Assembly: GCA_002729725.1 (NCBI GenBank)
Contig: PBYS01000054.1
Coordinates: 1-64,000, forward strand
Length of the DNA stretch: 64,000 bases
Direction: 5' to 3'
DNA from: Puniceicoccaceae bacterium
Lineage (GTDB): Bacteria > Verrucomicrobiota > Verrucomicrobiia > Opitutales > Coraliomargaritaceae
Part shown: in pieces, positions 1 through 64,000 of the stretch
How positions within the stretch are numbered: position 1 is the stretch's first letter
Layout of the letters: the number at the start of each line of letters is the position of its first letter
The notes under the pieces: generated by a model
Seen by the model: only the letters and a program-made list of their open reading frames with translations
Database searches by the model: none
What the model was told of the DNA's origin: nothing
Position numbers and translations under genes: made by a program

Positions 1-493
1 GAGAGCGGACGAATTGCTTCCAATTGCTCTTCTTCATCCGCTCCGGTGAAGGTTCCACACCGGCAGCCCTGAGAATATTGCCAACAGTGCTTTCGGAAAT
101 CGTATAACCCAGATTCGCCAGGGCACCTTGGATGCGCTCATAGCCCCAGCTTGGGTTTTCTTCGGCAAACTTCACGCAGAGTTCTTTGATGATGGACATC
201 TCTTCCTGGCGCTCAGTGTTGATCTTACGCTTGGCCGTGTATTTGAGCGCGACCAGTTTGCGGTGCCAGTGAAGAATCGTATCCGGCGTCACAATACTCG
301 CGTATTGCATCAGCCCCTTTCGTCCGAGCTTTTTGCCCTTCTTCGCCAATCTGCGTCTTTGAGTATTGCTCAGTTTCAACTTCACGCCTTTAGATTCGAG
401 CTGTTCTTTGAGTATCTCGTTCTCCGCATGCAGATACATGATAACATCATGCTGTTTGCGGTTCATCCAACCCGCCATCGCGGCTAAAAACAT
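1..493 (-). CDS. Integrase-type transposase, N-terminal part (truncated by window edge)
   Basis: The reverse strand reads from an ATG at 493 to the window start without a stop, about 164 residues. A basic helical N-terminus (MAGWMNRKQHDVIMYL) and a helical segment with EILKEQLESKG are followed by a DTILHWHRKLVALKY segment and then an HTH-like WGYERIQGALANLGY segment that ends in RAAGVEPSPERMKKSNW. This order is typical of the DNA-binding half of integrase-core (rve/DDE) transposases, which cut and join transposon ends. The catalytic DDE core would lie beyond the window, so intactness cannot be judged. No inverted terminal repeat was identified. The class is a confident call from motif order; the exact IS family is not assigned. 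Confidence 0.8.
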   Translation of the reverse strand, partial: MFLAAMAGWMNRKQHDVIMYLHAENEILKEQLESKGVKLKLSNTQRRRLAKKGKKLGRKGLMQYASIVTPDTILHWHRKLVALKYTAKRKINTERQEEMSIIKELCVKFAEENPSWGYERIQGALANLGYTISESTVGNILRAAGVEPSPERMKKSNWKQFVRS

Positions 494-578
494 GGTCAAT
501 TGCGTCTTCAAGGCGCTTTTTTCTTAAATCCGTAAGTCGTTGGCAAGTCATATAGATGCTAAAGTTGACCGACCACGA

Positions 579-599
579 GATAGAAATGCGAAATTAGAA
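579..599. repeat. Direct repeat copy 1 (21 bp)
   Basis: A 21-bp sequence beginning GATAGAAATGCG and ending AAATTAGAA is repeated exactly at 722-742, with 122 bp between the copies. Both copies lie in the 282-bp non-coding stretch between the transposase and the next gene. Two copies are too few for a CRISPR array. They may be remnants of a mobile-element insertion or a regulatory repeat. Confidence 0.75.
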
Positions 600-721
600 C
601 TTTCGTCGTAAATCCATGTTATTCAGACAGCTACATTTTTCGCTAACCTTCCGGGCGAATACACCCGAACAGACATGAAAGTCTATTTTCGTTTTACCGT
701 CACCGCAGCTATCCCTACAGG

Positions 722-742
722 GATAGAAATGCGAAATTAGAA
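722..742. repeat. Direct repeat copy 2 (21 bp)
   Basis: Exact second copy of the 579-599 repeat. Its left end overlaps a short near-perfect palindrome at 710-725 (TATCCCT, AC, AGGGATA), which copy 1 lacks. The surrounding sequence has no convincing gene. Confidence 0.75.
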
Positions 743-775
743 TCCTGCAACGCGCGAGAAGGCATAAGTGCCAAT

Positions 776-1561
776 TCATTTAGGAGTCACCCCGTACTCT
801 TCGATGATCTCCTCATGCTTGATGATTGTCCCGTCCTGATTGATCTCGCTGACAAGTTTAGCGGTATGTCCCGGCACTTGACTGGATAGCCAGCGCTGCA
901 AGGTTGCGCTCATTTCAGAACCACGTCGATCCATCGTCATTTCCGCTTCTTCCATGACACAGGTTAGAACTTCTCCGTCGAGGCCTATGGTTTCTTCTAA
1001 TGAAACGACTTTTAGCGAACCCGACTGAGTTCCGCCCGGCCCCTTTATCGAGAAATCGATCCTGAGGACGTCTGGATCTAATGCAAAATCAGGCCCTGGT
1101 AGCGAAAGTTCCCGGTATGGAATATCCACGCCTTCACTCTTCCAAAGTTTAAACCATGTCTCCCCTTCGGAAGAACCGGGACGTGTTAAGACATAGGTCT
1201 CCAAAATGCAGTTATACTCGCTCCCATTGATGCTTAGAGTGTCTTGCTCTTCAGCGTCCAATCTGCTTCCGGGAAGACGCTCAATAGATGCTCCAGGGAT
1301 TGTTGTCGATCTACGTGGCTCCGTATCAAATCCACCAGCTTCTTCGGTGAACCGCAACAATTCCGTGCCACGTCCGATGAGTCCGGATTTTACCGTCTTC
1401 ACACGATGTGTCTTTTGATCCGAACCTCTGATGTCGGACTCTTTCATGACAACCCATGAACCTTCTTCAAAGGTTGACCACGAATCGTTTTGAACGCGGG
1501 CTTCGGCGCAAAGAAAGGCCAATGTAAAACATGCGGGAATTATAAAGAATTTCTTTTTCAT
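776..1561 (-). CDS. Secreted protein of unknown function
   Basis: A 261-residue protein with a clear N-terminal signal peptide (MKKKFFIIPACFTLAFLCAEA, cleavage near residue 21). The mature part is rich in charged and polar residues and alternating hydrophobics, suggesting a beta-rich periplasmic or exported protein, with no recognised catalytic motif. It lies downstream of the RHS/immunity operon on the same strand, with 27 bp between it and the Imm26-like gene, so it could be cotranscribed at its end. I do not recognise the family. The start is supported by the signal peptide beginning at residue 1. Confidence 0.7.
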   Translation of the reverse strand: MKKKFFIIPACFTLAFLCAEARVQNDSWSTFEEGSWVVMKESDIRGSDQKTHRVKTVKSGLIGRGTELLRFTEEAGGFDTEPRRSTTIPGASIERLPGSRLDAEEQDTLSINGSEYNCILETYVLTRPGSSEGETWFKLWKSEGVDIPYRELSLPGPDFALDPDVLRIDFSIKGPGGTQSGSLKVVSLEETIGLDGEVLTCVMEEAEMTMDRRGSEMSATLQRWLSSQVPGHTAKLVSEINQDGTIIKHEEIIEEYGVTPK

Positions 1562-1588
1562 TAAGTAATATATTTGTATTTTTAGTTT

Positions 1589-2527
1589 TTATCTCCGTTT
1601 TTGGTAATTCTTCTTGTAGTTCACTACGACTTCACACGCATCAAGTTGCAGTCTCTCATCCGTGCATAAGACAAATGTATCTTGGTTAATCTTCCCCCTC
1701 AGGCGATCATACTTTTGACAATACCCTCTGAGATTACTTAACCATCCGTCAAGATCACCAGCATAGGATACTCCGTAAAATCGTTTCCCATTCGGAATGA
1801 TGATTCTCGTTTCCTCATCCATTATTCCTCCAGATTCAGGCTCCTTACCAAAATCTGATCTTCCGAATCGATCGAAGGCCTGCTCAAACTCACGATCATT
1901 CTCAGCTTCAACATAAAGAAACATGAGATTTGGGTTAGCAATAACTCCTGGAATTTCTGATATCATGCAATAATCTTGAAAAACCTTAAAACTAACCGTT
2001 TTCGTTATTTTTTTAGCCTTCCCTGCATCTAACGCCTTTTTATATTTATCAGGTATATCCACAGGAGGTTTGATCCCTAATTTCTTACAAATTAGATTAT
2101 CTATACTTCGAAGACTACTAACACCCCATTCACCAACAGGCTCAATTGGCTTAGCTACCTCACGTCCTTTCTCATCATAAAATCTGCCAGTAAAATCAAC
2201 AAAGTGGTGCTGTCTCAAAACGTTGAGATCCTGCAACTCTACATTAGTTATAGTTTCAAAAAAACCTGAAAGCCAGCACTGACGATTAGTCCCAATAGGG
2301 GGCAACATAAGACTCCCACCTTTCAAAACAGGAACATCAGCTTTAGACGATGAAGTCTCACTAAATATATAAATAAGAAACATTTTTTCAAATCCTCCAA
2401 TTACCGCGTCGGCGTTAACGATACAACCAAATCGAAACAAACCTTCCGATCTCAACTGAAACACAAATATATACCCAGCTTTAGGTATTTTCCTAGTAGC
2501 CTTTAATTTTAGCATTTCTGTTTCCAT
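1589..2527 (-). CDS. Imm26-like immunity protein, two-domain
   Basis: A 312-residue cytoplasmic protein without signal peptide. Residues about 12-60 (KIPKAGYIFVFQLRSEGLF, then RFGCIVNADAVIGG) resemble the start of the Imm26 family of polymorphic-toxin immunity proteins, which open with a GD-I-F-x-I-P-L pattern and an FGR(V/I) strand. The rest (about 170-312) is a second, unrecognised alpha/beta region. It lies directly downstream of the orphan toxin fragment at 2531-2740, the expected place for the cognate immunity gene of a displaced RHS tip. Likely role: neutralising that toxin in the producing cell or its kin. The Imm26 assignment is by pattern only and moderately secure; position strongly favours immunity. 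Confidence 0.6.
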   Translation of the reverse strand: METEMLKLKATRKIPKAGYIFVFQLRSEGLFRFGCIVNADAVIGGFEKMFLIYIFSETSSSKADVPVLKGGSLMLPPIGTNRQCWLSGFFETITNVELQDLNVLRQHHFVDFTGRFYDEKGREVAKPIEPVGEWGVSSLRSIDNLICKKLGIKPPVDIPDKYKKALDAGKAKKITKTVSFKVFQDYCMISEIPGVIANPNLMFLYVEAENDREFEQAFDRFGRSDFGKEPESGGIMDEETRIIIPNGKRFYGVSYAGDLDGWLSNLRGYCQKYDRLRGKINQDTFVLCTDERLQLDACEVVVNYKKNYQKRR

Positions 2528-2530
2528 AAT

Positions 2531-2740
2531 TTAATACCCACTTGCGTTGAGCCAGTCTTCTCCCCATTTAACAGCCTCTTTATACCACGTCCTCTTATTA
2601 CTAATCGAATTAATTTCATTAACGTACTGAGGATTGCGAAGTATCAGTGCTTGCTCAATTGCTCGTGCTTGCCCCTCGTAAACTTCTGAAAAATAGGACT
2701 GACGCTCTTTAGCTCTTTCATACTGACTATAAAGCTCACC
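2531..2740 (-). pseudogene. Orphan RHS toxin C-terminal tip (no start codon)
   Basis: The reverse strand holds an open stretch of 69 codons between an in-frame TAA (2741-2743) and a stop at 2531-2533, with no ATG or credible start. It ends IEQALILRNPQYVNEINSIS, then RTWYKEAVKWGEDWLNASGY. This pattern, an invariant-looking E-Q-A-L-I helix followed by N-x-I-N-S-I-S and a final A-x-x-W-G helix, is the kind of sequence found at the extreme C-terminus of RHS and other polymorphic toxins, usually of nuclease type. It lies between the intact toxin/immunity pair and an Imm26-like gene, so it is best read as a toxin tip displaced by recombination, kept as a cassette that could swap back onto the RHS core. 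Confidence 0.6.
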
Positions 2741-2752
2741 TTATCACCACTA

Positions 2753-3103
2753 TCACCTTAACCTCAAAAAATAGTCTCCTCCATATTTTTTTTGAACGCT
2801 CTCATCTGAATCAATATGGATTTTCTGCACTAGCCGACCATACTCTCTAATAATATTAGAAACTTCAGCTCTAAAACCTTCTAAGGATTTTTTTTTGAAG
2901 TTTTCAACATCTACATCAGTTTTAAAAAATATAATGAGATCCACATATAAATCATTTGAAGGGAATACGAATAAATCATGATACGCGCAAAGTTTTCTGA
3001 AATTTTTACGACACAGCTTTTCAATCTTTTCAATATCTTTCCATCTTGCGGCGTCGAGCGCTTCCGCTTTTTCGAAATCGCCCTCTGTAGGTTTATTATT
3101 CAT
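2753..3103 (-). CDS. Probable immunity protein for the RHS toxin
   Basis: A 116-residue, charged, soluble protein. The chosen ATG (3101-3103) overlaps the RHS stop codon in an ATGA arrangement, which couples its translation to the toxin; a longer reading from 3127 would run inside the toxin tip. The sequence has an acidic N-terminal helix (EGDFEKAEALDAARWKDIEK), two Cys (CRKNFRKLC), a strand LYVDLIIFFKTDVD, and a basic end. No family is recognised. Being directly downstream of and overlapping the toxin is the standard position for the cognate immunity gene, so the role is inferred from context only. Confidence 0.65.
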   Translation of the reverse strand: MNNKPTEGDFEKAEALDAARWKDIEKIEKLCRKNFRKLCAYHDLFVFPSNDLYVDLIIFFKTDVDVENFKKKSLEGFRAEVSNIIREYGRLVQKIHIDSDESVQKKYGGDYFLRLR

Positions 3104-6100
3104 TTTTTCACGGCTCGCCAGACCCACCCAGACTTCTCAAATGAATACCCTAAATTTTTCAGGTAGGAAATCTCTTGGGTAAAATAAAATCCAGAAGGAT
3201 TGAATGGATCATGTGATATAATTATCTCTTTCCCTAAAGATATTTGCTTCCTGAGAAACGCTCTATTGATATTCCATATTTGTTTTCCAGTCAAGGCTTG
3301 GCTTAATTGCGACCAATTATCAATTTTAAATGATGTAGCTTGAAAATGGCTTGCTACCTTCCGGTACATCACTCCACCTTCAGAAGATCTTCCAAGAACC
3401 ACTTTATTACTGCCCGGATTTTTTGTAGCCAAAGAAGCTAAGTCATCATAAAAACTTTGGCCGCGAGTCAGGGCCTGAACTTTTATGGCCATGATATCCA
3501 ATTGTGCTCTGGCTGCTGCGGGGATTTGTCGCATAGGCATGCGTCCCAATTTCGTCCCCCCTAATCCTCCAACAGAGCCGAATGCAAATCTGGAAATACC
3601 CATATAGAAGCTGGCTTGCTCTGCTCCAACATCTCCTGCCACCCAGTTCCCATATGAACGAGCTGTCATATCCAAAACGTTAAAACTTGCCCCCCGACCT
3701 CCGAAGGCACGAGTCCCTCCGTCTATGAATTCATTTCCACCAACGACTATTGCACCATAACCACCAATTTTCGTTAGCATGGTCGGTTCAGGAGTAGCGA
3801 TTAAAACACCTCCGCCAACAACAGAAACCGCTCCTCCAGCCATCTGAAGAGTCCCTCCCCCACGCCTTCTAAATGCACCTCCTAATGTTTCCGGTAGATT
3901 ACTCACTTCATAGAACTCATCTGCCAAAACTTGGTACATCTGCTTGGCGGCATTCCGGTTGCTTCGTCCAGTCCATGGTGTAAAGTTTGTCGCGTTAATC
4001 GCAATCTGACCCTTTGTGTGGTTCACACTCCAATCACTGACCAATTGCTCACCCTGAACTACTTCGTACCGAGACATAACCAAAATCAAAGCAAGCATGG
4101 CATCAGGATTGTCACCGTAAAGTGCTCCAAACTCACTAATCATTCCCTCTACGGTATACAACCCGAGTACGTCTATATTGTTAACCGGATCATTATTTGC
4201 GTAGGTATACAAATTAGGTGAGGCTCCCTCTCCTAGAGGCTCACGTGAAAGCCAGCTTCCGGTTTCTGGATTCAAATACCGATAGCCGAAATAAATTAGT
4301 CCTGTTTCTTCATCCGTATACTTTGTACTGAAGCGGAAGGGGTTACTGTCGGCTGCTAAACCGTTTTCCCCAATGGTCTCACCAAAAGGCCCGTAATTAT
4401 AGGTGGCGGCGGTCGATCCATCGGCTGCGTCGATTAGAGCCGTCACATCACCACGATAGTTGAAGGTCGGGTAGAACGTCTTACCAGAGATATGGTCGAT
4501 GATACCGACAAGACCGCCAATACCGCCCGCACCTCTGCCCCCAGAGATATCAGGCCCCCATACGAAGGATTTGAGCAGATTTCGGTTGCCGTCTAGTTCG
4601 GCGATTAGATTCCAGCCATCGTATAGGAAGTAGCGCGTGTAGTCCCGGAGTCCATCACGATAGACGGTTTTCTTGAAACGGCGGCCTTCTGCGTCGTAAT
4701 CGAATTCTAGGCGAAGATCCGGCAATCCGACATCGATTGCCGATTGGTTCGTGTTGAGCACGGTAAGATTACCCGGGCCATCCCATTCTGCCGACCAGCG
4801 CCAATCGCCATCCCACATGCCGTCGGCATTATAGGACATACTCACGCTAGCGGGTGGCACGTAGGCTCGCGACCATTCTTCCGACACTGCGTCGGGCAGC
4901 GTAGGATCGGTGGGGTCGACGGTGCCTTCGACGAGGATATCCAGAGCTAGAGGAGCCGTGCCGTTATCAACACTGAGCACAGTATGGAAATATCCATCGA
5001 TGACTGATGCTGTAGCCACATCATAAGCTACAGCGACATCCGAATCGAGCGTTTGTGTGGGGATACTTGAACCTGAGCCCGTGTAAACGTATCGGATGGC
5101 ATCCGCGACAACGAGCCCATCGGTATCTATGGTTCCTATGCGTAACCGAATATCGGTTGTTCGGACGACAGAAATATTCTGAAGTGCGTTCCAAATGCCA
5201 CCATTGATCTTCTGATTGATCGTATGCAAGCTACGATTTTCGCCCTGCGTTACAATAACCGGGACACTGGAGGCATGGGTCGAATCTTCCGGCCAACGCA
5301 TATCCAAGCGGTATGTGCCAGGTGCAAGCGTCACTTTATAGTCGACCCACTTCTTTCCTTTGCCTGAATTACCATCTGTAAGGTAGTTAGATCCGGTATA
5401 GCCGCCGACAGCCGTCGAAGCTTGCCAGCTTCCGGCAAAGGCTATCGGATTCAGCGCATTAGTGCTGAATACTTTAATTACAGCACTTGAGTCGGCACGG
5501 CCAACCACCTCGACAGCTCCCGGAATCGTGCGGCTGGAGATCTGGTTTAAAATATTCGGGGAATTTCCGAAGGTCTGCGCCGAGCTGCTGTTGAGAACCA
5601 GGCTGGTTCGATGCCCCATCGAGGAAAAAGTATAATCAAAATCATAGCCACCACGCGCCAGCCCGCTCGCGTTGGACTTGAAGACTGCGGTATCCAGTTG
5701 TCCATCGCCTTGATAATCGACTTCCCAGTAATCTCCACCCTCCGAATTAATCCGCTCAATGCGCCCGTCTGAACCAAAGACTGGGTCTGAAATAAATGTT
5801 GCGAGTGCACCGGTAGAACTGGTCAGTTTATCAAGACGGTTGTGCGAATCCCAGTCACGATCGACCGTTAATTGTGTGACTCCTCCTGAGCTGAATGTTG
5901 CGGTGTCCAGAAGCTTGGAACTCTGCACCAATTCGTAGTCGATTACATTGTTATCAAAGCTGATGGTATCCAACTCGGGATTGTTTCCGTCATACCCATA
6001 ATCGACACTGTAAATGACCTCGGCACCGCGCTTGACCACCAAGCCATCCATACGATCACGTCCATCATAGGATCGATCTACAGTGAATCCGCCCAACTCG

Positions 6101-9100
6101 CCCGAATTCCAGATCTCCTGATCGAGGCTGGTCTTATTGTAGGTCAGGCTCAACGAGCCTGAGGCATCACTAATACTATCCACAAGACCCAAGTCATTCC
6201 GACCAAAGTTAACATCCGGAGTGCCATCCGAGTAGCTGATCGAATCGAGAAAGCCTGAGTTGTCGTATCCATAATCAGCGTTGATACCACGGCCATTACG
6301 AAAATAATCTGGACGTCCGGCTCGACTGGATCGGAAGGACACTCCGGCCCCGGATGCAAAATCTTTGCCCTCAGAAACCCCAGCTTCATTCGCTTCAACA
6401 GTAGTCTTAGCACCGTTCGCGGACGTTTCGATTTCGAAGGTAACCCCTCCATTATTAACATCCGTATTCAGGTTAAGGCTTGGAACACCCGGCCTCGAGA
6501 GCCCGGTAAGCTCACCTTTCAGGTTGGTGTTAATGACAACATCACCTGCTTGAGTGCCAGCAGTCAGGGTCTTAAAGTTATTCGTGTAGTTAAAATTTGT
6601 AGTATGCCCGTTCTCAGTCGCGCTGGTGAATCGACCATCTGGAGAAAATTCAGCGGCAAGCGATGCGCCACCGGCACTACCGCTTAGACTTTCCAGGCGA
6701 TCATAATCGTCACGAACCATTGTGCCACTTGCAATCGTGGTGCCTCCCAAATCCTTTGTAAGTGTTCCAGTAAGTGCCCAGTCGTTCGAGAAGCTCTGAA
6801 CGATTGAACCGCCTGGCCCGTTGATAGTGATCTCGCGACTACCAATATTCGGCGTGACGGATGTGTTAAGCGCGGAATTTCCCCAAGGCGTAATCGTACT
6901 ACTGTAATCGGAAAGATCGGTAACTACTTTTCGTATCTCTTGTCCGTCAATCGAAGTCGTAACCGTTTGGTTTCCACCACCGAAGCTCACAACGGAGGTA
7001 CTGGTTTGCCCACCTCGGGTGATCGTTTCACGGCGTCCGGTATTAGAATTGTATCCGAACTCGGTTTCGTAGTCGTCTGGATCGACAACCTTCTCGAGTT
7101 GCCCTTTATTATTATAATGATAAACAGTGCGGGCAACACCGGAACCAGAGGCAGAAGGCCCTTCGACGACAGCGGTGCGACCAGCTGCATCGTAGTAAGT
7201 AGTCTCATAGATATTCCCACCGGAGGCATCGATACTGCGTTTTACAAAAGTCAGATTGCCGCTGTGAGCGGATACTGGGGAGCCGGTTACCCCGTATTCG
7301 ATTGTCGTCGGCTCCACACTCGTGCCAGAAATCGCCGAAACAGTCCCATCAGGGTAACGCTGCTCGACAGTCGTGCCCCTAGTTTGCTGATTCGTAGTCG
7401 TATAGGTGAATCCATTGACGGCAGTTCGGGTGCTAGGCTCGAAACTATTGTACGCCGCCTGAAGTTCACCGAAGGCGTTCGTAGTACTGCTTATGGTGTA
7501 GCCTCCAGTATAGCTGGCAGTTGTGGTGAACCCCTCATACTTGTAATCGACATCGACATCGCTATCCACGGAACGCAGGCGACCTAGTATATCGTAAGTA
7601 TAAGTCGACTCGATTCCATTACGGTCAGTCGCGGCACTCAACAAGCCTCGGGCATCATCGTAATAAGTAAACTCTTCAGAAGTTCCGTCCAGATAGGTTA
7701 TCTTGGTTGGCCGCCCCCAAGCATCATGTGTATTAGCGGTAGCACTCGCTACCGTAACACCATCTTCTTCCGTCGTCGCAGAAACCAGATAGCCCTGCCC
7801 GTTCACCACAGTCGTCTCCTCAACAGGTCCGGTCGTGACGGTCGTTGTTAACTCACCTTGGCCACTATTGTATTGGTAACTAAAATTCGAAGTCCGCCCA
7901 TCCGAATACTCAATTGACTTCACCGCCCATGGCAAATCGCCCTCGCTCCCCCCGTAGAAGGTCGTGACAGTCGTCAAATTACTCGAGTCAGAGTAAGACG
8001 ATGCGGATGTAGAAGTCGCTATTGCTTCGGTGACCTTCCGCATGCCCTGCTCATAGACGACCCAGGATTTCTCAACCGTCGCGCCATCTCGGGTGACCAC
8101 GGTTTCGACAACATTACCATCCGTTGTGACAGTTGTTTGGTAGTCCGCACCCTGCATTTGAGTACTGTGCTCAGTGACTCGACCATAATCGTCAAATGTT
8201 TGAGAAAATGCATGTGGGCCAGTCGTCGACGAAACATACGAGAAGGGGCTCAAAGAACTCGTATACTCAACAGTGCGGCCACCGCCTTCGCTGGGGTTTA
8301 CATCCATTGAAGAACTGAACAAAGGCTCCAGTGGGCTGGTCCGCGTCTGATAAAAATTATTCTCGCTAGGGTAAACTAATTCGGAAACGACATCGCCATC
8401 GACCTTTCTTGAGTAGGTCAAACTGTCTTCGTCATAACTTTCCTCAACTTCAACAGAGGGACCGGAAACGTTTTCAGTAATGATTTTTGTGAACTTCTTA
8501 AAGTTGTATTGGGTATACTCCTCCTGCTTTTCCAGACTAAACCAATAATATCTCCTCCCGTTATTCTGGTCTCCTTCTTCGTCATAGTAGTCCCAGTAGC
8601 CGTTCTCATCAACCGCATCATATTCAACAGTAATCTTTTTGCTATTTCCGCTAAGAGTGAACTTGGGAGAAGATGCCGACGGCCCTTCATCGACTACCTC
8701 GATAATATTGAAAGGGGCTCCTGATACGGCATATTGTCCCCCTGAAAAACCACCTTTTTGGGATGCACGGAAGAATTCGAGTCGATACGACGTTTCACTG
8801 ATGCCCGAACCTGAGCCGGACGGGATCACATTAACCACTACATCCTTACCGACGACCTGCTTGATCCGAGGATGCAAATACCACTCCATCTTCGGGTAAA
8901 ACAATGCTCCGACTCCATACCCATAATCCCAGCCCCAGTCCCAGCCATACAATGAAATGTTCTCACTCCAATCTACAGATCCATTCGTGATTGACTGACG
9001 AGCGAATACATACTCATCGTCCATTGCGGAGTCCAGTGAGCCAGGAAACTCATCTACATTGGACTCGTAATAGACCTCGAAATCACCTAACTCGGTCATC

Positions 9101-10881
9101 AGGGCCAAGTCGATCACTTGCCCCAATCCGTCAAAGTGACGACTCTTATTTGTAGCGGGGCCAAAACCTATAAAGCCCTGCCCGACACCATCGACACCGC
9201 GGCCGATATCGATGTAAGCGATTTGCCGCCGCAGATCCGCCATCGGTTCTCCAAGAGATTCCGATGGAGTGCTCGAAAAGACTGCTTCCTTAAAGTCGAT
9301 AGCGTGCTCGAAGTTCGGCTCAAACAGCAGGATCCCAGAGGTCTGGTGATAGGTGTTGGGCAAGTAGTATTTCGCCTCTCTGGAGAACTCATTCTCGTCA
9401 TCATAGAGGCTCGAGTCAGGAAAAGGTCCTTCATCATACCGCGAACGAGAAATCTCCGTTTTACCGTAGTGGTATTTGTAAGTCTCAGAGTCGTTGCCTG
9501 GTTGTATATATGAAATGTCCCACTCAGTGAACGATGGAGAGTACCCTTTTAGGAAAAAAGTCCAATTCTCGGAAGTGTCAGCTTCGTGATACATATATCG
9601 GTGACGAATATCACTAAGTGGATATTCTCGATCTTCTCTTTCAGTATAGAATGCACGACTAGTTCCCTCAGATGTTTTCTCCCACTTGCCACGTATAGAG
9701 CCACGGCTTCCCCCTGTGGCAAAACTGCTCTGAGAAGGATCATTCGAAAAATCTCGCAGCACGTTATACTCAACCTTTTCACTACCCGACGAAAATTCTG
9801 TTATTTTCTTGTAGCCCTTAAATTCTTCATAACCGTTGGGCCACGCACCCGATTCGAGTGTAACGATATCGCTGACTGGTCCAGCAGTGGGCCACTGCCT
9901 TCCAAGTAAACTAAACCGACCATCTACCGATTGCTCTCCTCCAAGTTCACTTCCGGTGAAGAATAAAAAACCCACATTACTAGCATATAAATCTAGAGTT
10001 ACGCGATGAGGCACTTCCGCATCTTCCTTTACCAATGAACTACCACTAGTAGAGAATTTATCGTATTTGTGGTAGTAGTAATTCGTAGCACTCCTTCTAG
10101 AATAATGACTATTAGAAAAATAATAGGAGTCCAGAATGTCGAATTCCCCCTGACCATAATAGTAGTCCCAATAATACCACCCACCGGAGTAACCATATCC
10201 CCAGTAATACCAATCCCAACCAGCAGACCAGTCGCTGTCACCGTCGAATGCAGAGACACTTATATCGATAGGATTGGGCTTATCTTCGTACCGCTGGTTG
10301 TCACGACTCGCGTATTGAAGCATTGATGGCCAAATCAAATACTTCATCTGATTGAGCCCGGATCCCATCTCTGCAATCAGAGAAGTAAAATTCTCTTCGT
10401 CAATGGGCTCAATCTGACGAAGGATCGACGCACGACGATCCACGCGAGCGAGATCATCACTTGACGATTCTGTCGAATTTGCCGGAAATACATATTCACG
10501 TCTAAGCCCATTATACTCGTCTCGCAACTCGTCCATCTGCTCCAGCCAATCATCCAAACTGAGGCTATCCAACGCGCCATCTTGCGGGTAGGCGAAGACT
10601 CCCGAAACCCATTCTATTGGCTCAACTTCATAGGCTTCATAATTGGATGAGAACTCGTCATCATAGGCATTGTAGTAGCTCGCCTTACGTTCGGCATACT
10701 CGCGTTGTTCCACGGCAATATGGCGCTCCTGAAGCGCGCGCATAACCGACTCAATCGTTTGCCCCTGAACAGACAACGCCGATAAAAAGAGTCCAATTAG
10801 AAAGGATAAAAGGGAAACTGGGAAGCGAGTCATATCAATAAACTTACGGACAGTAATCCAGATGTGGAAAATGTTACTCAT
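3100..10881 (-). CDS. RHS/YD-repeat polymorphic toxin, 2593 aa
   Basis: A very large exported protein. The first ATG (10879-10881) overlaps the end of the upstream gene; a second ATG (10831-10833) begins a clean signal peptide (MTRFPVSLLSFLIGLFLSAL) and may be the true start. A unique Tyr/Asp-rich N-terminal region covers about 40-880. YD-type repeats run from about 890 to 2160, interrupted near 1800-1925 by a golvesin-like beta-sandwich (KGKKWVDYKVTLAPGTYRLD, VVADAIRY). The RHS-associated core lies near 2160-2236 (GLIYFGYRYLNPETGSWLSR, then SPNLYTYANNDPVNNIDVLG). After it comes a variable tip with a hydrophobic Gly-rich segment and a C-terminal toxin-like domain of about 130 residues (VVLGRSSEGGVMYRKVASHF, then IIISHDPF and EKSGWVWRAVKK). 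RHS shells enclose and deliver the tip. The chemistry of this tip is not assigned. Confidence 0.9.
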   Translation of the reverse strand: MSNIFHIWITVRKFIDMTRFPVSLLSFLIGLFLSALSVQGQTIESVMRALQERHIAVEQREYAERKASYYNAYDDEFSSNYEAYEVEPIEWVSGVFAYPQDGALDSLSLDDWLEQMDELRDEYNGLRREYVFPANSTESSSDDLARVDRRASILRQIEPIDEENFTSLIAEMGSGLNQMKYLIWPSMLQYASRDNQRYEDKPNPIDISVSAFDGDSDWSAGWDWYYWGYGYSGGWYYWDYYYGQGEFDILDSYYFSNSHYSRRSATNYYYHKYDKFSTSGSSLVKEDAEVPHRVTLDLYASNVGFLFFTGSELGGEQSVDGRFSLLGRQWPTAGPVSDIVTLESGAWPNGYEEFKGYKKITEFSSGSEKVEYNVLRDFSNDPSQSSFATGGSRGSIRGKWEKTSEGTSRAFYTEREDREYPLSDIRHRYMYHEADTSENWTFFLKGYSPSFTEWDISYIQPGNDSETYKYHYGKTEISRSRYDEGPFPDSSLYDDENEFSREAKYYLPNTYHQTSGILLFEPNFEHAIDFKEAVFSSTPSESLGEPMADLRRQIAYIDIGRGVDGVGQGFIGFGPATNKSRHFDGLGQVIDLALMTELGDFEVYYESNVDEFPGSLDSAMDDEYVFARQSITNGSVDWSENISLYGWDWGWDYGYGVGALFYPKMEWYLHPRIKQVVGKDVVVNVIPSGSGSGISETSYRLEFFRASQKGGFSGGQYAVSGAPFNIIEVVDEGPSASSPKFTLSGNSKKITVEYDAVDENGYWDYYDEEGDQNNGRRYYWFSLEKQEEYTQYNFKKFTKIITENVSGPSVEVEESYDEDSLTYSRKVDGDVVSELVYPSENNFYQTRTSPLEPLFSSSMDVNPSEGGGRTVEYTSSLSPFSYVSSTTGPHAFSQTFDDYGRVTEHSTQMQGADYQTTVTTDGNVVETVVTRDGATVEKSWVVYEQGMRKVTEAIATSTSASSYSDSSNLTTVTTFYGGSEGDLPWAVKSIEYSDGRTSNFSYQYNSGQGELTTTVTTGPVEETTVVNGQGYLVSATTEEDGVTVASATANTHDAWGRPTKITYLDGTSEEFTYYDDARGLLSAATDRNGIESTYTYDILGRLRSVDSDVDVDYKYEGFTTTASYTGGYTISSTTNAFGELQAAYNSFEPSTRTAVNGFTYTTTNQQTRGTTVEQRYPDGTVSAISGTSVEPTTIEYGVTGSPVSAHSGNLTFVKRSIDASGGNIYETTYYDAAGRTAVVEGPSASGSGVARTVYHYNNKGQLEKVVDPDDYETEFGYNSNTGRRETITRGGQTSTSVVSFGGGNQTVTTSIDGQEIRKVVTDLSDYSSTITPWGNSALNTSVTPNIGSREITINGPGGSIVQSFSNDWALTGTLTKDLGGTTIASGTMVRDDYDRLESLSGSAGGASLAAEFSPDGRFTSATENGHTTNFNYTNNFKTLTAGTQAGDVVINTNLKGELTGLSRPGVPSLNLNTDVNNGGVTFEIETSANGAKTTVEANEAGVSEGKDFASGAGVSFRSSRAGRPDYFRNGRGINADYGYDNSGFLDSISYSDGTPDVNFGRNDLGLVDSISDASGSLSLTYNKTSLDQEIWNSGELGGFTVDRSYDGRDRMDGLVVKRGAEVIYSVDYGYDGNNPELDTISFDNNVIDYELVQSSKLLDTATFSSGGVTQLTVDRDWDSHNRLDKLTSSTGALATFISDPVFGSDGRIERINSEGGDYWEVDYQGDGQLDTAVFKSNASGLARGGYDFDYTFSSMGHRTSLVLNSSSAQTFGNSPNILNQISSRTIPGAVEVVGRADSSAVIKVFSTNALNPIAFAGSWQASTAVGGYTGSNYLTDGNSGKGKKWVDYKVTLAPGTYRLDMRWPEDSTHASSVPVIVTQGENRSLHTINQKINGGIWNALQNISVVRTTDIRLRIGTIDTDGLVVADAIRYVYTGSGSSIPTQTLDSDVAVAYDVATASVIDGYFHTVLSVDNGTAPLALDILVEGTVDPTDPTLPDAVSEEWSRAYVPPASVSMSYNADGMWDGDWRWSAEWDGPGNLTVLNTNQSAIDVGLPDLRLEFDYDAEGRRFKKTVYRDGLRDYTRYFLYDGWNLIAELDGNRNLLKSFVWGPDISGGRGAGGIGGLVGIIDHISGKTFYPTFNYRGDVTALIDAADGSTAATYNYGPFGETIGENGLAADSNPFRFSTKYTDEETGLIYFGYRYLNPETGSWLSREPLGEGASPNLYTYANNDPVNNIDVLGLYTVEGMISEFGALYGDNPDAMLALILVMSRYEVVQGEQLVSDWSVNHTKGQIAINATNFTPWTGRSNRNAAKQMYQVLADEFYEVSNLPETLGGAFRRRGGGTLQMAGGAVSVVGGGVLIATPEPTMLTKIGGYGAIVVGGNEFIDGGTRAFGGRGASFNVLDMTARSYGNWVAGDVGAEQASFYMGISRFAFGSVGGLGGTKLGRMPMRQIPAAARAQLDIMAIKVQALTRGQSFYDDLASLATKNPGSNKVVLGRSSEGGVMYRKVASHFQATSFKIDNWSQLSQALTGKQIWNINRAFLRKQISLGKEIIISHDPFNPSGFYFTQEISYLKNLGYSFEKSGWVWRAVKK

Positions 10882-13800
10882 TTGCTGGAAGAATTAATTT
10901 TAGATTCACGATTGGGTTGTCGCGTTTAAGGGGATTTGTTCTCTGAAGACGCTCAAATTCGGAGCCGAGTCCGTCTCCATCTGGGTCATCCGTAGTACCA
11001 TTTGTCGGGTCAGTGGGATCGGTGCCATTTTGGTATTCATCTTCATTCAGTATACCGTCATTGTCGAAATCATCACTACCAAGGACATCATCTAAGTCCA
11101 CATCACAATCTCCGTCCTGATCAGTCAGCCCCGCAGCGATGATTTGCTGTTCCCATGAATCCAACAGCCCGTCGTTGTCCAGATCGACCGCATTTTCATT
11201 AAATACTCCTGGATGTAAGCCATATTGGTATTCCAGGCTATTAATGATACCGTCACCGTCTGGATCTTCACCACCATCTGACTGCTCAAAATTGACCCAT
11301 TTCTCGTAACGCAATTCCCATACGTCTGGCATGGAATCCCCGTCACGATCTTCCAAGTCATCAGTGACACCATCATCATTATCGTCATCTGAGCCGTCAT
11401 TGTCCTCGGAATCAGAATCGACCGGGTCAAAGCCGAGTAGATATTCCTCCAAGTTGGTGACATTATCCGAGTCAAAATCAGCGCTTGGCAGAACGTCAAA
11501 AACATCAACGTCCAAATCTCCATCCTGGTCTGTCAAACCCGCATCAATGATGCTTTGTTCCCAATCGTCGGGCAATCCATCCAGATCGGAATCGCCCTGA
11601 ACATAGACTGTAATGGCGGCCGAAGAAACGACGCGACCGTAACTATCAACGACTTTCGCCGTTATACTATAAGAAGTGAGCGACGGAGACTGCGCAGGAA
11701 GATTAGACCAGATATAACTGTAAGAATCGTTCGCGGAAGCGACCGTATCACTTCCCAGCAAATTGCCTCCCTCATAAAATTCGACACGGACTATCTCCGT
11801 ATCGGTATCGGTCGCAACTGCCTCAAGTGCCAATGCCTCTCCCTCCCAAGCAGTCGCTCCATCCGTCGGAGCCGACAAGCTTATAATCGCACTTGCGTCG
11901 CTGGGAAAGTCCTCACTGTCATTCGGATTGGTGCCCGAGTCATACTCTAAGCGATTCAATGCACCGTCACCATCATAGTCGCCATCGGGTTCCTGATTCA
12001 GATTGCCTCCGAAATAAGTGCGCTCCCAACCATCTTGCATGTGATCACCATCGGCGTCTTCAAGGATTGTCACCGTGACAGAACTTGACGCCACAATATT
12101 GCCATAAACATCAGTAACAGTGGCTGAAAGACTATGTGTCACTGATTCAGTTTCAACGTTCACGGCAGTATCAGCCCACTCGATCTCGAAAATATCTGCA
12201 GAGGCGCTGAAATCCGTCCCGACCTCACTACCATCGACAAAGAACACAACATGGCTAATTTCGGTATCAAGGTCAGTCGCACTGGCACTGATAGCCACAA
12301 CGTCACCTTCCCAGTATGTAGCCCCCCCTACAGGAGTCAGCATAGAGATTTGAGAAGGCGTGTTCACAGGTGAATCACCTGGATCACTGGCACTGGTACC
12401 ACTTACATATTCAAAATAATTCGAAGCACCATCGCCATCTGAGTCAGAAGCAGGTAGCACATCATAAATGTCCACATCCAAATCTCCGTCTTCGTCAGTG
12501 ACCAATCCTGCATCAATAATGGTCTGCTCCCAGTCATCCTGCATACGATCACCGTCCACATCGCTGCGGACGTTAATTGCGAGGGCTGGCGATGTCACCT
12601 CGTGACCGTAAACATCAAAAACAGTTGCAGTAAGAGAATACGCGTTCAATCCATTTGTTTCGGCCGGTAATTCAAACCAAGTCAATTGATAGCGATCGTT
12701 TCCTACATTCAGGGAACTGGAACCGATAAAAACTAAACTTCCAACACCTTGGTAGTAGAAATCAACGCGCTCAATCTCTGTGTCAACATCAGTCGTGATG
12801 GTGACAAGTTCGAGTGCTTCTCCTTGCCATAAAGTCGTCTCGTCGGCAGGCTCAGCCCATGAAATCTCAGAAAGTTGATTAGTAACCGGATCATCGGCCA
12901 CTACCGGATTTGTGCCATCTAGAAATTCTAAATAATTATTTGCCTGATCATTGTCATAGTCACCAGTCGGCAGCACATCATAGATATCGACATCGGTGTC
13001 ACCGTCCTGATCGGCAAGACCTGCATCAATAATCGCTTGCTCCCATGAATCTGCCAGCGAATCTTTATCTGTATCAGCCCAGACCGTATATTCAACAGGA
13101 CTGGATACCACAACATTCTGAAAAACATCAGTCACTTTAGCTGTGATGCTGTATATCGTATCTGCTCCGCCTAGAACGGAAGGCTTCGGCCAAACGACCG
13201 AGAATCCATCATCAGAAGTATCGCTATCAACAGCTATTTGCACACCATTGATGTAAAACGCCACTTGGATAATCGCGGTATCAACATCCGTTGCCGTTGC
13301 AGAGATCAGTAGTGACTCCCCTTCAATCTGAGCATCGCCATAATCTGGTGCAGTAAGCGATATAACAGAAGCTGTGTTTTCAGGAGGGAAATCGCTATCA
13401 TTGGTAGCACTCGTCCCCTCAATATACTCATGATAGTTGCTTGCACCATCGCCGTCGAAATCTGCTGACGCAAGCACGTCATTGAAATCGACATCGCCGT
13501 CACCATCTTGATCAGTGATACCTGCATCAATGATGCCTTGTTCCCATTCATCCGGGATGCCGTCATGGTCGCTATCGCCCTTAATAGTGATACTTGCAGG
13601 AGTCGACGTAACCTCATGACCATAGGTATCAATTACGGTTGCTGTAATGCTATATATGGCACCTCCCGCCCCAGATAGATCAACGTCACGCCATGTCCAC
13701 GAAAAGAGATTCCCCTCCGGAATTCTATCGGATGCGATTAACTCTGTTTTTTGCAGATAAAATTCAACGGAACTTACCGCCGATGCCTCAGTAGCAGTCA

Positions 13801-16800
13801 ATACAACAATAAGATCCAGCGAATTCGGGTTTTCACCCCCGTCTGCATCGATAGAGTTTTGAGTGATTAACTCCGGACTGTCGACGACATTATTTAGATC
13901 ATCCAAGGACACAGCCGAAAGAAGATACGTGTCTCCGAGATTTCCCAACGAAAACTCAGACCAAGTCCAAGAATAGCGTACGAGCGATTCCGTAGGAGAG
14001 AGCGTTGCAATAAGCGTTACGACAGCGTTTTTATTATGGTAGAATTCTATGCGATCCAGAACTGCCCCTGATTCAGGAATTTCGACATGAAAATCCAAGG
14101 AACCATAGTCAAAAGTGCCATCAGGATTCTGTGTATATTCGGCGATCAATGGAAATTCTGAGATGGCAACGCCTCCATCATCAAACACACGAGCGAAAAA
14201 AGAGACCGTGTTGTCGATAAGTGCAAACTGAGCTAAGGCATCCACCCAAGTGTAGGCGTATGCGCTGTAACGTTCGGGTGTCTCGTCCGTAGCCAATAGA
14301 CTCAAGGAATCACCGTGAAACTCGACCCGATCAATGCCCGTATCGAGATCAGAGGCTGTAGCCTCCAACGTGATTGAATCACCCTCGGCATATTCGGCAC
14401 CATTCACAGGGCTATCCAAAATAATGATTGAAGTAGCATTAGCAGGGAAATCCGTATTATCATCCGGATTAGTCCCATTCACATATTCATACAAGTTGGT
14501 GGACCCGTCTCCATCGTAATCACCATTTGCCGGCTGAGATAACCCACCCATATATGTGATCTCCCATGTATCGGCTAGCCGATCTTTATCAGAATCCGCC
14601 AACATCGTGAGCATTACGCTCTCCGAATCCACTCGATGGCCATACACATCAACAGCTCGGACTTTAATCGAGTAGTCCGTATCCGCTTCTCCACTCAAGG
14701 GAATTGAATACCAAGTCTTGGAATAAATATCTCCGCTTACGTTTGTAACTGCAAATATCCTTTCATCATCAGCGTAAAATTCAACACGAGCAATAGGCGT
14801 GTCTAAATCAACATCTGTCGCGGTCGCTGAAAGATCGAGCGGATCCCCTTGTAGCAGCACGATATCATCGACGGGCAAATCTAATGCGACTAGCGAAGGT
14901 GTGTTCAGTGCATTGTCATCAGAGCTGGGGTCTGTCCCTTGATAGAATTCATATAGATTCGTTGCGGTGTCCGAGTCAAAGTGACCATAGGGCCCATTCA
15001 CTCCATCATCTTGCTCGTTACCGTAGGGGTCCGTGTATAGACCATCATCCAGAGGATCCAAACCGTATTGAACTTCCCAATCATCCGGTAATGAGTCCCC
15101 ATCCGTATCCGGATTTCTTGGATCCGTACCCTCAGAGTACTCCTCTGCATTCGTCAACAGATCTGTATCCGCATTCAACCCCCCGTCGTCGACAAGTGGA
15201 TCAAACCCGTTCTCCAGTTCCCATGCGTCCGGCATGATGTCAGAGTCTGAATGAGCCGAAAGCGGGTTGGTTCCGTTTTGAAACTCCACTATATTTGTCA
15301 GATTATCCGGTTCTTCATCATCATTAGCGTCATTAACAGTATAATCGAGTTCTGGCCAGTAACCTTTTTCCCATATAGTCGGCATCCCATCAAAATCGTC
15401 ATCTGGATTCAAGGGATCGGTTATTCGCGAGTCTGTTCCTGAAACAATCTCTTCATCATCGGTCAGCGAGTCTCCATCGGTGTCAGTTTCATTCGGGTTG
15501 GTTCCAAGCACATACTCGTTGAGATTCGTTAAACTATCTGAGTCTCCAGCAAGTGAGTCTGACTCTGTAACCCCATAAAGAGATTCAAACCAATCTGGAA
15601 GTTGGTCAGGAACAGTATCCGAATCGACATACTCGTCCACTCCCAGATCGACATTAATACTCGGAAAAGACTCTCCATCAATGTCAATAAGAACACTAGT
15701 TATGATACCCGCATCGACAGCAGGAGAGTCTGCTTTAAGGTGTCCATCACGAGTAATCTTGGGATCAGAGACTGAAAGCGGAACATTATTGATCTCCACT
15801 CGTCCATCAGAAGCCGGGATCAAACAGTGGTCGAAAATGTCAGTGCTCAAGATGCCGGATGGCAACTTGATATGACCAGACCAATCAAGGGTTTCCTTCG
15901 GATTCCAAACGATAGTGTTGATATAGTTGTAAACGTAAGAGGACGAGCTTAAGTAAATGCCGTCGTAATTCCCCGATGCCCGATTATTCAAAATCGTCGA
16001 TTGAACAACATTTTGATCACCAGTTGAAACGTACACACCTGCACCAGAATCTTCCGAAAAATTTTCTATAAGCAGCGATCCTAACAATGAGAGGTTACCA
16101 CTATATTGATAGATGGCTCCTCCATAAGATCCGGAATGATTCCATTTCAAAACTGAATTTTGAATTTGAACAGTTGCGGATTGCACATACACACCGCCCC
16201 CGTAACTGCTGGCTTGGTTGTTTTGAATCAGTGAGTCTTCGATTCGTATAGCCCCACCGTAAAGGTAAACGCCGCCACCAGAAGAAACCATATTCCCAAT
16301 CCCATTATTCAGGATATTACAGTTCCGAATAACAACCTGCTCGTTCGAGGAAAGTGAGACATTTATCCCTTGCGGACTGTCAAGTATGGTCAACCCATCA
16401 ATTACAACCGTATCTTTGAGATAAAGAGCGCAGGTCTCGTTCGTATTCGCTCTCAGGAAAGTCGTATCCGTGCCACCACTCCCGAACATAAAAATCTTTG
16501 TCTGAAGTGTCACACTACCTGGGTATTCGCCCGGAAACACTTCAATGATCGAATATTCAAAATCATCCGCTGCAGCTTCTGCGGTCACGATGTCCGGATA
16601 AGTGTTACCGGAGGGCTCTGAGAGGCTGCCATCGACTCTGAAATAGGCCTCATGTCCATATTCTGGTTTAGAAAGGTGACTGTCCGGGCCGTCGGGCAAA
16701 GACCCAAACTGCACCTCAAATACATTTGGAAAACCATCCCCGTCCGAGTCAGCCAGTTCACCACTCTCGACGTGCACAATCCGCTCCGCCTCCACAGTCT

Positions 16801-18133
16801 GGCCATAAACATCTGTAATCTTCAGCTTTAAAGTGTAATCCCCTTCTGTGGTATAAGTATATGCGGTTGAGACTCCTGTTGAATCAAAACTTCCATCACC
16901 ATCGAAGTCCCATTCATAGCTAGTGATTTCGCCAGTCGAATTCTCACCGGAAACTGAAAGTACCGTATCTACATTGATTGAAGAATTTCCAACTGCAATT
17001 ACAGCGACTGGTGACTCTGGAGTCATCGGCTCCGATAGATGCAACTGATAGGTTTCCTGGAAATACGACACCATTTGATCCAACTGATCCTCGGTAGGCA
17101 ATCCACCGACAGCCACTAATACTTCCGTAATTGATCCCTCATAAAATGAATCTGTAAGCGTGTCAGATTCCCCCAGAGTAATCACTCCTGTGATTGAAAT
17201 TGACGGCAAATCGATTACTTGCTCATGGACACGAGAACCATTGTGGCTCAGGCGCACGAGTGAGCCAGACTGTCCAAGATTTTCGAGTTCAACTATGGAC
17301 ACAATGTCTTGGTTGGTTTCGAGATCAACAGGTTCAGGATCATACGGTATCGCCAGAAATGGTGTTCCCTGATATGTAAAATAGTAAAACCCAGAAGCGT
17401 CTGTTGAAAGCGACATGCCGTCCTGCTCCCAAACTACACCATCATTCAGCGATGAGGGAGTCCACACCACACAGACCACGACGTCTTCGTCAGCAGATGA
17501 CAACGGCGAGGAACCGCTAACAAGCGTATCATTAACTCCATCAAATGCGACTGCACCGGTCTCAACTAAACCATTCGCATTCCCAGCACTTGAAATCCCC
17601 GACATCAGGTCTGAGCTCCAGAAAGGTTGCTTACCATGCTCGGACTGACTAAAGACGATCCCGCTGGTTGATTGATCCGTCCAAGCTTCAAGATAACGTG
17701 GTTGATCTAGCGGCGTATTTACTCCATTCTCACTATCAAGTTCAATTCCACGGAGCGGTCGAAGCCAGAGTCGGACCTGTCCGAAATCGAATGCGGTAGT
17801 AATCGGGCTGGGATCTTCTCCATCTTTGAGGCCATCAGCATCAGTATCCGATATGTTCGGTCGTGTTCCCAAGAGATACTCCTGAATATTGGTGATACTG
17901 TCGGTCTGAGCGCTTCCACTGTATATCGCATCGTCGTTAGCATCTGGCTCAAGTCCTTCACCGTCTAAATCATAAAGACTTTCCCACGTGTCAGGAAGAC
18001 CGTCCCGGTCATCATCCAAACGGCCGTCAACAAGCGGCAGATTGCTGCTCACAGCAAAAACTGATGCTGAAAAAATAAAAAAGGCGACCAGACCGGTGGC
18101 GAAATGCTGAGAAGTGTTAAAGCTGCGGCACAT
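10874..18133 (-). CDS. Giant secreted TSP3/PKD/beta-helix/Ig modular protein, 2419 aa
   Basis: Signal peptide at residues about 12-28 (FATGLVAFFIFSASVFAVSS). Order of modules: TSP3 Ca-binding repeats (about 35-110), a LamG-like sandwich (about 115-360), a PKD domain (about 381-458, YEWDFDGDGSFDS), a right-handed beta-helix like choice-of-anchor proteins (about 495-780), then many TSP3 repeats mixed with eight Big_7-like Ig modules (EGESLLISATATDVDT type). Five linkers carry an unusual EF-hand/dockerin-like insert (IIDAGLTDQDGDLDVDVFDV). The C-terminus ends in TSP3 repeats and a short tail with no sorting signal recognised. Probably an elongated, Ca-stiffened cell-surface or matrix protein. 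Its stop overlaps the RHS start by 8 bp, so the two are likely cotranslated and may act together. Confidence 0.88.
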   Translation of the reverse strand: MCRSFNTSQHFATGLVAFFIFSASVFAVSSNLPLVDGRLDDDRDGLPDTWESLYDLDGEGLEPDANDDAIYSGSAQTDSITNIQEYLLGTRPNISDTDADGLKDGEDPSPITTAFDFGQVRLWLRPLRGIELDSENGVNTPLDQPRYLEAWTDQSTSGIVFSQSEHGKQPFWSSDLMSGISSAGNANGLVETGAVAFDGVNDTLVSGSSPLSSADEDVVVCVVWTPSSLNDGVVWEQDGMSLSTDASGFYYFTYQGTPFLAIPYDPEPVDLETNQDIVSIVELENLGQSGSLVRLSHNGSRVHEQVIDLPSISITGVITLGESDTLTDSFYEGSITEVLVAVGGLPTEDQLDQMVSYFQETYQLHLSEPMTPESPVAVIAVGNSSINVDTVLSVSGENSTGEITSYEWDFDGDGSFDSTGVSTAYTYTTEGDYTLKLKITDVYGQTVEAERIVHVESGELADSDGDGFPNVFEVQFGSLPDGPDSHLSKPEYGHEAYFRVDGSLSEPSGNTYPDIVTAEAAADDFEYSIIEVFPGEYPGSVTLQTKIFMFGSGGTDTTFLRANTNETCALYLKDTVVIDGLTILDSPQGINVSLSSNEQVVIRNCNILNNGIGNMVSSGGGVYLYGGAIRIEDSLIQNNQASSYGGGVYVQSATVQIQNSVLKWNHSGSYGGAIYQYSGNLSLLGSLLIENFSEDSGAGVYVSTGDQNVVQSTILNNRASGNYDGIYLSSSSYVYNYINTIVWNPKETLDWSGHIKLPSGILSTDIFDHCLIPASDGRVEINNVPLSVSDPKITRDGHLKADSPAVDAGIITSVLIDIDGESFPSINVDLGVDEYVDSDTVPDQLPDWFESLYGVTESDSLAGDSDSLTNLNEYVLGTNPNETDTDGDSLTDDEEIVSGTDSRITDPLNPDDDFDGMPTIWEKGYWPELDYTVNDANDDEEPDNLTNIVEFQNGTNPLSAHSDSDIMPDAWELENGFDPLVDDGGLNADTDLLTNAEEYSEGTDPRNPDTDGDSLPDDWEVQYGLDPLDDGLYTDPYGNEQDDGVNGPYGHFDSDTATNLYEFYQGTDPSSDDNALNTPSLVALDLPVDDIVLLQGDPLDLSATATDVDLDTPIARVEFYADDERIFAVTNVSGDIYSKTWYSIPLSGEADTDYSIKVRAVDVYGHRVDSESVMLTMLADSDKDRLADTWEITYMGGLSQPANGDYDGDGSTNLYEYVNGTNPDDNTDFPANATSIIILDSPVNGAEYAEGDSITLEATASDLDTGIDRVEFHGDSLSLLATDETPERYSAYAYTWVDALAQFALIDNTVSFFARVFDDGGVAISEFPLIAEYTQNPDGTFDYGSLDFHVEIPESGAVLDRIEFYHNKNAVVTLIATLSPTESLVRYSWTWSEFSLGNLGDTYLLSAVSLDDLNNVVDSPELITQNSIDADGGENPNSLDLIVVLTATEASAVSSVEFYLQKTELIASDRIPEGNLFSWTWRDVDLSGAGGAIYSITATVIDTYGHEVTSTPASITIKGDSDHDGIPDEWEQGIIDAGITDQDGDGDVDFNDVLASADFDGDGASNYHEYIEGTSATNDSDFPPENTASVISLTAPDYGDAQIEGESLLISATATDVDTAIIQVAFYINGVQIAVDSDTSDDGFSVVWPKPSVLGGADTIYSITAKVTDVFQNVVVSSPVEYTVWADTDKDSLADSWEQAIIDAGLADQDGDTDVDIYDVLPTGDYDNDQANNYLEFLDGTNPVVADDPVTNQLSEISWAEPADETTLWQGEALELVTITTDVDTEIERVDFYYQGVGSLVFIGSSSLNVGNDRYQLTWFELPAETNGLNAYSLTATVFDVYGHEVTSPALAINVRSDVDGDRMQDDWEQTIIDAGLVTDEDGDLDVDIYDVLPASDSDGDGASNYFEYVSGTSASDPGDSPVNTPSQISMLTPVGGATYWEGDVVAISASATDLDTEISHVVFFVDGSEVGTDFSASADIFEIEWADTAVNVETESVTHSLSATVTDVYGNIVASSSVTVTILEDADGDHMQDGWERTYFGGNLNQEPDGDYDGDGALNRLEYDSGTNPNDSEDFPSDASAIISLSAPTDGATAWEGEALALEAVATDTDTEIVRVEFYEGGNLLGSDTVASANDSYSYIWSNLPAQSPSLTSYSITAKVVDSYGRVVSSAAITVYVQGDSDLDGLPDDWEQSIIDAGLTDQDGDLDVDVFDVLPSADFDSDNVTNLEEYLLGFDPVDSDSEDNDGSDDDNDDGVTDDLEDRDGDSMPDVWELRYEKWVNFEQSDGGEDPDGDGIINSLEYQYGLHPGVFNENAVDLDNDGLLDSWEQQIIAAGLTDQDGDCDVDLDDVLGSDDFDNDGILNEDEYQNGTDPTDPTNGTTDDPDGDGLGSEFERLQRTNPLKRDNPIVNLKLILPANE

Positions 18134-18169
18134 AATTGAATGATTTCTTACGATGATAACGGCTGGATG

Positions 18170-21100
18170 TTAGTGCGCTAGTGAACCGAAACTGAAATAG
18201 TAGATCCTACCATTTCTGGTGGTCGCAAAATTTGTGTCATAGACATATGTTCGGTGACAGGCTGATGCACTAATTTGGGCTGGTCTGAATATCTTATATT
18301 CATAGACACCAAGTTCGCTGAAGTCGTCCGATGTCAAAATTCGTTTCGTCGTTCCGTCAGCAAATTGGACTCCCGAAATAAAAATCTCTAAATGCGCCTC
18401 GACCCAATCAGGGAGATTTCGCACGAAAACTTTGCCTTGCAGAGTTTGGATACCATCATCCGTACTAAGTATTCTCATGCTCGATTCACCCGAATAACTG
18501 GTTTCAAACGTAATCACTGGAATGTTTTCAATGATCTCTCCGGTTCCTGGCAGTCGAACGAGGAGATTTTCGAGTCCCGCATGTGACTGCTTCAACGTAT
18601 AACGAGTAGAACTTGATGTATTGGCAACCGAAGACATCAAATCGCCAGTGGCTTCAACGGTTACATTGTCCGGTAGTCGGTTCAGATCGACACTTCTCGA
18701 TTTATTGTTTCGAATCGCGATCGCATCCTGACCAACCTGATAGCTCACAACGATGATACTAACTTCTTTAGTGGGCTTACCAGGAATTGTTGCTGTAACG
18801 ACATGTTCACCAACATCGTCGAACTTGTAGACCACAGCCTGACTGGATGAAACGATCTCTACACCCTGCCCATCAACGTAAAGCATTGTAGGTACGTCTT
18901 CCGGCACCTCGAATGCGGTGAATTTCACACAGTCCCCGGGTTGCACGTAGACTACAGCATCATCTAGATATAGGTTATGTGCCCTCCACTCTACCCCAAT
19001 AAACTCCGCATCATATCCTTGCTGAAAATCAACACTTACGGTTTGCCAATCTTCAATTGCCGCAATGTAGGGGAAAACTACATCATCCGCATGGAGTGGA
19101 ACATAGCTGTACCATTGATGGGTTCCAGCTGTATAGCTTTCAACTGCTCCCAATTCCTCATTGATCAACATTTCGGAGGGATAACGTGCGGTTCCTTCAA
19201 TGAAGCACGGGGACTTATTTGTGGAAAGCGAGTAAGATGTAGGCGCATTAATTTTACTTAGGTACGCATCACACCAGTCAGGGATGTCATTCCCATTACT
19301 GTCGCCGTCTGAAACGCTTAGAATTTCTATATTTTCAATATGGCACTTCGGATACGCATCCAGAATATCCGAGAAATCTATACGAAGATCATGACCGCCT
19401 GCCTCTAGGTAGGGCGTCATAAAAAGCTCTTGCTGATCATTTCCATAATTAATGTTCAATGAGCCGCTTCCCACCGTCTTACCGTCAACATAGAGTTCGA
19501 GTTCTTTGATCTCCTTAAAATCAAATGTATTCAAAGAAACTGACGTGTTCGTTTGGTGTCCTGTAATCCGAATCACGTACATACCCGATTCCGGAACACT
19601 AAAATCATAGGTTAATCGTCCGCGCTCAGACACAGTTCGAATCTTGTCAGAGTCGGGATAGTAACTAAACCATTGACCGAGCGCACTGCTGTAATTTCTC
19701 GGTAATATTTGTTGGACTAGGCTCAAGCTCAGACTGTCATTCACATTCGGGTCAAGTTCGTAAGTATGCTCAAATGCATCATCCAAGCCATCCCCGTCAC
19801 TGTCACTTGATCTCGAATTTGTGCCTAGCTCGGCTTCAAGACTGTCAGAAAGCCCATCGCCGTCACTATCAGAAAGCAGTACTTCACTCGCATCACCGCC
19901 TGCTTCTAAATAATCAGAGAGCCCATCGCCATCGGTATCGATTGAGTTCCCTGAGCTTAATAATCCCTGCAATTGTTCCGTCTTATTAAGCAACCCATCA
20001 CCATCTTCATCGCCATCCGGATTATCGGTGTAAGTCAGACTTCCGAAACTATTGATTTCCCAATAATCATGGAGCAAGTCACCGTCCGTATCGATCTCCA
20101 GTAAATCCAAAACCTCCACTTGTGAAACGACACGATTAAAAATTTTAAGAGAATCAAACCAAACATAGTAGCTTCTATTCCTATAATAAATTTGATTGAA
20201 AGTCACGTACCTAGGTGGGTACCCGGTTACCCAAGGCTTCGGAGCATCCATCTCGTGAAGCAAGACACCGTTCACAAACAACTGAACTTTCGTCCCTGAA
20301 TATGTAAGGACCAAGTGATACCATTGGTCCTTGAGTATAGATATCGGTTTATATTCCCGGTATTTCGTTCCGCCACTAAACCCCCCTCGAGTTAAGAGTC
20401 GTTCCTTATATCCATTACCATCGTTGAAGTGAGTTCCAATTAGTAGTGTATCGCGCTGAAGAACCACACCGAGATAGGCCTCGTCGTATTTCTCCATGGC
20501 TGCATCATCGTTGCCGATGTCGAAAATTGATATCCAAGGGTAGCTACTATGCAAAGTTGTTCCGCTTGAGAAATTCGGTTTCATCCAAACCGACACACTC
20601 ATTCCATCCGGAAAAACCTTTTTACTGGGACTATAACGGAAGTAGCCGTTTACGCCCTTCCCTTCAATAGCTGGCTGGTAAGTATTTCCAAATCGATATA
20701 TGGGATGCTCTTCTACTTGAAGCGGATCGTTGATGTAGGTTCCCGCTAGTGTTCCTTCAAAATCGGCCACAAACACAGGCTCCGGCAGAGCATTTGGGAT
20801 TTCATCTTCGCCGACATCTGGTAGTTCCGGAGCATCCGCAACTTTCGGGTCACGGCCTTCGGTGAGGTATTCCCACCCATCTGTCGCCAAGTCGCGATCT
20901 GTATCTGGATCATTCGGGTTCAAACTCTTACCAACGTCCTTAATGATCGGCTCTAAAACCTGATAATTGATATCTTCTTCGATCACCCAGTTTCCTGTAG
21001 GATTTTCAGCAGTAATTCCGGCACTAATCTCGTATTCTTGCAAAGATGTCAATCCGTCCACATCAGGATCGAGACTGGCATCATTTGGATCATCCGGGTC

Positions 21101-21307
21101 GAGTTCATAAATACGTTCCCAATAATCAGGAATACCATCATTGTCTGTATCCAGATCAATATCCACAGGGGCAATTATATCCGGAGGAAGATAGGGTGGA
21201 TTACTTAACGGACCAGCAACAAGAACACCTGTCAGTGTAAGTAAAGCGGATGAAAGCAAGAATCTGTATGGAGCTAATTTCATTCGAATAACGCGGGCAC
21301 CTCTCAT
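18170..21307 (-). CDS. Secreted TSP3/LamG protein, 1045 aa
   Basis: The ATG at 21305-21307 overlaps the upstream stop (ATGA); an internal ATG at 21281-21283 gives a cleaner signal peptide (MKLAPYRFLLSSALLTLTGV). TSP3-type repeats (about 45-170) precede a LamG/concanavalin-like sandwich (about 176-400, MSVSVWMKPNF and LFVNGVLLHEMD), more TSP3 repeats (about 400-520), a carbohydrate-binding-like beta-sandwich (about 555-665), and a C-terminal region ending SACHRTYVYDTNF. The last two regions are clearly related to the same parts of the 1762-aa protein encoded upstream (shared RGR-x-T-Y, the FxSGVxFxDGTT pattern and A-C/G-C-H-R). Likely an extracellular adhesin or scaffold; substrate unknown. 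Confidence 0.87.
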   Translation of the reverse strand: MRGARVIRMKLAPYRFLLSSALLTLTGVLVAGPLSNPPYLPPDIIAPVDIDLDTDNDGIPDYWERIYELDPDDPNDASLDPDVDGLTSLQEYEISAGITAENPTGNWVIEEDINYQVLEPIIKDVGKSLNPNDPDTDRDLATDGWEYLTEGRDPKVADAPELPDVGEDEIPNALPEPVFVADFEGTLAGTYINDPLQVEEHPIYRFGNTYQPAIEGKGVNGYFRYSPSKKVFPDGMSVSVWMKPNFSSGTTLHSSYPWISIFDIGNDDAAMEKYDEAYLGVVLQRDTLLIGTHFNDGNGYKERLLTRGGFSGGTKYREYKPISILKDQWYHLVLTYSGTKVQLFVNGVLLHEMDAPKPWVTGYPPRYVTFNQIYYRNRSYYVWFDSLKIFNRVVSQVEVLDLLEIDTDGDLLHDYWEINSFGSLTYTDNPDGDEDGDGLLNKTEQLQGLLSSGNSIDTDGDGLSDYLEAGGDASEVLLSDSDGDGLSDSLEAELGTNSRSSDSDGDGLDDAFEHTYELDPNVNDSLSLSLVQQILPRNYSSALGQWFSYYPDSDKIRTVSERGRLTYDFSVPESGMYVIRITGHQTNTSVSLNTFDFKEIKELELYVDGKTVGSGSLNINYGNDQQELFMTPYLEAGGHDLRIDFSDILDAYPKCHIENIEILSVSDGDSNGNDIPDWCDAYLSKINAPTSYSLSTNKSPCFIEGTARYPSEMLINEELGAVESYTAGTHQWYSYVPLHADDVVFPYIAAIEDWQTVSVDFQQGYDAEFIGVEWRAHNLYLDDAVVYVQPGDCVKFTAFEVPEDVPTMLYVDGQGVEIVSSSQAVVYKFDDVGEHVVTATIPGKPTKEVSIIVVSYQVGQDAIAIRNNKSRSVDLNRLPDNVTVEATGDLMSSVANTSSSTRYTLKQSHAGLENLLVRLPGTGEIIENIPVITFETSYSGESSMRILSTDDGIQTLQGKVFVRNLPDWVEAHLEIFISGVQFADGTTKRILTSDDFSELGVYEYKIFRPAQISASACHRTYVYDTNFATTRNGRIYYFSFGSLAH

Positions 21308-22308
21308 AGCGATTCAAGGTGTTTTAGAGTGAAACGTGCCGCCCGGGAAACTGACGGATTCGTGGATGCGGCAATTCGACGGACTTCGGGGATTGAGAGG
21401 GTATCGCCGAACTCCCGAATAGATCCTAAGGCAGCAATTGTCATGACACTGTAATTAGAGCCAGCTAAGGCTTCTCTTGCTTTCGGGAGAACCCGATTGT
21501 CCCCAAGCCTAGTCAATGAAGTCATCGCAGAAACACGATTCACCTCTAAGGTTTGTGGATCGTTCAGTAAACTCCATGCGGTCGAAGCGACTTTCTCGCT
21601 AGGAAAACTGCCCGGATTAGCCTCAGAAAGGCGAACTTCTCCGAGTAGCGCCGTCCCTGCCAAGGTCGTCTCCCGCTCATTCAAAGCCATATCCGCTAGG
21701 GTTCTGTCGTAGGGCACATCCTCCTGTTCCAATAGGCTTTCTTCATATAAATGGTAGCTGAATTGGATCGAGTAGTCTCGGATAAGGTCGTCCAAATCCT
21801 TGGAACGTGCCATACTGGAAAAAACTGACGCAGCATCTACCCTATCCGAACCTAGGCTGACTAATTTGCCCATTACCTCGTTCTTCAAAGCATTGAATTC
21901 AAGCAAAGAGAGCCCTTGCTGCTCGGAATATGGAACATAAAGGAACTGCGCTAAAGCGGTAACCTCAGCATCTGACAGATCTTCGCGCAGTCTTGTGATT
22001 GCCAGAAATCGATCTTCGTAATTATTGCGGCCAAGATCCACAGATAGATCCAATGCTCGTTTAAGGTTCCCCTCAATACCAATAAGCGTTTCATCCAACT
22101 TAACTTGAGCCTCATCTATAGACAGACTTGGTTGTTCTGTGGCTGACTGGACTGGAGCAGGCATTTCGGATTTGGAGTCGTCTTCAACCAAAGCAGGTGC
22201 CTCTAGCACGTCAGGGACTGCCTGTTGTGACCGTTGCATGAGGAATGCAGTGATCCCGCAGCCGAAAACGAATGCGCAGAAGATCAGGATGGATTGGGAA
22301 ATCTTCAT
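21304..22308 (-). CDS. Membrane-anchored helical-repeat (HEAT-like) protein
   Basis: A 334-residue protein with one N-terminal membrane segment (ILIFCAFVFGCGITAFLM, residues about 7-24), an acidic/proline linker, then an all-helical domain. The C-terminal part (about 230-334) shows repeating helix pairs with A-x-x-A-L-x-x-L spacing and conserved Asn/Asp/Pro turns, as in HEAT or PBS-lyase repeats (VNRVSAMTSLTRLGDNRVLP). Such domains are protein-binding scaffolds, here placed in the periplasm by the anchor. It starts 9 bp after the 1762-aa gene and overlaps the start of the 1045-aa gene (ATGA), so it belongs to the same operon and may help export or assemble its giant neighbours. That role is inferred. 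Confidence 0.75.
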   Translation of the reverse strand: MKISQSILIFCAFVFGCGITAFLMQRSQQAVPDVLEAPALVEDDSKSEMPAPVQSATEQPSLSIDEAQVKLDETLIGIEGNLKRALDLSVDLGRNNYEDRFLAITRLREDLSDAEVTALAQFLYVPYSEQQGLSLLEFNALKNEVMGKLVSLGSDRVDAASVFSSMARSKDLDDLIRDYSIQFSYHLYEESLLEQEDVPYDRTLADMALNERETTLAGTALLGEVRLSEANPGSFPSEKVASTAWSLLNDPQTLEVNRVSAMTSLTRLGDNRVLPKAREALAGSNYSVMTIAALGSIREFGDTLSIPEVRRIAASTNPSVSRAARFTLKHLESL

Positions 22309-22317
22309 ACTAATATG

Positions 22318-25300
22318 CTATCGATTAACATTCCCCAAGTAGGTGTTGCCCAGATACAGCTTCTTTCTGTGACAGCCAGCAGACGAATTACCCGATGGTA
22401 TCCAGATGTTATAAGTGTAGACACCAAAAGCGTCGAAATCGGCAGTCGTTACCTCTCGATAGGTTGTGCCATCCTCGAAAGTCACACCGGATGCAAAAAT
22501 ATCCAGAACGATCTTAATATTCGCGGGAAGATTGTAGCCCATGATTTTATTCTCAACAACCAGTGTGCCATCCTCGAGTTGATCGATGGCCCGCATGTAA
22601 GTAATCTGAACCGTCTCCAAATCGAAGAAGGAAAGCGTCTCTTTCGCAACGATGGGAGCTGCTGATGAAGCAAATTGATCTGAATAGGCTATCTTATTAT
22701 CTTGAGCCTCAAAACTCTCCAAAGTTAGCTTGCCTGAACCATCCGTGTTCAGCGTCGTCGAAACGTATTCCATTCGATCTGGTCCTTCAAAGGCCAAACC
22801 GTCATGCATTGCGGGCAATGTGAATGCCTGATCCTCACGGGCACGGCGGGGGTCGTTCAGGACAGTCTGAACATCGTCGCGAACATTAACAGTAAGAGAT
22901 TTCGAGAGCGCCCCTTGCGAAGATTCGACAGTGTAACTACCAGCAGTTGGGAATGTGATTTCATAATAACCGGAAGTCTCACTGACCGGAATAGAATCTA
23001 AGTCCAGACTTTTGGCTGCGCTTGGTTCCAGAGGGTTGCTCACAGCGAACCTCACAGCCGTTCCGGAAGGAATTGAAATCGTGTCAGGCACAAAGGACAA
23101 AACATTCATCGGCTGCCAAGCAACCACATGATCCAAATGATAATTCCCGGATTCAAACCCAAGACTAACCTGCGTTCCAGAACCATCGGTTGCCAGAGGC
23201 AGAGACAAATACCAGGAGTTATCCCACAGCTCTTCAACCACTCCCGAGTTGGAAGTCGGCAAATCACCCAGGATACGGGAATACCCTCGGAGGTGCACTG
23301 GGCTGTAGAACGAGGCATCTGTTTCCTCCAGAGCATTCTCCTTGCTCATCAGGCTTGCCTGCCAATCAAGCACGCCATCTTCATTGGCATCCACACCAGG
23401 CAGTTTAAGCAGCTTCAGTGAATTGATCGCAAAAACTGGATCACTGAACAGCACTTCCGAAAAATACAGCTCAACCTGATGCGTTCCCGCCGAGAGCCAC
23501 TGCGTGTAAAGACGTTCAACATCGTCATGGCCGTATGCATGGTTGAATGAGACTTCTCCGAGCACATTACCATTAATCGAAAGTGTCACTTCACGGATCT
23601 GCTCCAAGTCATACTCGACGTAACTGAATACAGAATTATTCTGATAAGCGTTGACCTCAAGCAGGTAGATACCGTCTTCAGGAACAGTCATCTGGTAAGT
23701 GGCACGACCACGCTCCAGAACTGGACAGAGTTGGCCTTCAACTTCAATCCAAGCACCCTCCCTGGTATAAGTCTGAATGCCGTCTTTGGAATCCACGACT
23801 TCTGCGGAAGATAGACTAAGTTGCTCTCCCGCTGCCGTATACTCGATGTAGTCACCAACCCCGTCGCCATCCGTATCAGCCGAGAACACATCGAAATCTA
23901 TTAGAGAATCCTCGATTCCATCTAAAATCCCGTCTCCGTCGGTGTCTTCAAGCAGTGGGTCACCCTTCTCCAAAAGAATTTCGTCGAAATCAGACAGCCC
24001 GTCACCATCGGTATCCGCGTTATTCCCATTAGTCCGTGCTTCACTTTCATAGCGGTTATTCACGCCATCACCATCGTAATCGCCGGTCAAATCGTCGGTA
24101 ACTGTCAGACTACCAAAACTGTTGTACTCGAACTGGTCCCAAAGCGCATCATTATCTGTATCGACTTCGATAAAGAGCTCACGCTCATCCGTCGATAATT
24201 CATAATTGTATAATTTGAGTTCATCGACCACCCCCGTATTTCTGGCAGGAATACGGATTGGATTGGCAAATCCTGTGAATACCGGTCGCTCTTTTTCGAA
24301 CTGTAAAACGCTATCGACGTAGAAGCGAAGCCTGTCCTTCTCGTAAGTTAAAACCATGTGGTGCCATTCCCCGCGCTTCCAGCTAATCGGCGTAAAGTAT
24401 TCAACGTGCTTACCTCCCAGAGAGTTCCTAGTACCATCGTGCAATACGACCCCAAGCTGGCGTGTATTACGATGCACAACCACTCCTACATAAGCTGGGG
24501 TATTCTTCAGCTGCCATTCGCCGACTTCGACAAGCCCAAACCAAGGCAACAAATCCGAATCGTTGCTGATTTGGTCGCCACTATTCCAGTCAGGTTGATA
24601 CCAGAATGCCACACTACCATCCTCGGCACTGAAATTGCCAACTGATGAATAAGAAAGCACTGCATTCGTGCCATTACCTGAAACGCCACTACCGACAAAT
24701 CCGGACGCTTGATTCATTCCAGATGAGTCGATAGGCGCATCTCCCTGATCGATCAAAATGAAAGAGGTATTTTCGAAATCGTTCGAGTATAGCTCGCGGG
24801 GTTCATAGGATTCGATATCTTGCGAGTCCGTCTCGTCTAGCACCTCATCAGAGTCAAATATACCATCATGGTCATTATCAACAGGCTTGCTTGAACTTAA
24901 CGCGGGGTTAAAGCTACGGCTTACTTCCCACCCGTCAATGAATCCGTCGCCATCAGAATCGTAATTTGTTGGATCGGTTTGATAACTGAATTCGGACAGA
25001 TTACCCAGACCATCTCCCTCACTGTCCAGCGACGCGTCTGCGGGATTGTAGCGATCCAAAGAATAAAAGATTTCCCACCAGTCCGGAATCAAATCTAGAT
25101 CAGAATCCAAAGTAGCGTCGGACTCGTCCAAGGGATCAAAACCTATCGAGACCTCAAATCCATCTTCGAGACCATCTCCGTCACTATCTTTCGATTGATA
25201 GTTTGTCCCCGCCAAAAACTCTTCGATCGCAGTCAATCCATCCTCATCGCCATCTACTTCTGCATCCATCGCATCCAGAGGATCAAATCCTTCATTGCGC

Positions 25301-27606
25301 TCCCATTCATTTGGTAAACCATCGCCGTCGAAATCCAGACCGAGGGGCTCGGTGGTGCTGACTACGATATCATTAAACGCTGAAGTCTTAGCTATATCAT
25401 CTTCTTCCAAAACCTCCTGCTGAACTCGAAAACGTGCGAGCGCAAGTCCACGGGTATCAGCCAAACTCAAGTTATCCGCAACAATGACGCCGTTTTGGCA
25501 GATTCGCCACGTCCCAGCATCGTAGTCCAGATAGACCGCGTACTCGTTCCACTCTTCTCCATCGGCAATCGATTCATACTCCTGCCAGGATTGAGACAGC
25601 GGATCCCAAACACCGACCATTCCACCATTGGTAAATCCCCAGTATGCCGAAGCATCTTCACCAAGTGTCGCGACATCCGGCATTTGACCAGGCACCAGTT
25701 TGGCCTTAAAGCTCAGCCATACCTTCTGGATGGCACCTGCACCGATCAAATGTTCGAAGTAAACGCTGGAAGTTGAATCGTGTGTCAGTTCAGCAGTTTC
25801 TTCCGAAGATACTAGCGCATTCACACCCGCAGACCAACCATTTTGGGAATTCAGTCCGGATTCAACATAACCTTCAGCAAAATCGAAAGAGGTTTCCCAA
25901 GTAAAGTTCCCAGGTTCCTGCTCAATCAACTTGGCAACAATCGAGTCTGCCACTGTCGGATCCAAGCCGAATGTAGGCTCGATGGAATCTAGAATACCGT
26001 CATCATCCGTGTCTGAGTTAAACGGGTCGGTTTCTCCGGCATCGACTACACCGTCCAAATTGACATCTTCAACTTCATCGAAAAGCCCGTCCCCATCCGT
26101 ATCCAGCTCCAGCGGCTTCGTCCATGATGCAGTGAAATCGTCCAAATAACCTGGCGTTTCCGACTGCTGGAGCAGCTTCAGACGATTAAAATAAGGCTGT
26201 GTATTTGCGAAGCCCAAGTTTTCGCCAACAAGCTGGCCATTACACCAGATATGCCAATTTTGACTGGCGTAGTCTTGAAGAATGGTGACTCGTTGCCAGC
26301 CGCTCTCATCCCAGTCTACGGAAAACGCAGTGAATTGGCGGAGGACGCCGTCAAAAACGACCAACTCTTCGCCTTCCGTGAAATAGAATACAACCGCTGC
26401 CTGCTCATCGATCTCTGCCTCTGTGAGTTGATCGTTCTCGGAAAATAGAACTGGCTGAACCTTCAAATCGATCCAGATCGAGCTATTCAGAGTGCCTTCG
26501 AATCTGTTTTGCAGATCAGCAGGAACCTCACCAGCACCTATCAATTCAAGTGACTGCGAGCCGGATGAAGCAGATAAAGCGGAAACCTGCGCGGTTCCAC
26601 TGGTTATCTCCCATTGATCCGTCCCGTGTATATCACCCTGAGATAGCAATTCAAAGTCCTCAGAATAGGGTACCGCTGTAAGCACGTAAGAATCGGCAAC
26701 CACTGGATCAGTGCCGGAAGCCAATTCAGCGCCATCATGCACTCCGTCGGAATCGGAATCGGGGCTCCCTGCTGCATAACCTGCGACGAACTCTTCGATA
26801 TTTAAAAGTCCGTCCAAGTCTTTGTCCTGAGTGCGATCATTCGACGCGCTATCCAAACCTTGTGCCGTCTCGTAAGCATCTGACATACCGTCGTTATCGG
26901 CATCGGCATAGAGCGGGTTGATGAATCCAGCCTGGAATTCATCGAATAAAGTCGCCCCTTCAGAAGCTCCCTGAATCGAAAACGCGGAAAGAGGCGGCGC
27001 GTTCCCATCAATAAAACCGAGATCGATGGCTTGAAGCTGACTATTTAGAAAAAGATCCCAACTGAGAGTCGCGTAATCAAGCCGGTAAGTCATCCGCAGC
27101 CAATCGGCGGCGACACTCCCATCAAGTGCAACCATATAGCCCGTATCAATCCAAGCACCATTACCCAAACCGTCTCCATGCAAAGCATAGATGGCACCAT
27201 CCAGCCCGACGCTCACAAACCCAGTCAAAGCCGCTTGCCCCAGTGGGAAGCTAACCGGAAGGTCTTCGGAAGAACCGAATGCGGGCTTCACATAAAAATC
27301 GATCCAACCGACAGGGCTTGCCGTCACACTAGTAAAGTCAATCGATAAGGCGGCATTCTGATCCAAACCCAGGCCGTAGCTATCATTCACACCGAATCCT
27401 CCGATCAATGGATACGAACTTCCATCAATGTTCCAGACGGGGTCGGACTGTAGGTAGCCCGGAGAGTAACCTTCAAGTGCTTCAAAACCTGTCGAAAAAT
27501 TCTCAGCCTCAGTCAATTCGACTTGCGCAAAGCAGTTGGCCGCAATGCCAACGCCGAGGAGAATTGCCGTGGCGGTCTTTGGTTTCCTTAGTTGTAGCGT
27601 GGCCAC
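22318..27606 (-). CDS. Secreted TSP3/LamG protein, 1762 aa
   Basis: Starts with GTG (27604-27606), preceded by a CGGAAGA Shine-Dalgarno-like stretch. Signal peptide at about 11-28 (ATAILLGVGIAANCFA). Three LamG-like sandwiches, each marked by a repeated W-x-x-Y-x-x-x-x-D-Y-A pattern, alternate with TSP3 repeats (DTDGDGLFDEVED type) over residues about 30-960. A fourth LamG (about 980-1150) precedes TSP3 repeats, a carbohydrate-binding-like sandwich (about 1300-1400) and a C-terminal region ending SAGCHRKKLYLGNTYLG. The second half is paralogous to the 1045-aa protein two genes downstream. Probably the largest surface scaffold of the operon. No catalytic motif seen. Confidence 0.88.
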   Translation of the reverse strand: MATLQLRKPKTATAILLGVGIAANCFAQVELTEAENFSTGFEALEGYSPGYLQSDPVWNIDGSSYPLIGGFGVNDSYGLGLDQNAALSIDFTSVTASPVGWIDFYVKPAFGSSEDLPVSFPLGQAALTGFVSVGLDGAIYALHGDGLGNGAWIDTGYMVALDGSVAADWLRMTYRLDYATLSWDLFLNSQLQAIDLGFIDGNAPPLSAFSIQGASEGATLFDEFQAGFINPLYADADNDGMSDAYETAQGLDSASNDRTQDKDLDGLLNIEEFVAGYAAGSPDSDSDGVHDGAELASGTDPVVADSYVLTAVPYSEDFELLSQGDIHGTDQWEITSGTAQVSALSASSGSQSLELIGAGEVPADLQNRFEGTLNSSIWIDLKVQPVLFSENDQLTEAEIDEQAAVVFYFTEGEELVVFDGVLRQFTAFSVDWDESGWQRVTILQDYASQNWHIWCNGQLVGENLGFANTQPYFNRLKLLQQSETPGYLDDFTASWTKPLELDTDGDGLFDEVEDVNLDGVVDAGETDPFNSDTDDDGILDSIEPTFGLDPTVADSIVAKLIEQEPGNFTWETSFDFAEGYVESGLNSQNGWSAGVNALVSSEETAELTHDSTSSVYFEHLIGAGAIQKVWLSFKAKLVPGQMPDVATLGEDASAYWGFTNGGMVGVWDPLSQSWQEYESIADGEEWNEYAVYLDYDAGTWRICQNGVIVADNLSLADTRGLALARFRVQQEVLEEDDIAKTSAFNDIVVSTTEPLGLDFDGDGLPNEWERNEGFDPLDAMDAEVDGDEDGLTAIEEFLAGTNYQSKDSDGDGLEDGFEVSIGFDPLDESDATLDSDLDLIPDWWEIFYSLDRYNPADASLDSEGDGLGNLSEFSYQTDPTNYDSDGDGFIDGWEVSRSFNPALSSSKPVDNDHDGIFDSDEVLDETDSQDIESYEPRELYSNDFENTSFILIDQGDAPIDSSGMNQASGFVGSGVSGNGTNAVLSYSSVGNFSAEDGSVAFWYQPDWNSGDQISNDSDLLPWFGLVEVGEWQLKNTPAYVGVVVHRNTRQLGVVLHDGTRNSLGGKHVEYFTPISWKRGEWHHMVLTYEKDRLRFYVDSVLQFEKERPVFTGFANPIRIPARNTGVVDELKLYNYELSTDERELFIEVDTDNDALWDQFEYNSFGSLTVTDDLTGDYDGDGVNNRYESEARTNGNNADTDGDGLSDFDEILLEKGDPLLEDTDGDGILDGIEDSLIDFDVFSADTDGDGVGDYIEYTAAGEQLSLSSAEVVDSKDGIQTYTREGAWIEVEGQLCPVLERGRATYQMTVPEDGIYLLEVNAYQNNSVFSYVEYDLEQIREVTLSINGNVLGEVSFNHAYGHDDVERLYTQWLSAGTHQVELYFSEVLFSDPVFAINSLKLLKLPGVDANEDGVLDWQASLMSKENALEETDASFYSPVHLRGYSRILGDLPTSNSGVVEELWDNSWYLSLPLATDGSGTQVSLGFESGNYHLDHVVAWQPMNVLSFVPDTISIPSGTAVRFAVSNPLEPSAAKSLDLDSIPVSETSGYYEITFPTAGSYTVESSQGALSKSLTVNVRDDVQTVLNDPRRAREDQAFTLPAMHDGLAFEGPDRMEYVSTTLNTDGSGKLTLESFEAQDNKIAYSDQFASSAAPIVAKETLSFFDLETVQITYMRAIDQLEDGTLVVENKIMGYNLPANIKIVLDIFASGVTFEDGTTYREVTTADFDAFGVYTYNIWIPSGNSSAGCHRKKLYLGNTYLGNVNR

Positions 27607-27633
27607 GTGATTCTTCCGGTTGGATTTTATGGA

Positions 27634-27819
27634 TTATTTGCCGTCGCGATTATGCTTGCCACGCTTAATTTCCTTCCATAAAATAAATCCAGAACTCACT
27701 ACCAGCCAGCCACTTACACCACTGATCATTATGACGGTTCCTCGGCTAGATTCGCCTGCAAAACACATCGCCGGAATTAATAGAGTGATCAGGAAGAGGC
27801 CTAAGTTTTGAATTTTCAT
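27634..27819 (-). CDS. Small membrane protein heading the giant-protein operon
   Basis: A 61-residue protein. The ATG at 27817-27819 is preferred over an upstream one because a signal-peptide-like segment starts directly there (MKIQNLGLFLITLLIPAMCF). After Ala-Gly comes a short polar stretch, then a second hydrophobic helix (TVIMISGVSGWLVVSSGFIL) and a basic tail (WKEIKRGKHNRDGK), so it likely leaves a single membrane helix with a cytoplasmic basic end. It ends 27 bp before the GTG of the 1762-aa gene on the same strand, so it probably shares the transcript. Function unknown. Confidence 0.55.
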   Translation of the reverse strand: MKIQNLGLFLITLLIPAMCFAGESSRGTVIMISGVSGWLVVSSGFILWKEIKRGKHNRDGK

Positions 27820-28042
27820 CGGTGGGTTTTGTAAGGTTAACGGTGCAAAGACGAACAACGGCGTTAGTCTGCGCTGGCAAGACTTTTTTGCCTTCATGGG
27901 CAAAATAATTGCGTCTCTAAGATATATACCCTATATGCGCAATGGTTATACTAATTCACCCCATTAACCCACCTCATCCTGAGTCACCTATTTTAAACAC
28001 ACGGACTCAAGGCTTGCCAAACGGTGCGAAATTTAGACGAGT

Positions 28043-28909
28043 ATGTCCATGCGTCGTCCGATCATCATCATAGTCTGTATCTTCAACGGCATGCTGGCAT
28101 GCGGTCTCCTCTGGTATGTCCTCGGCAACCCCAACCGGAATAGCCGCCCCACAGCCGTTCAAAACCAAAAGGCGAAAGCCGAACCATTGACGGATGCTGA
28201 GATGTGGGACCGCGCTTCAGCATCGGATTCTACTCGGGAAGCGGCTTACTATCTCAGCCGCATCCAGGACGGGAACTTCCTCCTCGATTCGTGCCGGCCG
28301 TATTTGACTGAGCTAGGCAATTCTGAAACCGTGGCTTTCACCGAATGGCCCTTCCTTCAAGCGGTGATACAGACCTCCGGTGCCCGGGCGGATTCAAGCA
28401 GCGGGTTGTCGACACTCAGCGGCATCACAAGTCACCAAGGCTTGCCACTCACATTGCGCGACGCGGCCTTCCGCTCTTTGGTCGAGAACACCGTTCGGTT
28501 CGCGGACGATATCGAAACGTTGAACATGACTTACAAAGTTATTGACTCAGCTTTTGAGGAAGGGAACAGCCTTTCAGAAACGAGTTTGCAGGCGGAGCAT
28601 TTTCTCTCACAGAAAGGCATCGGCGAACAAGGCAGAGATGCGCTTTTCCGTGAAAGACTGACGAAAGTATTACGGGACAGCAATCAGACGACTTCCAAGC
28701 GGATCGCCGCACTGAACATCCTCACCTCAAGAAATGAACTTGAGGGGGCCGCGACGGACGAACTTTACGAACGATCAGATACAAGGCTCCAAACCGCGAT
28801 ATTGAAAAACATCCTCCTGGCCAAGGTATCCGTCCAATACGATTGGCTCAGAGAGGTTCGCGCCATGAGTCCCGAACAGGAGCAGCTTATCCAGCAGATT
28901 CTCCAATAA
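28043..28909 (+). CDS. Membrane-anchored helical protein of unknown function
   Basis: A 288-residue protein with an N-terminal membrane segment (IIIIVCIFNGMLACGLLWYV, about 7-26), a polar linker, and an all-helical domain with repeat-like spacing. Its overall plan matches the helical-repeat protein at 21304-22308 (anchor, linker, helical array), although direct sequence similarity is not obvious. It is read divergently from the giant-protein operon; the 223-bp gap between them must hold both promoters. It lies 15 bp upstream of the next membrane-anchored gene. Function unknown; a link to the secreted giants is only suggested by position. Confidence 0.65.
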   Translation: MSMRRPIIIIVCIFNGMLACGLLWYVLGNPNRNSRPTAVQNQKAKAEPLTDAEMWDRASASDSTREAAYYLSRIQDGNFLLDSCRPYLTELGNSETVAFTEWPFLQAVIQTSGARADSSSGLSTLSGITSHQGLPLTLRDAAFRSLVENTVRFADDIETLNMTYKVIDSAFEEGNSLSETSLQAEHFLSQKGIGEQGRDALFRERLTKVLRDSNQTTSKRIAALNILTSRNELEGAATDELYERSDTRLQTAILKNILLAKVSVQYDWLREVRAMSPEQEQLIQQILQ

Positions 28910-28924
28910 ACGGCATGCCAGGGT

Positions 28925-29572
28925 ATGAGGGAAGAAGTCGATAACACAGGGTCGCTGGCCAAGGCCAAACGCCAGTTCCTGGTCAACCTCTGCCTCTTCG
29001 GAGTCCTACTGGCCATCGCGATGCTTCTCCTTGCGGATCCAGAGCAAGATGCCCGGAAAACAACTCAACCTGAGATTCCAGCGGAAGTGCCTTTGAGCCG
29101 GAACGAACAAGCCTACCTTGCAGGCCAAATGCTCGGACTAAGCGAACACCCGGGCACCGTGCTGGAGTATGATCCCGAATGGGTATGGAAGGTTTCAGAG
29201 CAATCAGTGAAACAGGACCCGGCTTTCAAAAACGCAGATAGCGCCGAAATCGAGCTTCTCACAGCGGAATTCTTCAAAGGCTATACCGAAAAATTCGACG
29301 AATATTATGACAGCAGTGCCGCACGTGAATTCGGCTGTCAGTATGGAGTAAAGTTCAATCCGGAGATCCATGGTCTGTTTCCGAGAGCCACCCCGGGAAT
29401 ACTCTCCCTGAATCGAGCGAAACTGGAAACGAAGTTCCACATAACAGACGAAGCAACATGGCGATTGTTCTGCAAGGCTTTCGACGCCGGTTTCCTACAG
29501 GGATATCAGGAAGTTGTGGAAGGCAAAACAGTGCAACATAGCCATGAGAGCATTATCCTATTCAACGAGTAA
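28925..29572 (+). CDS. Membrane-anchored protein of unknown function
   Basis: A 215-residue protein with a single hydrophobic segment (LVNLCLFGVLLAIAMLLLAD, about 19-38) flanked by basic residues on the N-terminal side, predicting a type II single-pass topology with the helical domain outside. The soluble part contains FKGYTEKFDEYYDSSAAREF and a C-terminal LFCKAFDAGFLQGYQEV segment, with no recognised catalytic signature. It follows the preceding membrane-anchored gene by 15 bp and is likely cotranscribed with it. Family not recognised. Confidence 0.65.
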   Translation: MREEVDNTGSLAKAKRQFLVNLCLFGVLLAIAMLLLADPEQDARKTTQPEIPAEVPLSRNEQAYLAGQMLGLSEHPGTVLEYDPEWVWKVSEQSVKQDPAFKNADSAEIELLTAEFFKGYTEKFDEYYDSSAAREFGCQYGVKFNPEIHGLFPRATPGILSLNRAKLETKFHITDEATWRLFCKAFDAGFLQGYQEVVEGKTVQHSHESIILFNE

Positions 29573-29689
29573 ACGACCTACATCTCCCCACGCATCCTTT
29601 AATCTGCGATAAATACTCGCTACAACAATAAGCCTATTTGACTGGACAGCCTCGACCCAACCGATCCGCCATGACTGTCAGCGCACGCC

Positions 29690-30634
29690 ATGCTTTCCAA
29701 AAAACAGATTACATCCCAGATCAAACGCCTCTTCCTCAAAAGACAGCCACTCAACATAAGCGCGGTGAAACGAAGCCACCCGCAGTTGATCGAATCCGCT
29801 TATGCCCAGACACCATTCTGGGGCTGGAGAGCTACGCTCGAAGATTCCGATGTCGAATATTCAAGTATCAACACCGAGCTTCTGGACTACGTCACCTGCA
29901 ATATATGCGGCCAAAGGATGAAGGCACTGGGTGGGCTACACTTGGAATACCGTCATAACATCCAACCCTCGGAATATGTTACCGAATTCCCTGAAGCCGA
30001 GATGCGATCCGAAGTCCAGCGTGCATATAAGCCGAAGGCCAAGCTAATCATGCCCCACTGGGAACCACTCGCCACACCGGAATACATTCTTGATCGAGTC
30101 GCTTACTTCCACAGCCAGGGCATTGAAGTCAACCAACGCAACATTCTGCTGAACGAACCGTCGCTAATGAGGAGCGCCATGCTTTTGATTGGTTCATGGG
30201 ATGATATTCTCGTGAAAATCAGCCTCGACCCGAAAGACATCCGACACAGCGTGCCGGACGGCACGTATTCGAAAGATCACATTATCAGCACATTGCAGCG
30301 CCTCCACTCGGAGGGACATGATTTAACATGCTCCAACCTCAAGCTCGCCGCAGGCACCACGACCCTCTTTGCCCGCTCGGCCAGGGAATTCGGCTCATAC
30401 AACCAAGCCCTGAAAGCGGCCGGCATTGATCCCGTCCTTTACAGCCCCTATGCCCTTTTCGATAAAACCCTGAAACGCTTCGACCGAAGGATGAAAGCGG
30501 CGATCAAACGACCACCTGATCGAAGGGAAAAGGCATTCATAAGGATCAGAAAGGAATTCGGCAACGTAATCTCAGCCCGCTACGCTGGCTCATGGAATCA
30601 TGTGCTGGAAGCTTATCAAGTGGGCAAAGAATGA
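29690..30634 (+). CDS. Ros/MucR-type zinc finger plus HNH-associated-repeat protein
   Basis: A 314-residue basic protein. Residues about 67-105 form a Ros/MucR-like zinc finger: C70-x2-C73, then H84 and H89, followed by the typical IQPSEYVTEFPEA segment. The C-terminal half (about 125-314) has repeats of the homing-endonuclease-associated type, each a helix with a W-x-x-x-L ending and an (A)-G-I-D-P or S-L-D-P turn (IGSWDDILVKISLDPKDI, then NQALKAAGIDPVLY, then AGSWNHVLEAY). Such repeats bind DNA next to HNH nucleases or act alone as DNA-binding arrays. No H-N-H catalytic motif is seen, so this is probably a DNA-binding regulator. Confidence 0.7.
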   Translation: MLSKKQITSQIKRLFLKRQPLNISAVKRSHPQLIESAYAQTPFWGWRATLEDSDVEYSSINTELLDYVTCNICGQRMKALGGLHLEYRHNIQPSEYVTEFPEAEMRSEVQRAYKPKAKLIMPHWEPLATPEYILDRVAYFHSQGIEVNQRNILLNEPSLMRSAMLLIGSWDDILVKISLDPKDIRHSVPDGTYSKDHIISTLQRLHSEGHDLTCSNLKLAAGTTTLFARSAREFGSYNQALKAAGIDPVLYSPYALFDKTLKRFDRRMKAAIKRPPDRREKAFIRIRKEFGNVISARYAGSWNHVLEAYQVGKE

Positions 30635-30761
30635 CTATTGGAACATAATGGCCTATTCCGTTTCATCGCCGAGCAAATACCTTACTTTAATCAAATTAGG
30701 AATCCCATCAATTCGGTGACAGATTCATAAACTCCGAATCGCTCCTCTGAAGTGATAAACC

Positions 30762-31337
30762 ATGTCAACAAGAGGAATATACGGGTTCCATGTAAACGGA
30801 ACAGACAAGCTAGCTTACAATCATGCGGACAGTTATCCGCAGCAACTGGGACTTAACATACTCGGCGAACTCAACGCAGTGACGGACTGGAATCAGGTCA
30901 AGCAGTTAGCTTCAGACTTGATTCCTATTCACGAAACACGTCCACTCGACGCCAATAGCGAAATCTTCCAGGCGGAGCTTCGGCGGCACTACGACGGGCT
31001 GAACGAAATCAAGAGACCTCACACTTTTTACGACCTGATGCGTCCACTGCAGGGTAAGCTCGAGCCATACTTGAGCGGCAAGCTTTCTTTCATGGCGACT
31101 GCCAACGAATTCATAGACGACAGCTTGTTCTGCGAATGGGGCTATATTGCCAATCTGGATAGCCAAAAGCTGGAAGTTTATCGAGGGCTCCAAAAGTCTA
31201 GGACAATAGAAGAATCAAGGTATGGCGGCGACGTCACACGACAGGGTTACTATCCTTGCAAGCAAATCGCAAGCTATGCTCTTTCGCAACTGCCCACAGG
31301 AGACTCGTTCCTAGAGGACACATTAAAATGGAAGTAA
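30762..31337 (+). CDS. Conserved-looking protein of unknown function
   Basis: A 191-residue soluble protein starting MSTRGIYGFHVNGTDKLAYN. The opening, a TRG-x-Y-GF strand followed by D-K-x-x-Y-N, and YPCKQIASYALSQLP near the end, suggest a compact alpha/beta fold, perhaps of an Ntn-hydrolase or phage-type family, but no catalytic assignment can be made. It overlaps the following radC-like gene by 10 bp, which points to translational coupling. Function unknown. Confidence 0.65.
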   Translation: MSTRGIYGFHVNGTDKLAYNHADSYPQQLGLNILGELNAVTDWNQVKQLASDLIPIHETRPLDANSEIFQAELRRHYDGLNEIKRPHTFYDLMRPLQGKLEPYLSGKLSFMATANEFIDDSLFCEWGYIANLDSQKLEVYRGLQKSRTIEESRYGGDVTRQGYYPCKQIASYALSQLPTGDSFLEDTLKWK

Positions 31338-31888
31338 CGCTTCCGCTGAACCGAGCAACTACTAAGGCAACTACAGGATTCGGCGCAGCCAAAACTGTTT
31401 TAAGATCAAAATGGTCTGTCCTTGCAGTCGCAGGCTGTTCCAAATCCTCGAATTTCTTCCATGAATTCCAAATGGAAGAAATTTTCGTATTAAAGGAAAC
31501 AGGCGACACAAATAGCCTGAACACACCAAGAGACCTTTTCGCTCAAGCGGAGAAGATCAACATCAGTCATGATCAGGAGCATTGCATCATCTTCTACCTG
31601 GACAGCAGAGGCATGATCCTCGACCAAGAAGTTCTTTTCAAAGGCGGATTAAACGCCTGCCTGATTGATCCGAAGGTCATTTTCAAGAACGCATTGCTTC
31701 ATAACTCAAGTAGTCTCGCGATGGCACATAATCACCCATCCGGAAATTTAAAGCCTTCCGATGCCGACTACCGGATTCTGAGAAAACTGGAAGACGCAGG
31801 CAGGATACTCCAAATTGAAATCAGGGACTTCCTCATTTTCAACAAGACACAGTTTTATAGCTGCGTCTGCGATGAGGCAGGCCAGTAG
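31328..31888 (+). CDS. radC: RadC family JAMM protein
   Basis: A 186-residue protein; the ATG at 31328 overlaps the previous gene. After a basic N-terminal region, residues about 70-180 form the RadC/MPN domain, with the JAMM zinc motif in MAHNHPSGNLKPSDADY (His-x-His, then Ser and Asp) preceded by VIFKNALLHNSSSLA. Full-length RadC proteins carry an N-terminal helix-hairpin-helix; here it is missing, as in many plasmid and integrative-element versions. The biochemical role of RadC is still not settled; on mobile elements it often lies near anti-restriction genes. Notably it shares its catalytic fold with the two JAMM deubiquitinase-like proteins of this window. Confidence 0.85.
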   Translation: MEVTLPLNRATTKATTGFGAAKTVLRSKWSVLAVAGCSKSSNFFHEFQMEEIFVLKETGDTNSLNTPRDLFAQAEKINISHDQEHCIIFYLDSRGMILDQEVLFKGGLNACLIDPKVIFKNALLHNSSSLAMAHNHPSGNLKPSDADYRILRKLEDAGRILQIEIRDFLIFNKTQFYSCVCDEAGQ

Positions 31889-31908
31889 TAACTCCTGACA
31901 GCCCCCGC

Positions 31909-32697
31909 TCAACCAACAGAAAGAAGGGTTATGCTGAGTCCCCATTCAGACAAATACATAACCTCCTCATGGAGTTCACCCTCTCCATACCGGAACCAAT
32001 CAGACCTATCAGTCTTTCCTTCCAAAAACGGGTCTGCGGCAAAGCCTGCCCTATGAAGTTGAAAAGTATTTGAGTATTCTGGAATTTGATCCACCCACTT
32101 CATTCCCGTGTTCTGCGCCTGATCGGAACAAATGGAGTAATTGATTCTGCTGTCATTTGCAACGATGGCCACGCAAGTTTCACCAGTAAATTCGACATAA
32201 CGAATGACAGCGGACTGGAGGGAGACCTTCCACTCACCGGCCATTTTTGAGATCTCCTTCAGCGACATAAACTCACGTCGATCCAGACGCTTTTCCAGAT
32301 ATTCCGAGGGAAGCAACAGAGCACCGGCGAATGCGTCCGCCTCACGCTCCAACTTATTATCCGAAACGAAGCCTGCGGTTGAACTATGGCTTTCGCCTGA
32401 CAAATAAAGGCTCCGATGGTCTTCCAGAAAGAAATGACCGAGCTCATGCGCGACGGTAAATCGATCACGGTTCGACAGATCCCCGGACACCCGCGTTTTA
32501 TGAAAAAGTATCCAAGGGTCGTCATGCCCGGAGTGGTATTCCAGACGCCCTTCAAAATGCTCTCCGTAAGACGGACTCGGAGCCAAATTGATACGTTCTC
32601 CCTTTGCAATAACCAAGGGATCGATTGGGGCGGTGAGCTGGTCGTGGGCCTCTCTTACTAGCCTCGCCTCTTCTTCAAGTCTCCGATTGATCATCAC
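31909..32697 (-). CDS. ImmA/IrrE family zinc metallopeptidase
   Basis: A 262-residue cytoplasmic protease. HELGH at residues 84-88 supplies the zinc-binding His pair and catalytic Glu; the third ligand region is LEREADAFAGALLLP (about 116-130). ImmA/IrrE proteins cleave repressors: ImmA of ICEBs1 cuts ImmR, IrrE (PprI) cuts DdrO, CapP cuts CapH. The C-terminal 100 residues are a separate domain, possibly a sensor. Its start lies 23 bp inside the preceding acidic-protein gene, and both follow an ECF sigma factor gene. The operon is divergent from ubiquitin-like locus A, which suggests that this protease triggers expression of that locus by destroying a regulator. That is an inference from arrangement. 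Confidence 0.88.
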   Translation of the reverse strand: MMINRRLEEEARLVREAHDQLTAPIDPLVIAKGERINLAPSPSYGEHFEGRLEYHSGHDDPWILFHKTRVSGDLSNRDRFTVAHELGHFFLEDHRSLYLSGESHSSTAGFVSDNKLEREADAFAGALLLPSEYLEKRLDRREFMSLKEISKMAGEWKVSLQSAVIRYVEFTGETCVAIVANDSRINYSICSDQAQNTGMKWVDQIPEYSNTFQLHRAGFAADPFLEGKTDRSDWFRYGEGELHEEVMYLSEWGLSITLLSVG

Positions 32698-33043
32698 GAG
32701 CCTGCTGTAATATGTTTTTCCGCTGCCGGTCTAACTCCGAATTCGTCTCATCATCGAAGCTATCGTTTTCGTTTTTCCGATTCATCGCGAACTTAAGTTC
32801 TTTCTCCGGGGCACCAACAAGCTCATCCAATGTAGTGGAAACAAACGGAACGACATTGCTACTAAACAATTCTCTGGCGAAGGGAAGTCCTTCGAGATCA
32901 CCGGCAAGCGCCTCAGGATTTTCTTCTAGAAAACGATCAATCTCTTCATCGGAAGGCGCGCTTTCATCGAGTGATGGAAAAACACTGGCCATTTCAGCAA
33001 GTATCGCGTTTTCCTCTTCGTGGGTTAAATTTCTATGATGCAT
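32675..33043 (-). CDS. Acidic protein between sigma factor and ImmA protease; candidate regulator
   Basis: A 122-residue strongly acidic, helical protein (LTHEEENAILAEMASVFP, then DEEIDRFLEENPEALAGDLE). No HTH is apparent, so it is not a standard ImmR-type repressor. A good Shine-Dalgarno (GAAAGGA) precedes the ATG. It is translationally linked to the downstream ImmA/IrrE protease by overlap and follows the sigma-factor gene by 29 bp. A protein of this type and place could be an anti-sigma factor or a protease substrate, but the sequence itself shows no recognised domain. Confidence 0.65.
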   Translation of the reverse strand: MHHRNLTHEEENAILAEMASVFPSLDESAPSDEEIDRFLEENPEALAGDLEGLPFARELFSSNVVPFVSTTLDELVGAPEKELKFAMNRKNENDSFDDETNSELDRQRKNILQQARDDQSET

Positions 33044-33072
33044 TTTGTTTCCTTTCTCTCAGGGGCATTAGG

Positions 33073-33702
33073 TTAAATTTTCAAATACTCCCTAAATTTC
33101 TTAAGGACTTCCTCTTTGGCACGTTTCGCACCAGCAAGCGTAACATCGAACCCTGGTCTGTTATTAATCATATCCCGAATATCGCTTGGAGGCAAATTAC
33201 TGCTCCAATCCTCAGCCATGACACGCGCGACTGCTAGCTGCACTCGCTTCAGGCCAGCATCTCGAACAAAAGTCGCAAACTTCGCTCGAATTTCATTCTT
33301 CTCAGCCGTTGTAATGAATCTCGCGGGAGGCAGTGGTTGGTTTTGAACCGCTTGCTGATGCAATCCTTCTTCCTCGCATGTTTCCTTGGTTTTCCTCCAG
33401 CGGGACTCCATTCGTACCAAATCAATTGCCCTAAAACGGGCTATCCTGAAGAGCAATCGATGTACTGCCTCCGGGTTGAAGTCATCCTCAGTAGCAACCT
33501 TCTGAAGTTCCAAAAACGAATTGACGATCACGTCATGAACCTGCTCGTACTCGAAAAATGGGAAATTTCTGCGTATAAAGGACGCTAATCGTGACTTAAA
33601 ATGATCATATAAGTATGCCAGCGCAGCATTTCGGTCTTCTTCGGACTCGCTACACAGAAACAGTTCCGCGTCATCTTGAGAGTTGCAATTGGTCGATAGC
33701 AT
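33073..33702 (-). CDS. ECF-like RNA polymerase sigma factor
   Basis: A 209-residue protein. Residues about 25-105 match sigma-70 region 2: helix ALAYLYDHFKSRLASFIRR, then EQVHDVIVNSFLELQKV, and the -10-binding segment LLFRIARFRAIDLVRMESRW. The C-terminal part (about 130-209) is helical, with a DIRDMINNRPGFDVTLAGAK segment in place of region 4, and is less canonical. ECF factors direct RNA polymerase to a small regulon and are usually held by an anti-sigma. The gene is divergent from the ubiquitin-like locus A with only 114 bp between starts, so locus A is its most likely target. Confidence 0.8.
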   Translation of the reverse strand: MLSTNCNSQDDAELFLCSESEEDRNAALAYLYDHFKSRLASFIRRNFPFFEYEQVHDVIVNSFLELQKVATEDDFNPEAVHRLLFRIARFRAIDLVRMESRWRKTKETCEEEGLHQQAVQNQPLPPARFITTAEKNEIRAKFATFVRDAGLKRVQLAVARVMAEDWSSNLPPSDIRDMINNRPGFDVTLAGAKRAKEEVLKKFREYLKI

Positions 33703-33816
33703 TAAATCACAGGTCTTCGTTTATTAAGTAACTCGTCTGCAAAAGCTTATCGGCCCAAAAAAACTTTATACAATTATTTTTGGTCTCTTTTCAGACTTTG
33801 GAACGAGTTTCTTTAC
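33703..33816. promoter_or_regulatory. Divergent control region between sigma factor and ubiquitin-like locus A
   Basis: 114 bp separate the two ATGs, are AT-rich, and must hold promoters for both directions. A GGAAC element (33800-33804), the common ECF -35 core, lies too close to the locus A ATG to serve it unless an alternative start is used, so I do not assign a precise promoter. No clear inverted repeat was seen. Confidence 0.4.
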
Positions 33817-34515
33817 ATGACACAGTCTAAAACACAATCCGATTCCGCGAGCCCACGCTGGTTCGCCCTTATCAACGACCAGGTGATTACTGCCCCACGG
33901 CAGGAATTACCTGTTTCTCTTCTCAAGACGTTATCCTCTATCCCAGATAATCATTCGTTAATCCGGGATCACAAAAGCCCGAATGATCACATTCTCAAAG
34001 ATGATGGGATCGTAGACCTCTCACTCGGAAACGTATTTTACTCCCGTCCGAGCTGCGACTGTCGGCCTTCGAATCCGTGCTCGACTCCGCCAAAACGGGC
34101 ATTTTCGGTCGATGATAGTTTTGAAATCTCAGCAGTGGAGAAACTCTCCAGAGCAGCCTTCTTCTCACTATTCGACCTCTCTGAGGCTTCAAGCTTGTAT
34201 CGGGATTTCGAATCGCCGGATGACCGGAAGATTTGGCCTGATGATGAAATTCATTTTATCGACGGACCGGTATTCTACACAAAAGCCGCCTGTCCTCAGG
34301 ACGATGTCACTATAACGATAGACGGCAAGGAATACCCGATCAAGTCTGGCCAGAGCACCGTGAAGGCGATTAAGGACATGGCTTCTGTTAAACACGGAGA
34401 CGAACTCGTTCAGATTATCAACGGCGACATCACACCATTGGAAGACGGCGGCTCCGTATGCATTGAGGGCGGAGAAGTGTTTGTAAGCCATCCCAGACAA
34501 GGAGGATCCTCTTGA
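33817..34515 (+). CDS. Multiubiquitin protein: three tandem beta-grasp (ubiquitin-like) domains
   Basis: A 232-residue protein made of three related units: about 14-77 (WFALINDQVITAPRQEL to GNVFYSR), 94-156 (FSVDDSFEISAVEKL to GPVFYTK) and 163-226 (VTITIDGKEYPIKSG to GGEVFVSH). The third has the DGKEY start and GGEVF end of the 'multiubiquitin' family; each unit has a final (V)F-(Y/V)-(S/T) strand. The C-terminus is PRQGGSS: a Gly-Gly pair followed by two residues, as in pro-forms that a peptidase must trim before activation. A linker with Cys80, Cys82 and Cys88 separates units 1 and 2. It overlaps the E2, JAMM and E1 genes that follow, so it is very probably the modifier they process and conjugate. 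Confidence 0.88.
   Translation: MTQSKTQSDSASPRWFALINDQVITAPRQELPVSLLKTLSSIPDNHSLIRDHKSPNDHILKDDGIVDLSLGNVFYSRPSCDCRPSNPCSTPPKRAFSVDDSFEISAVEKLSRAAFFSLFDLSEASSLYRDFESPDDRKIWPDDEIHFIDGPVFYTKAACPQDDVTITIDGKEYPIKSGQSTVKAIKDMASVKHGDELVQIINGDITPLEDGGSVCIEGGEVFVSHPRQGGSS
34501..34506 (+). promoter_or_regulatory. Shine-Dalgarno GGAGGA that selects a TTG start
   Basis: GGAGGA inside the last codons of the multiubiquitin gene (it also encodes the Gly-Gly) lies five bases before TTG at 34512-34514. That TTG overlaps the multiubiquitin stop as TTGA, so the E2 start is set by this site and coupled to termination of the modifier gene. Confidence 0.7.
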
Positions 34516-34853
34516 TTGAGTTCCCTCAAGATCAGATAGCGGAGCTCAAAGCTTTGGTAACCGAGGTCTCGACGGCCACTGAGGGAGGTTTTACCTACTT
34601 CTATCTTCCAAAACTCAGATTGCCTACCGGTTGCATCAGTGAACATGCCGATGCGCTTCTATGCCCTATGCCACGGGACGGTTACGAGTCACGAATGTAT
34701 TTCAGCGAAATCGTCAAACCTCAAGGGTTGAACTGGCATCAAAAGGACATTCGTATTCTTGACCGATCTTGGTTCGCCTTCTCTTGGAAAACAAACCGGA
34801 GCGATATCCGCCTGGCTCAAATGGTCATGGAGTACTTGAGGGCATTTAAATGA
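34512..34853 (+). CDS. E2-like ubiquitin-conjugating enzyme, Prok-E2_E type
   Basis: A 113-residue protein starting at TTG. It has the signature of prokaryotic E2 family E: LRLPTGC (Cys41), ADALLCPMPRDGYESRMYF (Cys51), W-H, then SWFAFSWKTN and a closing helix LAQMVMEYLRAF. Family members are predicted to accept an activated ubiquitin-like protein from the E1 as a thioester. Cys41 or Cys51 would be the active site; which one cannot be told from sequence. It is short compared with eukaryotic E2s (about 150). It sits between modifier and JAMM genes and overlaps both. Confidence 0.85.
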   Translation: MIEFPQDQIAELKALVTEVSTATEGGFTYFYLPKLRLPTGCISEHADALLCPMPRDGYESRMYFSEIVKPQGLNWHQKDIRILDRSWFAFSWKTNRSDIRLAQMVMEYLRAFK

Positions 34854-35350
34854 ACGTGCAAATTCGAGTTCACCAGAATCTATACGAAGAGGCATTCCGA
34901 GATCTGCGTCGCCCACATCCCTTTGCTTATGAGCGGGTCGGGTTCTTATCTAGTTCCACGGTTCAAATAGACCCCGAACATGTCCTTGTCCTTCTGACGC
35001 ATTTTCACTCAATTCCAGACGACCATTACCTTGAAAATCCCGATGTCGGCGCTTGCATTGGCACAGAAGCTATCCGCGCTGCGATGCAGAGGTCGATTGC
35101 ACTCCAGGCTGGCCAGATACATACGCATATCCACGAACATTGGGGGCAGCCACATCCTAGCTCCGATGATCTGGAGGGAGTGCCTCCAATCAATCGTTCA
35201 CTCTCTCTGACGTCTCCAAACCAAACTTCAGGATATCTGATTCTGAGTCATAACTCTGCTTGGGCAGAGCTTAATGTTGCCAAATCCGGCCTTATAACTA
35301 GAGCCGATAAGTTTACAGTTGTTGGCTTCCCATTGCGATTTCTACAATGA
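34850..35350 (+). CDS. JAMM/MPN+ peptidase (deubiquitinase-like), locus A
   Basis: A 166-residue protein with all JAMM residues: Glu28 (FAYERVGFL), His91 and His93 (QIHTHIHEHWG), and Ser104 and Asp107 (HPSSDDLEG). The spacing between the second His and the Ser is slightly longer than usual. JAMM enzymes are zinc proteases that cut isopeptide bonds or trim pro-ubiquitins. Here the likely tasks are removal of the terminal Ser-Ser of the multiubiquitin to expose Gly-Gly, separation of units, and deconjugation. Start codon overlaps the E2 stop (ATGA) and its stop overlaps the E1 start. Confidence 0.88.
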   Translation: MNVQIRVHQNLYEEAFRDLRRPHPFAYERVGFLSSSTVQIDPEHVLVLLTHFHSIPDDHYLENPDVGACIGTEAIRAAMQRSIALQAGQIHTHIHEHWGQPHPSSDDLEGVPPINRSLSLTSPNQTSGYLILSHNSAWAELNVAKSGLITRADKFTVVGFPLRFLQ

Positions 35351-36165
35351 AAACGAATAAAGCAGATGACGCATTCTCTCGCCAGTCTTTTCTGGGCGTG
35401 AACTCACAATCCATCATTGAACGAACCGTGGTCGGCATAGTTGGTTTGGGTGGTGGTGGCTCTCATATCGCCCAACAGCTCGCTCACCTGGGATTCTTGA
35501 ACTACGTAATTTACGACGGTGACCTATTCGAAGAAAGCAACCTGAATCGCCTCGTGGGAGCGACCGAAGAAGATATTAAGAACAAAAAACCTAAGATTGA
35601 TATTGCCCGGCGACTCATCTCAAGGATACGCCCCCACGCGAAAATTCATGCAACAATGAGCAAGTGGCAAACGTCTCCTGGTCGGCTCAAAAGTTGTGAT
35701 ATTATTTTTGGTTGTGTCGATGGATTCGATCAACGCAGACAACTTGAAGCAATGGCTCGCCGATACCTAATACCACTAATTGACATCGGCATGGATGTCC
35801 ACCAGCCGGAAGAAGGCTCGCCGACTATTTCAGGCCAGGTCATTCTTTCCATGCCCGGACACTCTTGCATGCAGTGTATGGGATTCCTAAACGAAAACAA
35901 TTTGGCCAAGGAGGCTGGAAATTATGGCGATGCTGGCATCAATCCACAGGTAGTGTGGTCGAATGGCCTTCTTGCCTCTGCAGCAGTCGGTCTAGCTGTT
36001 GATCTTATCACTGATTGGTCTAAATCTTTAAGGAGTCCAATTTATCTTTCTTACCGAGGGGATTCTCCAACATTGACTGAAGACCCAATATTCGCTTATT
36101 CTAAAAAAGTATGTAAGCACTATCCACTAAAGGAAATCGGTGCTCCAACTTTCACCAAACTATAA
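35347..36165 (+). CDS. E1-like ThiF-family activating enzyme, locus A
   Basis: A 272-residue protein. The Rossmann nucleotide loop is VGLGGGGSH (about 32-40); the acidic strand IYDGDLFEESNLNR (55-68) carries the Asn-x-x-Arg conserved in E1/MoeB/ThiF; GCVDGFDQRRQ (122-132) is the adenylate-binding Asp region. One CxxC (C174, C177) is present; the usual second CxxC is not seen, only Cys256, so zinc binding may be incomplete. No clear catalytic Cys lies in the crossover region. The enzyme should adenylate the C-terminal Gly of the multiubiquitin. It overlaps the JAMM gene by 4 bp. Confidence 0.88.
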   Translation: MKTNKADDAFSRQSFLGVNSQSIIERTVVGIVGLGGGGSHIAQQLAHLGFLNYVIYDGDLFEESNLNRLVGATEEDIKNKKPKIDIARRLISRIRPHAKIHATMSKWQTSPGRLKSCDIIFGCVDGFDQRRQLEAMARRYLIPLIDIGMDVHQPEEGSPTISGQVILSMPGHSCMQCMGFLNENNLAKEAGNYGDAGINPQVVWSNGLLASAAVGLAVDLITDWSKSLRSPIYLSYRGDSPTLTEDPIFAYSKKVCKHYPLKEIGAPTFTKL

Positions 36166-36186
36166 CTACCAACATAAGGAAATAAC

Positions 36187-36357
36187 ATGGGAGACGATCC
36201 AAACAAAAAAGAACACGACGGCAAACTGGTCAGCCAACAAGATCATGAAGTTGCATACCTAAAACACAAATTCCCAAAGAGGACCGAAACGGAGATTCGA
36301 AACGCTATACGAATGTATGGCCCTAGTCGAAGCGCGGTCGAACGACGCCTAAGCTAG
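36187..36357 (+). CDS. DUF3606-like small protein
   Basis: A 56-residue protein with a good Shine-Dalgarno (AAGGAA) before the ATG, 21 bp after the E1 gene. The sequence DDPNKKEHDGKLVSQQDHEV, then AYLKHKF and a helix ending GPSRSAVERRL, matches the layout of DUF3606 proteins (a disordered DDP-x-K start, E-V-x-Y-x-x-K-x-F, and a final amphipathic helix). Role unknown in the family. Its closeness suggests it is the last gene of locus A. Confidence 0.65.
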   Translation: MGDDPNKKEHDGKLVSQQDHEVAYLKHKFPKRTETEIRNAIRMYGPSRSAVERRLS

Positions 36358-36383
36358 GTTGCCCTAAAACTCCTTCTCCAGTA

Positions 36384-36653
36384 TTATTCCTCATACCGTA
36401 TCCCCGGCCAGTAGACGATGTAGTCCAGCCCCATTCCGTCGTAGTTGGCTCCGGTGATGCCCTGCATCGCAACGGTCTCCACACAGGATATGGGGTTCCG
36501 GCAGACGATACCATAGCATCGCTCTCCATACATTCCTCGACCTGAGTATCCCTCGTAGAGTTCACCTCCGACCACATCTGCTGCCTCGTTTAATATATCG
36601 AGTTTTTCTTCTAGGTTCATGTCACCTTCATCTCTTCTGTTTTCTAAATCCAT
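36384..36653 (-). CDS. Small protein of unknown function
   Basis: An 89-residue protein with an AAGGTG ribosome site eight bases before the ATG. An acidic helical N-terminus (MNLEEKLDILNEAADVVGGE) is followed by a Gly/Tyr-rich half with two Cys (ERCYGIVCRNPISC) and ends GLDYIVYWPGIRYEE. It is convergent with locus A, 27 bp from the DUF3606 gene, and forms the end of the minus-strand run that begins with the D12 methylase. No family recognised. Confidence 0.55.
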   Translation of the reverse strand: MDLENRRDEGDMNLEEKLDILNEAADVVGGELYEGYSGRGMYGERCYGIVCRNPISCVETVAMQGITGANYDGMGLDYIVYWPGIRYEE

Positions 36654-36659
36654 TTTGTT

Positions 36660-37127
36660 TCACCTTGGTTTGTGAATGTGATGCTTGGGACTCCGGCTTG
36701 AATAATCCTGCTCCGGCTTGAGTTGGTATTTTGGAAAAGAACTCTTAATCGTCTCTTCTTTAGACCGAGCTTCTTCGGTCGCATCCCATATTTGAAGCAT
36801 TTGCTGCATCAGTCTGACCAAATCCTGCCAGCAGGCGTTTTCCTGCGAACGCCGTTCCCGCTCAACGGATAGACCGTGATTAATCAGGGCGGCTTCCAGA
36901 CCAGAGGCTTCGAGGCGCCCATCTTCACGGCGCTGCTCGAATGCCCCAAGCAATGAACGAATGTTCCGCTCGTCCTGGTCCAGTGACTGCAGGGAGTCGT
37001 CACGGAGTCTTAGTCGCTCGTGGAGGAACGCGACAAGCACGTCCAACTTGGTCTGGAGTCGCCCTGTTCGCTCGGCCATGAGCTTGGTCGGATCGAACGG
37101 CTTTTTCGGGGAGGAATTATTTGTCAC
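36660..37127 (-). CDS. Coiled-coil protein of unknown function
   Basis: About 155 residues, charged and almost entirely helical (KLMAERTGRLQTKLDVLVAF, then LHERLRLRDDSLQSLDQDER), predicted as coiled coil, with a basic, His-rich tail. The start is uncertain: GTG at 37125-37127 overlaps the end of the preceding gene and is used here; a farther GTG (37158-37160) and an internal ATG (37077-37079) are possible. It belongs to the methylase/HerA minus-strand cluster. No function can be assigned. Confidence 0.5.
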   Translation of the reverse strand: MTNNSSPKKPFDPTKLMAERTGRLQTKLDVLVAFLHERLRLRDDSLQSLDQDERNIRSLLGAFEQRREDGRLEASGLEAALINHGLSVERERRSQENACWQDLVRLMQQMLQIWDATEEARSKEETIKSSFPKYQLKPEQDYSSRSPKHHIHKPR

Positions 37128-37455
37128 GGTGAGGCGAGCGGAGATAAATCCGGTAGGCACGGCGCATAGGATTTTTAGGGGATTGTGCGCGGTCGTAATA
37201 GAGCGGAGGTTCCTGCTCTGTTTCGGGGTCGTAGGAGAGGGAGAGTATGCGCACGGCCATTAGCGTTCGTGTTCCGTTTCGATTACACAACCGCATCAAT
37301 CGCGAAAGGCTCAAAGGATACTGGCAACTGGCTTTGGTTTGGTAGAGTTCGTCGTAATACAGGCGAACCTTTGCAAGAACAAGATTGAGCATTTGCTGCT
37401 GCCTGGCATCGATGGTCTCGGTCATTTCCGAGCCAACCCAATGACGCACGTTCAT
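37117..37455 (-). CDS. Small helical protein coupled to the HerA-like ATPase
   Basis: A 112-residue basic protein whose ATG overlaps the stop of the HerA-like gene (ATGA), so the two are probably translated together. It contains a helix with QQQMLNLVLAKVRLYYDELY and a middle segment SLSRLMRLCNRNGTRTLMAV that could be an HTH-like fold. It may be a partner or DNA-contact subunit of the ATPase, but that is an inference from coupling alone. Confidence 0.5.
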   Translation of the reverse strand: MNVRHWVGSEMTETIDARQQQMLNLVLAKVRLYYDELYQTKASCQYPLSLSRLMRLCNRNGTRTLMAVRILSLSYDPETEQEPPLYYDRAQSPKNPMRRAYRIYLRSPHRDK

Positions 37456-38777
37456 TTCATCAAATCCTCATCTTTAACGAGTCCAATCTTGATCGGAACA
37501 AGCGGGAAGCGGACATGACAGGCTGGAATACGGTTCTTCACCTTCACAATACCCTCTCCTACTTTGAGATAATCCAAGTAAACTTCATCTCCTCGTTTCA
37601 AAAAGAGCGCCTGCCTGGCAGCCATAATATCGGCCTCGTGAGTCAGCGACATCAGGATCAGCGTTCCGGTGTTTCCGAGTAGGTAAATGGGCAGTCTCGA
37701 AGCATGTTGCGTGATCGCGATCAGACCTTGGCCGAAGGATCGAATCTCACGATAGATATTCTCAAGACCACTATTCGGGTCGTCGTGTCTCGCGGGAAAG
37801 ATGTTATGCGCCTCTTCCAACAGGAGGACGTGGCGTAACCCCGGAGTCTCCCCCTGCCCCAATCGATACAAATGAATCCAGCGCAGAATTACTTCGGAGA
37901 GAAAAGTCCGAACAGCCTTGGGTAGCTCCATATCCAATTCGAGCACGACGGAACTTTGCAAAAGCGACTCAAGCGGCAACGGTTGCCTCATATTGAACGC
38001 TTCAGCAGCAGGTCCAAAAGTAAAGGTTCTAAGGATTCTAAGGCAACTGTCGCGCCACAGAGCGCGCCTGCCACCATACCGGGAACGATCGACCCGATTA
38101 CGGATATCATAAAAGTTCGGGAAGTCGTGGGCATTATTATCATAAAACCCTCTGGCTGCAAATTCCTTGTCAGCATGCTCGATCAAGACATCAGCAACAC
38201 CTTGGCCGGAGGCGTGGGTTTTCTCCAGCACCTCTGCCAGAATTTGAATCCATGTTTGTGGATGCACTTTTGGTGGAGGGCGTAAAGGATTCCAATCAAA
38301 GGGAGCCGCCGGACGTCCCACGGTATAGACCTTGAGATCTTTCATCGCGGGCGCACTTCTCAAGTTGCGATAGCTCCGTTTCCAATCGATCACCATGAAA
38401 GGGATCTTTTTTCGATGCAACTGGCGCAGAATATTAAATGCGCAATTGGTTTTCCCTGCGCCACTGGTGGCAAAAATGCCAATATGTCGGGTAAATTCTT
38501 GGGTTCTCAAATGCAGAGCGCTTGGTTCCCTGCCGGGATAGAGGACTTCACCGAGGCGGATGTCTCCAAGCTCGCTACCGCTTGAAGGGGTCAAAAAAAC
38601 GTCTCCGTCTGTGACATTCTGCTTAAGATGGGTGACACCCATCATCCGGATCATATGAGCCGATTCCATTTTATGCACAGGTGATTCGGAAAGCTCATAC
38701 TGAATCCAAAGGGCATCTGCCGAATCCCCAATAAGTGGCTTCAATCTCTGACAGATACTCCGCAGCTCTTCACTCAT
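37452..38777 (-). CDS. HerA/DUF87-like ATPase
   Basis: A 441-residue P-loop ATPase. An N-terminal barrel-like region precedes Walker A ATSGAGKT (103-110); FMVIDWKRSYRNL follows, and Walker B is LLLEEAH (318-324), then an arginine-finger-like segment REIRSFGQGLIAITQ. Domain order and the D-W-K-x-x-Y motif fit the HerA/FtsK-like DUF87 family, hexameric pumps that move DNA or help end processing; archaeal viruses, plasmids and conjugation systems carry similar ones. It overlaps the D12 methylase by 8 bp and a small helical protein by 4 bp. A nuclease NurA-type partner is not seen, so a role in DNA transfer of the element is as likely as one in repair. Confidence 0.82.
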   Translation of the reverse strand: MSEELRSICQRLKPLIGDSADALWIQYELSESPVHKMESAHMIRMMGVTHLKQNVTDGDVFLTPSSGSELGDIRLGEVLYPGREPSALHLRTQEFTRHIGIFATSGAGKTNCAFNILRQLHRKKIPFMVIDWKRSYRNLRSAPAMKDLKVYTVGRPAAPFDWNPLRPPPKVHPQTWIQILAEVLEKTHASGQGVADVLIEHADKEFAARGFYDNNAHDFPNFYDIRNRVDRSRYGGRRALWRDSCLRILRTFTFGPAAEAFNMRQPLPLESLLQSSVVLELDMELPKAVRTFLSEVILRWIHLYRLGQGETPGLRHVLLLEEAHNIFPARHDDPNSGLENIYREIRSFGQGLIAITQHASRLPIYLLGNTGTLILMSLTHEADIMAARQALFLKRGDEVYLDYLKVGEGIVKVKNRIPACHVRFPLVPIKIGLVKDEDLMK

Positions 38778-39624
38778 TAAGAACCTCGTTCAAATTATGA
38801 ATCAGCACCTCTTTACGCTCGGTGTTTCGTGTCCCCGCTGACGTTTTTGAATTCCCCAGAGAGTATTTGGTCTGAATACTTTCAATCGTGAATATCTTGA
38901 AGATTTCTCGCACCTCCGGAGTATCGTTAAGCGACAATATGAATTTCCCTTCGATACTTTTCAGGGTATCCCTCAGACGGATAAAATCATCCGCAGCAAA
39001 GGAAACCGCATAAAAGTCGGCATTCCAGTACGGAGGATCGACATAGAAGAATGTTTTTGGTGAATCATATCTTAGGATACATTCGCACGCATCCAGATGT
39101 TCAATGGTCGTTCGGGCCATTCGCTGGTGTGTCTCGCTCAGGGCTTCTTCCACTTTATGGTAGTTCAGCGAGTTGGGCCGCACACAACTTGTGCCAAAGG
39201 TTCGATCTTTAGTTTTTCCACCATAGCCCATTCGTTGCAGTTGGTAGTATCGAACAGCCCGCTGCACATCGGTTAGCAGCCTCGGATCTTTTCTCTTTTC
39301 CTGATCAAAAATTTCACGCGAGACGACTCCGAACTGAATACATCTCAAAAACTCCGGTAGGTGATGTCGAATCACTCGCCAAAAGGCTACCAGTTCACCG
39401 TCAAGGTCATTCAGGATTTCCACCCGGCTCGGGGGCTTGGTAAAATAGACCCAGCCTCCTCCAGCAAAGGGCTCGACGTAACATTGGTGCTGCGGGATTC
39501 GCTCGACGATCTGTGCGGCCAGTCTGGATTTTCCACCTAAATAGCCCAAAGGACTCTTCAGGGGTTTCGATTCTGTTGTATTTGGGCCGTTACTTTGGTT
39601 TTGTTGCGTGGTTTCAGGGGTCAT
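38770..39624 (-). CDS. D12-class DNA adenine N6-methyltransferase
   Basis: About 284 residues from the ATG at 39622-39624; a GTG at 39693 would add 23 residues of unlikely sequence. Near the N-terminus PLGYLGGKSRLAAQI and CYVEPFAGGGWVYF are the SAM-binding motifs, and FFYVDPPYWNADFYAV supplies the DPPY catalytic motif of N6-adenine methylases of the D12 class (Dam, DpnM). It methylates adenine in a short DNA site, not known here. No matching restriction enzyme is adjacent, so this is a solitary methylase, possibly shielding the element or regulating it. It is coupled to the HerA-like ATPase and divergent from a winged-helix regulator. Confidence 0.88.
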   Translation of the reverse strand: MTPETTQQNQSNGPNTTESKPLKSPLGYLGGKSRLAAQIVERIPQHQCYVEPFAGGGWVYFTKPPSRVEILNDLDGELVAFWRVIRHHLPEFLRCIQFGVVSREIFDQEKRKDPRLLTDVQRAVRYYQLQRMGYGGKTKDRTFGTSCVRPNSLNYHKVEEALSETHQRMARTTIEHLDACECILRYDSPKTFFYVDPPYWNADFYAVSFAADDFIRLRDTLKSIEGKFILSLNDTPEVREIFKIFTIESIQTKYSLGNSKTSAGTRNTERKEVLIHNLNEVLNE

Positions 39625-39642
39625 CGTGAAAATATCAAAGCA

Positions 39643-39663
39643 TGTTACCGCGCTTGTGTAACA
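39643..39663. promoter_or_regulatory. Inverted repeat TGTTAC-N9-GTAACA, candidate operator
   Basis: A perfect 6-bp inverted repeat with a 9-bp spacer lies 19 bp before the methylase start and 139 bp before the winged-helix gene read the other way. Its symmetry and location fit a dimer-binding operator for that regulator. Only the symmetry is observed; binding is inferred. Confidence 0.35.
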
Positions 39664-39801
39664 ACGCTTCGTATCACTTTTCAATTTAGACACTTGCTTA
39701 AAAACCTAGCTCCAAGTTGCTGGGATATTGAGGTAATCAATCAGTTTTCACCCTACCGATTCAGGGGCAACTACTTCCTAAAAGGTGCAGTCCTTCTCTG
39801 C

Positions 39802-40383
39802 ATGACAAGTGCCTTAAGAGTTGCGGATAAAATCATCAGGGGGAAACAAAGGATAGCGGTCGTCACGGCTCTGAAAGTCCCCCGAACGGGAAAGCAGATT
39901 TTAGATAGGGTTCGTACTATCTCACCGAATTGCAGCTATCAGGATCTCAGGCATGTTTTGCGCGACCTACAGAATCAAGGTATTACCACGTGCTTGAATC
40001 CCAAATGTCAAACCGGTCGGCTCTACATACTCACCTCCGAACGTGATAAACATATCCTTTCTTTACCGGAAATCGAACTACAGACACAGCTGCTTAGAGC
40101 AAAGACACGCATCGCAGTATTCAAAGAAATCGGGCGCGATCATAGTTTCGATACAAAGCAGCTTACCGCGACGCAGATCCGCAAGAATCTGCGTGATAAT
40201 TCCGATTATTCGATTGGCCTCAATCATGTACTGGCTGCGACGAAGTTCCTGATGAATCACCAGTTAATTCAAGTAGTCGACTACACGCTAAAGCGTGATC
40301 TCAAAATATTCGGAATCTCAGAACTAGGGAAACGCATTCTCAGTAAAATCGCAGTTCCTATGGATGAAATCCCTCAAACATAA
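39802..40383 (+). CDS. Archaeal-type winged-helix DNA-binding protein
   Basis: A 193-residue protein from ATG 39802 (the longer reading from 39595 overlaps the methylase start and lacks homology-like character). Residues about 20-75 form a winged helix with the pattern TGKQILDRV, YQDLRHVLRDLQNQGITTCL, GRLYILT, in which L-x-x-L-x-x-x-G-(L/I)-x-x-C-L-N-P followed by G-R-(L/I)-Y-x-L-T is common in archaeal regulators. A second helical region (about 105-185) looks like another winged helix. It probably regulates the divergent methylase/HerA genes. Confidence 0.65.
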   Translation: MTSALRVADKIIRGKQRIAVVTALKVPRTGKQILDRVRTISPNCSYQDLRHVLRDLQNQGITTCLNPKCQTGRLYILTSERDKHILSLPEIELQTQLLRAKTRIAVFKEIGRDHSFDTKQLTATQIRKNLRDNSDYSIGLNHVLAATKFLMNHQLIQVVDYTLKRDLKIFGISELGKRILSKIAVPMDEIPQT

Positions 40384-40467
40384 TCACACAGGTTACCCCT
40401 GTAATGGGCCAGATGTAAATCCAGTGGAAAAGCGAAAGCTTTATATATCAGGAAGTCTTAAATTACT

Positions 40468-40607
40468 CTGTCCTTTAAAGATTAAAACCGGCATTGGTTC
40501 CACACTATGGACCATCCACCGGGTGGGGGGACTTTTATTAAAGTTCAAAACCCTACGTTTTTTTGATAGTTCCCACTTATCAGGAACAAAAAATTTAAAG
40601 GACACAG
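40468..40607. repeat. Imperfect inverted repeat in front of the recombinase gene
   Basis: CTGTCCTTTAAA at 40468-40479 faces TTTAAAGGACACAG at 40594-40607; they are inverted copies apart from a 2-base insertion. A short direct repeat, TATCAGGAA, is also present at 40446-40454 and 40578-40586. The 238-bp gap before the recombinase gene otherwise has no gene. These repeats could be recombinase arm sites or regulatory sites. Confidence 0.4.
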
Positions 40608-40621
40608 AGAGGTGAAGAACT

Positions 40622-41911
40622 GTGCCGATAATCGACTATAAAAAAGCTGCAAATAAGACTGAAGTTAAACTACTGAATGATCCGACCATCTCGGAACAAA
40701 ACAAACGATTATTGAAGCGATTTCTCTCAGGATATGATGTGAAGGATTCACGTCGTATGACTTTTCTAAAACATATTCGGAAGTTGCTCCTCGCATTTCC
40801 GGATGCAGAGAAAGCAGTCATGGATCGGGATGGACTGAACGACTTTTTCTATGGCCTGCGTGTGAATTACAGACCGGCGACCTGCGCAACCTACATAAAT
40901 ATCGTTGGCCGATTTCTACGATGGCTTAACAATGGTGAAAAGCCGCCGGGCATGCGGGATGTTAAAGCAAAGCCGAAAGCAGAGCTACTCCGGGATTTAA
41001 AACCGGAAGATATGGTTACCTGGGATGAGATGCTCAGAATCGCAGAAACCAGTTGCAGTCTTCAATTTGCAGCGATCATATTGACTCAACTGGATGCGGG
41101 GTTCCGTCCGGGCGAACATCATGACCTCAACTATGGAGATGTTGTTCGGCATGAGCGAATGGCTGTCATTCATGTCCGGCAAGGGAAGACCGGAAAACGA
41201 TCGGTCGTTTTACTGCGTTGCATCCCGGCACTTTTCAAATGGTTGGATGCACACCCGACAAAACGTCTGGAAGATCCACTCTGGATTCTGGAGAAAGCAA
41301 CCTATACTGATGTCAATAACGGGCGACAAGTTAAGCGATACTCATACCCGGCGATGTCTAAACGATTGCGGGAACTCGCAAAAAAATCAGGTATCCACAA
41401 ACCGATGGACTTTTACAATCTTCGGCATAGCTCATGTGTTTTAGATAAGCGGGACAATGTTCCGGTTGATCTGGCAGCAGATCGGCACGGTCATAGTTCA
41501 AAATTCTATCTGGAGGTCTATGGTCGTTTAAGTATTGAGGACACAATGCAGCGGTTCGAGTCGCATTATGGAATCTCAACTCAAACGCAAAAATCAGAAT
41601 CCATCAGCCATCGACAGTGCCATGCCTGTCGCGCAATCAACGAACATGAAAAGAACTGGTGTGGTTCATGTGGCTGCGCTCTAAATGTTCAGGCAAATAT
41701 CGAAATCGCCGACTCACTACAGCTGACATCTACAAAAGATTCGAGTGATGGCAGCGACGAGCTACAATCATTAAGACATGAGTTGAATAAGGCGAAAAAG
41801 CGGGAGAAGTCTTTCAGGTTGGAACAGCTTCAATTACTGGAAGAGATGAAAGACATTCAGCGTCAAATCGCCCAGGAGAAAGCCATCTTAATGCAGCCTC
41901 CCACCTATTGA
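40622..41911 (+). CDS. Tyrosine recombinase/integrase with C-terminal zinc ribbon
   Basis: A 429-residue protein beginning at GTG 40622, preceded by GAGGTGAAG. A SAM-like N-terminal domain (about 25-120) is followed by the catalytic domain with Arg162 (AGFRPGEHHDL), Lys189-region QGKTGKRSVVL, Arg268-His269 (FYNLRHSS), His291 (DRHGHSS) and the nucleophile Tyr300 (YLEVYGR). After it comes a treble-clef/zinc-ribbon with Cys333, Cys336, Cys347 and Cys350, and a coiled-coil tail. The ribbon after the catalytic domain is a feature of many archaeal Xer-like integrases, less usual in bacteria. It should integrate or excise the element or resolve its dimers. Confidence 0.9.
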   Translation: MPIIDYKKAANKTEVKLLNDPTISEQNKRLLKRFLSGYDVKDSRRMTFLKHIRKLLLAFPDAEKAVMDRDGLNDFFYGLRVNYRPATCATYINIVGRFLRWLNNGEKPPGMRDVKAKPKAELLRDLKPEDMVTWDEMLRIAETSCSLQFAAIILTQLDAGFRPGEHHDLNYGDVVRHERMAVIHVRQGKTGKRSVVLLRCIPALFKWLDAHPTKRLEDPLWILEKATYTDVNNGRQVKRYSYPAMSKRLRELAKKSGIHKPMDFYNLRHSSCVLDKRDNVPVDLAADRHGHSSKFYLEVYGRLSIEDTMQRFESHYGISTQTQKSESISHRQCHACRAINEHEKNWCGSCGCALNVQANIEIADSLQLTSTKDSSDGSDELQSLRHELNKAKKREKSFRLEQLQLLEEMKDIQRQIAQEKAILMQPPTY

Positions 41912-41977
41912 AGACACTGATATTCCCACCGATTTGTGGCAAAGGCTTAAAGCAAGCCCAGCTGTTTTGTCTTCACT

Positions 41978-42151
41978 ATGGAACAGCAAAAACCAATTCG
42001 AAGAAGAACACGCGAGCGCAAACTGGAAGATCTGATACACCGGATCGCTGATATCGACACAAAAGTCGACCACGTCATTTTCCGGCTAAAACACAACCTT
42101 CACTGTGCAAAGAAGGATGATGACGATAATAAAGTCGAGGTTCGCCAATGA
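41978..42151 (+). CDS. Small basic/coiled protein before SSB
   Basis: A 57-residue protein, MEQQKPIRRRTRERKLEDLI then HRIADIDTKVDHVIFRLKHN, with a charged helix of coiled-coil type. Its TGA overlaps the ATG of the SSB-like gene (ATGA), which supports real translation. Function unknown, possibly an SSB-linked or DNA-binding peptide. Confidence 0.5.
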   Translation: MEQQKPIRRRTRERKLEDLIHRIADIDTKVDHVIFRLKHNLHCAKKDDDDNKVEVRQ

Positions 42152-42471
42152 ATGTCTGTGCCATCAGCGGAAGGCTCGCATCAAAACCGATCTCGGTAAG
42201 TGAAGGCAAAACGATTAAGTTTCTGATTAAAGCACACTACCCTTCCAAGCGTGAAGGCAGTAATTTCGGAAGTTCATTGGTGCCCTGCGTTCTGTTCGAC
42301 GCAAATGATGCACAGCAGGACATGTTATTGGGTGAGGACTACAAGGAGTTCAAAGTCGAACTGGTTGGGCGGATTGTCCGGTCTTCGTATGAAAACGCGG
42401 AAGGCAGCAAAGTCTGGGACACTCAGATCATTGTGAATCCGAACGGCATTTTATTTCAGAGGGTGAAATAA
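42148..42471 (+). CDS. Single-stranded DNA-binding (SSB-like) OB-fold protein
   Basis: A 107-residue protein. MNVCAISGRLASKPISVSEG, a K-F-x-I strand, VPCVLFD, VELVGRIVRSSYEN and VWDTQIIVNP follow the strand order of bacterial SSB OB folds. It is shorter than chromosomal SSB (about 150-180) and has no acidic C-terminal tail, which is usual for element-borne copies. It should coat single-stranded DNA in replication or transfer of the element. It overlaps genes on both sides. Confidence 0.72.
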   Translation: MNVCAISGRLASKPISVSEGKTIKFLIKAHYPSKREGSNFGSSLVPCVLFDANDAQQDMLLGEDYKEFKVELVGRIVRSSYENAEGSKVWDTQIIVNPNGILFQRVK

Positions 42472-42803
42472 TGTATTCTCCAAAAATCTACGAACCACTG
42501 GTACCTTGCTTATATTATGCAGGGCAAGCAACCAACGTAAATATGACAAAGCTAGTGAATGCCTTCGTCTATGAAGGACTTGCAACCGGCTATTACGGAT
42601 TGGAGGCGGCAAATACGTTGCCGGACATTGATTCGACACTTCCCTGGCTCCCCAAACCGCTGGTTCAACTAGTGGAAGAGACATCCAGTAACGGTAGCCA
42701 TAGGGTGCATCCGCTGAGACCGACGGAAATTCAGCGGCTTTACCAGTGGTATGACACAATCCAGCTTGTCGCGGAGAAGGACGACGAGAAAAATGGCAGA
42801 TAG
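42471..42803 (+). CDS. Small protein of unknown function
   Basis: A 110-residue protein whose ATG overlaps the SSB stop (TAATG). It begins MYSPKIYEPLVPCLYYAGQA and has a middle part NMTKLVNAFVYEGLATGYYG, and ends in a helix LYQWYDTIQLVAEKDDEKN. It resembles small accessory proteins of integrative elements only in size and place. No domain recognised. Confidence 0.55.
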   Translation: MYSPKIYEPLVPCLYYAGQATNVNMTKLVNAFVYEGLATGYYGLEAANTLPDIDSTLPWLPKPLVQLVEETSSNGSHRVHPLRPTEIQRLYQWYDTIQLVAEKDDEKNGR

Positions 42804-43251
42804 AATCAAAGGGGAGTCTTACCATCTGCCTCGGTGGCCGATGGTTAGACAGGCCTTTCGTTGCGTGATTCTGATGTTGATCGGATTGATCATCGTGCTG
42901 TTCTCGGCAGTATTCCCGTGGAATTTGATCGGACTGGCACCGATTCTCTGGGGCTACGGGGAATGGCGAATCAGGCTCAAACCAAAACTGCAATATGTTA
43001 TCAGGCTTAAACTGGATGAAATTGATGTCGCGGGAAGAACATTCCCATGGCAGAAGCTAATGGCGATCAAGATCGAGCAGGAGAATGGACGGAGGCAATT
43101 GCACCTGACATTCGATTCGGGTCTAAAACCAGAGGATGTCGTCATTAGCGATAGGATCCTTCGATTCGATGATCTCGTTAACGCCTGCTTCTTTCGCTAT
43201 ATGTCCGGATCACCGAAAAATATCTCGGATAATGTAAAAAAGAAGACTTGA
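42793..43251 (+). CDS. Membrane protein with hairpin and cytoplasmic domain
   Basis: About 152 residues from ATG 42793, which overlaps the preceding gene by 11 bp. Two adjacent hydrophobic stretches (VILMLIGLIIVLFSAVFPW, then LIGLAPILWGYGEW; about 24-57) form a membrane hairpin, followed by a soluble beta-rich part. That organisation, with a strand pattern YVIRLKLDEIDVAGRTFPW, resembles bacterial PH-like or YcxB-type domains, but the call is not firm. Confidence 0.6.
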   Translation: MADRIKGESYHLPRWPMVRQAFRCVILMLIGLIIVLFSAVFPWNLIGLAPILWGYGEWRIRLKPKLQYVIRLKLDEIDVAGRTFPWQKLMAIKIEQENGRRQLHLTFDSGLKPEDVVISDRILRFDDLVNACFFRYMSGSPKNISDNVKKKT

Positions 43252-43282
43252 AGCCACGCCGAAGCTATGGCCCCACAGTGAA

Positions 43283-43498
43283 ATGCCAGACGAACCTCCC
43301 CTATCCCATCAAACCCGTAAAAGAATTGATGCTTCACTGGAAATGATCGCAAGCATCGGCTCGATTCTCGCGGCATTCAAAGACTACCCAAATGCCGGAA
43401 ACATCGAAATCTGTCCGCATGCACTGGGCTTTATCGGCGAGGAAATTACCCGCTGTGCCTGCCGGGTGACGGAAGCCCTTGATGACGTGCCGGAATAA
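43283..43498 (+). CDS. Small protein of unknown function
   Basis: A 71-residue protein (MPDEPPLSHQTRKRIDASLE, then IEICPHALGFIGEEITRCAC) with one central helix and a Cys-rich end. It is convergent with the CoiA-like gene, 9 bp away. No family is recognised; reality is supported by being the only open frame in a 250-bp stretch. Confidence 0.4.
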   Translation: MPDEPPLSHQTRKRIDASLEMIASIGSILAAFKDYPNAGNIEICPHALGFIGEEITRCACRVTEALDDVPE

Positions 43499-43507
43499 TA
43501 ACAGCCT

Positions 43508-44443
43508 CTACTTGCCTTCGAAACCGAGTCCCTTCTCCCGCTTGATTCCCTTACATTGGTAACAAGTTCCTGTCCCATAATTGGGCTTGAATCGCTGCAT
43601 CTGCGAATGAGTCAACCCCGACTCGCCGCAGTAATCACAGGTGAATTCAATTCCGGCAAACTGACGGGCGAACTCCGAATTATCAGAAGCATCTATGCGT
43701 GCGAATGCCCGTGGCTTTTCTTCATATTCATTCCCGTATGTAAATCCCACTGAAATCCTCTCAAACTCTTTTTTGTGGGTCGCAGCAGCTTGAAACAAGC
43801 GGTTACGCTCTTCATCCGTGGTCTTGATCCGATTAAAGGTCAGTTTCTTACGCAATTCATCTTCTTTTTCTTTAGCAAAAGGTCGATTTATCCATGTGCA
43901 ATGAATACTTTTTCGGAGCACCTCCATAAGACGCTCCGCCGAAACATCGTGGCCTAAATCATTCAGGTTGATTTCAACACAAGCTTCTCCTGTCTCAAAT
44001 TCACCCCCTTCCGAAGCTCCCATATTAACCACAACTGTAACCTCATGTTCTTTGGATGAATCGGCAGTCTTTCGACGCACCCTAAAAGCCGGTAGATATG
44101 GATTCCCGCCTTCGATCACCTCAACAGTTCCCACCTCGATAGCCTCCTCATCGATCAGTGTATGCTCACTTCCATCAATGGCCGCTATACTTGCCGGTAA
44201 AAGAAAGGTTCCGGATCTCTCGATAAGCTCCATGAGCTTCGCCCGAATGGCATGCTCTGTCGCCCCTTCACAATCGCTTTTGTGCCTGTGCTTGTAATGC
44301 TTCGCTCTATCATCTCCCAAATGCGCAATAAGTTCTCCACCGCACTTTGGACAAACACAGCCACATTCAGCACCACGCTCTGCAAAAGTAATGTAGAGCA
44401 TGACTCCATCTCGAAGACCATAAGGAAGCTTAACTTTATTCAC
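43508..44443 (-). CDS. CoiA-like competence/recombination protein
   Basis: A 311-residue protein starting at GTG 44441-44443. The N-terminal zinc module CGCVCPKCGGELIAHLGDD followed by KHYKHRHKSDCEGATEHAIR is the typical opening of CoiA-family proteins, where an F/Y-H-F/Y-x-H-x-x-x-C pattern precedes a nuclease-like (PD-(D/E)xK-type) domain. The catalytic core is weak here. A second zinc ribbon is added at the end (FTCDYCGESG and TCYQCKG). CoiA is needed for transformation in some Gram-positives; copies on elements are often of unknown role. Confidence 0.7.
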   Translation of the reverse strand: MNKVKLPYGLRDGVMLYITFAERGAECGCVCPKCGGELIAHLGDDRAKHYKHRHKSDCEGATEHAIRAKLMELIERSGTFLLPASIAAIDGSEHTLIDEEAIEVGTVEVIEGGNPYLPAFRVRRKTADSSKEHEVTVVVNMGASEGGEFETGEACVEINLNDLGHDVSAERLMEVLRKSIHCTWINRPFAKEKEDELRKKLTFNRIKTTDEERNRLFQAAATHKKEFERISVGFTYGNEYEEKPRAFARIDASDNSEFARQFAGIEFTCDYCGESGLTHSQMQRFKPNYGTGTCYQCKGIKREKGLGFEGK

Positions 44444-44705
44444 GGCACAGAAAGTAGGTTTCTAACCATTATGTGCAAGTAAATGATCTCTTCCACTGGC
44501 CAACCGCGAGCCTAGATTATTTAAAGCCTATAAAAGTTCATTCCATCAGAGCAGGTAGCAAATGAGTTCAAAAACGGGTAACAAAAGCGTTGCGTAGTGT
44601 TACACCAAAACTCACACAGCCTCCTCTTGGGCAGAGACTTAAAGCAGGTAACGAAACCCGAATAGCTTAAAATGAGAGCATTGGGGTATCTGTCATGAAT
44701 GGACG

Positions 44706-44954
44706 ATGGAAAAACGGGTATTTGAGAGTGGGAATGCAAAAGTGGTGGCATGCCGTGACGGCAATACGATACATGTCAGACTTCTGAATTCTGATCGGAA
44801 TGATAGTGCCGGTTTTTCTTTTACTCGGCTGGAAGAACTTAGTAGCGCCATAGCTGTTCTGGAAGCTGCTTCAGACTATTTGAAAACATTTGAACGTCGC
44901 CGGATAGCAGACGCGATTGATGCGAGTATGTTGGAATGTCGACGGCCAAGGTAA
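44706..44954 (+). CDS. Small protein of unknown function
   Basis: An 82-residue protein (MEKRVFESGNAKVVACRDGN, then FSFTRLEELSSAIAVLEAAS). The fold looks like two or three strands plus a long helix and a basic tail. It stands alone, with 262 bp of unassigned DNA before it and 237 bp after it. No domain recognised. Confidence 0.4.
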   Translation: MEKRVFESGNAKVVACRDGNTIHVRLLNSDRNDSAGFSFTRLEELSSAIAVLEAASDYLKTFERRRIADAIDASMLECRRPR

Positions 44955-45191
44955 ACTTCAGAGATTCCGAGGGAGCGTCATTATCTTATCCGGACTAGAT
45001 ATGTCTCTATCTATAATAGGCCTAGATGCCAGGCGATGAGGCGCCAACAGATATTGATAAGCAAGTTCTGAAACGAAGTCGCAAGTAAAATCGCCCCCAA
45101 ATGGAACATCATTGCACTTGTTTTAAGCACTAAAGTAGCTTAGCCGAGCAATTTAGCACAACCTCCTTTAGCGACTGGCTCAGTAAATCAA

Positions 45192-45356
45192 TTACTCATC
45201 ATATGTAATCAACCAATGGCCGGGTTTACGTTCAATCTCGTACACGATGTTCGTGTTTAATGTACCTCCGAGACGTAGGATATCTGCAAGTTGCTGATTT
45301 TGCTCCTCCGCAGTAGACCCAGTGACAAAATTAAATTTCTTACTTTTTCGCGCCAT
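45192..45356 (-). CDS. Small protein after the lipoprotein gene
   Basis: A 54-residue protein, MARKSKKFNFVTGSTAEEQN then QLADILRLGGTLNTNIVYEI and RKPGHWLITYDE. Its start is two bases after the stop of the lipoprotein gene, so it is likely cotranslated. The compact beta-strand ending is like that of small DUF-type proteins. Function unknown. Confidence 0.5.
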   Translation of the reverse strand: MARKSKKFNFVTGSTAEEQNQQLADILRLGGTLNTNIVYEIERKPGHWLITYDE

Positions 45357-45358
45357 AA

Positions 45359-46372
45359 TTATTCTCCTCTAATGTATTCAATAAATAGATCCCTTGCCTC
45401 GACGACTACCTTGTTCTCTGAAAACTTCTTTTCAAAGGCATCAAGCAACTTCTTCTGCTCGCTGCGAATTTCTTCAACACGCGCTCGTACGATATTATTT
45501 GCGAGTTGCTGAGTTGTTCCATCACCGAAGTCGATTGTCCATGTGGCGGCATTACCAATGGACTCCTCTAGGGCAGCAACAGAATCGATTAGCTTCCGGT
45601 TATAATCAGCCACTTTGGTAAACTTGCTACTTCGTGTCGGAAAATATTGCTGTGCGACTGCCGATCTTTCAACCTTAGTTCCGTTTTTTTCGTAGGCATT
45701 AAAGTCATATAGCTTGGGAACCAAAGTATCTCCCAAGGAATCGAGACGTGCAACGATCTCCTTAGCCCGACTATCCTGTTTACCTTTCAGCAACGTATAG
45801 ATCTCGCCGATAAGCAGGAGTGACGCATCGTGACCAAATGCCTCTACACCACGATAACGTGCAGCTTCCTGCTCTGCCGCTTCTTTCGCGATTAGTGAAC
45901 TCCCTGAAATTGCTCCAGCTATGCCTGGTTGTTTGGCCAGAGTCTTTGCCGCTTCACCTGTCGCAAACCACTGCGCCGCAGAAATAGATCCTTCTGCCGT
46001 GACTGTTCCGCTACCTTTCCCATTTCCGGCAGACGACCCAACAAACTTGCCGATAACTGAATACGCTTCCGGTCGGTATTTCTCTACATCACTATTGCCA
46101 TACACAATTTCTGTAATCGCTTCGCTAATCGTTTCTTTCGTGCCTCCAGGCAGAGCAATACCATCCTTGTCGTAAACTGGGTTAAGAACGGTTTCCAGGC
46201 GCTTGTACCCGACTATAACCTTCACCGGCTGCGTCTCAGTCGTACTTGCTGAAATCTCCAAACCAATCGTTGTGCCAGTCGTAAAAATCAATGACCTCTC
46301 AACGTTGGAGCAGCCAGTGAATAATGCTGCTAAGGTGACAGCCGTTCCGAGAATCAATATCCTAGTTTTCAT
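45359..46372 (-). CDS. Lipoprotein of unknown function
   Basis: A 337-residue protein with a lipoprotein signal: hydrophobic stretch and lipobox LFTGC, Cys21 being the lipidated residue. The mature part has a beta-rich region (about 30-110) followed by helices with KLLDAFEKKFSENKVVVEAR at the end. A Gly/Ser-rich segment (SSAGNGKGSGTVTAEG) may be flexible. The product would sit in the outer membrane facing the periplasm or the surface. It overlaps the next upstream lipoprotein gene. Family not recognised. Confidence 0.7.
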   Translation of the reverse strand: MKTRILILGTAVTLAALFTGCSNVERSLIFTTGTTIGLEISASTTETQPVKVIVGYKRLETVLNPVYDKDGIALPGGTKETISEAITEIVYGNSDVEKYRPEAYSVIGKFVGSSAGNGKGSGTVTAEGSISAAQWFATGEAAKTLAKQPGIAGAISGSSLIAKEAAEQEAARYRGVEAFGHDASLLLIGEIYTLLKGKQDSRAKEIVARLDSLGDTLVPKLYDFNAYEKNGTKVERSAVAQQYFPTRSSKFTKVADYNRKLIDSVAALEESIGNAATWTIDFGDGTTQQLANNIVRARVEEIRSEQKKLLDAFEKKFSENKVVVEARDLFIEYIRGE

Positions 46373-46784
46373 AATTGTAGTCGTTCCCCCTTAATAGTTC
46401 GTTTGCATGTATTTTCGCCGACTGCCCCCAATACAATTCAGCTTCTGCAGAAATATATTCCCCGCCCTCGTCAGTCTGCCTCGCTAAGACGACAGTGTTA
46501 TCGATCTTGCCAAGTTGCAGCGTACCATTCAGATAATTTACTCCAAAGCCATTCATCCTGAAAACTGAATAGACTCCTTCTTTCTCCATATTAGTTTTAT
46601 ACAACCCTAAGCCTCCGCCTCCATGATACATTACGACAGGACTAAGGCTGCTTTTACAACCTGGCAATAGGACAACTCCAACAAACAGTGCGCAGCGTAT
46701 AATTCGATCCAGTGTTTTAATAGTAAGTGGCGTTCGCTCCCCCTGAGAAATCCCGCGTTGAGAGTATTCGGGATGTGTGATCAC
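46362..46784 (-). CDS. Short lipoprotein of unknown function
   Basis: A 140-residue reading with a hydrophobic segment (IIRCALFVGVVLLPGC, lipobox Cys43) that lies unusually far from the first ATG; the true start may be a later codon. The mature part includes VVMYHGGGGLGLYKTNMEKE and a basic C-terminal end. It overlaps the genes on both sides, which favours a coupled operon with the other exported proteins. Confidence 0.6.
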   Translation of the reverse strand: MITHPEYSQRGISQGERTPLTIKTLDRIIRCALFVGVVLLPGCKSSLSPVVMYHGGGGLGLYKTNMEKEGVYSVFRMNGFGVNYLNGTLQLGKIDNTVVLARQTDEGGEYISAEAELYWGQSAKIHANELLRGNDYNYEN

Positions 46785-47461
46785 TGGACGCTCTCCAATG
46801 CCTGTTTGAGTTGTTCTTGATCAAACGCCTGAAATTTATCCGAATGTAATTCAATTCCACCAACATCATGCCACTGCTTATGTAACATTTCTTCAGCCAA
46901 TTTCGTCTTACTTTCGAGGAGCACTTGTTTTTCAATCCAAGGCTGTAGAAGTGGATAAGCTTCAAACCTCCCGCCTTCTTGATATGTGGGCAGCAGCGGA
47001 AAAGTCACAACGTTTCCTTGGGACTCCATTCTAAGAATAAGTCCAGGGTCTTGAGAAATGCCCGCTCCATTAAACGTGGTTTCTTTCGTTATAATGTAAG
47101 TCAGACTTGGCTCTTTCCAGTCAATGGTATGTCCTTGAGCATCGAAGTGCTTCCGTTGCTCTCCACTTACTGGCACGAACACATATTCAATTTTTCTGGA
47201 ATCTAGAATTGCTTTTTTGCTTTTTTCTATAGCTACGAAGAGTTCTTTCTCCTTGTCTTCGTTTTCTTTAAGTCGATCTTCGTTAAGAGCCATAAAAGCA
47301 GAAAGATTCTCAATAACTGAAAAATATTCTTTCTTTTCAAGCGCCTCAGATGCGACCTGAAAGAGCTCAGGTTTCACCCATGGCACATTTACATCTGCGA
47401 CCAATGACTGAGCGACAAACAATATTAAAATGAAACGAATGATCGTAAGTTTTTTATTCAT
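46781..47461 (-). CDS. Secreted protein of unknown function
   Basis: A 226-residue protein with a signal peptide (MNKKLTIIRFILILFVAQSL, cleavage near residue 22). A helical N-terminal part (VASEALEKKEYFSVIENLSA) suggests a TPR-like pair; a beta-rich middle region (VFVPVSGEQRKHFDAQG) and a helical end follow. Overlaps the short lipoprotein gene by 4 bp. Function unknown. Confidence 0.65.
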   Translation of the reverse strand: MNKKLTIIRFILILFVAQSLVADVNVPWVKPELFQVASEALEKKEYFSVIENLSAFMALNEDRLKENEDKEKELFVAIEKSKKAILDSRKIEYVFVPVSGEQRKHFDAQGHTIDWKEPSLTYIITKETTFNGAGISQDPGLILRMESQGNVVTFPLLPTYQEGGRFEAYPLLQPWIEKQVLLESKTKLAEEMLHKQWHDVGGIELHSDKFQAFDQEQLKQALESVQ

Positions 47462-47520
47462 TCTACCTACTCGATTTGTCCAGTTGCGGAGGTGAATTCA
47501 TCAGTTCAATCCACGTTAAC

Positions 47521-47922
47521 CTAGTTTCCATTTAAAGGAGTTAAAGTGATCAGCGGCGAATTGACTGACTCTACATTTACAACCTCTTCGTGCGTTTTAT
47601 GTATCTGATTACGATGGTCTGATGAGTTGAAGCTAAAACCGGGGCTGTGATCAGTTAATTGACTAGAAGTTGTAGAAAAAGATAACCCTTTAGTCACCGA
47701 GAATATAACGACAAACAATCCGACCAAGGCAAAGATGGTTCCCGGAGCTGCATTCTTGACAACGAGTTTAGTATCCTTGAACTTAGTAACGACATCGCCC
47801 GCATTCCCCCAGATACCGGCACAAAAGAGCAAATACCCCATGTACACGCATATCACTCCAGCCAGCAAACTGGCCAACTTGTATATCGTTAAGCCGATTA
47901 TTGATGCTAGTTCTGGGCTCAC
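47521..47922 (-). CDS. Two-pass membrane protein of unknown function
   Basis: A 133-residue protein that begins with GTG. Hydrophobic segments at about 8-36 (LTIYKLASLLAGVICVYMGY) and 59-78 (GTIFALVGLFVVIFSVTK) suggest two membrane passes with a short loop; the polar C-terminus is Ser/His rich. It heads the minus-strand run of exported proteins (47.9 down to 45.2 kb), with 59 bp to the next gene. Confidence 0.6.
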   Translation of the reverse strand: MSPELASIIGLTIYKLASLLAGVICVYMGYLLFCAGIWGNAGDVVTKFKDTKLVVKNAAPGTIFALVGLFVVIFSVTKGLSFSTTSSQLTDHSPGFSFNSSDHRNQIHKTHEEVVNVESVNSPLITLTPLNGN

Positions 47923-48010
47923 AGTTAATAAGTTTTTGTTTTTGCGATCATTAGCTAATCTACGACAACGTCAAGGATTCGATTTCAAAAACAAGCGTAA
48001 ATTGCCATAA

Positions 48011-48772
48011 TTACGTCATTTCAAACACCAAGCTGAATTTTGAAGCATTCGTGTGCTCATCCGATTGTCGCTCTTGGACGAGCAATCTCGCCTCTGACCA
48101 TTCGATCAGAGTGTCAGCCAGTGCAAAGAGATTTTTGGAATCTGCAGCAGCGTAGGTGAGGAGCGTCTCGAGTGCCTCTCGGTCATCATCCTGAACAAAT
48201 TTCTTCCAAAGTATGTGAGTTCGACCTGTTGCATCCCTCGCAGACCCAGCTCTGTGGATATTAAAGACTTTTTCCAGTAGTTTCAGTCCTCCCCTAAGAC
48301 CGATGGCCTGAGCTAGTATCCAAAGATCTAAAACAGGGATATTGTCCGGCACTGCAGATGGATATTCGGCTTTGATCCTCGGTAAATCAAAATCACGACC
48401 ATTGAAGGTGATAAGAAGTGAACAAGGATGGACTTCACGAAAGAGTGTATCATCAGTTAAATCACAGCCTTGAGTTAACTGCACTGTTTCCGCAACATCG
48501 TTTCGGTGCAGTTTGCTCATTGAGACTACTGCGATTTTTCCATCATACTCTTCAGTCTCAATGTCGAGCGCTAACGCTTCGTATTTATGTCTTCGGTAAA
48601 GGTCGCACCAGTACCGCAATGCCGGACTAACCATGAGAACCACTGAGGCATTACTGGTATATAAGGGTTGTGGATGGTGGTTGACCTGCGTGAAAGGTGA
48701 CACGTCACCCCACCGATTCGCGGAAAAGCGGTTAAACCAGCGTTGTGCTCCCTTGCGCATGACAACAAACAT
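48011..48772 (-). CDS. Predicted 3'-5' exonuclease, RNase H-like (YprB type)
   Basis: A 253-residue protein; a later start at ATG 48634 would remove 46 residues that are not part of the fold. Motif I is LDIETEEY (Asp70, Glu72), motif II FNGRDFDLP (Asn124, Asp127) and motif III the Asp in TYAAADSKNLF. This is the DEDD exonuclease layout of YprB-like RNase H proteins, which trim DNA or RNA from the 3' end. Its start region overlaps the next gene on the plus strand, so at least one of the two begins later than shown. Confidence 0.72.
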   Translation of the reverse strand: MFVVMRKGAQRWFNRFSANRWGDVSPFTQVNHHPQPLYTSNASVVLMVSPALRYWCDLYRRHKYEALALDIETEEYDGKIAVVSMSKLHRNDVAETVQLTQGCDLTDDTLFREVHPCSLLITFNGRDFDLPRIKAEYPSAVPDNIPVLDLWILAQAIGLRGGLKLLEKVFNIHRAGSARDATGRTHILWKKFVQDDDREALETLLTYAAADSKNLFALADTLIEWSEARLLVQERQSDEHTNASKFSLVFEMT

Positions 48773-49259
48773 TGAGCATCGGGTTCAAGCCTTGCAGGGC
48801 TATCCACTAACCGACGACATCACTAATGATCACAAGCAATACAGACTCTGGTTTTTGGCTAACTTTGGCGAGTCCATCGCTGACAACACATTCTCGGAAC
48901 ACAAGGAATGCCAAAATCACATTGACCGGATCGCACAACTTCAGGGAGCGTCATACGGCTCTGCGCTGTTTCACATCAAGGACGACTACATCTCCTTTCT
49001 CCATGAGCGAGCAGAGCGGCTGGGCGAAATTGTGCAAGACACTCTTACACAGCAATTTATAAGTTACTCGACTGCCAGTCATAGCTATCTAGAGAAATTG
49101 ACGGAAGCCGTTGACGATCATCTTGGAACTTCTCCAGACCACATTACGAGTGACAACATCGAGTCTATGCGGAACATCCATCTCAATCTGCAAAGAGCGT
49201 ATGAGCTTATTGAAAATTACGGATACAAGTTAGAAGGGACTGAGCGCAAAGACAATTGA
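48759..49259 (+). CDS. Helical protein of unknown function
   Basis: A 166-residue protein starting MTTNIEHRVQALQGYPLTDD at ATG 48759; a longer reading would lie fully inside the exonuclease gene. It is mostly helical, with HIDRIAQLQGASYGSALFHI in the middle and a last helix ending GYKLEGTERKDN. It is the first of a run of plus-strand genes that leads to the replication module. No family recognised. Confidence 0.5.
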   Translation: MTTNIEHRVQALQGYPLTDDITNDHKQYRLWFLANFGESIADNTFSEHKECQNHIDRIAQLQGASYGSALFHIKDDYISFLHERAERLGEIVQDTLTQQFISYSTASHSYLEKLTEAVDDHLGTSPDHITSDNIESMRNIHLNLQRAYELIENYGYKLEGTERKDN

Positions 49260-49612
49260 ATGGACTTTTGAGCAGAGCAGCCGCACCAACTCCATTTTGT
49301 GCGGCCATTTTCTCACGACGCAAAAATTCAGGAACAGAATTCCAACGACCAAAACTACGGTCTACAACTGCCACTCGAGCGTTGCCCCGTTCAAACGAGC
49401 CTGTGAACTTGCAAGGCCGGAGCGAAGCGCAAGCAGCAGAGCCAAACAACCCAGCGAACCTTTCTGGCTACAACAATGACACTGCCGATGATAAAGAGCC
49501 TGTAGCTCCGTGCACTTCTTAGTTGAACTCACGAGTTAGCTACAATCGTCACCTAAACGGCTTCCCAGCAATCAGACGCCAATCCATTCAATTAGTTGAT
49601 TTGCACAGGAGT
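49260..49612. other. Gap of 353 bp without a convincing gene
   Basis: An open frame of 88 codons (49256-49522) exists but its product is low-complexity in charge and unlike its neighbours, and it has no ribosome site; I do not call it. Before 49613 there is a clear ribosome site (CAGGAG at 49606-49611) for the next gene. No repeat or RNA gene recognised. Confidence 0.5.
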
Positions 49613-49804
49613 ATGAAATCAACAATTGAACGAATTGCAAAAAAACACTTCGACGTGGAAACGATGGATACAAGGAATCGGGATAGGCTCGACTTCTACG
49701 ACTGTGGAATATGGTCGATCAAAGCGGCACTGGAGGAAGCGTATAAGTGCGGTCAAAAATCAGTGAGCCAAGACAACGCGAGGAGTCGTCAAACAGACGG
49801 CTAA
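49613..49804 (+). CDS. DUF6900-like protein, short copy
   Basis: A 63-residue protein with ribosome site CAGGAG. MKSTIERIAKKHFDVETMDT, then RNRDRLDFYD and WSIKAALEEAYKCGQK match the DUF6900 pattern (I-x-x-I-A-x-x-x-x-x-x-E-T-L-x-T-R-N-x-D-x-L-D-F and a W-x-(I/V)-x-x-A-L-x-x-A-Y helix). The 135-residue protein at 51119 contains the same domain plus a C-terminal extension; this copy stops after the first half. Role unknown, but DUF6900 genes are often seen on plasmids. Confidence 0.65.
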   Translation: MKSTIERIAKKHFDVETMDTRNRDRLDFYDCGIWSIKAALEEAYKCGQKSVSQDNARSRQTDG

Positions 49805-49877
49805 ATGACCCCGTCAATAAAGCGCTCCCCACCAATTGGTAGCAAAGCCTATCAAGTAGTGGATCCTCAAACTGCAC

Positions 49878-50300
49878 ATGGAAACAAACGACAAAGCGAA
49901 AGCCATCCACAAAGATCCAGACTCACGTTATGCAGAGTATGCCGGAAATAAATACTACGATTACGCGGTAGCTGGTATGAGCCTAGCCCTAAACGATGCA
50001 TATCGTTCGGGGCTGACTGACCAGTTCGCACTGCTACAATCGGACAAACCAATTACCATTTGGGGCAACAAGCCGGAATCAGTTATGCGCGCCCTAGATC
50101 GAGATGGATATACTGTCGAAGGCATCACTTCTATCATGCTTTCTTGTGGCTTGAACTTTAGCCTTCAGGAGATCACCGAGATTCTAAAAACGAGCAAGGA
50201 GCCTGTTGTAGATCTGACGGAGGCACAACACTACGTACTCTTTAATCGAGCACAGCTCTTCATCCGGCATGTGAAACTCGCTGAACAGCAATCGAGATGA
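49878..50300 (+). CDS. DUF6900-related protein, divergent copy
   Basis: A 140-residue protein. The second half (LLQSDKPITIWGNKPESVMR, then ALDRDGYTVEGITSIMLSCG) is clearly related to residues about 55-120 of the protein at 51119 (LNSDQPIIFGNRPEAVIRSL). The first half keeps the A-L-x-x-A-Y-R-S-G-L helix but has lost the E-T-L-x-T-R-N motif. It lies between the short copy and the replication-relaxation gene. Confidence 0.65.
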   Translation: METNDKAKAIHKDPDSRYAEYAGNKYYDYAVAGMSLALNDAYRSGLTDQFALLQSDKPITIWGNKPESVMRALDRDGYTVEGITSIMLSCGLNFSLQEITEILKTSKEPVVDLTEAQHYVLFNRAQLFIRHVKLAEQQSR

Positions 50301-50333
50301 AATCATAGGCTTTCATCAGCCGCTGTTTCGTTA

Positions 50334-51095
50334 ATGAAACAGCCAACTGCTCGACTCACATTTCTAAGCGCTCTTACTGAATATCGTTGCCTTACTGTTC
50401 GTCAAAGTCTGGCCGCAGGCCTTGCTAGCGAGCAAATGACCCGCAGATATGGTCGGGAGCTGGTCAAGAACGGATTAGTCTCCGTTAAACCATTTCAGGC
50501 AATGGAGAGTTCGGGCAGGCCAGAGAATCTCATCCTGCCTACCCCAAAAGGGTTTAAAGCAGTAGGTGTCAATGCAAAGCCTCTGGAACAACGACTGTTC
50601 TTGCATCAGTACTATCTCAACTGGTGCCGCATTAAATTCGACGATTTAAAGCAGTTCGCGGTTCGTCCGACATTTCAAGTGCGCTCGATTGGTGGATTTT
50701 GGCCGGATGGCACTTTGGTGCTTAGAAGCGAGAAGCTCGATAAGTCGCTACTCTTCTTCTTGGAGGTTGATATGGGCACCGAATCGATCTCTGGCGAATT
50801 GGCCGCAAAGCGTGGCGCATACCGCGAATTATTCTCCAGCCGGACTTACAAAGAAATCGGTCAGTATTTTAACGGCTTCCGAGTCCTTTTTGTCTTCTCT
50901 GATAAAAGTCGCCTCCGGGCATTTCTTCGACTCAAGCGAGACCTGTATTCATTTATTTGGTCAACTGATTTTCAGTCGCTGAATAGGTCGGGCGCTGGAG
51001 CCGCGATCTGGCAGCGAGGTGCCGAGACGAGCGAGCAGTTCAGTATTCTTGGCTCTTTACAGAGCGTTACCACTGATTCGGAGCAAACTACATGA
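50334..51095 (+). CDS. Replication-relaxation family protein
   Basis: A 253-residue protein with an N-terminal winged helix (TARLTFLSALTEYRCLTVRQ, QMTRRYGRELVKNGLV) and a C-terminal alpha/beta domain with LFFLEVDMGTESISGELAAK, the E-(V/I)-D-x-G-(T/S) signature of replication-relaxation proteins found on plasmids and integrative elements. They are thought to act in initiating replication or transfer by binding or relaxing the origin. A nuclease-like role is possible. Here it is flanked by DUF6900 genes and followed by a primase. Confidence 0.8.
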   Translation: MKQPTARLTFLSALTEYRCLTVRQSLAAGLASEQMTRRYGRELVKNGLVSVKPFQAMESSGRPENLILPTPKGFKAVGVNAKPLEQRLFLHQYYLNWCRIKFDDLKQFAVRPTFQVRSIGGFWPDGTLVLRSEKLDKSLLFFLEVDMGTESISGELAAKRGAYRELFSSRTYKEIGQYFNGFRVLFVFSDKSRLRAFLRLKRDLYSFIWSTDFQSLNRSGAGAAIWQRGAETSEQFSILGSLQSVTTDSEQTT

Positions 51096-51118
51096 ATGGA
51101 TGATGTCACCACTTAAGT

Positions 51119-51526
51119 ATGGAAAAAACAATAGAAGCAATTGCCAAAAACTATTTGGGCGTGGAAACACTCTCGACAAGGAATAATGACTCTCTGGACT
51201 TCACAGAGGTTTCCGCCTGGGGAGTGAAAGATGCTTTAAATGCAGCATATCGAGCAGGCCTTGAAGATCAGGCAGTTGTTTTGAATTCAGACCAACCCAT
51301 AATTTTCGGGAACAGACCGGAAGCGGTTATACGGTCACTTGGGGAGCAAGGATTCACTGATTTGGGCATTTCCCAAGTGATGCGCTCATGTGGCATAGAA
51401 ATGAAATTAACCGATATCGGTCAAATACTCCACAATAACGATGATATCGCTCCTGCTGAACTAAGCAAAGAGCAATCCAATGCCATGCAATACCGGGCAA
51501 CGCTCTACCAAGGCTATATGAAATAG
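51119..51526 (+). CDS. DUF6900 protein, full-length copy
   Basis: A 135-residue protein. MEKTIEAIAKNYLGVETLST, RNNDSLDFTEVSAWGVKDAL and NAAYRAGLEDQ are the DUF6900 domain; a second part (about 60-135) is shared with the 49878 protein and ends KEQSNAMQYRATLYQGYMK. It is 30 bp before the primase gene and probably shares its transcript. Function unknown. Confidence 0.75.
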   Translation: MEKTIEAIAKNYLGVETLSTRNNDSLDFTEVSAWGVKDALNAAYRAGLEDQAVVLNSDQPIIFGNRPEAVIRSLGEQGFTDLGISQVMRSCGIEMKLTDIGQILHNNDDIAPAELSKEQSNAMQYRATLYQGYMK

Positions 51527-51556
51527 CTCGGTTGATTCAACCACTATTACTCAATA

Positions 51557-52603
51557 ATGACACACTATGACCGTGCCGAGTTAGACTCTCTGAAAAAGAG
51601 TATCGATTTAGCAATATATGCGCAACATATCGGAGTCGATCTACATGCGATTGGCTCAAAATACCGTGGCAATTGCCCGATTCCTGGCCATTCAGACAAG
51701 ACACCTTCTTTCTATGTAAATCCCTCGGATTACTTTTATCACTGCTTCGGGTGCGGGTGCAGTGGGGATATTTACGAACTCAACAAACTTGTTTACGGCG
51801 ATAGTTTCAGCCAATCGGTTGAACGGGTGAAATCCTACCTGGGCGGAAATCTCAGCGTTGAGGGCTTACGAAGTGCCCCTGTTGCGCCCCTAAGGCAACT
51901 AGGCGGCAAGGATCGCAAAATACTGGAACATGTCGTTTCACATTTACATGAACTCTTCAAAAGTAATTCAGAGGCTCAGGAATACCTGCATAGCCGCCGA
52001 ATCAGTGATCAGGTGTTCGATCAATTTGAAATCGGATTTGGAAACGGATACTTAAACCGCCGTTTTCCACGAAGTTCAAAGCCTTTGCAGAAGATGGGGC
52101 TGGTTACTGAGAAAGGAACGGACTGCTTCTATAGACATATTACGGTTCCGATTCGGGATAATACTGAGTCAATTACACAACTCTATGGACGCGGGGTAGA
52201 TTCGAAGCGACACAGATACCTTGGACTTCCCCATCGTTCGATCTTTAATCCTACTGCATTGTCTTCATCGGAAATTGTCCTCTGCGAGTCAGTGCTGGAT
52301 GCATTAACGATACATCCGTTCATTCCCGAAGTTGCGGCGGTCTATGGCGCAAATGGGCTAAAACCGTCCTTTGCGTCTCAAATTGCCAATGCTGGAGTCA
52401 AACGAGTCGTGTTCGCTTATGATGCTGACGATGCCGGCCACAAAGGAGCTATGGCCGGCGCTAAATTGCTGTATTCGCACGGCGTTGAATCGTATCGGAT
52501 GAAGTTGCTTAATGGTTTTGATGTAAACGACATTGCTGTCCGAGCATTCAGCCCTGGCGACGAGTTCTCGGAATTATATCGGGATGCGCAGCGAATTAAA
52601 TAG
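51557..52603 (+). CDS. DNA primase, CHC2 zinc finger plus Toprim
   Basis: A 348-residue, DnaG-like primase. The zinc finger has Cys40, His45, Cys63 and Cys66 (NCPIPGHSDKTPSFYV and YHCFGCGCSGD). The middle holds the basic catalytic region (RYLGLPHRSIFNPT), and the Toprim core has IVLCESVLDALT (catalytic Glu) and VVFAYDADDAGH (Asp-x-Asp). Chromosomal DnaG is about 600 residues and has a helicase-binding tail; this short version is typical of plasmids and integrative elements. It makes RNA primers for replication of the element. Confidence 0.9.
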   Translation: MTHYDRAELDSLKKSIDLAIYAQHIGVDLHAIGSKYRGNCPIPGHSDKTPSFYVNPSDYFYHCFGCGCSGDIYELNKLVYGDSFSQSVERVKSYLGGNLSVEGLRSAPVAPLRQLGGKDRKILEHVVSHLHELFKSNSEAQEYLHSRRISDQVFDQFEIGFGNGYLNRRFPRSSKPLQKMGLVTEKGTDCFYRHITVPIRDNTESITQLYGRGVDSKRHRYLGLPHRSIFNPTALSSSEIVLCESVLDALTIHPFIPEVAAVYGANGLKPSFASQIANAGVKRVVFAYDADDAGHKGAMAGAKLLYSHGVESYRMKLLNGFDVNDIAVRAFSPGDEFSELYRDAQRIK

Positions 52604-52656
52604 ATCGGAACTGAACCTCAACAAACTCTCCTAAATCTTGGGCAAGCTTGTTTAGC

Positions 52657-53469
52657 CTACCAAGCTAAAGCTTCAGGAGCTTGTGAAAATAAACTATCCA
52701 ACACGGGATATAAACGATGCTGCCTCTGCATTTCCAGCCAAACGGTTCTATGCCCTAAATTTCTTAGTTCTTGCTGCCGTAAATTCAGCAGTAACTGGTC
52801 AGCTCCATTAGCCTTTTCTTCGATGTATTCTCGTAATCTGGAGCGATAACTTCCAAATGCGGTACGGCGAGAATCAACTAAATAATCCCGATGATTAAGC
52901 CGAAGAACTTTAATCGTATATTCCGCACGCAGCTCATTTTCTCTAGAAAGGCCTTCCATCGGCAAGAATACGAACGTATTCGCGATATCAAGCCACAGAA
53001 AGCTCAAGGGATCCTCAAGACGGGGATTTATTAAGGCTGGTTGGCCAGCGATTGGCGGCAACACGGGGGCATTTCGATGTCGCGTGACATCGACAACTTG
53101 AGCCGAAGGAATACTCTTAACGACCGCATACTTATTATTCTTGGGCCCATTACACGGACCGCATGCATATAAGTAGTTTTTCCACGAAAACACCGCTTCG
53201 GGATACAAATCTTTAGGTGCGATATGCTCTACTTCGTCCGCCACAGAATCTTCACAATAGCCGCAGCGTTTATGCCCGTGGCACATCTTTGTCAGAACTT
53301 CCCGAACATTGATAAATGTAGAATTGCGCTTGTTATTTCTGCTACCAAACAGTCTCTTACCCTCGTTGACACGTGTCTCGTAGTCAGAAATGGAATCAAT
53401 TTCAACCTGCCATTGACTCAGATCAGTCGCAGCCGAAGCATCCAAAGGAAGTGATGGTAGCTTAATCAC
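52657..53469 (-). CDS. ptuB: Septu PtuB-like HNH endonuclease
   Basis: A 270-residue HNH nuclease. The core is CGYCEDSVADEVEHIAPKDL, then AVFSWKNYLYACGPCNGPKN: CxxC, the catalytic His in the V-E-H-I-x-P strand, and the C-x-x-C-N half of the zinc site. The layout matches the TIGR02646/PtuB group. It lies 19 bp after an ABC-type ATPase gene of PtuA kind, and the pair forms a Septu anti-phage system in which PtuA controls DNA cleavage by PtuB. No reverse transcriptase or retron RNA was seen nearby. Confidence 0.82.
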   Translation of the reverse strand: MIKLPSLPLDASAATDLSQWQVEIDSISDYETRVNEGKRLFGSRNNKRNSTFINVREVLTKMCHGHKRCGYCEDSVADEVEHIAPKDLYPEAVFSWKNYLYACGPCNGPKNNKYAVVKSIPSAQVVDVTRHRNAPVLPPIAGQPALINPRLEDPLSFLWLDIANTFVFLPMEGLSRENELRAEYTIKVLRLNHRDYLVDSRRTAFGSYRSRLREYIEEKANGADQLLLNLRQQELRNLGHRTVWLEMQRQHRLYPVLDSLFSQAPEALAW

Positions 53470-53488
53470 AAACTATACTCCAAATCGG

Positions 53489-54751
53489 CTACATTGAAGC
53501 GGGAAATAAAGCTTGTAGCCTCTCTCTCACTCTCTGTTCCTCTTCGTTCAAACTTGAAGACAGTGCCTTTCTGTTCAATTCGGAAAGCCTCCGCTGCTTT
53601 TTCTGTGCCGACTCTGATCGACTTACATCTTCTCCAAAAAGGTCAGTCCCGTAGGCATCAAGTACACTTCCAAATACGAGGCGTTCCTTCTCGATCCCTT
53701 CAACCATTCGCGCGACTTCATCAGATCCAGGAGTTGGCAGTCTAAATATTGACCCCTTCTCGGCAGCATGACAGACTAGTGGGCTGTGAGAGGTCACAAT
53801 AAATTGTATTTTCGGGAAATGCTTAGTTAACCAAAAACCGATACGACGCTGCCAAGTAGGATGCAAATGTGCATCAATCTCATCAATCAGAACTACGCCA
53901 GTATGGCCGACCGTAATCAGACCAGATTCAGAAACTTTAAACAACAGAGAACCGGGCCATGTCATCACCATCTGACGCAGTAACTCAAAGCACAAGCTGA
54001 GTATAGAACGAAATCCATCCCCTAATGAATCAACCGATACGGTAATCCCATTTCCATCGCGAAAATTAACACCCTTTGAATCGACGCTATCAATTGTCAC
54101 TCCATGCGGGAGAAAGCCCTCTTGATTGACAAACTCAATAAGATTATCAAGCAATTTGCCGCTACGGTAACTATTATCAAGTTGCTCGAACCTAAGTTGA
54201 CCGAGCCAGTCCAAGCACTCAGATAAAGCCACATCCTCTCCGAAAACCGACAAATGACGAGCTAAACGAGGTTGAGAGTAGAAGAGCTTTTCTGTATCTT
54301 TATTACCTCCAGTAAAACGTCGAAAGGGTCCAAATGATGCGCCAAACCATCCTGGCTTATCACTCCAGATATTACGACTTGTTACGTTCTGCAACTTACA
54401 TTCCTTCAACTCAACTCGGGTTGAACCGCGCGTAAATCTAACTCCAGCTCCCAGATAGTAATTAGTCGTCTGCTTACCCTTCCCTGACCATTTGTCTTCA
54501 GCATGACCATCTACACTTAACCTGATCAGACCTTCTTGCGCATCTTCAAACAACCACGTGTCCCAATTTTGACGAAGAGCCTCGGCAATTGTATTTCCGA
54601 CTAAAGCCAATGCCACGGATCTTAACACTGTTGATTTACCTGAACCATTGTCACCGATAATAACATGCCAACCAGCTCGACTAGAAGTGCATGTCCACTT
54701 TAGATGCTTAATTGCCCTAATATTTTTAATTTCTACGGAATAAATATGCAT
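53489..54751 (-). CDS. ptuA: Septu PtuA-like ABC ATPase
   Basis: A 420-residue AAA/ABC ATPase of the OLD/RecF-like kind. Walker A is IIGDNGSGKST (31-41) after MHIYSVEIKNIRAIKHLKW, an N-terminal SMC-like start; Walker B is VLIDEIDAHLHP, and SHSPLVCHAAEKGSIFRLP is the D-loop/His region. PtuA binds nucleotide, forms a ring-like complex and holds PtuB inactive until infection. The order PtuA then PtuB on the same strand matches known Septu loci. Confidence 0.82.
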   Translation of the reverse strand: MHIYSVEIKNIRAIKHLKWTCTSSRAGWHVIIGDNGSGKSTVLRSVALALVGNTIAEALRQNWDTWLFEDAQEGLIRLSVDGHAEDKWSGKGKQTTNYYLGAGVRFTRGSTRVELKECKLQNVTSRNIWSDKPGWFGASFGPFRRFTGGNKDTEKLFYSQPRLARHLSVFGEDVALSECLDWLGQLRFEQLDNSYRSGKLLDNLIEFVNQEGFLPHGVTIDSVDSKGVNFRDGNGITVSVDSLGDGFRSILSLCFELLRQMVMTWPGSLLFKVSESGLITVGHTGVVLIDEIDAHLHPTWQRRIGFWLTKHFPKIQFIVTSHSPLVCHAAEKGSIFRLPTPGSDEVARMVEGIEKERLVFGSVLDAYGTDLFGEDVSRSESAQKKQRRLSELNRKALSSSLNEEEQRVRERLQALFPASM

Positions 54752-54957
54752 GATCTATGGAAGCGCTTGTTTATAATCACCTTGGCAATTTTTTCGATTT
54801 TGATCAAGTAACATCTAGGGTTTTCCAACACAGATAGACGTCGAATGTTGGCGAAGTGCTCTGCCAACAATACAGAGCAATAGAGCGGATCTAAAGACTG
54901 ACTCTTCTGTTTCGTCCCCCATAGTCGAGCAAGGGGGCTGAAAAAGTCTCGCGTCAT
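54733..54957 (-). CDS. Possible small protein between defence genes
   Basis: A 74-residue open frame, MTRDFFSPLARLWGTKQKSQ then PLYCSVLLAEHFANIRRLSV, ending FHRSCIFIP. A GGGAG ribosome-site-like stretch precedes its ATG, and the end overlaps the ptuA start by 19 bp. It fills a 211-bp gap otherwise without a gene. It could be a third component or a chance frame; there is no family support. Confidence 0.3.
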   Translation of the reverse strand: MTRDFFSPLARLWGTKQKSQSLDPLYCSVLLAEHFANIRRLSVLENPRCYLIKIEKIAKVIINKRFHRSCIFIP

Positions 54958-54962
54958 CTTTC

Positions 54963-55541
54963 TCAATCTCCCGACTCCTCTTCCTCGATAAATCGAACCA
55001 AGTTGTAGGCAACCCTCTCAATGCAATTGCGGTAATCCATCAAAACTCCGCTGAATGACTGGAAAACGAAAAATGAAAACAAGCCCGCTTCAGTGATTCG
55101 CTTAAACTCTTCGCGCTTATTCGGGTTCGAGTGAACCAAGCCCCCGTAGAACAAAATATCAAACAACTCTTTATTTGTGGTTTTTCCGTCTTCGGAGAAA
55201 TTCGTCAGACTTGGCTCGGCCAACCTTGCTTGAAGCTCATTTCTCGCGCCTTCGATGCCCTGCTTATAATCAGAATACTTCTCCGGCCAACTTTCGGTTA
55301 TCTCACCAATCTCTCTTAAAGAGAACCCGTCTCCATCCTGAATGAGCAGCCTCAAGTTGCAGCAAAATGCATCCAAGGCCTCCTCACTTAATCCGTCATG
55401 TGCCAGCCAATCACCAGCGAAGATTCGCGCCATATCAGACGCCCCGCGTTTGCTGGTAAGCCACTCCCAAAAAGAACTCTTATGGAGTTTGTAGGCTCTC
55501 TCAATGAAGAGGATATAGGCTTCGTTGATTTCAGCGAGCAT
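54963..55541 (-). CDS. Helical protein of unknown function upstream of Septu genes
   Basis: A 192-residue soluble protein, MLAEINEAYILFIERAYKLH, then EWLTSKRGASDMARIFAGDW and a terminal acidic EEEESGD. It is nearly all helix with a few conserved-looking Trp/Asp positions, and no catalytic motif was recognised. It lies on the same strand as ptuA/ptuB with the 74-codon frame between. A role as an accessory of the defence genes is possible but not shown. Confidence 0.6.
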   Translation of the reverse strand: MLAEINEAYILFIERAYKLHKSSFWEWLTSKRGASDMARIFAGDWLAHDGLSEEALDAFCCNLRLLIQDGDGFSLREIGEITESWPEKYSDYKQGIEGARNELQARLAEPSLTNFSEDGKTTNKELFDILFYGGLVHSNPNKREEFKRITEAGLFSFFVFQSFSGVLMDYRNCIERVAYNLVRFIEEEESGD

Positions 55542-55586
55542 GTCCAGGTATATATGAGCTTAACTCTGTTTCTGAGCTATAGGCTA

Positions 55587-56180
55587 TTATTTGCCTATCA
55601 TAACATTAGCTAGCTGGGCTTGAGATTTCACCTCGGCAAGCTCTCCTGTTGCATACGTCACTACATTCGTTGAACCATGTGCCAACGGTCCGCGATTACA
55701 GACACAGCAATGAACCGCCGATATACTCACAAAAGTGCCACATCCTTTTGTCAGACAATCCATACCTTCAGCAATCTCCTTAGCAAGATGTTCTTGAATT
55801 TGAAATCGCTTAGACAAAGTGCCGATAATTCTAGCAATTTTACCCAATCCCAGAATAAGCTCGTTAGGCCTGTATACTACATCTACTGTTCCACTGTAAG
55901 GTAAAAGATGATGCATACAAAATGAGGAAAACGGGATTTTCAGAGCGGAGACATACCCCTTGTAGCTTCCTTGATCGTAAGTTGCAGCGACCGAAAGGTG
56001 GTCGTCAATTCTCTCACCGTACCCAGACAGCAGCTCCTCATATGCGCTCGTAATACGATCAGGAGAGGCTCGCATAGTCTGCTCGACCTGAGTAATAATA
56101 TCTTTGGGAAGATATGAGCGCATCCACTCTAATAGCAGGAAATCACGCTCGCTCTTTTGTTTGCAAATAATATCATTCAT
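55587..56180 (-). CDS. folE: GTP cyclohydrolase I-like (FolE family) protein
   Basis: A 197-residue protein of the FolE tunnelling fold. FSSFCMHHLLPYSGTVDVVY holds Cys88, His90 and His91, and SISAVHCCVCNRGP holds His157 and Cys159: these correspond to the zinc-binding and catalytic Cys110, His112/His113, His179 and Cys181 of E. coli FolE. GLGKIARIIGTLSKRFQIQE matches the family's central helix. FolE turns GTP into dihydroneopterin triphosphate, the first step to folate and to 7-deazaguanines. It is the last gene of an operon with a methyltransferase (ATGA overlap) and a transporter, and may make a specialised pterin or deazapurine. Confidence 0.82.
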   Translation of the reverse strand: MNDIICKQKSERDFLLLEWMRSYLPKDIITQVEQTMRASPDRITSAYEELLSGYGERIDDHLSVAATYDQGSYKGYVSALKIPFSSFCMHHLLPYSGTVDVVYRPNELILGLGKIARIIGTLSKRFQIQEHLAKEIAEGMDCLTKGCGTFVSISAVHCCVCNRGPLAHGSTNVVTYATGELAEVKSQAQLANVMIGK

Positions 56181-56962
56181 CTTGGTTTCCTCAGCATCCA
56201 GATTTGTTCTTTTCCATGCAAATATGGTTCTCCAGAGAATCCTCCGTAAAGTGACTCTACTTCAAAACCCGCACGCCTAAATAAGCTCTCTGCTTCGAAA
56301 CGAAAACAGTAACGAATTTTAAACGATCCATACCTTCGCCTTACAACGTCACCCGACTGGTCGATCTCATCATAGATCCAAAGTTCATCAATCAGTTGTT
56401 TTTCAGGGTCACAGCTACTCTCGGCCCAAGTTTGCAACGTGTTTCCTGATTGCAGCAGGCCTTCTCGAAATCGACGAAAAGAACCTGATACTGAACCTAA
56501 ATCAGCCAAAAACCTATATTCTGGGTCAAAGAAATTCAGAATAAACTTCCCTCCCGGCTCTAAAGCTCGGAAAACGCCTTCAAGGCACTCCATCTGTTCA
56601 TCAGGAGAATATAGATGAAGAAATGTCCTGTAGGGCATGGAGACCGCATCAAATTCACTCGTGAATGTAAGTTGACGAATATCAGATTCAACAAGAGATA
56701 TCCGTTCTTTATATTTAGCAATATCGATCTTGCCTTGCAAATAAGCCAACATTTCAGGCGAATTATCAACTCCAACGACTTCCCTTACATCGCTGGAAAT
56801 CGACAGCAAGGTACGACCAGTCCCCGAACCTAGTTCCAGCACTCGTTTCGATTCAGATAATACCTGTTCATAGAACTCACAATCGCCTGAGCAACCAGGT
56901 GACGTAATTCCATAGTATTCAGGAAACGCGTATACTCCAGGAATGTTTCTCATCTTATGCAT
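56177..56962 (-). CDS. SAM-dependent class I methyltransferase
   Basis: A 261-residue protein from ATG 56960-56962, preceded by GAAAGGGG; a longer reading would lie inside the transporter gene. Motif I is VLELGSGTGRTLLS, motif II EVVGVDNSPEM, and a later segment FDAVSMPYRTFLHLYSPDEQ matches motif IV of small-molecule methyltransferases. The C-terminal end carries the usual beta hairpin (EVESLYGGFSGEPY). It should methylate a small molecule. Being coupled to FolE suggests a pterin or deazapurine substrate, but this is inference. Confidence 0.8.
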   Translation of the reverse strand: MHKMRNIPGVYAFPEYYGITSPGCSGDCEFYEQVLSESKRVLELGSGTGRTLLSISSDVREVVGVDNSPEMLAYLQGKIDIAKYKERISLVESDIRQLTFTSEFDAVSMPYRTFLHLYSPDEQMECLEGVFRALEPGGKFILNFFDPEYRFLADLGSVSGSFRRFREGLLQSGNTLQTWAESSCDPEKQLIDELWIYDEIDQSGDVVRRRYGSFKIRYCFRFEAESLFRRAGFEVESLYGGFSGEPYLHGKEQIWMLRKPR

Positions 56963-57656
56963 TTTCGCCCCTTTCGACGGACTCTTCCCTCGGGCCATAA
57001 CGCCGGGCGAAATAGAGCCATGGCGTATCACAAAGCGCTACGACCACCTTAATCACATACGTCGAAAACATAACCACGACCCAATTGTCGATAACTCCAA
57101 TAAATGCGATTGAGAACACCACCAGGGAATCGATGAACTGAGAAACCAATGTCGAACAATTATTCCTCAGCCATAAGAGCCTATCACCATGCATATTCTT
57201 GAGCTTTTCAAAAATCCATACGTCAACGTGCTGCGCAATCACATACGCAATAAGAGATCCAACAACTAAGCGCGGGGTGAAACCGAAAATCACTGACAAT
57301 GCCTCAGCCAACACATCACCTTCAGCAGCAGATATTGCACGAATAATTAAACCGAACAAACACAAGGCAATAACTGAAAACAAACCCAACCATACAGCTC
57401 GAAGCGCCTGTTTTTTCCCATGCCTTTCTGATATAATATCTGTAACGAGAAAAATCGCACCGTAGAGTGGCGCAGCACAGCTCGCTGGAACACTGAACAA
57501 CCCGAAATCAAGCATGATAATTTTCCCAGCCGTAAGCGTTGTTACGAGATACAAAACAACCAAAGCAACATAAGTGTGACTCAGACTTTGCCTTTGCATC
57601 AGGAGAACAAAGCCCAGAGCGCAGACCATTAAAACGAAGACCAGTAGCATATTCAT
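56955..57656 (-). CDS. VUT/YhhQ-type queuosine-precursor transporter
   Basis: A 233-residue membrane protein with about six hydrophobic segments. The family signature LVTDIISERHGKKQALRAVW lies near residues 70-90, and LRNNCSTLVSQFIDSLVVF near 165-183. Members such as E. coli YhhQ import queuosine precursors (preQ0/preQ1). Here the gene heads an operon with a methyltransferase and a FolE-like enzyme, so the cargo could be a deazaguanine or a pterin. Confidence 0.85.
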   Translation of the reverse strand: MNMLLVFVLMVCALGFVLLMQRQSLSHTYVALVVLYLVTTLTAGKIIMLDFGLFSVPASCAAPLYGAIFLVTDIISERHGKKQALRAVWLGLFSVIALCLFGLIIRAISAAEGDVLAEALSVIFGFTPRLVVGSLIAYVIAQHVDVWIFEKLKNMHGDRLLWLRNNCSTLVSQFIDSLVVFSIAFIGVIDNWVVVMFSTYVIKVVVALCDTPWLYFARRYGPREESVERGENA

Positions 57657-57698
57657 ATTTTCGATAGTTTTATATAGTATTAAGTGTTACCACTTGAT

Positions 57699-58280
57699 AT
57701 GGGTAAAGCAACGAGCTTCGACTCCAATAAAGCCGAAGACCTTGAACAATTGGTAGAGAACATCTCACGCGGAGCACTTGTAGAATTCTTTCCAAAAGAT
57801 GAGTTTGAAATTTCCGAAGTAAAAAAGTATTCACCAGGCAGCACAAGGCACGAACAAACGGTAATCGCAAATAATGTCCATTTACCCCAGAATGAGGGCA
57901 CTTCATGGGAAAGATGCAAATACAGCAGATTGGGATTTTCATTGGTTGGCAGTGTTATGAGTATATTCTATGAACACAACTTGAGCTATACGCTAAATGG
58001 GAAACAGGAACTAAACGCCGCCCCTACTTTTTGGATACAAATTGCGATGAACAGGTTTTCGCCATTCCGAAGGCACAATATTAAACGAATGGGAGAGTGT
58101 AAGTACATTCCTATGATTTATATGGACGTGCATTCATTGGATGGATACAGGGTAATTGATAATCAAAGTCTTCCTAGGCCAGTAGAATATGGCCCCGAAA
58201 AACGAGAAAGGTTTATGGATATACATTCGTATGAGTTTAGAGATCAACTTAAAGAAAAGATCTGGGAAAAGTATGCATAG
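57699..58280 (+). CDS. Protein of unknown function divergent to the FolE operon
   Basis: About 193 residues from ATG 57699 (a GTG at 57684 is possible). It includes ISRGALVEFFPKDEFEISEV, TRHEQTVIANNVHLPQ, APTFWIQIAMNRFSPFRRHN and IYMDVHSLDGYRVIDNQSLP. The spacing of charged and aromatic residues suggests an enzyme-like alpha/beta fold, but I recognise no family. Divergent orientation with 42 bp to the transporter start means the two share a control region. Confidence 0.55.
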   Translation: MGKATSFDSNKAEDLEQLVENISRGALVEFFPKDEFEISEVKKYSPGSTRHEQTVIANNVHLPQNEGTSWERCKYSRLGFSLVGSVMSIFYEHNLSYTLNGKQELNAAPTFWIQIAMNRFSPFRRHNIKRMGECKYIPMIYMDVHSLDGYRVIDNQSLPRPVEYGPEKRERFMDIHSYEFRDQLKEKIWEKYA

Positions 58281-58303
58281 AGTAAAGCACGGTAGTAAAA
58301 AAC

Positions 58304-59077
58304 TCAGTTGAATTGAATTTCTTCCGCCTCACGAATCATTCTAACGACATCCTTAGATACTTTTTCCGAGAATGGTGCTAGTAGCGTTCGTCCTGCATCT
58401 GAGGCAAAATTCGGGTGGTAATCAAAGGCATGATAGCCTTCATACAAAATACCCCGACCAGGCTCATTTACATTAAAAATAACAGCCTTATTCGCGAGAA
58501 ACTTAATCGTTTCATTTCTCACGCAGACTTCCAGGTCGATTTTCTTGAATTCCACATTGGACAATTCAGCAAGACCGATGCCCAGCTTTTTTGACAATCT
58601 CTCGCGTATATCGCGAGCCTCAAGCTTGTCGCGCAAAGCATAAGTATGCTTTATACCACGCTCTATATTGTCCGCCACTATCCTAGTAAATTCCTGGTCA
58701 CCGGACTCCTGAGGAGCGAACAGGCTAGTGATATAAACTTGGGACCCTTCCGGCAGACTTTTTTCTAATTCCATCATTTCGTCGAGCGTCATGAAATCAT
58801 TTTTTTTTAGAGCTTCTGCACCCGTTTGAGCAGGTTGAAATTCATGCACCATTACCACATCCAGTTCCGACGTAAGGCTGACAAGTTCATTGAAACTAGA
58901 GCCACAAAAAGACAGCCACTCTAAAATTTGATTCTTGTCAGGGCTTGTTCGATTCTGCTCCCAAGAACCAACAGTTTGACGACTCACCCCAATCATATCA
59001 GAGATCTGATCTTGGGTTAAGTTTGCTTTGCGCCTCAGACTCCGCAGTGCAGCGCCATATTCATTTTTTTGACTCAT
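58304..59077 (-). CDS. XRE-family transcriptional regulator
   Basis: A 257-residue protein from ATG 59075-59077 (GGAG three bases before). Residues about 5-60 are a Cro/C1-type HTH (AALRSLRRKANLTQDQISDM then GVSRQTVGSWEQNRTSPDKN). The C-terminal part (about 90-255) is a separate alpha/beta domain with no recognised enzyme motif, likely a sensor or dimer unit. It is convergent with the 57699 gene and divergent from the AbrB/MraZ-like gene, which it may repress. Confidence 0.8.
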   Translation of the reverse strand: MSQKNEYGAALRSLRRKANLTQDQISDMIGVSRQTVGSWEQNRTSPDKNQILEWLSFCGSSFNELVSLTSELDVVMVHEFQPAQTGAEALKKNDFMTLDEMMELEKSLPEGSQVYITSLFAPQESGDQEFTRIVADNIERGIKHTYALRDKLEARDIRERLSKKLGIGLAELSNVEFKKIDLEVCVRNETIKFLANKAVIFNVNEPGRGILYEGYHAFDYHPNFASDAGRTLLAPFSEKVSKDVVRMIREAEEIQFN

Positions 59078-59173
59078 CGGCTCCAAACAGGCACCAGAAT
59101 GCCACATATGTCAAGTTTAGAGCCTACATTCATAGCAAAAAAATAGCTTATTTAAATATTTTTTATAATTCTT

Positions 59174-59184
59174 GTCAACATGAC
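59174..59184. promoter_or_regulatory. Short inverted repeat GTCA-ACA-TGAC, candidate XRE operator
   Basis: GTCA and TGAC around a 3-base centre lie in the 231-bp region between the XRE regulator start and the AbrB/MraZ-like start. Further TGTCA half-sites occur near 59107 and 59197. The palindrome is short, so it is a weak candidate. Confidence 0.25.
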
Positions 59185-59308
59185 GACTTTTTGCTTGTCA
59201 TTTGTGGCTTTTTGTCTACTTCTTCTAATGCGCCCAAGCATGGGAACCAAAAATCTATCCCAGTGCGCACATTATGACACTACACTAATATTAGAGAAAG
59301 GCTCAAAA

Positions 59309-59746
59309 ATGGACAATATGACAAGAATCATCAGCTCAGCGACGCTCAGCCAAGAATCATATCACGTAGCTGTTCCTACTCCCGTCGTTAAATCGATGAA
59401 GCAAGCAAAAATTTTGTCCAAACCTTTTCTTCTCATCGATTGGTCTGCAAAAAGCTTATGCTATGTCCCAGTCGAAAACTGGGACAAGCTCAGAGAATAT
59501 GTTCTGAAAAGAAGAGGGAAGACCGAAAGGGAATTTCAGGACTACTTTGAAGACACGAGAGAATCCACAAAATTTCAGCTTGGCAAGAAAACGCGAGTAA
59601 GGATTCCACCTTATAGAGGGGAACGCGTACAGATCTACAAGGGCTCCGGAGTCCTATTTGCATGGAATGGGCTCTTCCTAGAGGTAAGCTCATTGGACGG
59701 ACAATCCGAAAGTATAACAAACTATTTCAAACAAGTTCCCGCATGA
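59309..59746 (+). CDS. AbrB/MraZ-like or unknown DNA-binding-type protein
   Basis: A 145-residue protein from ATG 59309. The C-terminal part, FQLGKKTRVRIPPYRGERVQ then IYKGSGVLFAWNGLFLEVSS, resembles the swapped-hairpin half of SpoVT/AbrB or MraZ domains (l-D-x-x-G-R-(I/V)-x-(I/L)-P then a strand pair). The N-terminal part is helical and basic (QAKILSKPFLLIDWSAKSLC, REYVLKRRGKTEREFQDYFE). It is followed by a strong terminator. The call is by pattern only. Confidence 0.45.
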   Translation: MDNMTRIISSATLSQESYHVAVPTPVVKSMKQAKILSKPFLLIDWSAKSLCYVPVENWDKLREYVLKRRGKTEREFQDYFEDTRESTKFQLGKKTRVRIPPYRGERVQIYKGSGVLFAWNGLFLEVSSLDGQSESITNYFKQVPA

Positions 59747-59774
59747 TTTTCCGTATTCGTGTATTGGATACTAG

Positions 59775-59804
59775 GGCTCAACTTGAAAAGTTGAGCCTTT
59801 TTTC
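59775..59804 (+). terminator. Rho-independent terminator
   Basis: GGCTCAACTT (59775-59784), loop GAA, and AAGTTGAGCC (59788-59797) form a perfect 10-bp stem followed by a T-run. It ends the AbrB/MraZ-like transcript and insulates it from ubiquitin-like locus B downstream. Confidence 0.9.
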
Positions 59805-59966
59805 TGCACCTCAGACCAGTCCAGACAGGTAGAGACGTGAATTTCCAAATTCTTCCTCTATTAGCCCTCTAGATTAATGAAATCATTTAGCATATGATGT
59901 TGTCCAGTCGCCGAGATAAGCGACATCGACAAATACTCATCAACTACAACTCAACCGTTACGCCTG

Positions 59967-60143
59967 ATGCAAGTTACTTCTAATAAACCAATCCAACTGA
60001 TCAACGTCTCCGACCGCACTCCCTCAACCAATCTAGTCCCCGTGGCTAGCCCTGGAAAAACCGGCTGGCACTCTAAGTCCTCCCCCTCCCAAACTAGTAT
60101 CATACGCCACACGGCTCAGCCAGAAAGCCGTAAGGAATTCTAA
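59967..60143 (+). CDS. Possible small protein before locus B
   Basis: A 58-residue open frame, MQVTSNKPIQLINVSDRTPS, then TNLVPVASPGKTGWHSKSSP, ending QPESRKEF, five bases before the JAMM start, with an AAGGA ribosome-like site for that gene inside its end. It is low in hydrophobic residues and looks disordered. It may be a small component of locus B or a chance frame. It is too short and polar for a beta-grasp modifier. The region 59805-59966 before it holds no gene. Confidence 0.35.
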   Translation: MQVTSNKPIQLINVSDRTPSTNLVPVASPGKTGWHSKSSPSQTSIIRHTAQPESRKEF

Positions 60144-60148
60144 ATCGA

Positions 60149-61114
60149 ATGACATTAACCAGCCCCTCAAACTTACGTATCATGAAACAACCAGGACTCA
60201 TCTCACTCGTCGCGTTTAACAAAGAGATAAAAAAAATCGCTGAAAGCGCGGCCAGCAGCCCCGACAAAGAAATCGGCGGTTGGCTCTTCGGATTCTACAC
60301 ACAGGGCAGTATTCCAGTCATCATGCATGCCTCGTTAGCGTCGGAAAATTCGCTACGCACACCCACGAACTTCCAGGAAACAGTTCAACATCTGGAAGGA
60401 AGTGCTAGACTCATCTACGAAAGCTATCGATTCGGAGTAATCGGGCGCTGGCACAGCCACCACCACATCGGACTGACTACACCGAGCGGCGGAGATCAGC
60501 GGACTGGTAATGAGTTCGCTCGGAAGAATGACATCGAGACTTTCGTAGAAATCATCATAAACTTGGAGGGTTCCAAAGAGTCACCAACCGTTCGGATTCA
60601 TCCTTACGCCTACCAGAACAAAAAAACCGTGGGCATGGTCTTTGAGACCATCGAGGGTGATAGTCCAATCAACGCAGCCCTCGAAGACACGATTCTTTGC
60701 CAGAATGTTATTCGTCCAAGAATTTCACTCCCTTCGGAGAACATTTTTTGGCCAGAGCATCCTAAGCCAGTGACGCCCCCGCCTGGATCACTAATTGAGT
60801 CGATTAATTCAATTCCAGAGCAGATACGTCAAAAACTCGAAGTCAGCTACGACTCTGAAATTACAACTGTAACGCTGCCAGTTTCCTTAGATCAGCGCGC
60901 CGTTATTTCGTTCGCTTACACAAACGACGATTACGTGCTGCTAGAGGCCAGCATCCGTGACACCGACAACACTACTTTTAATGCCACAGATTTCCTGGCA
61001 GGTCTCGGCACCGAACCTCTCTCCAACCTTTTCCTGATTATGTTGCACCATGCACTCATCAATCAGGAACCGCCACAACTTCAACTCACTAATGGAGGTT
61101 TCAACGATGAATGA
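60149..61114 (+). CDS. JAMM/MPN+ peptidase with C-terminal extension, locus B
   Basis: A 321-residue protein. Residues about 15-165 form the JAMM domain: Glu41 (DKEIGGWLFG), His102 and His104 (RWHSHHHIGL), Ser113 and Asp116 (TPSGGDQRT). This is a complete zinc-peptidase motif, as in deubiquitinases and pro-ubiquitin trimming enzymes. A further domain follows (about 215-320; IPEQIRQKLEVSYDSEITTV, then strands and a last helix) that I do not recognise; it could be the docking surface for the modifier or for the E2. The start ATG 60149 is supported by an AAGGA site; ATG 60182 is possible. The next gene overlaps by 8 bp. Confidence 0.88.
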   Translation: MTLTSPSNLRIMKQPGLISLVAFNKEIKKIAESAASSPDKEIGGWLFGFYTQGSIPVIMHASLASENSLRTPTNFQETVQHLEGSARLIYESYRFGVIGRWHSHHHIGLTTPSGGDQRTGNEFARKNDIETFVEIIINLEGSKESPTVRIHPYAYQNKKTVGMVFETIEGDSPINAALEDTILCQNVIRPRISLPSENIFWPEHPKPVTPPPGSLIESINSIPEQIRQKLEVSYDSEITTVTLPVSLDQRAVISFAYTNDDYVLLEASIRDTDNTTFNATDFLAGLGTEPLSNLFLIMLHHALINQEPPQLQLTNGGFNDE

Positions 61115-61550
61115 CTACACAAAGGCATATATCGATTTCAATCGGAAGCTGATCAAAGAAGAATTTCCTTGGTTTGATTACCATGAGTTCTCCGAATACG
61201 GGGCAATGTTCACCGGCGAGATCTGGGATTCCGATCGTTCAAAGAAGGCAATCCTAAGAATCGTCTGCGACAACGGGTTTCCAGACAGCAAACCGAACCT
61301 GTCCATCGCTGAACCAAAAATTCTACACCGCTTTGAAGGTTGCCCGCTCAACTTACTCGGATTGTCTCACGATTTTCACTGCCTGGAAGCCAATGAAGTC
61401 GGAGAAGTTCGCATCTGTCATACTGCCTCCTGGGACGCCTCCATCACGCTACTTGAACCCATCAGCAAAGCCTATCTCTGGTGGAACGCTTATGTGCTCC
61501 ATTTGCAAACCGGCAAATCAATCGACTCGTATTTCAACCCTGAAGATTAA
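61107..61550 (+). CDS. E2-like ubiquitin-conjugating enzyme, locus B
   Basis: A 147-residue protein from ATG 61107, with GGAGG at 61094-61098. FPDSKPNLSIAEP matches the E2 'YP-x-x-x-P' strand turn; the active-site region is GEVRICHTASWDASITL with Cys104 as the predicted catalytic Cys, followed by the helix SKAYLWWNAYVLHLQTGK. This matches the UBC fold of bacterial E2s such as those in Bil and CBASS operons (short (I/L)C-x-(H/Y)-x-x-x-W-D-x-S-x-x-L pattern). It should accept the activated modifier from the E1 downstream. Confidence 0.85.
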   Translation: MNDYTKAYIDFNRKLIKEEFPWFDYHEFSEYGAMFTGEIWDSDRSKKAILRIVCDNGFPDSKPNLSIAEPKILHRFEGCPLNLLGLSHDFHCLEANEVGEVRICHTASWDASITLLEPISKAYLWWNAYVLHLQTGKSIDSYFNPED

Positions 61551-61569
61551 ACCACAACAACACAAAACC

Positions 61570-61758
61570 ATGAGCAATAATAACGACATCGCCAACACCA
61601 TGCGGGCACTTTCACAACGGCCCCAAACACCTCCCAAGCACAGCTTGGTTCTCGATAAAGGGACTAAACGGCTCAAGGCCGTGCCGTCCGACAGCCCCTC
61701 CGCCAAAAACCAACTGGCAATCACACCCGAGGATCTTCGGGTATCACTCACAACCTAA
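61570..61758 (+). CDS. Small protein between E2 and E1 of locus B
   Basis: A 62-residue protein, MSNNNDIANTMRALSQRPQT, then PPKHSLVLDKGTKRLKAVPS and a hydrophobic end ITPEDLRVSLTT. It lies 19 bp after the E2 and 13 bp before the E1, and is the only gene between the two. It is too short for a full beta-grasp fold and has no C-terminal Gly. It may be an adaptor, or an unusual modifier. Confidence 0.5.
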   Translation: MSNNNDIANTMRALSQRPQTPPKHSLVLDKGTKRLKAVPSDSPSAKNQLAITPEDLRVSLTT

Positions 61759-61771
61759 CTCAGTAAACACT

Positions 61772-63034
61772 ATGAAACATGCACCTGTAATCGTATGCGC
61801 CGCAGAGTTGTTGGAGTCCGCCCTCAGGGCGGGCTCCCTGGTGGAGCACTCTTTCTCAGTCGTCGACGGACACGTCTACAACGGCCTAATCAGAAATCAA
61901 AGCTCTCAAATCGCCCGAGGCGTTATTTCGAGTTCGGCAACTGAAACTCCGGCAGGAGCGACTGTTCAGGTCATTGTCAGCCAAGACAGTTCGGGCAAGC
62001 TCGTTGTGAACGGAAGTGTCCGCCAAAACGGGAACTGGATCGAAAGTAAGTTGGCAATCATCCCCTTGCAGGAGCAATTGTTCTCGCGCTTTAAAGGTCT
62101 GCACGAGACCGATGATGTAGCTGATAAAACCGTCCTGATCATTGCGGCTGGCTCTGTCGGATCCTCGATTATCGATTATCTAAGCAAACTGGGGATCATG
62201 TATATTACTATCATCGATCCGGAAACCCTCGGAGTGGAAAACATCGTCCGCCATGTTGCAGGACTTGATTCTGTCGGACGCTTGAAGGTCGATTGGGCGA
62301 AGGATCATATACTCTCAAAGAACCCATATGCGAGGGTTGAAACGCACCCGATCAAAGTCGAAGCGAACACCATACCGCTTATTGAACAGCTGATTAAACA
62401 GGCCGATCTGGTAATTTGCACCATCGATAACCGGGAAGGGAAACAACTCGTGAACCGTATTGCGACGCATGCAGGCAAAACCGTCATTTACTCGGGAGCT
62501 TTTCGTCGTGCATACGGAGCCCAGGTGTTGCGCTGCGATCCAAATGATCCGGACTCTTTTTGCTATAATTGTTTCGTCCGCGCCCTGCCGGAACGAGACT
62601 TGGATCAGGAAGTTTCCGATCTCGCCCAGGCACGGGCGTTGGGAATCCACTACTCAGACCGCCCGGCACCAATTCAACCCGGACTGGGTCTTGATATTGA
62701 GCCGACGGCGTTCATGACCGCAAAACTGGCACTGCATGAATTACTAAGAGGCAAAGAGACTCCTTTAAGTTCTTTGAACGAAGATCTCGTCGCGCACTGG
62801 TATATGTGGCTTAACCGCCGCGAACCCGGCACTGACTTCGAGAATCTACAACCACTTGGTTTCGAGACCGACGACCTGCGTATTCTCCGGTGGTACGGCG
62901 TCGAATTCCATAGGGACGAGCATTGTCCCGTATGCGGCAACGGCCTACAGACCCTCATCACTCACACGGATTCGAACCAACCGGGCAATGAACATGGATC
63001 ACATTCATCGGGAGCTGGAACTTCGCTCTCCTAA
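61772..63034 (+). CDS. E1-like ThiF-family activating enzyme with N-terminal domain, locus B
   Basis: A 420-residue protein. An N-terminal domain of about 110 residues (strand-rich, SFSVVDGHVYNGLIR) precedes the Rossmann core; such E1-N domains occur in bacterial ubiquitin-like operons. The nucleotide loop is IIAAGSVGSS (123-132), the Asn-x-x-Arg pair is VENIVRHVAG (155-164), and the adenylate Asp region is ICTIDNREGK. Two CxxC pairs, C264-C267 (FCYNCF) and C385-C388 (HCPVCG), form a complete zinc site, unlike the locus A E1. A Ser/Gly-rich tail follows (GAGTSLS). It should adenylate the modifier of this locus. Confidence 0.88.
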   Translation: MKHAPVIVCAAELLESALRAGSLVEHSFSVVDGHVYNGLIRNQSSQIARGVISSSATETPAGATVQVIVSQDSSGKLVVNGSVRQNGNWIESKLAIIPLQEQLFSRFKGLHETDDVADKTVLIIAAGSVGSSIIDYLSKLGIMYITIIDPETLGVENIVRHVAGLDSVGRLKVDWAKDHILSKNPYARVETHPIKVEANTIPLIEQLIKQADLVICTIDNREGKQLVNRIATHAGKTVIYSGAFRRAYGAQVLRCDPNDPDSFCYNCFVRALPERDLDQEVSDLAQARALGIHYSDRPAPIQPGLGLDIEPTAFMTAKLALHELLRGKETPLSSLNEDLVAHWYMWLNRREPGTDFENLQPLGFETDDLRILRWYGVEFHRDEHCPVCGNGLQTLITHTDSNQPGNEHGSHSSGAGTSLS

Positions 63035-63221
63035 AATTCAAGGGGCTCCGCCCTTCTGGAACAATCGCCAGATTAATGCTCAGGCACCCCTTGGCGAAAA
63101 ACATGGCTGCTGGACAGCCTGCAATTCAGAGTGTCCGGAATGCACCTCTGGCAGTGTGTGCGAGATGCCTCAAGGACATCAGGGAGCACACCAATGCTGG
63201 ATCTGCAAAAATAAATGGTAA
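62994..63221 (+). CDS. Small Cys/His-rich zinc-binding protein, candidate E3-like factor
   Basis: A 75-residue protein from ATG 62994 (62988 also possible), overlapping the E1 end by 41 bp. The C-terminal half, HGCWTACNSECPECTSGSVC then EMPQGHQGAHQCWICKNKW, has Cys39, 43, 47, 50, 56, 68 and 71 and His37, 62 and 66: enough for two zinc ions. The G-H-Q-G-x-H-x-C-x-x-C ending is a zinc knuckle-like pattern. Bacterial RING-like treble-clef proteins occur in ubiquitin-like operons, so this could recruit the E2. The ligand order is not a standard RING, so the E3 idea is inference. Confidence 0.6.
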   Translation: MDHIHRELELRSPKIQGAPPFWNNRQINAQAPLGEKHGCWTACNSECPECTSGSVCEMPQGHQGAHQCWICKNKW

Positions 63222-63239
63222 CCCTCAATCAAATCGATC

Positions 63240-63806
63240 ATGACAACAATCGAACAAATTAAGCGACAGCTCGCCCCCCGTGCCATGGCAGATGAGGTCA
63301 CGAATCCCCACGACGACGCGAGACTATCCTACCGAGTGGAAAGTAACACGGTTGAAGATATGGCAACGTTTCTGGTGCTTATTGGCGATTATCTCAATCA
63401 CCACTATGAACATGCCCTTGGAGCCAGCTTTCCCGAGCTTCACGCACAGGAGATGGCCAAAGAGATCATCGAGCGATCATTGAGAAGAAATGGTGGTAAC
63501 CTGATATCTGCTTATCATAACGCAAACACCGGATTAAATGGCGGCGTTCGAAAAGTTTTGGACACTATCGCCGATGACATTCGAGAAGAGGGACTTCGCA
63601 GGTATATCAACAATGTGCTCGATACCTACGTAAACCCGGTAAGCTTCGAGGAAAAGGTGGAGATCGTTCGAGAGCTAATCGCCGTCCTTCGTATCGACAC
63701 AGTGGATGCTGAAAATCCGGCTCGCTATGCTTCGGACTACAAAAGACTCACTGAAATCTACCTCGAAAATCTACGCAGAACCGAGGAAGCGTTCTTCCGC
63801 CTTTAG
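63240..63806 (+). CDS. Helical protein of locus B
   Basis: A 188-residue protein of about six helices (TVEDMATFLVLIGDYLNHHY, then MAKEIIERSLRRNGGNLISA, ending ENLRRTEEAFFRL). Its start is 18 bp after the Cys/His-rich gene and its end 2 bp before the next start, so it is part of the same operon. Alpha-helical proteins of unknown function are known neighbours of bacterial E1/E2/JAMM genes. I do not recognise a named family with certainty. Confidence 0.6.
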   Translation: MTTIEQIKRQLAPRAMADEVTNPHDDARLSYRVESNTVEDMATFLVLIGDYLNHHYEHALGASFPELHAQEMAKEIIERSLRRNGGNLISAYHNANTGLNGGVRKVLDTIADDIREEGLRRYINNVLDTYVNPVSFEEKVEIVRELIAVLRIDTVDAENPARYASDYKRLTEIYLENLRRTEEAFFRL

Positions 63807-63808
63807 TC

Positions 63809-64000
63809 ATGAGACCGACACTACACAGTTTCCTTGAAGATTTGCTCCTCTGCCATGACAAGATGCACCTCGAACTGGAGCAACGGATGCTGGCACTTCA
63901 GCGGAATTCTTGGCGCATCCGCTCAGAGGAAGAACTACTTGAGTTGCTTCACGAGGTAACTGAATTTCTTCTGACTGGGAGAACAGGCAACACGACGGCC
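63809..64000 (+). CDS. N-terminal part of a helical protein, cut by the window edge
   Basis: Open from ATG 63809 to the window end (64 codons), MRPTLHSFLEDLLLCHDKMH then LELEQRMLALQRNSWRIRSE. Predicted helical, with a Leu/Glu-rich pattern suggesting coiled coil. Its start is two bases after the preceding stop, which supports translation. Function and length unknown. Confidence 0.5.
   Translation, partial: MRPTLHSFLEDLLLCHDKMHLELEQRMLALQRNSWRIRSEEELLELLHEVTEFLLTGRTGNTTA

What the first reader, a model, noticed from the sequence alone, without database searches (positions are those of the whole stretch)
33817..36357. Complete multiubiquitin conjugation operon (modifier, E2, JAMM, E1, DUF3606)
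Four genes overlap by 3-4 bp each and encode a triple beta-grasp protein, a family E E2, a JAMM peptidase and an E1. The modifier ends in Gly-Gly-Ser-Ser, which predicts trimming by the JAMM enzyme. This class was predicted by comparative genomics of bacterial ubiquitin-like systems; I know of little on its target or role, and the coupling to the regulator below makes it a good candidate for a regulated defence or stress system.
Basis: partly seen in the sequence, partly recalled or inferred. Interest (0 to 1): 0.85.

Follow-up and report, generated by a model that had tools for sequence, protein, structure and literature searches.

The report
Ubiquitin-like operon with sigma-factor switch
A bacterium carries a complete four-gene set for attaching a three-part ubiquitin-like tag to proteins, of the recently described 'Bub' type, and next to it sits an unusual switch, a sigma factor with a small partner and a DNA-damage-type protease, that also recurs beside other bacterial immune operons and may turn them on.

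Summary
Four genes at 33817-36165 overlap by exactly 4 bp each and encode a three-beta-grasp modifier, an E2-fold protein, a JAMM protease and an E1. The same gene order is in about 85 loci from eight phyla.
The class is no longer just predicted. It is a Bub operon: the modelled E2 matches Citrobacter BubB far above anything else (Z 12.0, next 7.3), the modifier matches multi-ubiquitin filament proteins and BubA, and JAMM and E1 match the halves of BubCD.
Corrections: DUF3606 (36187-36357) is in no relative. The conserved tail is Gly-x-Ser-Ser; GGSS in only 31 of 84. The E2 family has no conserved cysteine but an invariant serine (S91, 87/87), so thioester chemistry is unlikely.
The less expected part is the divergent trio at 31909-33702: an ECF-sigma-like protein, a small acidic protein and a CapP-like M78 protease. 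It replaces the usual CapH-CapP pair in ten of the Bub loci, and also sits beside a BilABCD operon and a CBASS operon. I propose that damage-activated CapP destroys a small anti-sigma factor and frees sigma. This is inferred, not shown.

The parts
33817..34515 (+). Modifier (BubA-like): three beta-grasp units, about residues 14-79, 93-157 and 162-227; tail QGGSS, consensus G-x-S-S
   Evidence: AlphaFold2 pLDDT 91.4, three beta-grasp repeats; best PDB matches are multi-ubiquitin filament proteins 9d59/9d5a/9d5b and BubA 9ea8; profile hits E 2e-36; tail tally
34512..34853 (+). E2-fold protein (BubB-like), TTG start; no family-wide Cys; invariant Y58, N74, W75, W87, S91
   Evidence: AlphaFold2 pLDDT 94.3; 9eae_C BubB Z 12.0, 111 residues, rmsd 2.9; 87-locus conservation
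34850..35350 (+). JAMM protease (BubC-like): E28, H93-x-H95-x8-S104-x2-D107
   Evidence: Catalytic residues conserved in 86-88 of 87-88 loci; weak profile match to the N-terminal part of BubCD, with D107 opposite D104, the residue changed in BubCD D104A
35347..36165 (+). E1 adenylating enzyme (BubD-like), single ThiF domain with invariant C174/C177 ... C256/H258 (likely zinc site)
   Evidence: ThiF E 1e-28; closest PDB sequence is BubCD, profile E 8e-24; conservation
33703..33816 (.). 114-bp divergent promoter region; weak inverted element AAGTAACTCGT (33726-33736) / ACGAGTTTCTT (33803-33813)
   Evidence: not significant here (33 of 300 shuffles as good); strong equivalents in L040/L042, L047 and L049
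33073..33702 (-). ECF-sigma-factor-like protein, 209 aa
   Evidence: NCBIfam sigma models, best E 1.5e-6; relatives in the same position at 10 other Bub loci
32675..33043 (-). Small acidic protein, 122 aa, proposed anti-sigma factor and protease substrate
   Evidence: Always between sigma and protease; alignment A10
31909..32697 (-). CapP-like M78 (ImmA/IrrE) metalloprotease, HELGH ... EREAD motif
   Evidence: PADLOC capP E 7e-46 over nearly its full length; Pfam PF06114 E 5e-13; alignment A9
36187..36357 (+). DUF3606 protein, 56 aa: adjacent, not part of the conserved operon
   Evidence: Pfam E 3e-8; found in no other locus

Best explanation
This is a Bub-type ubiquitin-like conjugation operon under a protease-released sigma-factor switch. 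Conjugation: the JAMM protein trims the three-domain modifier after its conserved glycine, the E1 adenylates that glycine, and the E2-fold protein passes the modifier to targets through a serine ester rather than a cysteine thioester; JAMM can also remove it. Control: at rest the small acidic protein holds the ECF-like sigma factor inactive. DNA damage or infection makes single-stranded DNA, which activates the CapP-like protease; it cuts the small protein, and the freed sigma transcribes the Bub operon and its own operon from the shared promoter region. Shown here: the gene set, folds, conserved residues, conserved gene order, and recurrence of the trio beside three or more kinds of immune operon. 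Inferred: oxyester chemistry, the protease substrate, the damage signal, activation by sigma, and a defence role.
For: Gene order modifier-E2-JAMM-E1 in about 85 loci across Verrucomicrobia, Planctomycetes, Bacteroidota, Acidobacteria, Cyanobacteria/Melainabacteria, Proteobacteria and others; JAMM and E1 fused in many, as in BubCD. E2 model to BubB Z 12.0. E1 closest to BubCD. Modifier to multi-ubiquitin proteins and BubA. No family-wide Cys in E2 (15 of 87 have none) and S91 invariant in 87/87; in E1 only CxxC...CxH cysteines are invariant. M78 protease beside about 50 of 88 Bub loci, mostly divergent and with a CapH-type HTH. Sigma-small-M78 trio at 10 Bub loci, sigma alone at one more. The same trio beside BilABCD (L151: BilA-D E 2e-42 to 8e-131) and beside a CBASS cyclase plus 2TM effector (L031). 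At least six switches between sigma and other regulators on the E1 tree. Precedents: ssDNA activates CapP and PprI proteases (PMC10904395); protease cleavage of the sigma inhibitor Csx30 frees CASP-sigma in type III-E CRISPR (PMC10028731).
Against: No biochemistry or expression data. The sigma-like proteins are divergent (L042, L040 and L069 match no NCBIfam sigma model at E<0.01), and -35/-10 boxes of ordinary ECF type were not found. The window's own inverted element is not significant. The E2 is only 9% identical to BubB, so serine chemistry is carried over from a distant relative whose paper I could not read. Bub operons have not been shown to protect against phage (PMC13373217).
Confidence: 0.72

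Rival explanations
1. Same Bub operon, but the sigma-like protein is the repressor or the protease substrate itself (a CapH replacement): the M78 protease cuts it to derepress the operon, and the small protein is a cofactor or adaptor.
For: It occupies exactly the position of CapH, the first divergent gene beside CapP. CapP and PprI relatives are known to cut DNA-binding repressors (PMC10904395). Inverted intergenic elements could be operators.
Against: The fold family is sigma (regions 2 and 4), not HTH/XRE. The intergenic elements at L047, L049 and L040/42 are asymmetric and separated by 54-117 bp, one facing each gene, unlike the close dyads (10-20 bp gap) seen at several CapH loci. A third gene would be unnecessary.
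Confidence: 0.2
2. The E2-fold protein is non-catalytic (UEV-like): it only binds modifier or target, and the E1 transfers the adenylated modifier directly.
For: No conserved Cys; UEV domains (TSG101, Vps23) are among the next-best fold matches.
Against: Strictly invariant polar residues (N74, S91) point to an active site; the best match is BubB, the E2 of a conjugating system; the gene is present in nearly every complete locus.
Confidence: 0.15
3. A Bil-type anti-phage system (phage-structure tagging by BilABCD).
For: Same four functions; the modifier is distantly related to M. brachiatum Ubl-BilA 8u38.
Against: No PADLOC Bil model matches any of the four window proteins, whereas the same search recovers a true Bil operon in L151 with all four at E 2e-42 or better. 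No separate Cys domain in the 272-aa E1 and no conserved E2 Cys.
Confidence: 0.04
4. A sulfur-carrier (ThiS/MoaD-ThiF/MoeB-JAMM) system for cofactor synthesis rather than protein conjugation.
For: E1 is ThiF/MoeB-like with a CxxC...CxH metal site; JAMM proteins accompany some sulfur-carrier operons (PMC1779556).
Against: Multi-domain modifier, dedicated E2-fold protein, no rhodanese or metabolic gene, regulators shared with immune operons.
Confidence: 0.03

Closest known systems
Bub (bacterial ubiquitination-like) operons, e.g. Citrobacter BubA/BubB/BubCD (PDB 9ea4, 9ea5, 9ea8, 9eae, 9eav)
   Same: Same four functions; E2 fold match Z 12.0; JAMM-E1 pair corresponds to BubCD; modifier related to BubA; association with CapH+CapP noted for Bub (PMC13373217)
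   Different: Sequences very distant (E2 9% identity); the E1 here keeps a CxxC...CxH site where the aligned part of Citrobacter BubD has none; JAMM and E1 are separate genes; regulator is sigma-small-CapP
Bacterial multi-ubiquitin proteins (PDB 9cd2, 9d59, 9d5a, 9d5b; Pfam PF14452)
   Same: Three tandem beta-grasp units; best structural matches of the modifier model
   Different: The window protein is below Pfam's cut-off (E 0.038); filament or calcium binding not tested
BilABCD
   Same: Modifier, E2, JAMM, E1 in one operon; one Bil operon (L151) carries the same sigma-small-CapP trio
   Different: No Bil family model matches; no conserved E2 cysteine
CapH-CapP damage-responsive controllers of CBASS and Bub
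   Same: CapP-like protease, divergent position, same target operons
   Different: The HTH repressor CapH is replaced by a sigma-like protein plus a small protein
Craspase / Csx30 / CASP-sigma (type III-E CRISPR)
   Same: Protease, small inhibitor and ECF sigma controlling defence genes (proposed logic)
   Different: Unrelated protease (caspase-like TPR-CHAT versus M78), RNA-guided trigger; homology of Csx30 to the small protein not tested

Membership tests
Bub operon | E2-fold protein of the BubB type | tested here: met
   Model pLDDT 94; 9eae_C Z 12.0, rmsd 2.9, 111 residues, next match Z 7.3
Bub operon | E1 related to BubD | tested here: met
   BubCD is the closest PDB sequence, E 8e-24 against 3e-17 for the next
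Bub operon | JAMM related to BubC, fused or adjacent to E1 | tested here: met
   Profile matches BubCD 75-161 at E 0.01, catalytic Asp aligned with D104; fused to E1 in many relatives. Sequence similarity alone is weak
Bub operon | Beta-grasp modifier related to BubA | tested here: met
   Three beta-grasps; BubA E 7e-4 and Z 8.5 for the third unit
Bub operon | Conjugation through non-cysteine (serine, oxyester) intermediates | tested here: inconclusive
   Conservation fits: no family-wide Cys, S91 in 87/87. Chemistry not testable here; the Bub mechanism is my recollection of Ye et al., paper not held
Bil system | Match to BilA-D family models | tested here: not met
   No Bil hit at E<0.1; positive control L151 hits all four
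Type II CBASS (Cap2/Cap3) | CD-NTase plus E1-E2 fusion | tested here: not met
   E1 and E2 are separate genes; none of the neighbouring proteins scanned matched a cyclase model
Multiubiquitin PF14452 | Score above Pfam cut-off | tested here: not met
   14.6 bits against 24.5; Bradyrhizobium and Methylocystis relatives pass with three repeats
CapH-CapP controller | CapP-like M78 protease | tested here: met
   PADLOC capP E 7e-46, positions 4-240 of 242
CapH-CapP controller | CapH HTH repressor next to the protease | tested here: not met
   The CapH-type profile finds no ORF in the window; the neighbours are sigma-like and small acidic
ECF sigma factor | Sigma-70 region 2/4 family match | tested here: inconclusive
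   Best E 1.5e-6, far below curated cut-offs; some relatives match better (L049 5e-9, L047 3e-9, L064 2e-7), others not at all

The most novel reading that the evidence does not exclude
[quoted passage not shown] It has been swapped repeatedly onto Bub, Bil and CBASS operons, so these pathways are activated positively by sigma rather than derepressed.
Probability: 0.55. Interest if true: 0.68.

Novelty: new variant of a known kind. Interest (0 to 1): 0.55.

Why it matters
The conjugation operon adds an Opitutales member of a known class, and its relatives define a branch with an E1 metal site and a cysteine-free E2 that would test how general serine-based ubiquitin-like transfer is. The sigma-small-CapP trio, if it works as proposed, would show that bacterial immune operons of unrelated kinds share a positive, proteolytically triggered transcription switch. 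It would also be a genomic marker for finding immune operons and could help reveal what induces Bub systems, whose role is still unknown.

Tried and rejected
Pfam, PADLOC and NCBIfam on the window proteins alone gave little for modifier, E2 and JAMM, so identity rests on family alignments and models. A first genome scan with the single E1 sequence found nothing; the alignment-based scan gave 80 loci. Only two viral contigs carry a relative of the E1, one of them with the whole operon, and none carries the sigma. No sigma relative on plasmids by tblastn. Search for ordinary ECF promoter boxes (GGAAC-N15-18-GTC/CGT/TCT) found none facing the operons convincingly. The DUF3606 gene as a fifth component was rejected: absent from all relatives. 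E2 'family E' label: no Pfam match. Bil membership rejected by family models. PDB search with the E2 family alignment found no sequence relative; only the fold comparison connected it to BubB. Key Bub papers (PMC12885553, PMC12145246, PMC11476048) are not held, so statements about their content are marked as recollection or taken from PMC13373217. Counting of regulators by motif undercounts; HMM counts were preferred.
Full report
CHECK OF THE OBSERVATION. The four ORFs are at the stated coordinates and overlap by 4 bp at each junction: modifier 33817-34515, E2 34512-34853 (TTG), JAMM 34850-35350, E1 35347-36165. DUF3606 (36187-36357) follows after 21 bp. Single-sequence family searches recognise only the E1 (ThiF) and DUF3606 with confidence; the modifier reaches Multi_ubiq at E 0.038 and E2 and JAMM match nothing.

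RELATIVES. tblastn against plasmids found the E1 and JAMM side by side on plasmids of Bradyrhizobium, Methylovirgula, Sphingobium, Rhizobium, Methylocystis and Bosea; these six annotated regions read modifier-E2-JAMM-E1, the modifier annotated as 'multiubiquitin domain-containing protein'. An alignment-based genome scan gave 80 more loci, of which nearly all carry the full order; JAMM and E1 are one polypeptide in many, and the modifier has one, two or three beta-grasp units by length. Nearest relatives are Opitutaceae and Opitutae MAGs (L040, L041, L042; E1 64-67% identical), so the host is probably an Opitutales bacterium; only one of 43 genomes of its family, its own, has the modifier. Patchy, partly plasmid-borne distribution points to horizontal spread.

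STRUCTURE. The E2 model (63-sequence alignment, pLDDT 94.3) has the E2 order helix, sheet, helix; its best PDB match is chain C of Citrobacter BubCD(D104A)-BubB, Z 12.0 over 111 residues, against 7.3 and lower for UEV and E2 proteins. The modifier model (pLDDT 91.4) shows three beta-grasp repeats; the best matches are the Citrobacter and Methylobacterium multi-ubiquitin filaments and BubA. The E1 profile is closest to BubCD (E 8e-24). The JAMM profile finds the N-terminal half of BubCD weakly (E 0.01), placing D107 on D104, the residue mutated in the solved complex. Together these place the operon in the Bub class. A 2026 paper (PMC13373217) reports 544 Bub operons and states that Bub operons have not been shown to protect against phage.

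CONSERVED RESIDUES. JAMM: E28, H93, H95 and D107 are invariant and S104 is present in 86 of 88. E2: Y58, N74, W75, W87 and S91 invariant in 87 of 87; no Cys column exceeds 53 of 87, and 15 sequences have no Cys at all. E1: the only invariant Cys are C174, C177 and C256 (with H258), the pattern of a metal site; C117 is absent in 9 of 88. So neither E1 nor E2 offers a conserved nucleophilic cysteine apart from the likely metal ligands. I recall that the Bub mechanism paper (Ye et al. 2026, not held) reports ester rather than thioester intermediates; the invariant S91 is the natural candidate here, but this is inference. Modifier tails: GGSS 31, GQSS 12, GSSS 8, GASS 7, GGAS 6, GHSS 5 of 84. The conserved unit is therefore one Gly then x-Ser-Ser, and the mature end is predicted at G229. 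The crystallised BubA fragment is named 155-229, which is suggestive only, since numbering need not correspond.

THE REGULATOR. Divergent from the modifier lie three genes: 33073-33702 (sigma-like, NCBIfam ECF sigma models to 1.5e-6), 32675-33043 (122 aa, acidic) and 31909-32697 (M78 protease, full-length PADLOC capP match E 7e-46). In the other Bub loci the same position usually holds an HTH protein plus an M78 protease (CapH+CapP type); M78 proteins were detected at about 50 of 88 loci. At L040, L042, L047, L048, L049, L064, L068, L069 and L073, as in the window, a sigma-like protein, a small protein and an M78 protease stand there instead (small and M78 apparently fused in L049; the L048 protease was read by translation); L041 has a sigma-like gene without the protease. 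These loci come from Verrucomicrobia, Planctomycetes, Bacteroidota, Acidobacteria and an actinomycete MAG. On an E1 tree the sigma type needs at least six changes, so the module has been exchanged several times (quick tree, moderate support).

The trio is not tied to Bub. In G467 (L151) it is divergent from a genuine BilABCD operon (PADLOC E 2e-42, 2e-47, 3e-56, 8e-131) and in G179 (L031) from a CBASS cyclase (E 5e-63) with a 2TM effector (E 9e-66). In G641 (L152) sigma and a small-type N-terminus fused to another domain stand beside a further modifier and JAB-E1 operon. L030 and L032 also have the trio; their target genes are unclear.

CIS ELEMENTS. The region between sigma and modifier holds one sequence in inverted orientation, one copy facing each gene: ACTACTTGGGACTG (L040, L042), TACGAC[T/A]GTCACTTAACC (L049), ACTTAACAGGAA with flanking matches (L047); none of 300 dinucleotide shuffles does as well at these loci. 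In the window the equivalent (AAGTAACTCGT / AAGAAACTCGT) is matched by 33 of 300 shuffles and is not significant; L064, L069 and others are also weak. Several CapH-type loci instead show close dyads, with gaps of 12-14 bp, such as TGCAAAGAATGTCAA. Asymmetric, gene-facing copies suit sigma promoters for both divergent operons, but standard ECF boxes were not recognised.

MECHANISM PROPOSED. ssDNA activates PprI and CapP proteases to cut DNA-binding repressors (PMC10904395). In type III-E CRISPR a protease cuts Csx30, an inhibitor of an ECF sigma, to switch on transcription (PMC10028731). The trio has the parts for a combination of the two: CapP-like protease, small protein as inhibitor, sigma as activator. 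Which protein is cut, and whether sigma activates, is untested. The main rival is that the sigma-like protein is itself the cleaved repressor.

SURROUNDINGS. The window also has an integrase, RadC, a D12 methylase and HerA-like ATPase pair, a Septu pair (PtuA E 2e-153, PtuB E 7e-114) and a second JAB plus E1 pair at 60149-63034, so a defence-rich, mobile setting is likely.

VERDICT. The sigma-factor controller is a new variant, found in no paper that my searches of the library returned; that library is limited to open-licence papers.

Noticed in passing
window 52657-54751 (-): Septu-type pair: PtuB (52657-53469, PADLOC E 7e-114) and PtuA (53489-54751, E 2e-153).
   Followed up: partly
window 60149-63034 (+): A second ubiquitin-related set: a JAB-domain protein (60149-61114), an unassigned 166-aa protein (61050-61550) and a ThiF/E1 of 420 aa (61772-63034) matching CBASS E1-E2 models.
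   Followed up: partly
window 37452-39693 (-): HerA/mad8-like ATPase overlapping a D12-class adenine methylase by 8 bp; may be a separate defence or mobile-element unit.
   Followed up: partly
L151 6028-10858: BilABCD operon divergent from a sigma-small-CapP trio in a related genome (G467).
   Followed up: yes
L031 6101-13492: CBASS cyclase, 2TM effector and a large putative NTPase divergent from the same trio (G179), with type I restriction genes on the other side.
   Followed up: partly
L152 3644-8192: Long modifier (378 aa), JAB-E1 fusion and sigma plus a 287-aa protein whose N-terminus resembles the small protein and whose C-terminus looks like a Panacea-type domain (by eye; no Pfam hit).
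   Followed up: partly
L007 7040-10419 and L009 7065-10432: An ATP-binding protein plus S8 family peptidase pair directly downstream of the Bub operon on two alphaproteobacterial plasmids; L050 has a subtilisin-like gene upstream.
   Followed up: no
window 36187-36357 (+): DUF3606 protein just downstream of E1; its three-helix-like pattern recalls UBA-type domains, but this is only an impression.
   Followed up: no

Follow-up and report, generated by a model that had tools for sequence, protein, structure and literature searches.

The Bil and Bub operons combine an E1, an E2 and a peptidase with a beta-grasp modifier that they also encode (BubA appears in PDB titles as well). Operons with E1, E2 and JAB proteins but no ubiquitin-like protein (Ubl) are a described class, types 6a–6c (PMC1779556). 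The best matching member for the locus studied here is type 6b, type II CBASS, in which the C-terminus of a CD-NTase stands in for ubiquitin: Cap2 attaches it to targets and Cap3 takes it off again (PMC10097602; PMC1779556). CBASS thereby provides a precedent for ubiquitin machinery able to carry a non-ubiquitin protein. Type 6a (E2–E1–JAB, with a metallo-beta-lactamase) and type 6c (E2–E1 and JAB, with a metal-binding protein) have a fused E2–E1 and other partner genes (PMC1779556).

Here we describe an operon, locus B, that we read, with a probability of roughly 55%, as a ubiquitin-free conjugation module and a split relative of the Cap2/Cap3 system of type II CBASS. Locus B shares with types 6a and 6c the presence of E1, E2 and JAB without a Ubl, a likeness drawn from gene content, and differs from them in the fusion and the partner genes. 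It resembles the Bil and Bub operons in having E1, E2 and peptidase in one operon; by contrast, no beta-grasp modifier gene is found in it.

Organization of locus B

The window (the whole stretch of DNA analysed, 64,000 nucleotides) forms the start of a 138,419-bp contig. Locus B runs along its + strand in the order JAMM peptidase, E2-like protein, 62-aa protein and E1, the last lying just beyond the interval 59967–61758 named in a preliminary description of this DNA. The features are:

59967..60143, + strand: 58-aa ORF, doubtful as a gene (borderline codon use; no family match)
60149..61114, + strand: JAMM/JAB peptidase, 321 aa (invariant active-site residues; profile and fold matches)
61107..61550, + strand: E2-like protein, 147 aa (conserved Cys, His and Trp; weak UBC/RWD matches of its family)
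61570..61758, + strand: 62-aa protein, read as a separate N-terminal segment of E1 (BLASTP and left-out profile)
61772..63034, + strand: E1-like adenylating enzyme, 420 aa (ThiF 9e-31; alignments)
62994..63221, + strand: possible 75-aa ORF, rich in Cys and His, that overlaps the end of E1 (sequence only)
63240..63806, + strand: 188-aa protein, part of the gene set after E1 (homologue at locus L029, 2e-38)
63809..64000, + strand: start of a 212-aa protein, whose stop lies at contig position 64447

Codon use places the 58-aa ORF near the border between in-frame and off-frame windows, and neither a family match nor relatives were found for it, so that its status as a gene appears doubtful. Codon use gives no support for coding by the 75-aa ORF.

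Relatives and the CBASS sister clade

A Bradyrhizobium barranii plasmid encodes, next to a JAMM and an E2, an E1 with 46% identity across 70% of the query. Exact-pattern scans with a single E1 returned nothing from genome contigs or viral contigs; with an alignment of this E1 and that of the window as query, 12 further true relatives were recovered. Candidates L037–L047 were dropped, the six that were read being ordinary MoeB-like or unrelated proteins. The relatives comprise a CBASS-type group of ten loci (L024, L027, L028 and L030–L036), a second group formed by the window, L025, L026 (titled Deltaproteobacteria), L029 (Phycisphaerae) and L074, and the more distant L063 and L075. Every relative read has the JAMM–E2–E1 core and none has a recognisable Ubl gene adjoining it; a modifier gene farther away could still exist in the many that lie on short contigs. 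The preliminary description had regarded E1, E2 and JAMM without a beta-grasp protein as incomplete. This view is not supported, because the relatives keep the same core without a Ubl and the Ubl-free class is known (PMC1779556; PMC10097602). As far as these loci were read, the absence of a modifier appears to be a property of the family and not a gap in one locus.

In the E1 tree, nine CBASS rows form one clade (100/100 support) and five window-type rows lie across that branch from it; these five may or may not make up a clade of their own (AU test p 0.177, not rejected, with ungrouped rows and the root unresolved). Locus B lies outside the CBASS clade. Its JAMM, E2 and E1 are homologous to those of the sister clade, as is the small E1 segment.

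The CBASS-group operons read are arranged JAMM–E2–E1–CD-NTase–SAVED/nuclease protein, with a TIR protein in some; PADLOC recognised the cyclase and the SAVED effector of L033, and the CD-NTase frame of L024 is interrupted. In L036 (7536–9848), E1 and CD-NTase form one continuous 770-aa frame in which the usual E1 end is absent. All eight sister-clade CD-NTases compared (L028 and L030–L036; for example, L033:9222–10091) end in Phe-Gly and a single further residue that varies (A, Q or V), whereas a Gly or Ala end is reported for other Cap2/Cap3 operons. That this end is trimmed to Gly is a guess from the sequences. The E2 of L026 (67–735) is extended at its C-terminus by about 70 residues, and its IFGA end resembles these FG-x ends, possibly by chance.

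Locus B is thus like type II CBASS (PMC10097602; type 6b of PMC1779556) in having E1, E2 and JAB in one operon without a Ubl, and in having a sister clade linked to CD-NTases and SAVED effectors. It differs in its separate E2 and E1 genes, its separate E1 N-terminal segment, an E1 without the canonical catalytic Cys, and the lack of a CD-NTase or an effector of that type at the locus. No CD-NTase was found among the locus B neighbours to 76 kb, and the neighbours scanned gave no match to SAVED, TIR or any other CBASS effector; the sister-clade CD-NTase alignment, run against the window's own genome without a positive control, returned nothing. Because these searches revealed neither a CD-NTase nor an effector, we do not file locus B as CBASS.

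The JAMM peptidase and the E2-like protein

The locus B JAMM protein consists of a catalytic domain (about residues 17–190) and an extension (215–305). Its Prok-JAB match (E = 2.7e-4) is below Pfam's cut-off; the PADLOC JAB model gives 4.8e-14. Residues E26, H102, H104, S113 and D116 are invariant in an alignment of 16 relatives. The predicted structure is good across the catalytic domain, and a fold search matched it to Rpn11 homologues, JAMM1 and Cap3 (Z 15.0, r.m.s.d. 2.3 and 140 aligned residues for Cap3, which is also among the PDB profile matches). Locus B therefore has a JAB peptidase of the Cap3 type found in type II CBASS. The extension, which also occurs in the CBASS relatives and varies at its C-terminal end, is modelled as a pair of short helices, then four strands and a second pair of helices (pLDDT about 40–72). 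This alpha-beta4-alpha order is not that of a beta-grasp fold and, with low confidence, does not look like a Ubl; no listed match in a fold search with the whole JAMM model covered the extension.

The E2-like protein has no Pfam match of its own, and some members of its family match UQ_con/RWD (UBC/RWD) weakly. C104, H91 and W109 are invariant among 13 aligned relatives, and Cys104 is the candidate catalytic residue. E1 and E2 activities of the Cap2 type thus appear to be present, but as separate genes.

The E1 and its detached N-terminal segment

The E1 is recognised by the ThiF profile (9e-31), and four zinc-type Cys residues are invariant in its family. Where MoeB has its catalytic Cys, the ten aligned family members have A, P, I or R; the locus B E1 lacks the canonical catalytic Cys. 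The closest fold matches of the E1 model are MoeB, ThiF and UBA5, all acting on beta-grasp proteins. Cap2 is among the PDB profile and fold matches, and Citrobacter BubCD among the Foldseek matches (E 1.9e-15).

The 62-aa protein matches the N-terminus of the fused E1 of L024 (BLASTP 1e-4) and scores 25.8 bits against a profile built from eight other loci, the best of 2000 shuffles reaching 7.2. Its codon use is coding-like, above 99.5% of off-frame windows. The window, L025, L029 and L074 encode this small segment as an ORF of its own; in L026 and the CBASS group it forms one protein with E1. The 62-aa protein is therefore read as a split-off N-terminal segment of E1, and we rejected it as a modifier because of its homology to the N-terminus of the fused E1s; its C-terminus is not conserved among relatives. 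The stop codon of the 62-aa ORF and the start of E1 lie close together but are arranged differently across four loci, which favours two separately made proteins over a programmed frameshift that would join them.

We modelled the N-terminal part of the E1 on the fused L026 protein. The portion corresponding to the 62-aa protein is predicted as helix, hairpin and helix, after which comes a beta-rich domain containing a single short helix (pLDDT about 45–86 for the N-terminal part). With low confidence, this domain does not look like a Ubl. A fold search with the whole E1 model gave no listed match covering the N-terminal part.

Search for a modifier

The preliminary description had noted no visible modifier in locus B, and profile searches bear this out: no Ubl model of Pfam, NCBIfam or PADLOC matches the locus B proteins. 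It had also set aside the 58- and 62-residue proteins as too short and for want of a Gly end, correctly as to the ends, which are EF and TT, respectively. Its suggestion that a modifier lies past the window edge found no support in the genes after 64000. A clear ubiquitin-like gene next to that position was looked for and none was recognised, nor any in the next 12 kb, to 76 kb.

A downstream gene set with a DUF87/HerA-like ATPase

The proteins encoded after the locus B E1 are of 188, 212, 359, 166, 526, 806 and 193 aa, followed by more genes. The 526-aa protein has a weak ChlI match and the 806-aa protein a DUF87/HerA match (2e-6); PHROGs returned nothing for most of the set, and plasmid searches with the 526-aa protein and the 215-aa protein of L074 were empty. 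Homologues of six members lie on the L029 contig (359 aa, 1e-52; 166 aa, 3.5e-5; 526 aa, 4e-65; 188 aa, 2e-38; 806 aa, 9e-154; 193 aa, 9e-5), in an order similar but not identical to that of the window. A second genome of the L029 phylum (G651) has homologues of the 526-, 188-, 806- and 193-aa proteins on one short contig and its JAMM, E2 and small segment at the end of another, apart from the gene set. In genome G584 part of the set is present and E2 was not detected. A DUF87-type protein follows E1 in L026 and likewise in L029; L074 and L063 have the core, and the gene set is absent from the stretches read.

The 188- and 526-aa proteins share a domain (paralogy z 15.7). One repeated, helical-looking domain is common to four proteins, those of 188, 212 and 193 aa and, in its C-terminal part, that of 526 aa (z 7–16); it is seen at window 63240–63806, contig 63809–70644, L080 and L092, in a gene set that recurs in Planctomycetota.

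Homologues of the 188- and 526-aa proteins end in RL or TL, and those of the 806-aa protein in EF, VF or VL. The FG end that the 166-aa protein has in the window is replaced by SET in its homologue; considered as a donor for its Gly end, this protein was rejected, the Gly not being conserved. No gene-set protein compared has a conserved C-terminal Gly.

Proposed mechanism and alternatives

In the Cap2/Cap3-like reading, the E1, with its N-terminal segment supplied as the 62-aa protein, would probably adenylate a partner other than a beta-grasp protein at the partner's C-terminus. Cys104 of the E2 would accept this partner, and the E2 would then join it to a target; as the E1 lacks the usual catalytic Cys, the E2 probably takes the partner directly from the adenylate. 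The JAMM protein would cleave the resulting bond. In the CBASS relatives, the partner is expected from published CBASS work to be the CD-NTase; in the window's branch, there is no CD-NTase in the cluster and the DUF87 ATPase gene set adjoins the module. The analysis shows the gene content, the conserved active-site residues, the homology of the 62-aa protein, the link of the sister clade to CBASS and the co-occurrence with the ATPase set; from these we infer the conjugation reaction itself, as well as any role of locus B in phage defence.

This reading is supported by the shared Ubl-free core, the ten CBASS-type relatives, the active sites kept in JAMM and E2, the identification of the 62-aa protein as part of E1, and the presence of Cap2 and Cap3 among the matches of E1 and JAMM. 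Opposed to it are the lack of a donor among the proteins examined and the closest E1 fold matches, which act on beta-grasp proteins. More tentatively, the donor may be of a third kind, the C-terminus of another protein that is neither beta-grasp nor CD-NTase, working with the DUF87/HerA-like ATPase set seen in the window's lineage and in Planctomycetota; we consider this possible, short of an even chance. Placed outside the CBASS clade and with the CBASS donor absent, locus B can reveal whether other proteins took the donor role. The sister clade serves as a clear point of comparison, and the transfer chemistry is open to direct tests thanks to the separate E1 segment and the missing E1 Cys.

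The module might instead use a Ubl encoded elsewhere, which we consider unlikely. A candidate source lies in the same window: locus A (33817–36165), about 26 kb from locus B, encodes a multi-Ubl-like protein (weak Multi_ubiq (PF14452) match, E 0.038, below Pfam's cut-off), two small proteins and a ThiF-type E1 (1.4e-28). An unlinked Ubl is another candidate, and the fold matches of the locus B E1 are mainly Ubl-activating enzymes. However, locus A has its own E1, and in the close CBASS relatives the operon itself encodes a candidate partner that is not a Ubl. In seven genomes carrying locus B relatives, searches for the locus A Ubl protein detected no homologue, although such a negative is weak where a protein evolves fast.

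Donation by one of the gene-set proteins (188, 212, 359, 166, 526, 806 or 193 aa), its C-terminus used directly or after trimming by JAMM, seems decidedly unlikely. Set and core are found together in the window and L029 (on separate contigs in a third genome), the donor candidate of the CBASS relatives is the next gene, and trimming is conceivable given that the CD-NTase end is an invariant Gly plus one variable residue; yet the C-termini compared keep no Gly, and L074 and L063 have the core without the set in the stretches read.

The preliminary description had also proposed a modifier hidden within the JAMM extension or within the N-terminal domain of E1. Such a modifier, freed by cleavage, is highly improbable: the JAMM protein does end in LTNGGFNDE, with Gly-Gly four residues before the end, but this Gly-Gly is not conserved among relatives, the extension has a variable C-terminus and is shared with the CBASS relatives, and the two low-confidence models are alpha-beta4-alpha and beta-rich with one short helix.

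Other observations

At the distant relative L075 (genome G1205), E1 is followed by an ORF of 134 aa in which a short motif seems to occur twice and which has a Gly end (FFINVAG), and then by a PP2C-like ORF; against the small-protein profile, the 134-aa protein scores 4.8 bits, no better than shuffles. The locus B region is flanked by an integrase-like ORF (window 40622–41911) and a serine-recombinase-like ORF (contig 76080–77588); given these, locus B may lie within a mobile element.

Follow-up and report, generated by a model that had tools for sequence, protein, structure and literature searches.

The right end of the window, the 64,000-nt stretch analyzed here (positions 1–64000 of the 138-kb contig C54 in the genome labeled G000), carries a tightly packed, co-directional series of genes on the forward strand (60149–64000): a JAMM isopeptidase, an E2, a 62-aa protein, an E1, a 75-aa protein, the helical protein H188 and the start of a second one, H212. 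With gaps of at most 41 nt, they continue past the window edge into an operon of 12 genes that ends at contig position 70644 and adds an HTH-like protein (p359), p166, a Lon-fold protease, a HerA-type ATPase and p193. What the locus encodes is probably a bacterial defense system in a new variant. We see about an even chance that a CBASS-type conjugation cassette, recognized by homology, has been re-deployed in a protease/HerA defense operon within a defense island, and we lean toward a functional coupling of the cassette with the downstream genes, hereafter module 2. Because sequence relationships place the cassette in a CBASS-related family, the system is not of a wholly new kind; what is new is that the cassette is joined to the Lon/HerA/helical module, that its E1 is split and that neither a cyclase nor a recognizable ubiquitin-like protein is present.

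A first-pass annotation, made from the letters alone, had listed JAMM, E2, small protein, E1, zinc protein and helical proteins and had expected the gene set to run on beyond the window. All components were found, with spacings from JAMM through H212 of −8, 19, 13, −41, 18 and 2 nt, and the proposed extension to the right bore out the continuation, giving p359 (contig C54 64479–65558, in the same numbering as the window), p166 (65561–66061), the Lon-fold protease (66049–67629), the HerA-type ATPase (67671–70091) and p193 (70063–70644). After p193 the spacing loosens, and an 88-aa protein (p88; 70760–71026), a dGTPase-like HD protein (71152–73743) and a CapP-like M78 peptidase (73753–75063) are followed by a reverse-strand ORF, DUF2924 and a serine recombinase. 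Upstream of the operon lies a terminator-like hairpin of 12 pairs and a T run (59773–59799, +), in a region in which the count of terminator-like sites is near chance level. A Septu PtuA/PtuB pair (window 52657–54751, −; PADLOC 2e-153 and 6e-114) and, a few kilobases past the locus, a complete Gabija GajA/GajB pair (contig C54 80825–84882, or L005:2826–6883) flank it. With the adjoining recombinase, this gene content identifies the surroundings as a putative mobile defense island, and it is from this setting together with the CBASS relatives that we infer an anti-phage function.

The JAMM/JAB isopeptidase (60149–61114, +; 321 aa with a C-terminal extension) matches the PADLOC JAB model at 5e-14, and its catalytic motif, E41 plus H102-S-H104-x8-S113-x2-D116, is invariant in nine aligned sequences. 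Members of the family of the E2-like protein (61107–61550, +; 147 aa, UBC/RWD fold) match UQ_con at 0.038 and RWD and Prok-E2_E weakly; the Cys104 singled out by the annotation is invariant across 10 aligned sequences. The E1-like adenylating enzyme (61772–63034, +; 420 aa), identified by ThiF (9e-31) and by its relatives, has the extra N-terminal domain claimed for it, beta-rich and ~100 aa long, and a full zinc site: the CxxC pairs C264/C267 and C385/C388 are invariant in 14 of 14 E1s. These four are the only invariant cysteines in the alignment, and the sequence of the window E1 has none at all between 267 and 385, the region where in other E1 enzymes the catalytic loop would be expected. 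As no E1 cysteine is conserved outside the zinc sites, we hypothesize a direct transfer from the E1 adenylate to E2, bypassing an E1 catalytic cysteine. For Cap2 of type II CBASS, a catalytic cysteine has been predicted (PMC10097602). We modeled the fused E1 of the relative L014 (mean pLDDT 68); its ThiF part superimposes on MoeB with Z 27.3 and rmsd 2.3 over 228 residues, and for the N-terminal part we read no more from the model than a low-confidence helix and hairpin.

Between E2 and E1, the 62-aa protein (61570–61758, +) is by homology the detached N-terminal segment of the E1, not a ubiquitin. We searched 2430 ORFs with a profile whose only members were N-terminal E1 extensions, taken from L014 and five CBASS loci; the E2–E1 intergenic ORFs of L017, L013 and the window ranked top (E 2.6e-5 to 4e-4, the last being that of the window). 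The same profile later matched an ORF of L083 at 3.5e-6, so that four genomes encode the segment separately, and in the others it is fused to the E1. A role as modifier was rejected in view of this homology and of the C-termini of the small protein, whose lack of conservation argues against such a role. The annotation was thus right that the ORF is real but had not foreseen its identity.

The 75-aa Cys/His-rich protein, Zn75 (62994–63221, +), overlaps the end of the E1 gene and is probably zinc-binding, judging from its sequence. Neither Pfam nor the plasmids searched gave a match, and assignment to a known family was rejected. It lies directly after the E1, where CBASS relatives have their cyclase, and is by position only a candidate for the tag. 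No protein of the operon matched a Pfam ubiquitin-like family or ends in a Gly-Gly tail, a search that a very diverged ubiquitin-like protein could escape.

To place the cassette, we took one plasmid match and scanned 84,980 species genomes, which gave 13 close loci, and genome searches added L083 and L085; besides the window, the family counts 15 loci. Ten of them (L010, L015, L016 and L018–L024) have the order JAMM-E2-E1-cyclase-Cap4, in some with a TIR protein next. The cyclase of L020 matches the NCBIfam CBASS_cyclase_b at 3e-32 and its nuclease matches Cap4 at 9e-24, both under the curated cut-offs and far above chance, and homologues of the two are present in all ten loci. In 10 of 10 cases the cyclase has ..FG and then A, Q or V as its last residues, and published work on type II CBASS shows Cap2 forming a thioester with the C-terminal glycine of the cyclase, which is then conjugated to targets (PMC10097602). 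On the strength of the cyclase and Cap4 homologues, these tails and the published Cap2 chemistry, we class the ten loci as predicted type II CBASS with E1 and E2 as separate genes. The Bradyrhizobium barranii plasmid cyclase (L010:14940–15811) lies in two overlapping frames, broken or mis-sequenced, with intact copies among the relatives; in L024 (9536–11848), E1 and cyclase form a single 770-aa open frame, a possible natural fusion. L070 (JAMM-E2-E1, the E1 of 393 aa) is a distant member of the family. The distant E1 matches L071–L073 were set aside as another operon type; these are other E2/JAMM/E1 operons, with JAMM and E1 fused in L072 and L073, a Cas2-like small protein in the same two and, as seen by eye, RAMP-like proteins in L072. 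Among viral contigs, the E1 had one weak partial match and the Lon-fold protease no relative; none was found among the plasmids searched for the latter either.

A cyclase is absent from the window locus and from the remaining five relatives (L013, L014, L017, L083 and L085). The window E1 clusters with those of L013, L014 and L017, apart from the CBASS members, with moderate support (81/85). A HerA ATPase lies near the cassette in the window, L013, L014, L017 and L085, and also at the CBASS locus L019. It directly follows the E1 in L013, L014 and L017 (HerA938), being broken off early next to a transposase-like ORF in L013 and truncated where the contig stops in L014. In L085 the HerA is of another type and in divergent orientation to the cassette; its full-length identity to that of L019 is 41%, and the latter is itself divergent from the CBASS locus and 0.9 kb upstream of it. 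In L083, the cassette is without HerA; a 215-aa protein with no Pfam match (L083:7618–8265) follows the E1, in the cyclase's place in CBASS loci. The E1 is sporadic, with 3 of 289 genomes of the phylum matching at 1e-40, two of the three distantly.

The window holds another ubiquitin-like locus, locus A (33817–36165), which encodes a protein ending in GGSS, a 113-aa protein, a JAB and an E1 and resembles the polyubiquitin-type operon in row 6e of Iyer 2006 (PMC1779556). The E1s of the two loci are 24% identical over 133 aa (E 3e-5), and between their JAMM and E2 proteins no significant match was found, which agrees with the annotation that the enzymes are not close copies and supports a conjugation locus distinct from locus A. 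A HerA-like ATPase (37452–38777, −; 25% to HerA938, E 4e-13) lies near locus A, and both ubiquitin-like loci of the window thus have a HerA neighbor.

Module 2 comprises seven genes, p359, p166, the Lon-fold protease, the HerA-type ATPase, H188, H212 and p193. H188 (63240–63806, +), the first copy of a repeated domain, scores 39% to its counterparts in L037 and L057 and 30% to the Lon C-terminus. Its predicted structure is all-helical (pLDDT 90.9), and BLAST showed a helical domain of ~190 aa common to H188, p193 and the C-terminus of the Lon-fold protease. A known fold was rejected for it, every Foldseek match having E 1 or worse and the best VIA-align hit Z 4.0, an absence of match that does not prove a new fold. 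H212 (63809–64000 in the window, ending at contig position 64447) takes the place of H198 in L037 and is linked to the domain through that counterpart (1e-8); it is probably a further copy, assigned mainly by position. The annotation had the helical proteins correctly as parts of the operon but did not foresee that most of the operon lies outside the window. We identify the Lon-fold protease from the invariant Ser-Lys dyad S94 and K138 and from its profile, which matches Lon protease domains (1xhk, 2.6e-9). The HerA-type ATPase (HerA806) matches mad8 of MADS at 9e-12 and resembles T4SS coupling proteins. Among the module 2 proteins scanned with PADLOC, no system was matched besides HerA-type matches and a weak CARF-Lon match.

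The search for the same gene order elsewhere, also proposed by the annotation, recovered the joined arrangement in one Phycisphaerae genome (L017/L037). There a single strand reads JAMM-E2-small-E1-HerA938-coil-WD40-like-kinase and continues p359-p166-Lon-H188-H212-HerA-p193-TOTE primase-HerA. The 6.8-kb contig L057 has Lon-H188-H212-HerA-p193-TOTE, and L011 a p166 fragment, Lon, HerA and p193, so that seven module 2 genes are present in L017/L037, five in L057 and four, one a fragment, in L011. In all, module 2 was found in four of ~630 genomes searched across two phyla, and a close E1 in two of the four, adjacent both times, a rate biased by a sample that includes the genomes that led here. 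The joined arrangement is known from two genomes of different phyla, and a same-strand junction in both by chance is unlikely.

The explanation we favor takes the cassette and module 2 as a single anti-invader operon. In it, the small protein would be a detached subunit of the E1, and the E1 would adenylate the C-terminus of an operon-encoded protein instead of a separate beta-grasp ubiquitin, much as related enzymes are expected to act on the cyclase in CBASS. The E2 would carry the tag on Cys104 to target proteins and the JAMM would take it off, and conjugation might set the activity or location of a HerA/Lon complex in which the repeated helical domain would join the parts, an adaptor role suggested by analogy. 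Upon infection, the HerA motor may engage invading DNA and the Lon-type protease cut host or regulator proteins, with effector and expression control possibly contributed by the dGTPase-like and CapP-like genes. In its boldest form, a pathway free of beta-grasp ubiquitin in which a two-part E1 lacking a catalytic cysteine hands an operon protein to the E2 and so steers or feeds a Lon-HerA machine, the proposal is a long shot; if true, it would mean that protein tagging has become coupled to an ATPase-protease independently.

Gene content indicates that the cassette and module 2 are separable: module 2 is without a close E1 in G226 and G449, L083 and the CBASS loci have the cassette but not module 2, and no module 2 Lon was found in the genomes of L013 and L014. 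With other defense systems nearby, this would fit two independent systems side by side, the cassette, perhaps with Zn75, and a Lon/HerA/helical system starting at H188, which have the island and perhaps a promoter in common but no mechanism. Against this stand the junction gap of 18 nt within 12 co-directional genes, the same joined arrangement on one strand in the Phycisphaerae genome and the recurrence of HerA-type ATPases beside the cassette, and we regard mere neighborhood as a serious but less probable account.

The link of the E1/E2/JAMM family to CBASS in ten loci also allows a CBASS relic here, or a CBASS in which a cyclase located elsewhere, or too diverged for recognition, still undergoes conjugation. 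This is very improbable: CBASS-cyclase searches found none in G000, and of the five further non-CBASS genomes, G289, G633, G714 and G1009 had none and G632 one weak match under the cut-off, elsewhere in the genome; the relatives' cyclases showed no similarity in the window, L004 or L005; the non-CBASS members group with the moderate support given above; and every cassette gene is intact. A role in housekeeping or in a mobile element, such as sulfur transfer or control of conjugation through a TraG-like HerA, would agree with the ThiF/MoeB resemblance of the E1, the likeness of HerA806 to T4SS coupling proteins and the adjoining recombinase. The sporadic distribution, the CBASS relatives and the defense island speak against it, as does the fact that sulfur carriers do not need JAMM and E2, and we think it improbable.

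Under the favored reading of a re-deployed cassette, one conjugation cassette is common to CBASS and a protease/HerA operon, and bacterial immunity may therefore use tagging by E1/E2/JAMM as a control add-on in general, beyond CBASS. Both the natural fusion or split of the N-terminal segment of the E1 and the lack of a conserved catalytic cysteine in this enzyme are directly testable, and the seven-gene Lon/HerA/helical module is a candidate defense system by itself.

The annotation had set the arrangement apart from Bil, type II CBASS and PRTRC. For the whole arrangement this is supported, but its JAMM-E2-E1 part is of the same family as split CBASS in ten loci. The E1, E2 and JAB/JAMM genes that mark type II CBASS are all present, and the relatives' cassettes come with a cyclase, Cap4 and in some cases TIR. 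Type II CBASS, however, has a fused E2-E1 (Cap2), whereas here and in the split CBASS relatives these are separate genes; the N-terminal part of the E1 here is small and encoded separately, the E1 lacks conserved cysteines other than those of the zinc sites, and the cyclase (CD-NTase) of CBASS operons was not matched. Of Cap effectors, no Cap4 was matched near the locus and no Cap4, TIR or phospholipase type by Pfam or PADLOC in the scanned operon proteins. The E1 scores 15.8 bits with PRTRC_ThiF against a cut-off of 144.75 and is not PRTRC-type. Bil (BilABCD) likewise has E1, E2 and JAMM in one operon, together with a ubiquitin-like BilA that bears a reactive C-terminal glycine; here no ubiquitin-like protein is recognized, and the E1 is a single ThiF domain with a beta-rich N-domain, not the BilD pseudodimer. 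Bub operons, too, are described as ubiquitination-like.

A HerA-type ATPase in a multigene defense operon is shared with the HerA/FtsK capture systems (DndFGH-related, BRC) and MADS (mad8), and the two papers on these make no mention of ubiquitin, JAB or ThiF. In the papers searched for Lon, HerA and E1/JAB together, no system matched; split CBASS or this module may have been described before. In rows 6a–6e of Iyer 2006 (PMC1779556), mobile operons combine E1, E2 and JAB, and some of them also encode a metal-binding or helical protein; E2 and E1 are fused in 6a–6c, 6d has a Ub-like protein and 6e a polyUbl with an inactive E2, and these rows do not list the Lon or HerA present here. Closest in concept are the FtsH ternary systems of Kaur 2020 (PMC7159879), which combine Ubl conjugation, an ATPase/protease and a repeated adaptor domain (EAD1). 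Their components are a vWA, an FtsH-type component, a RING E3, a Ubl-E2 protein and a caspase-like effector, and no vWA or FtsH/MoxR-type component was matched by Pfam in the operon proteins, which instead include Lon, HerA and the helical domain. By analogy, this domain, recurring in several proteins of the operon, resembles the effector-associated domains of those systems.
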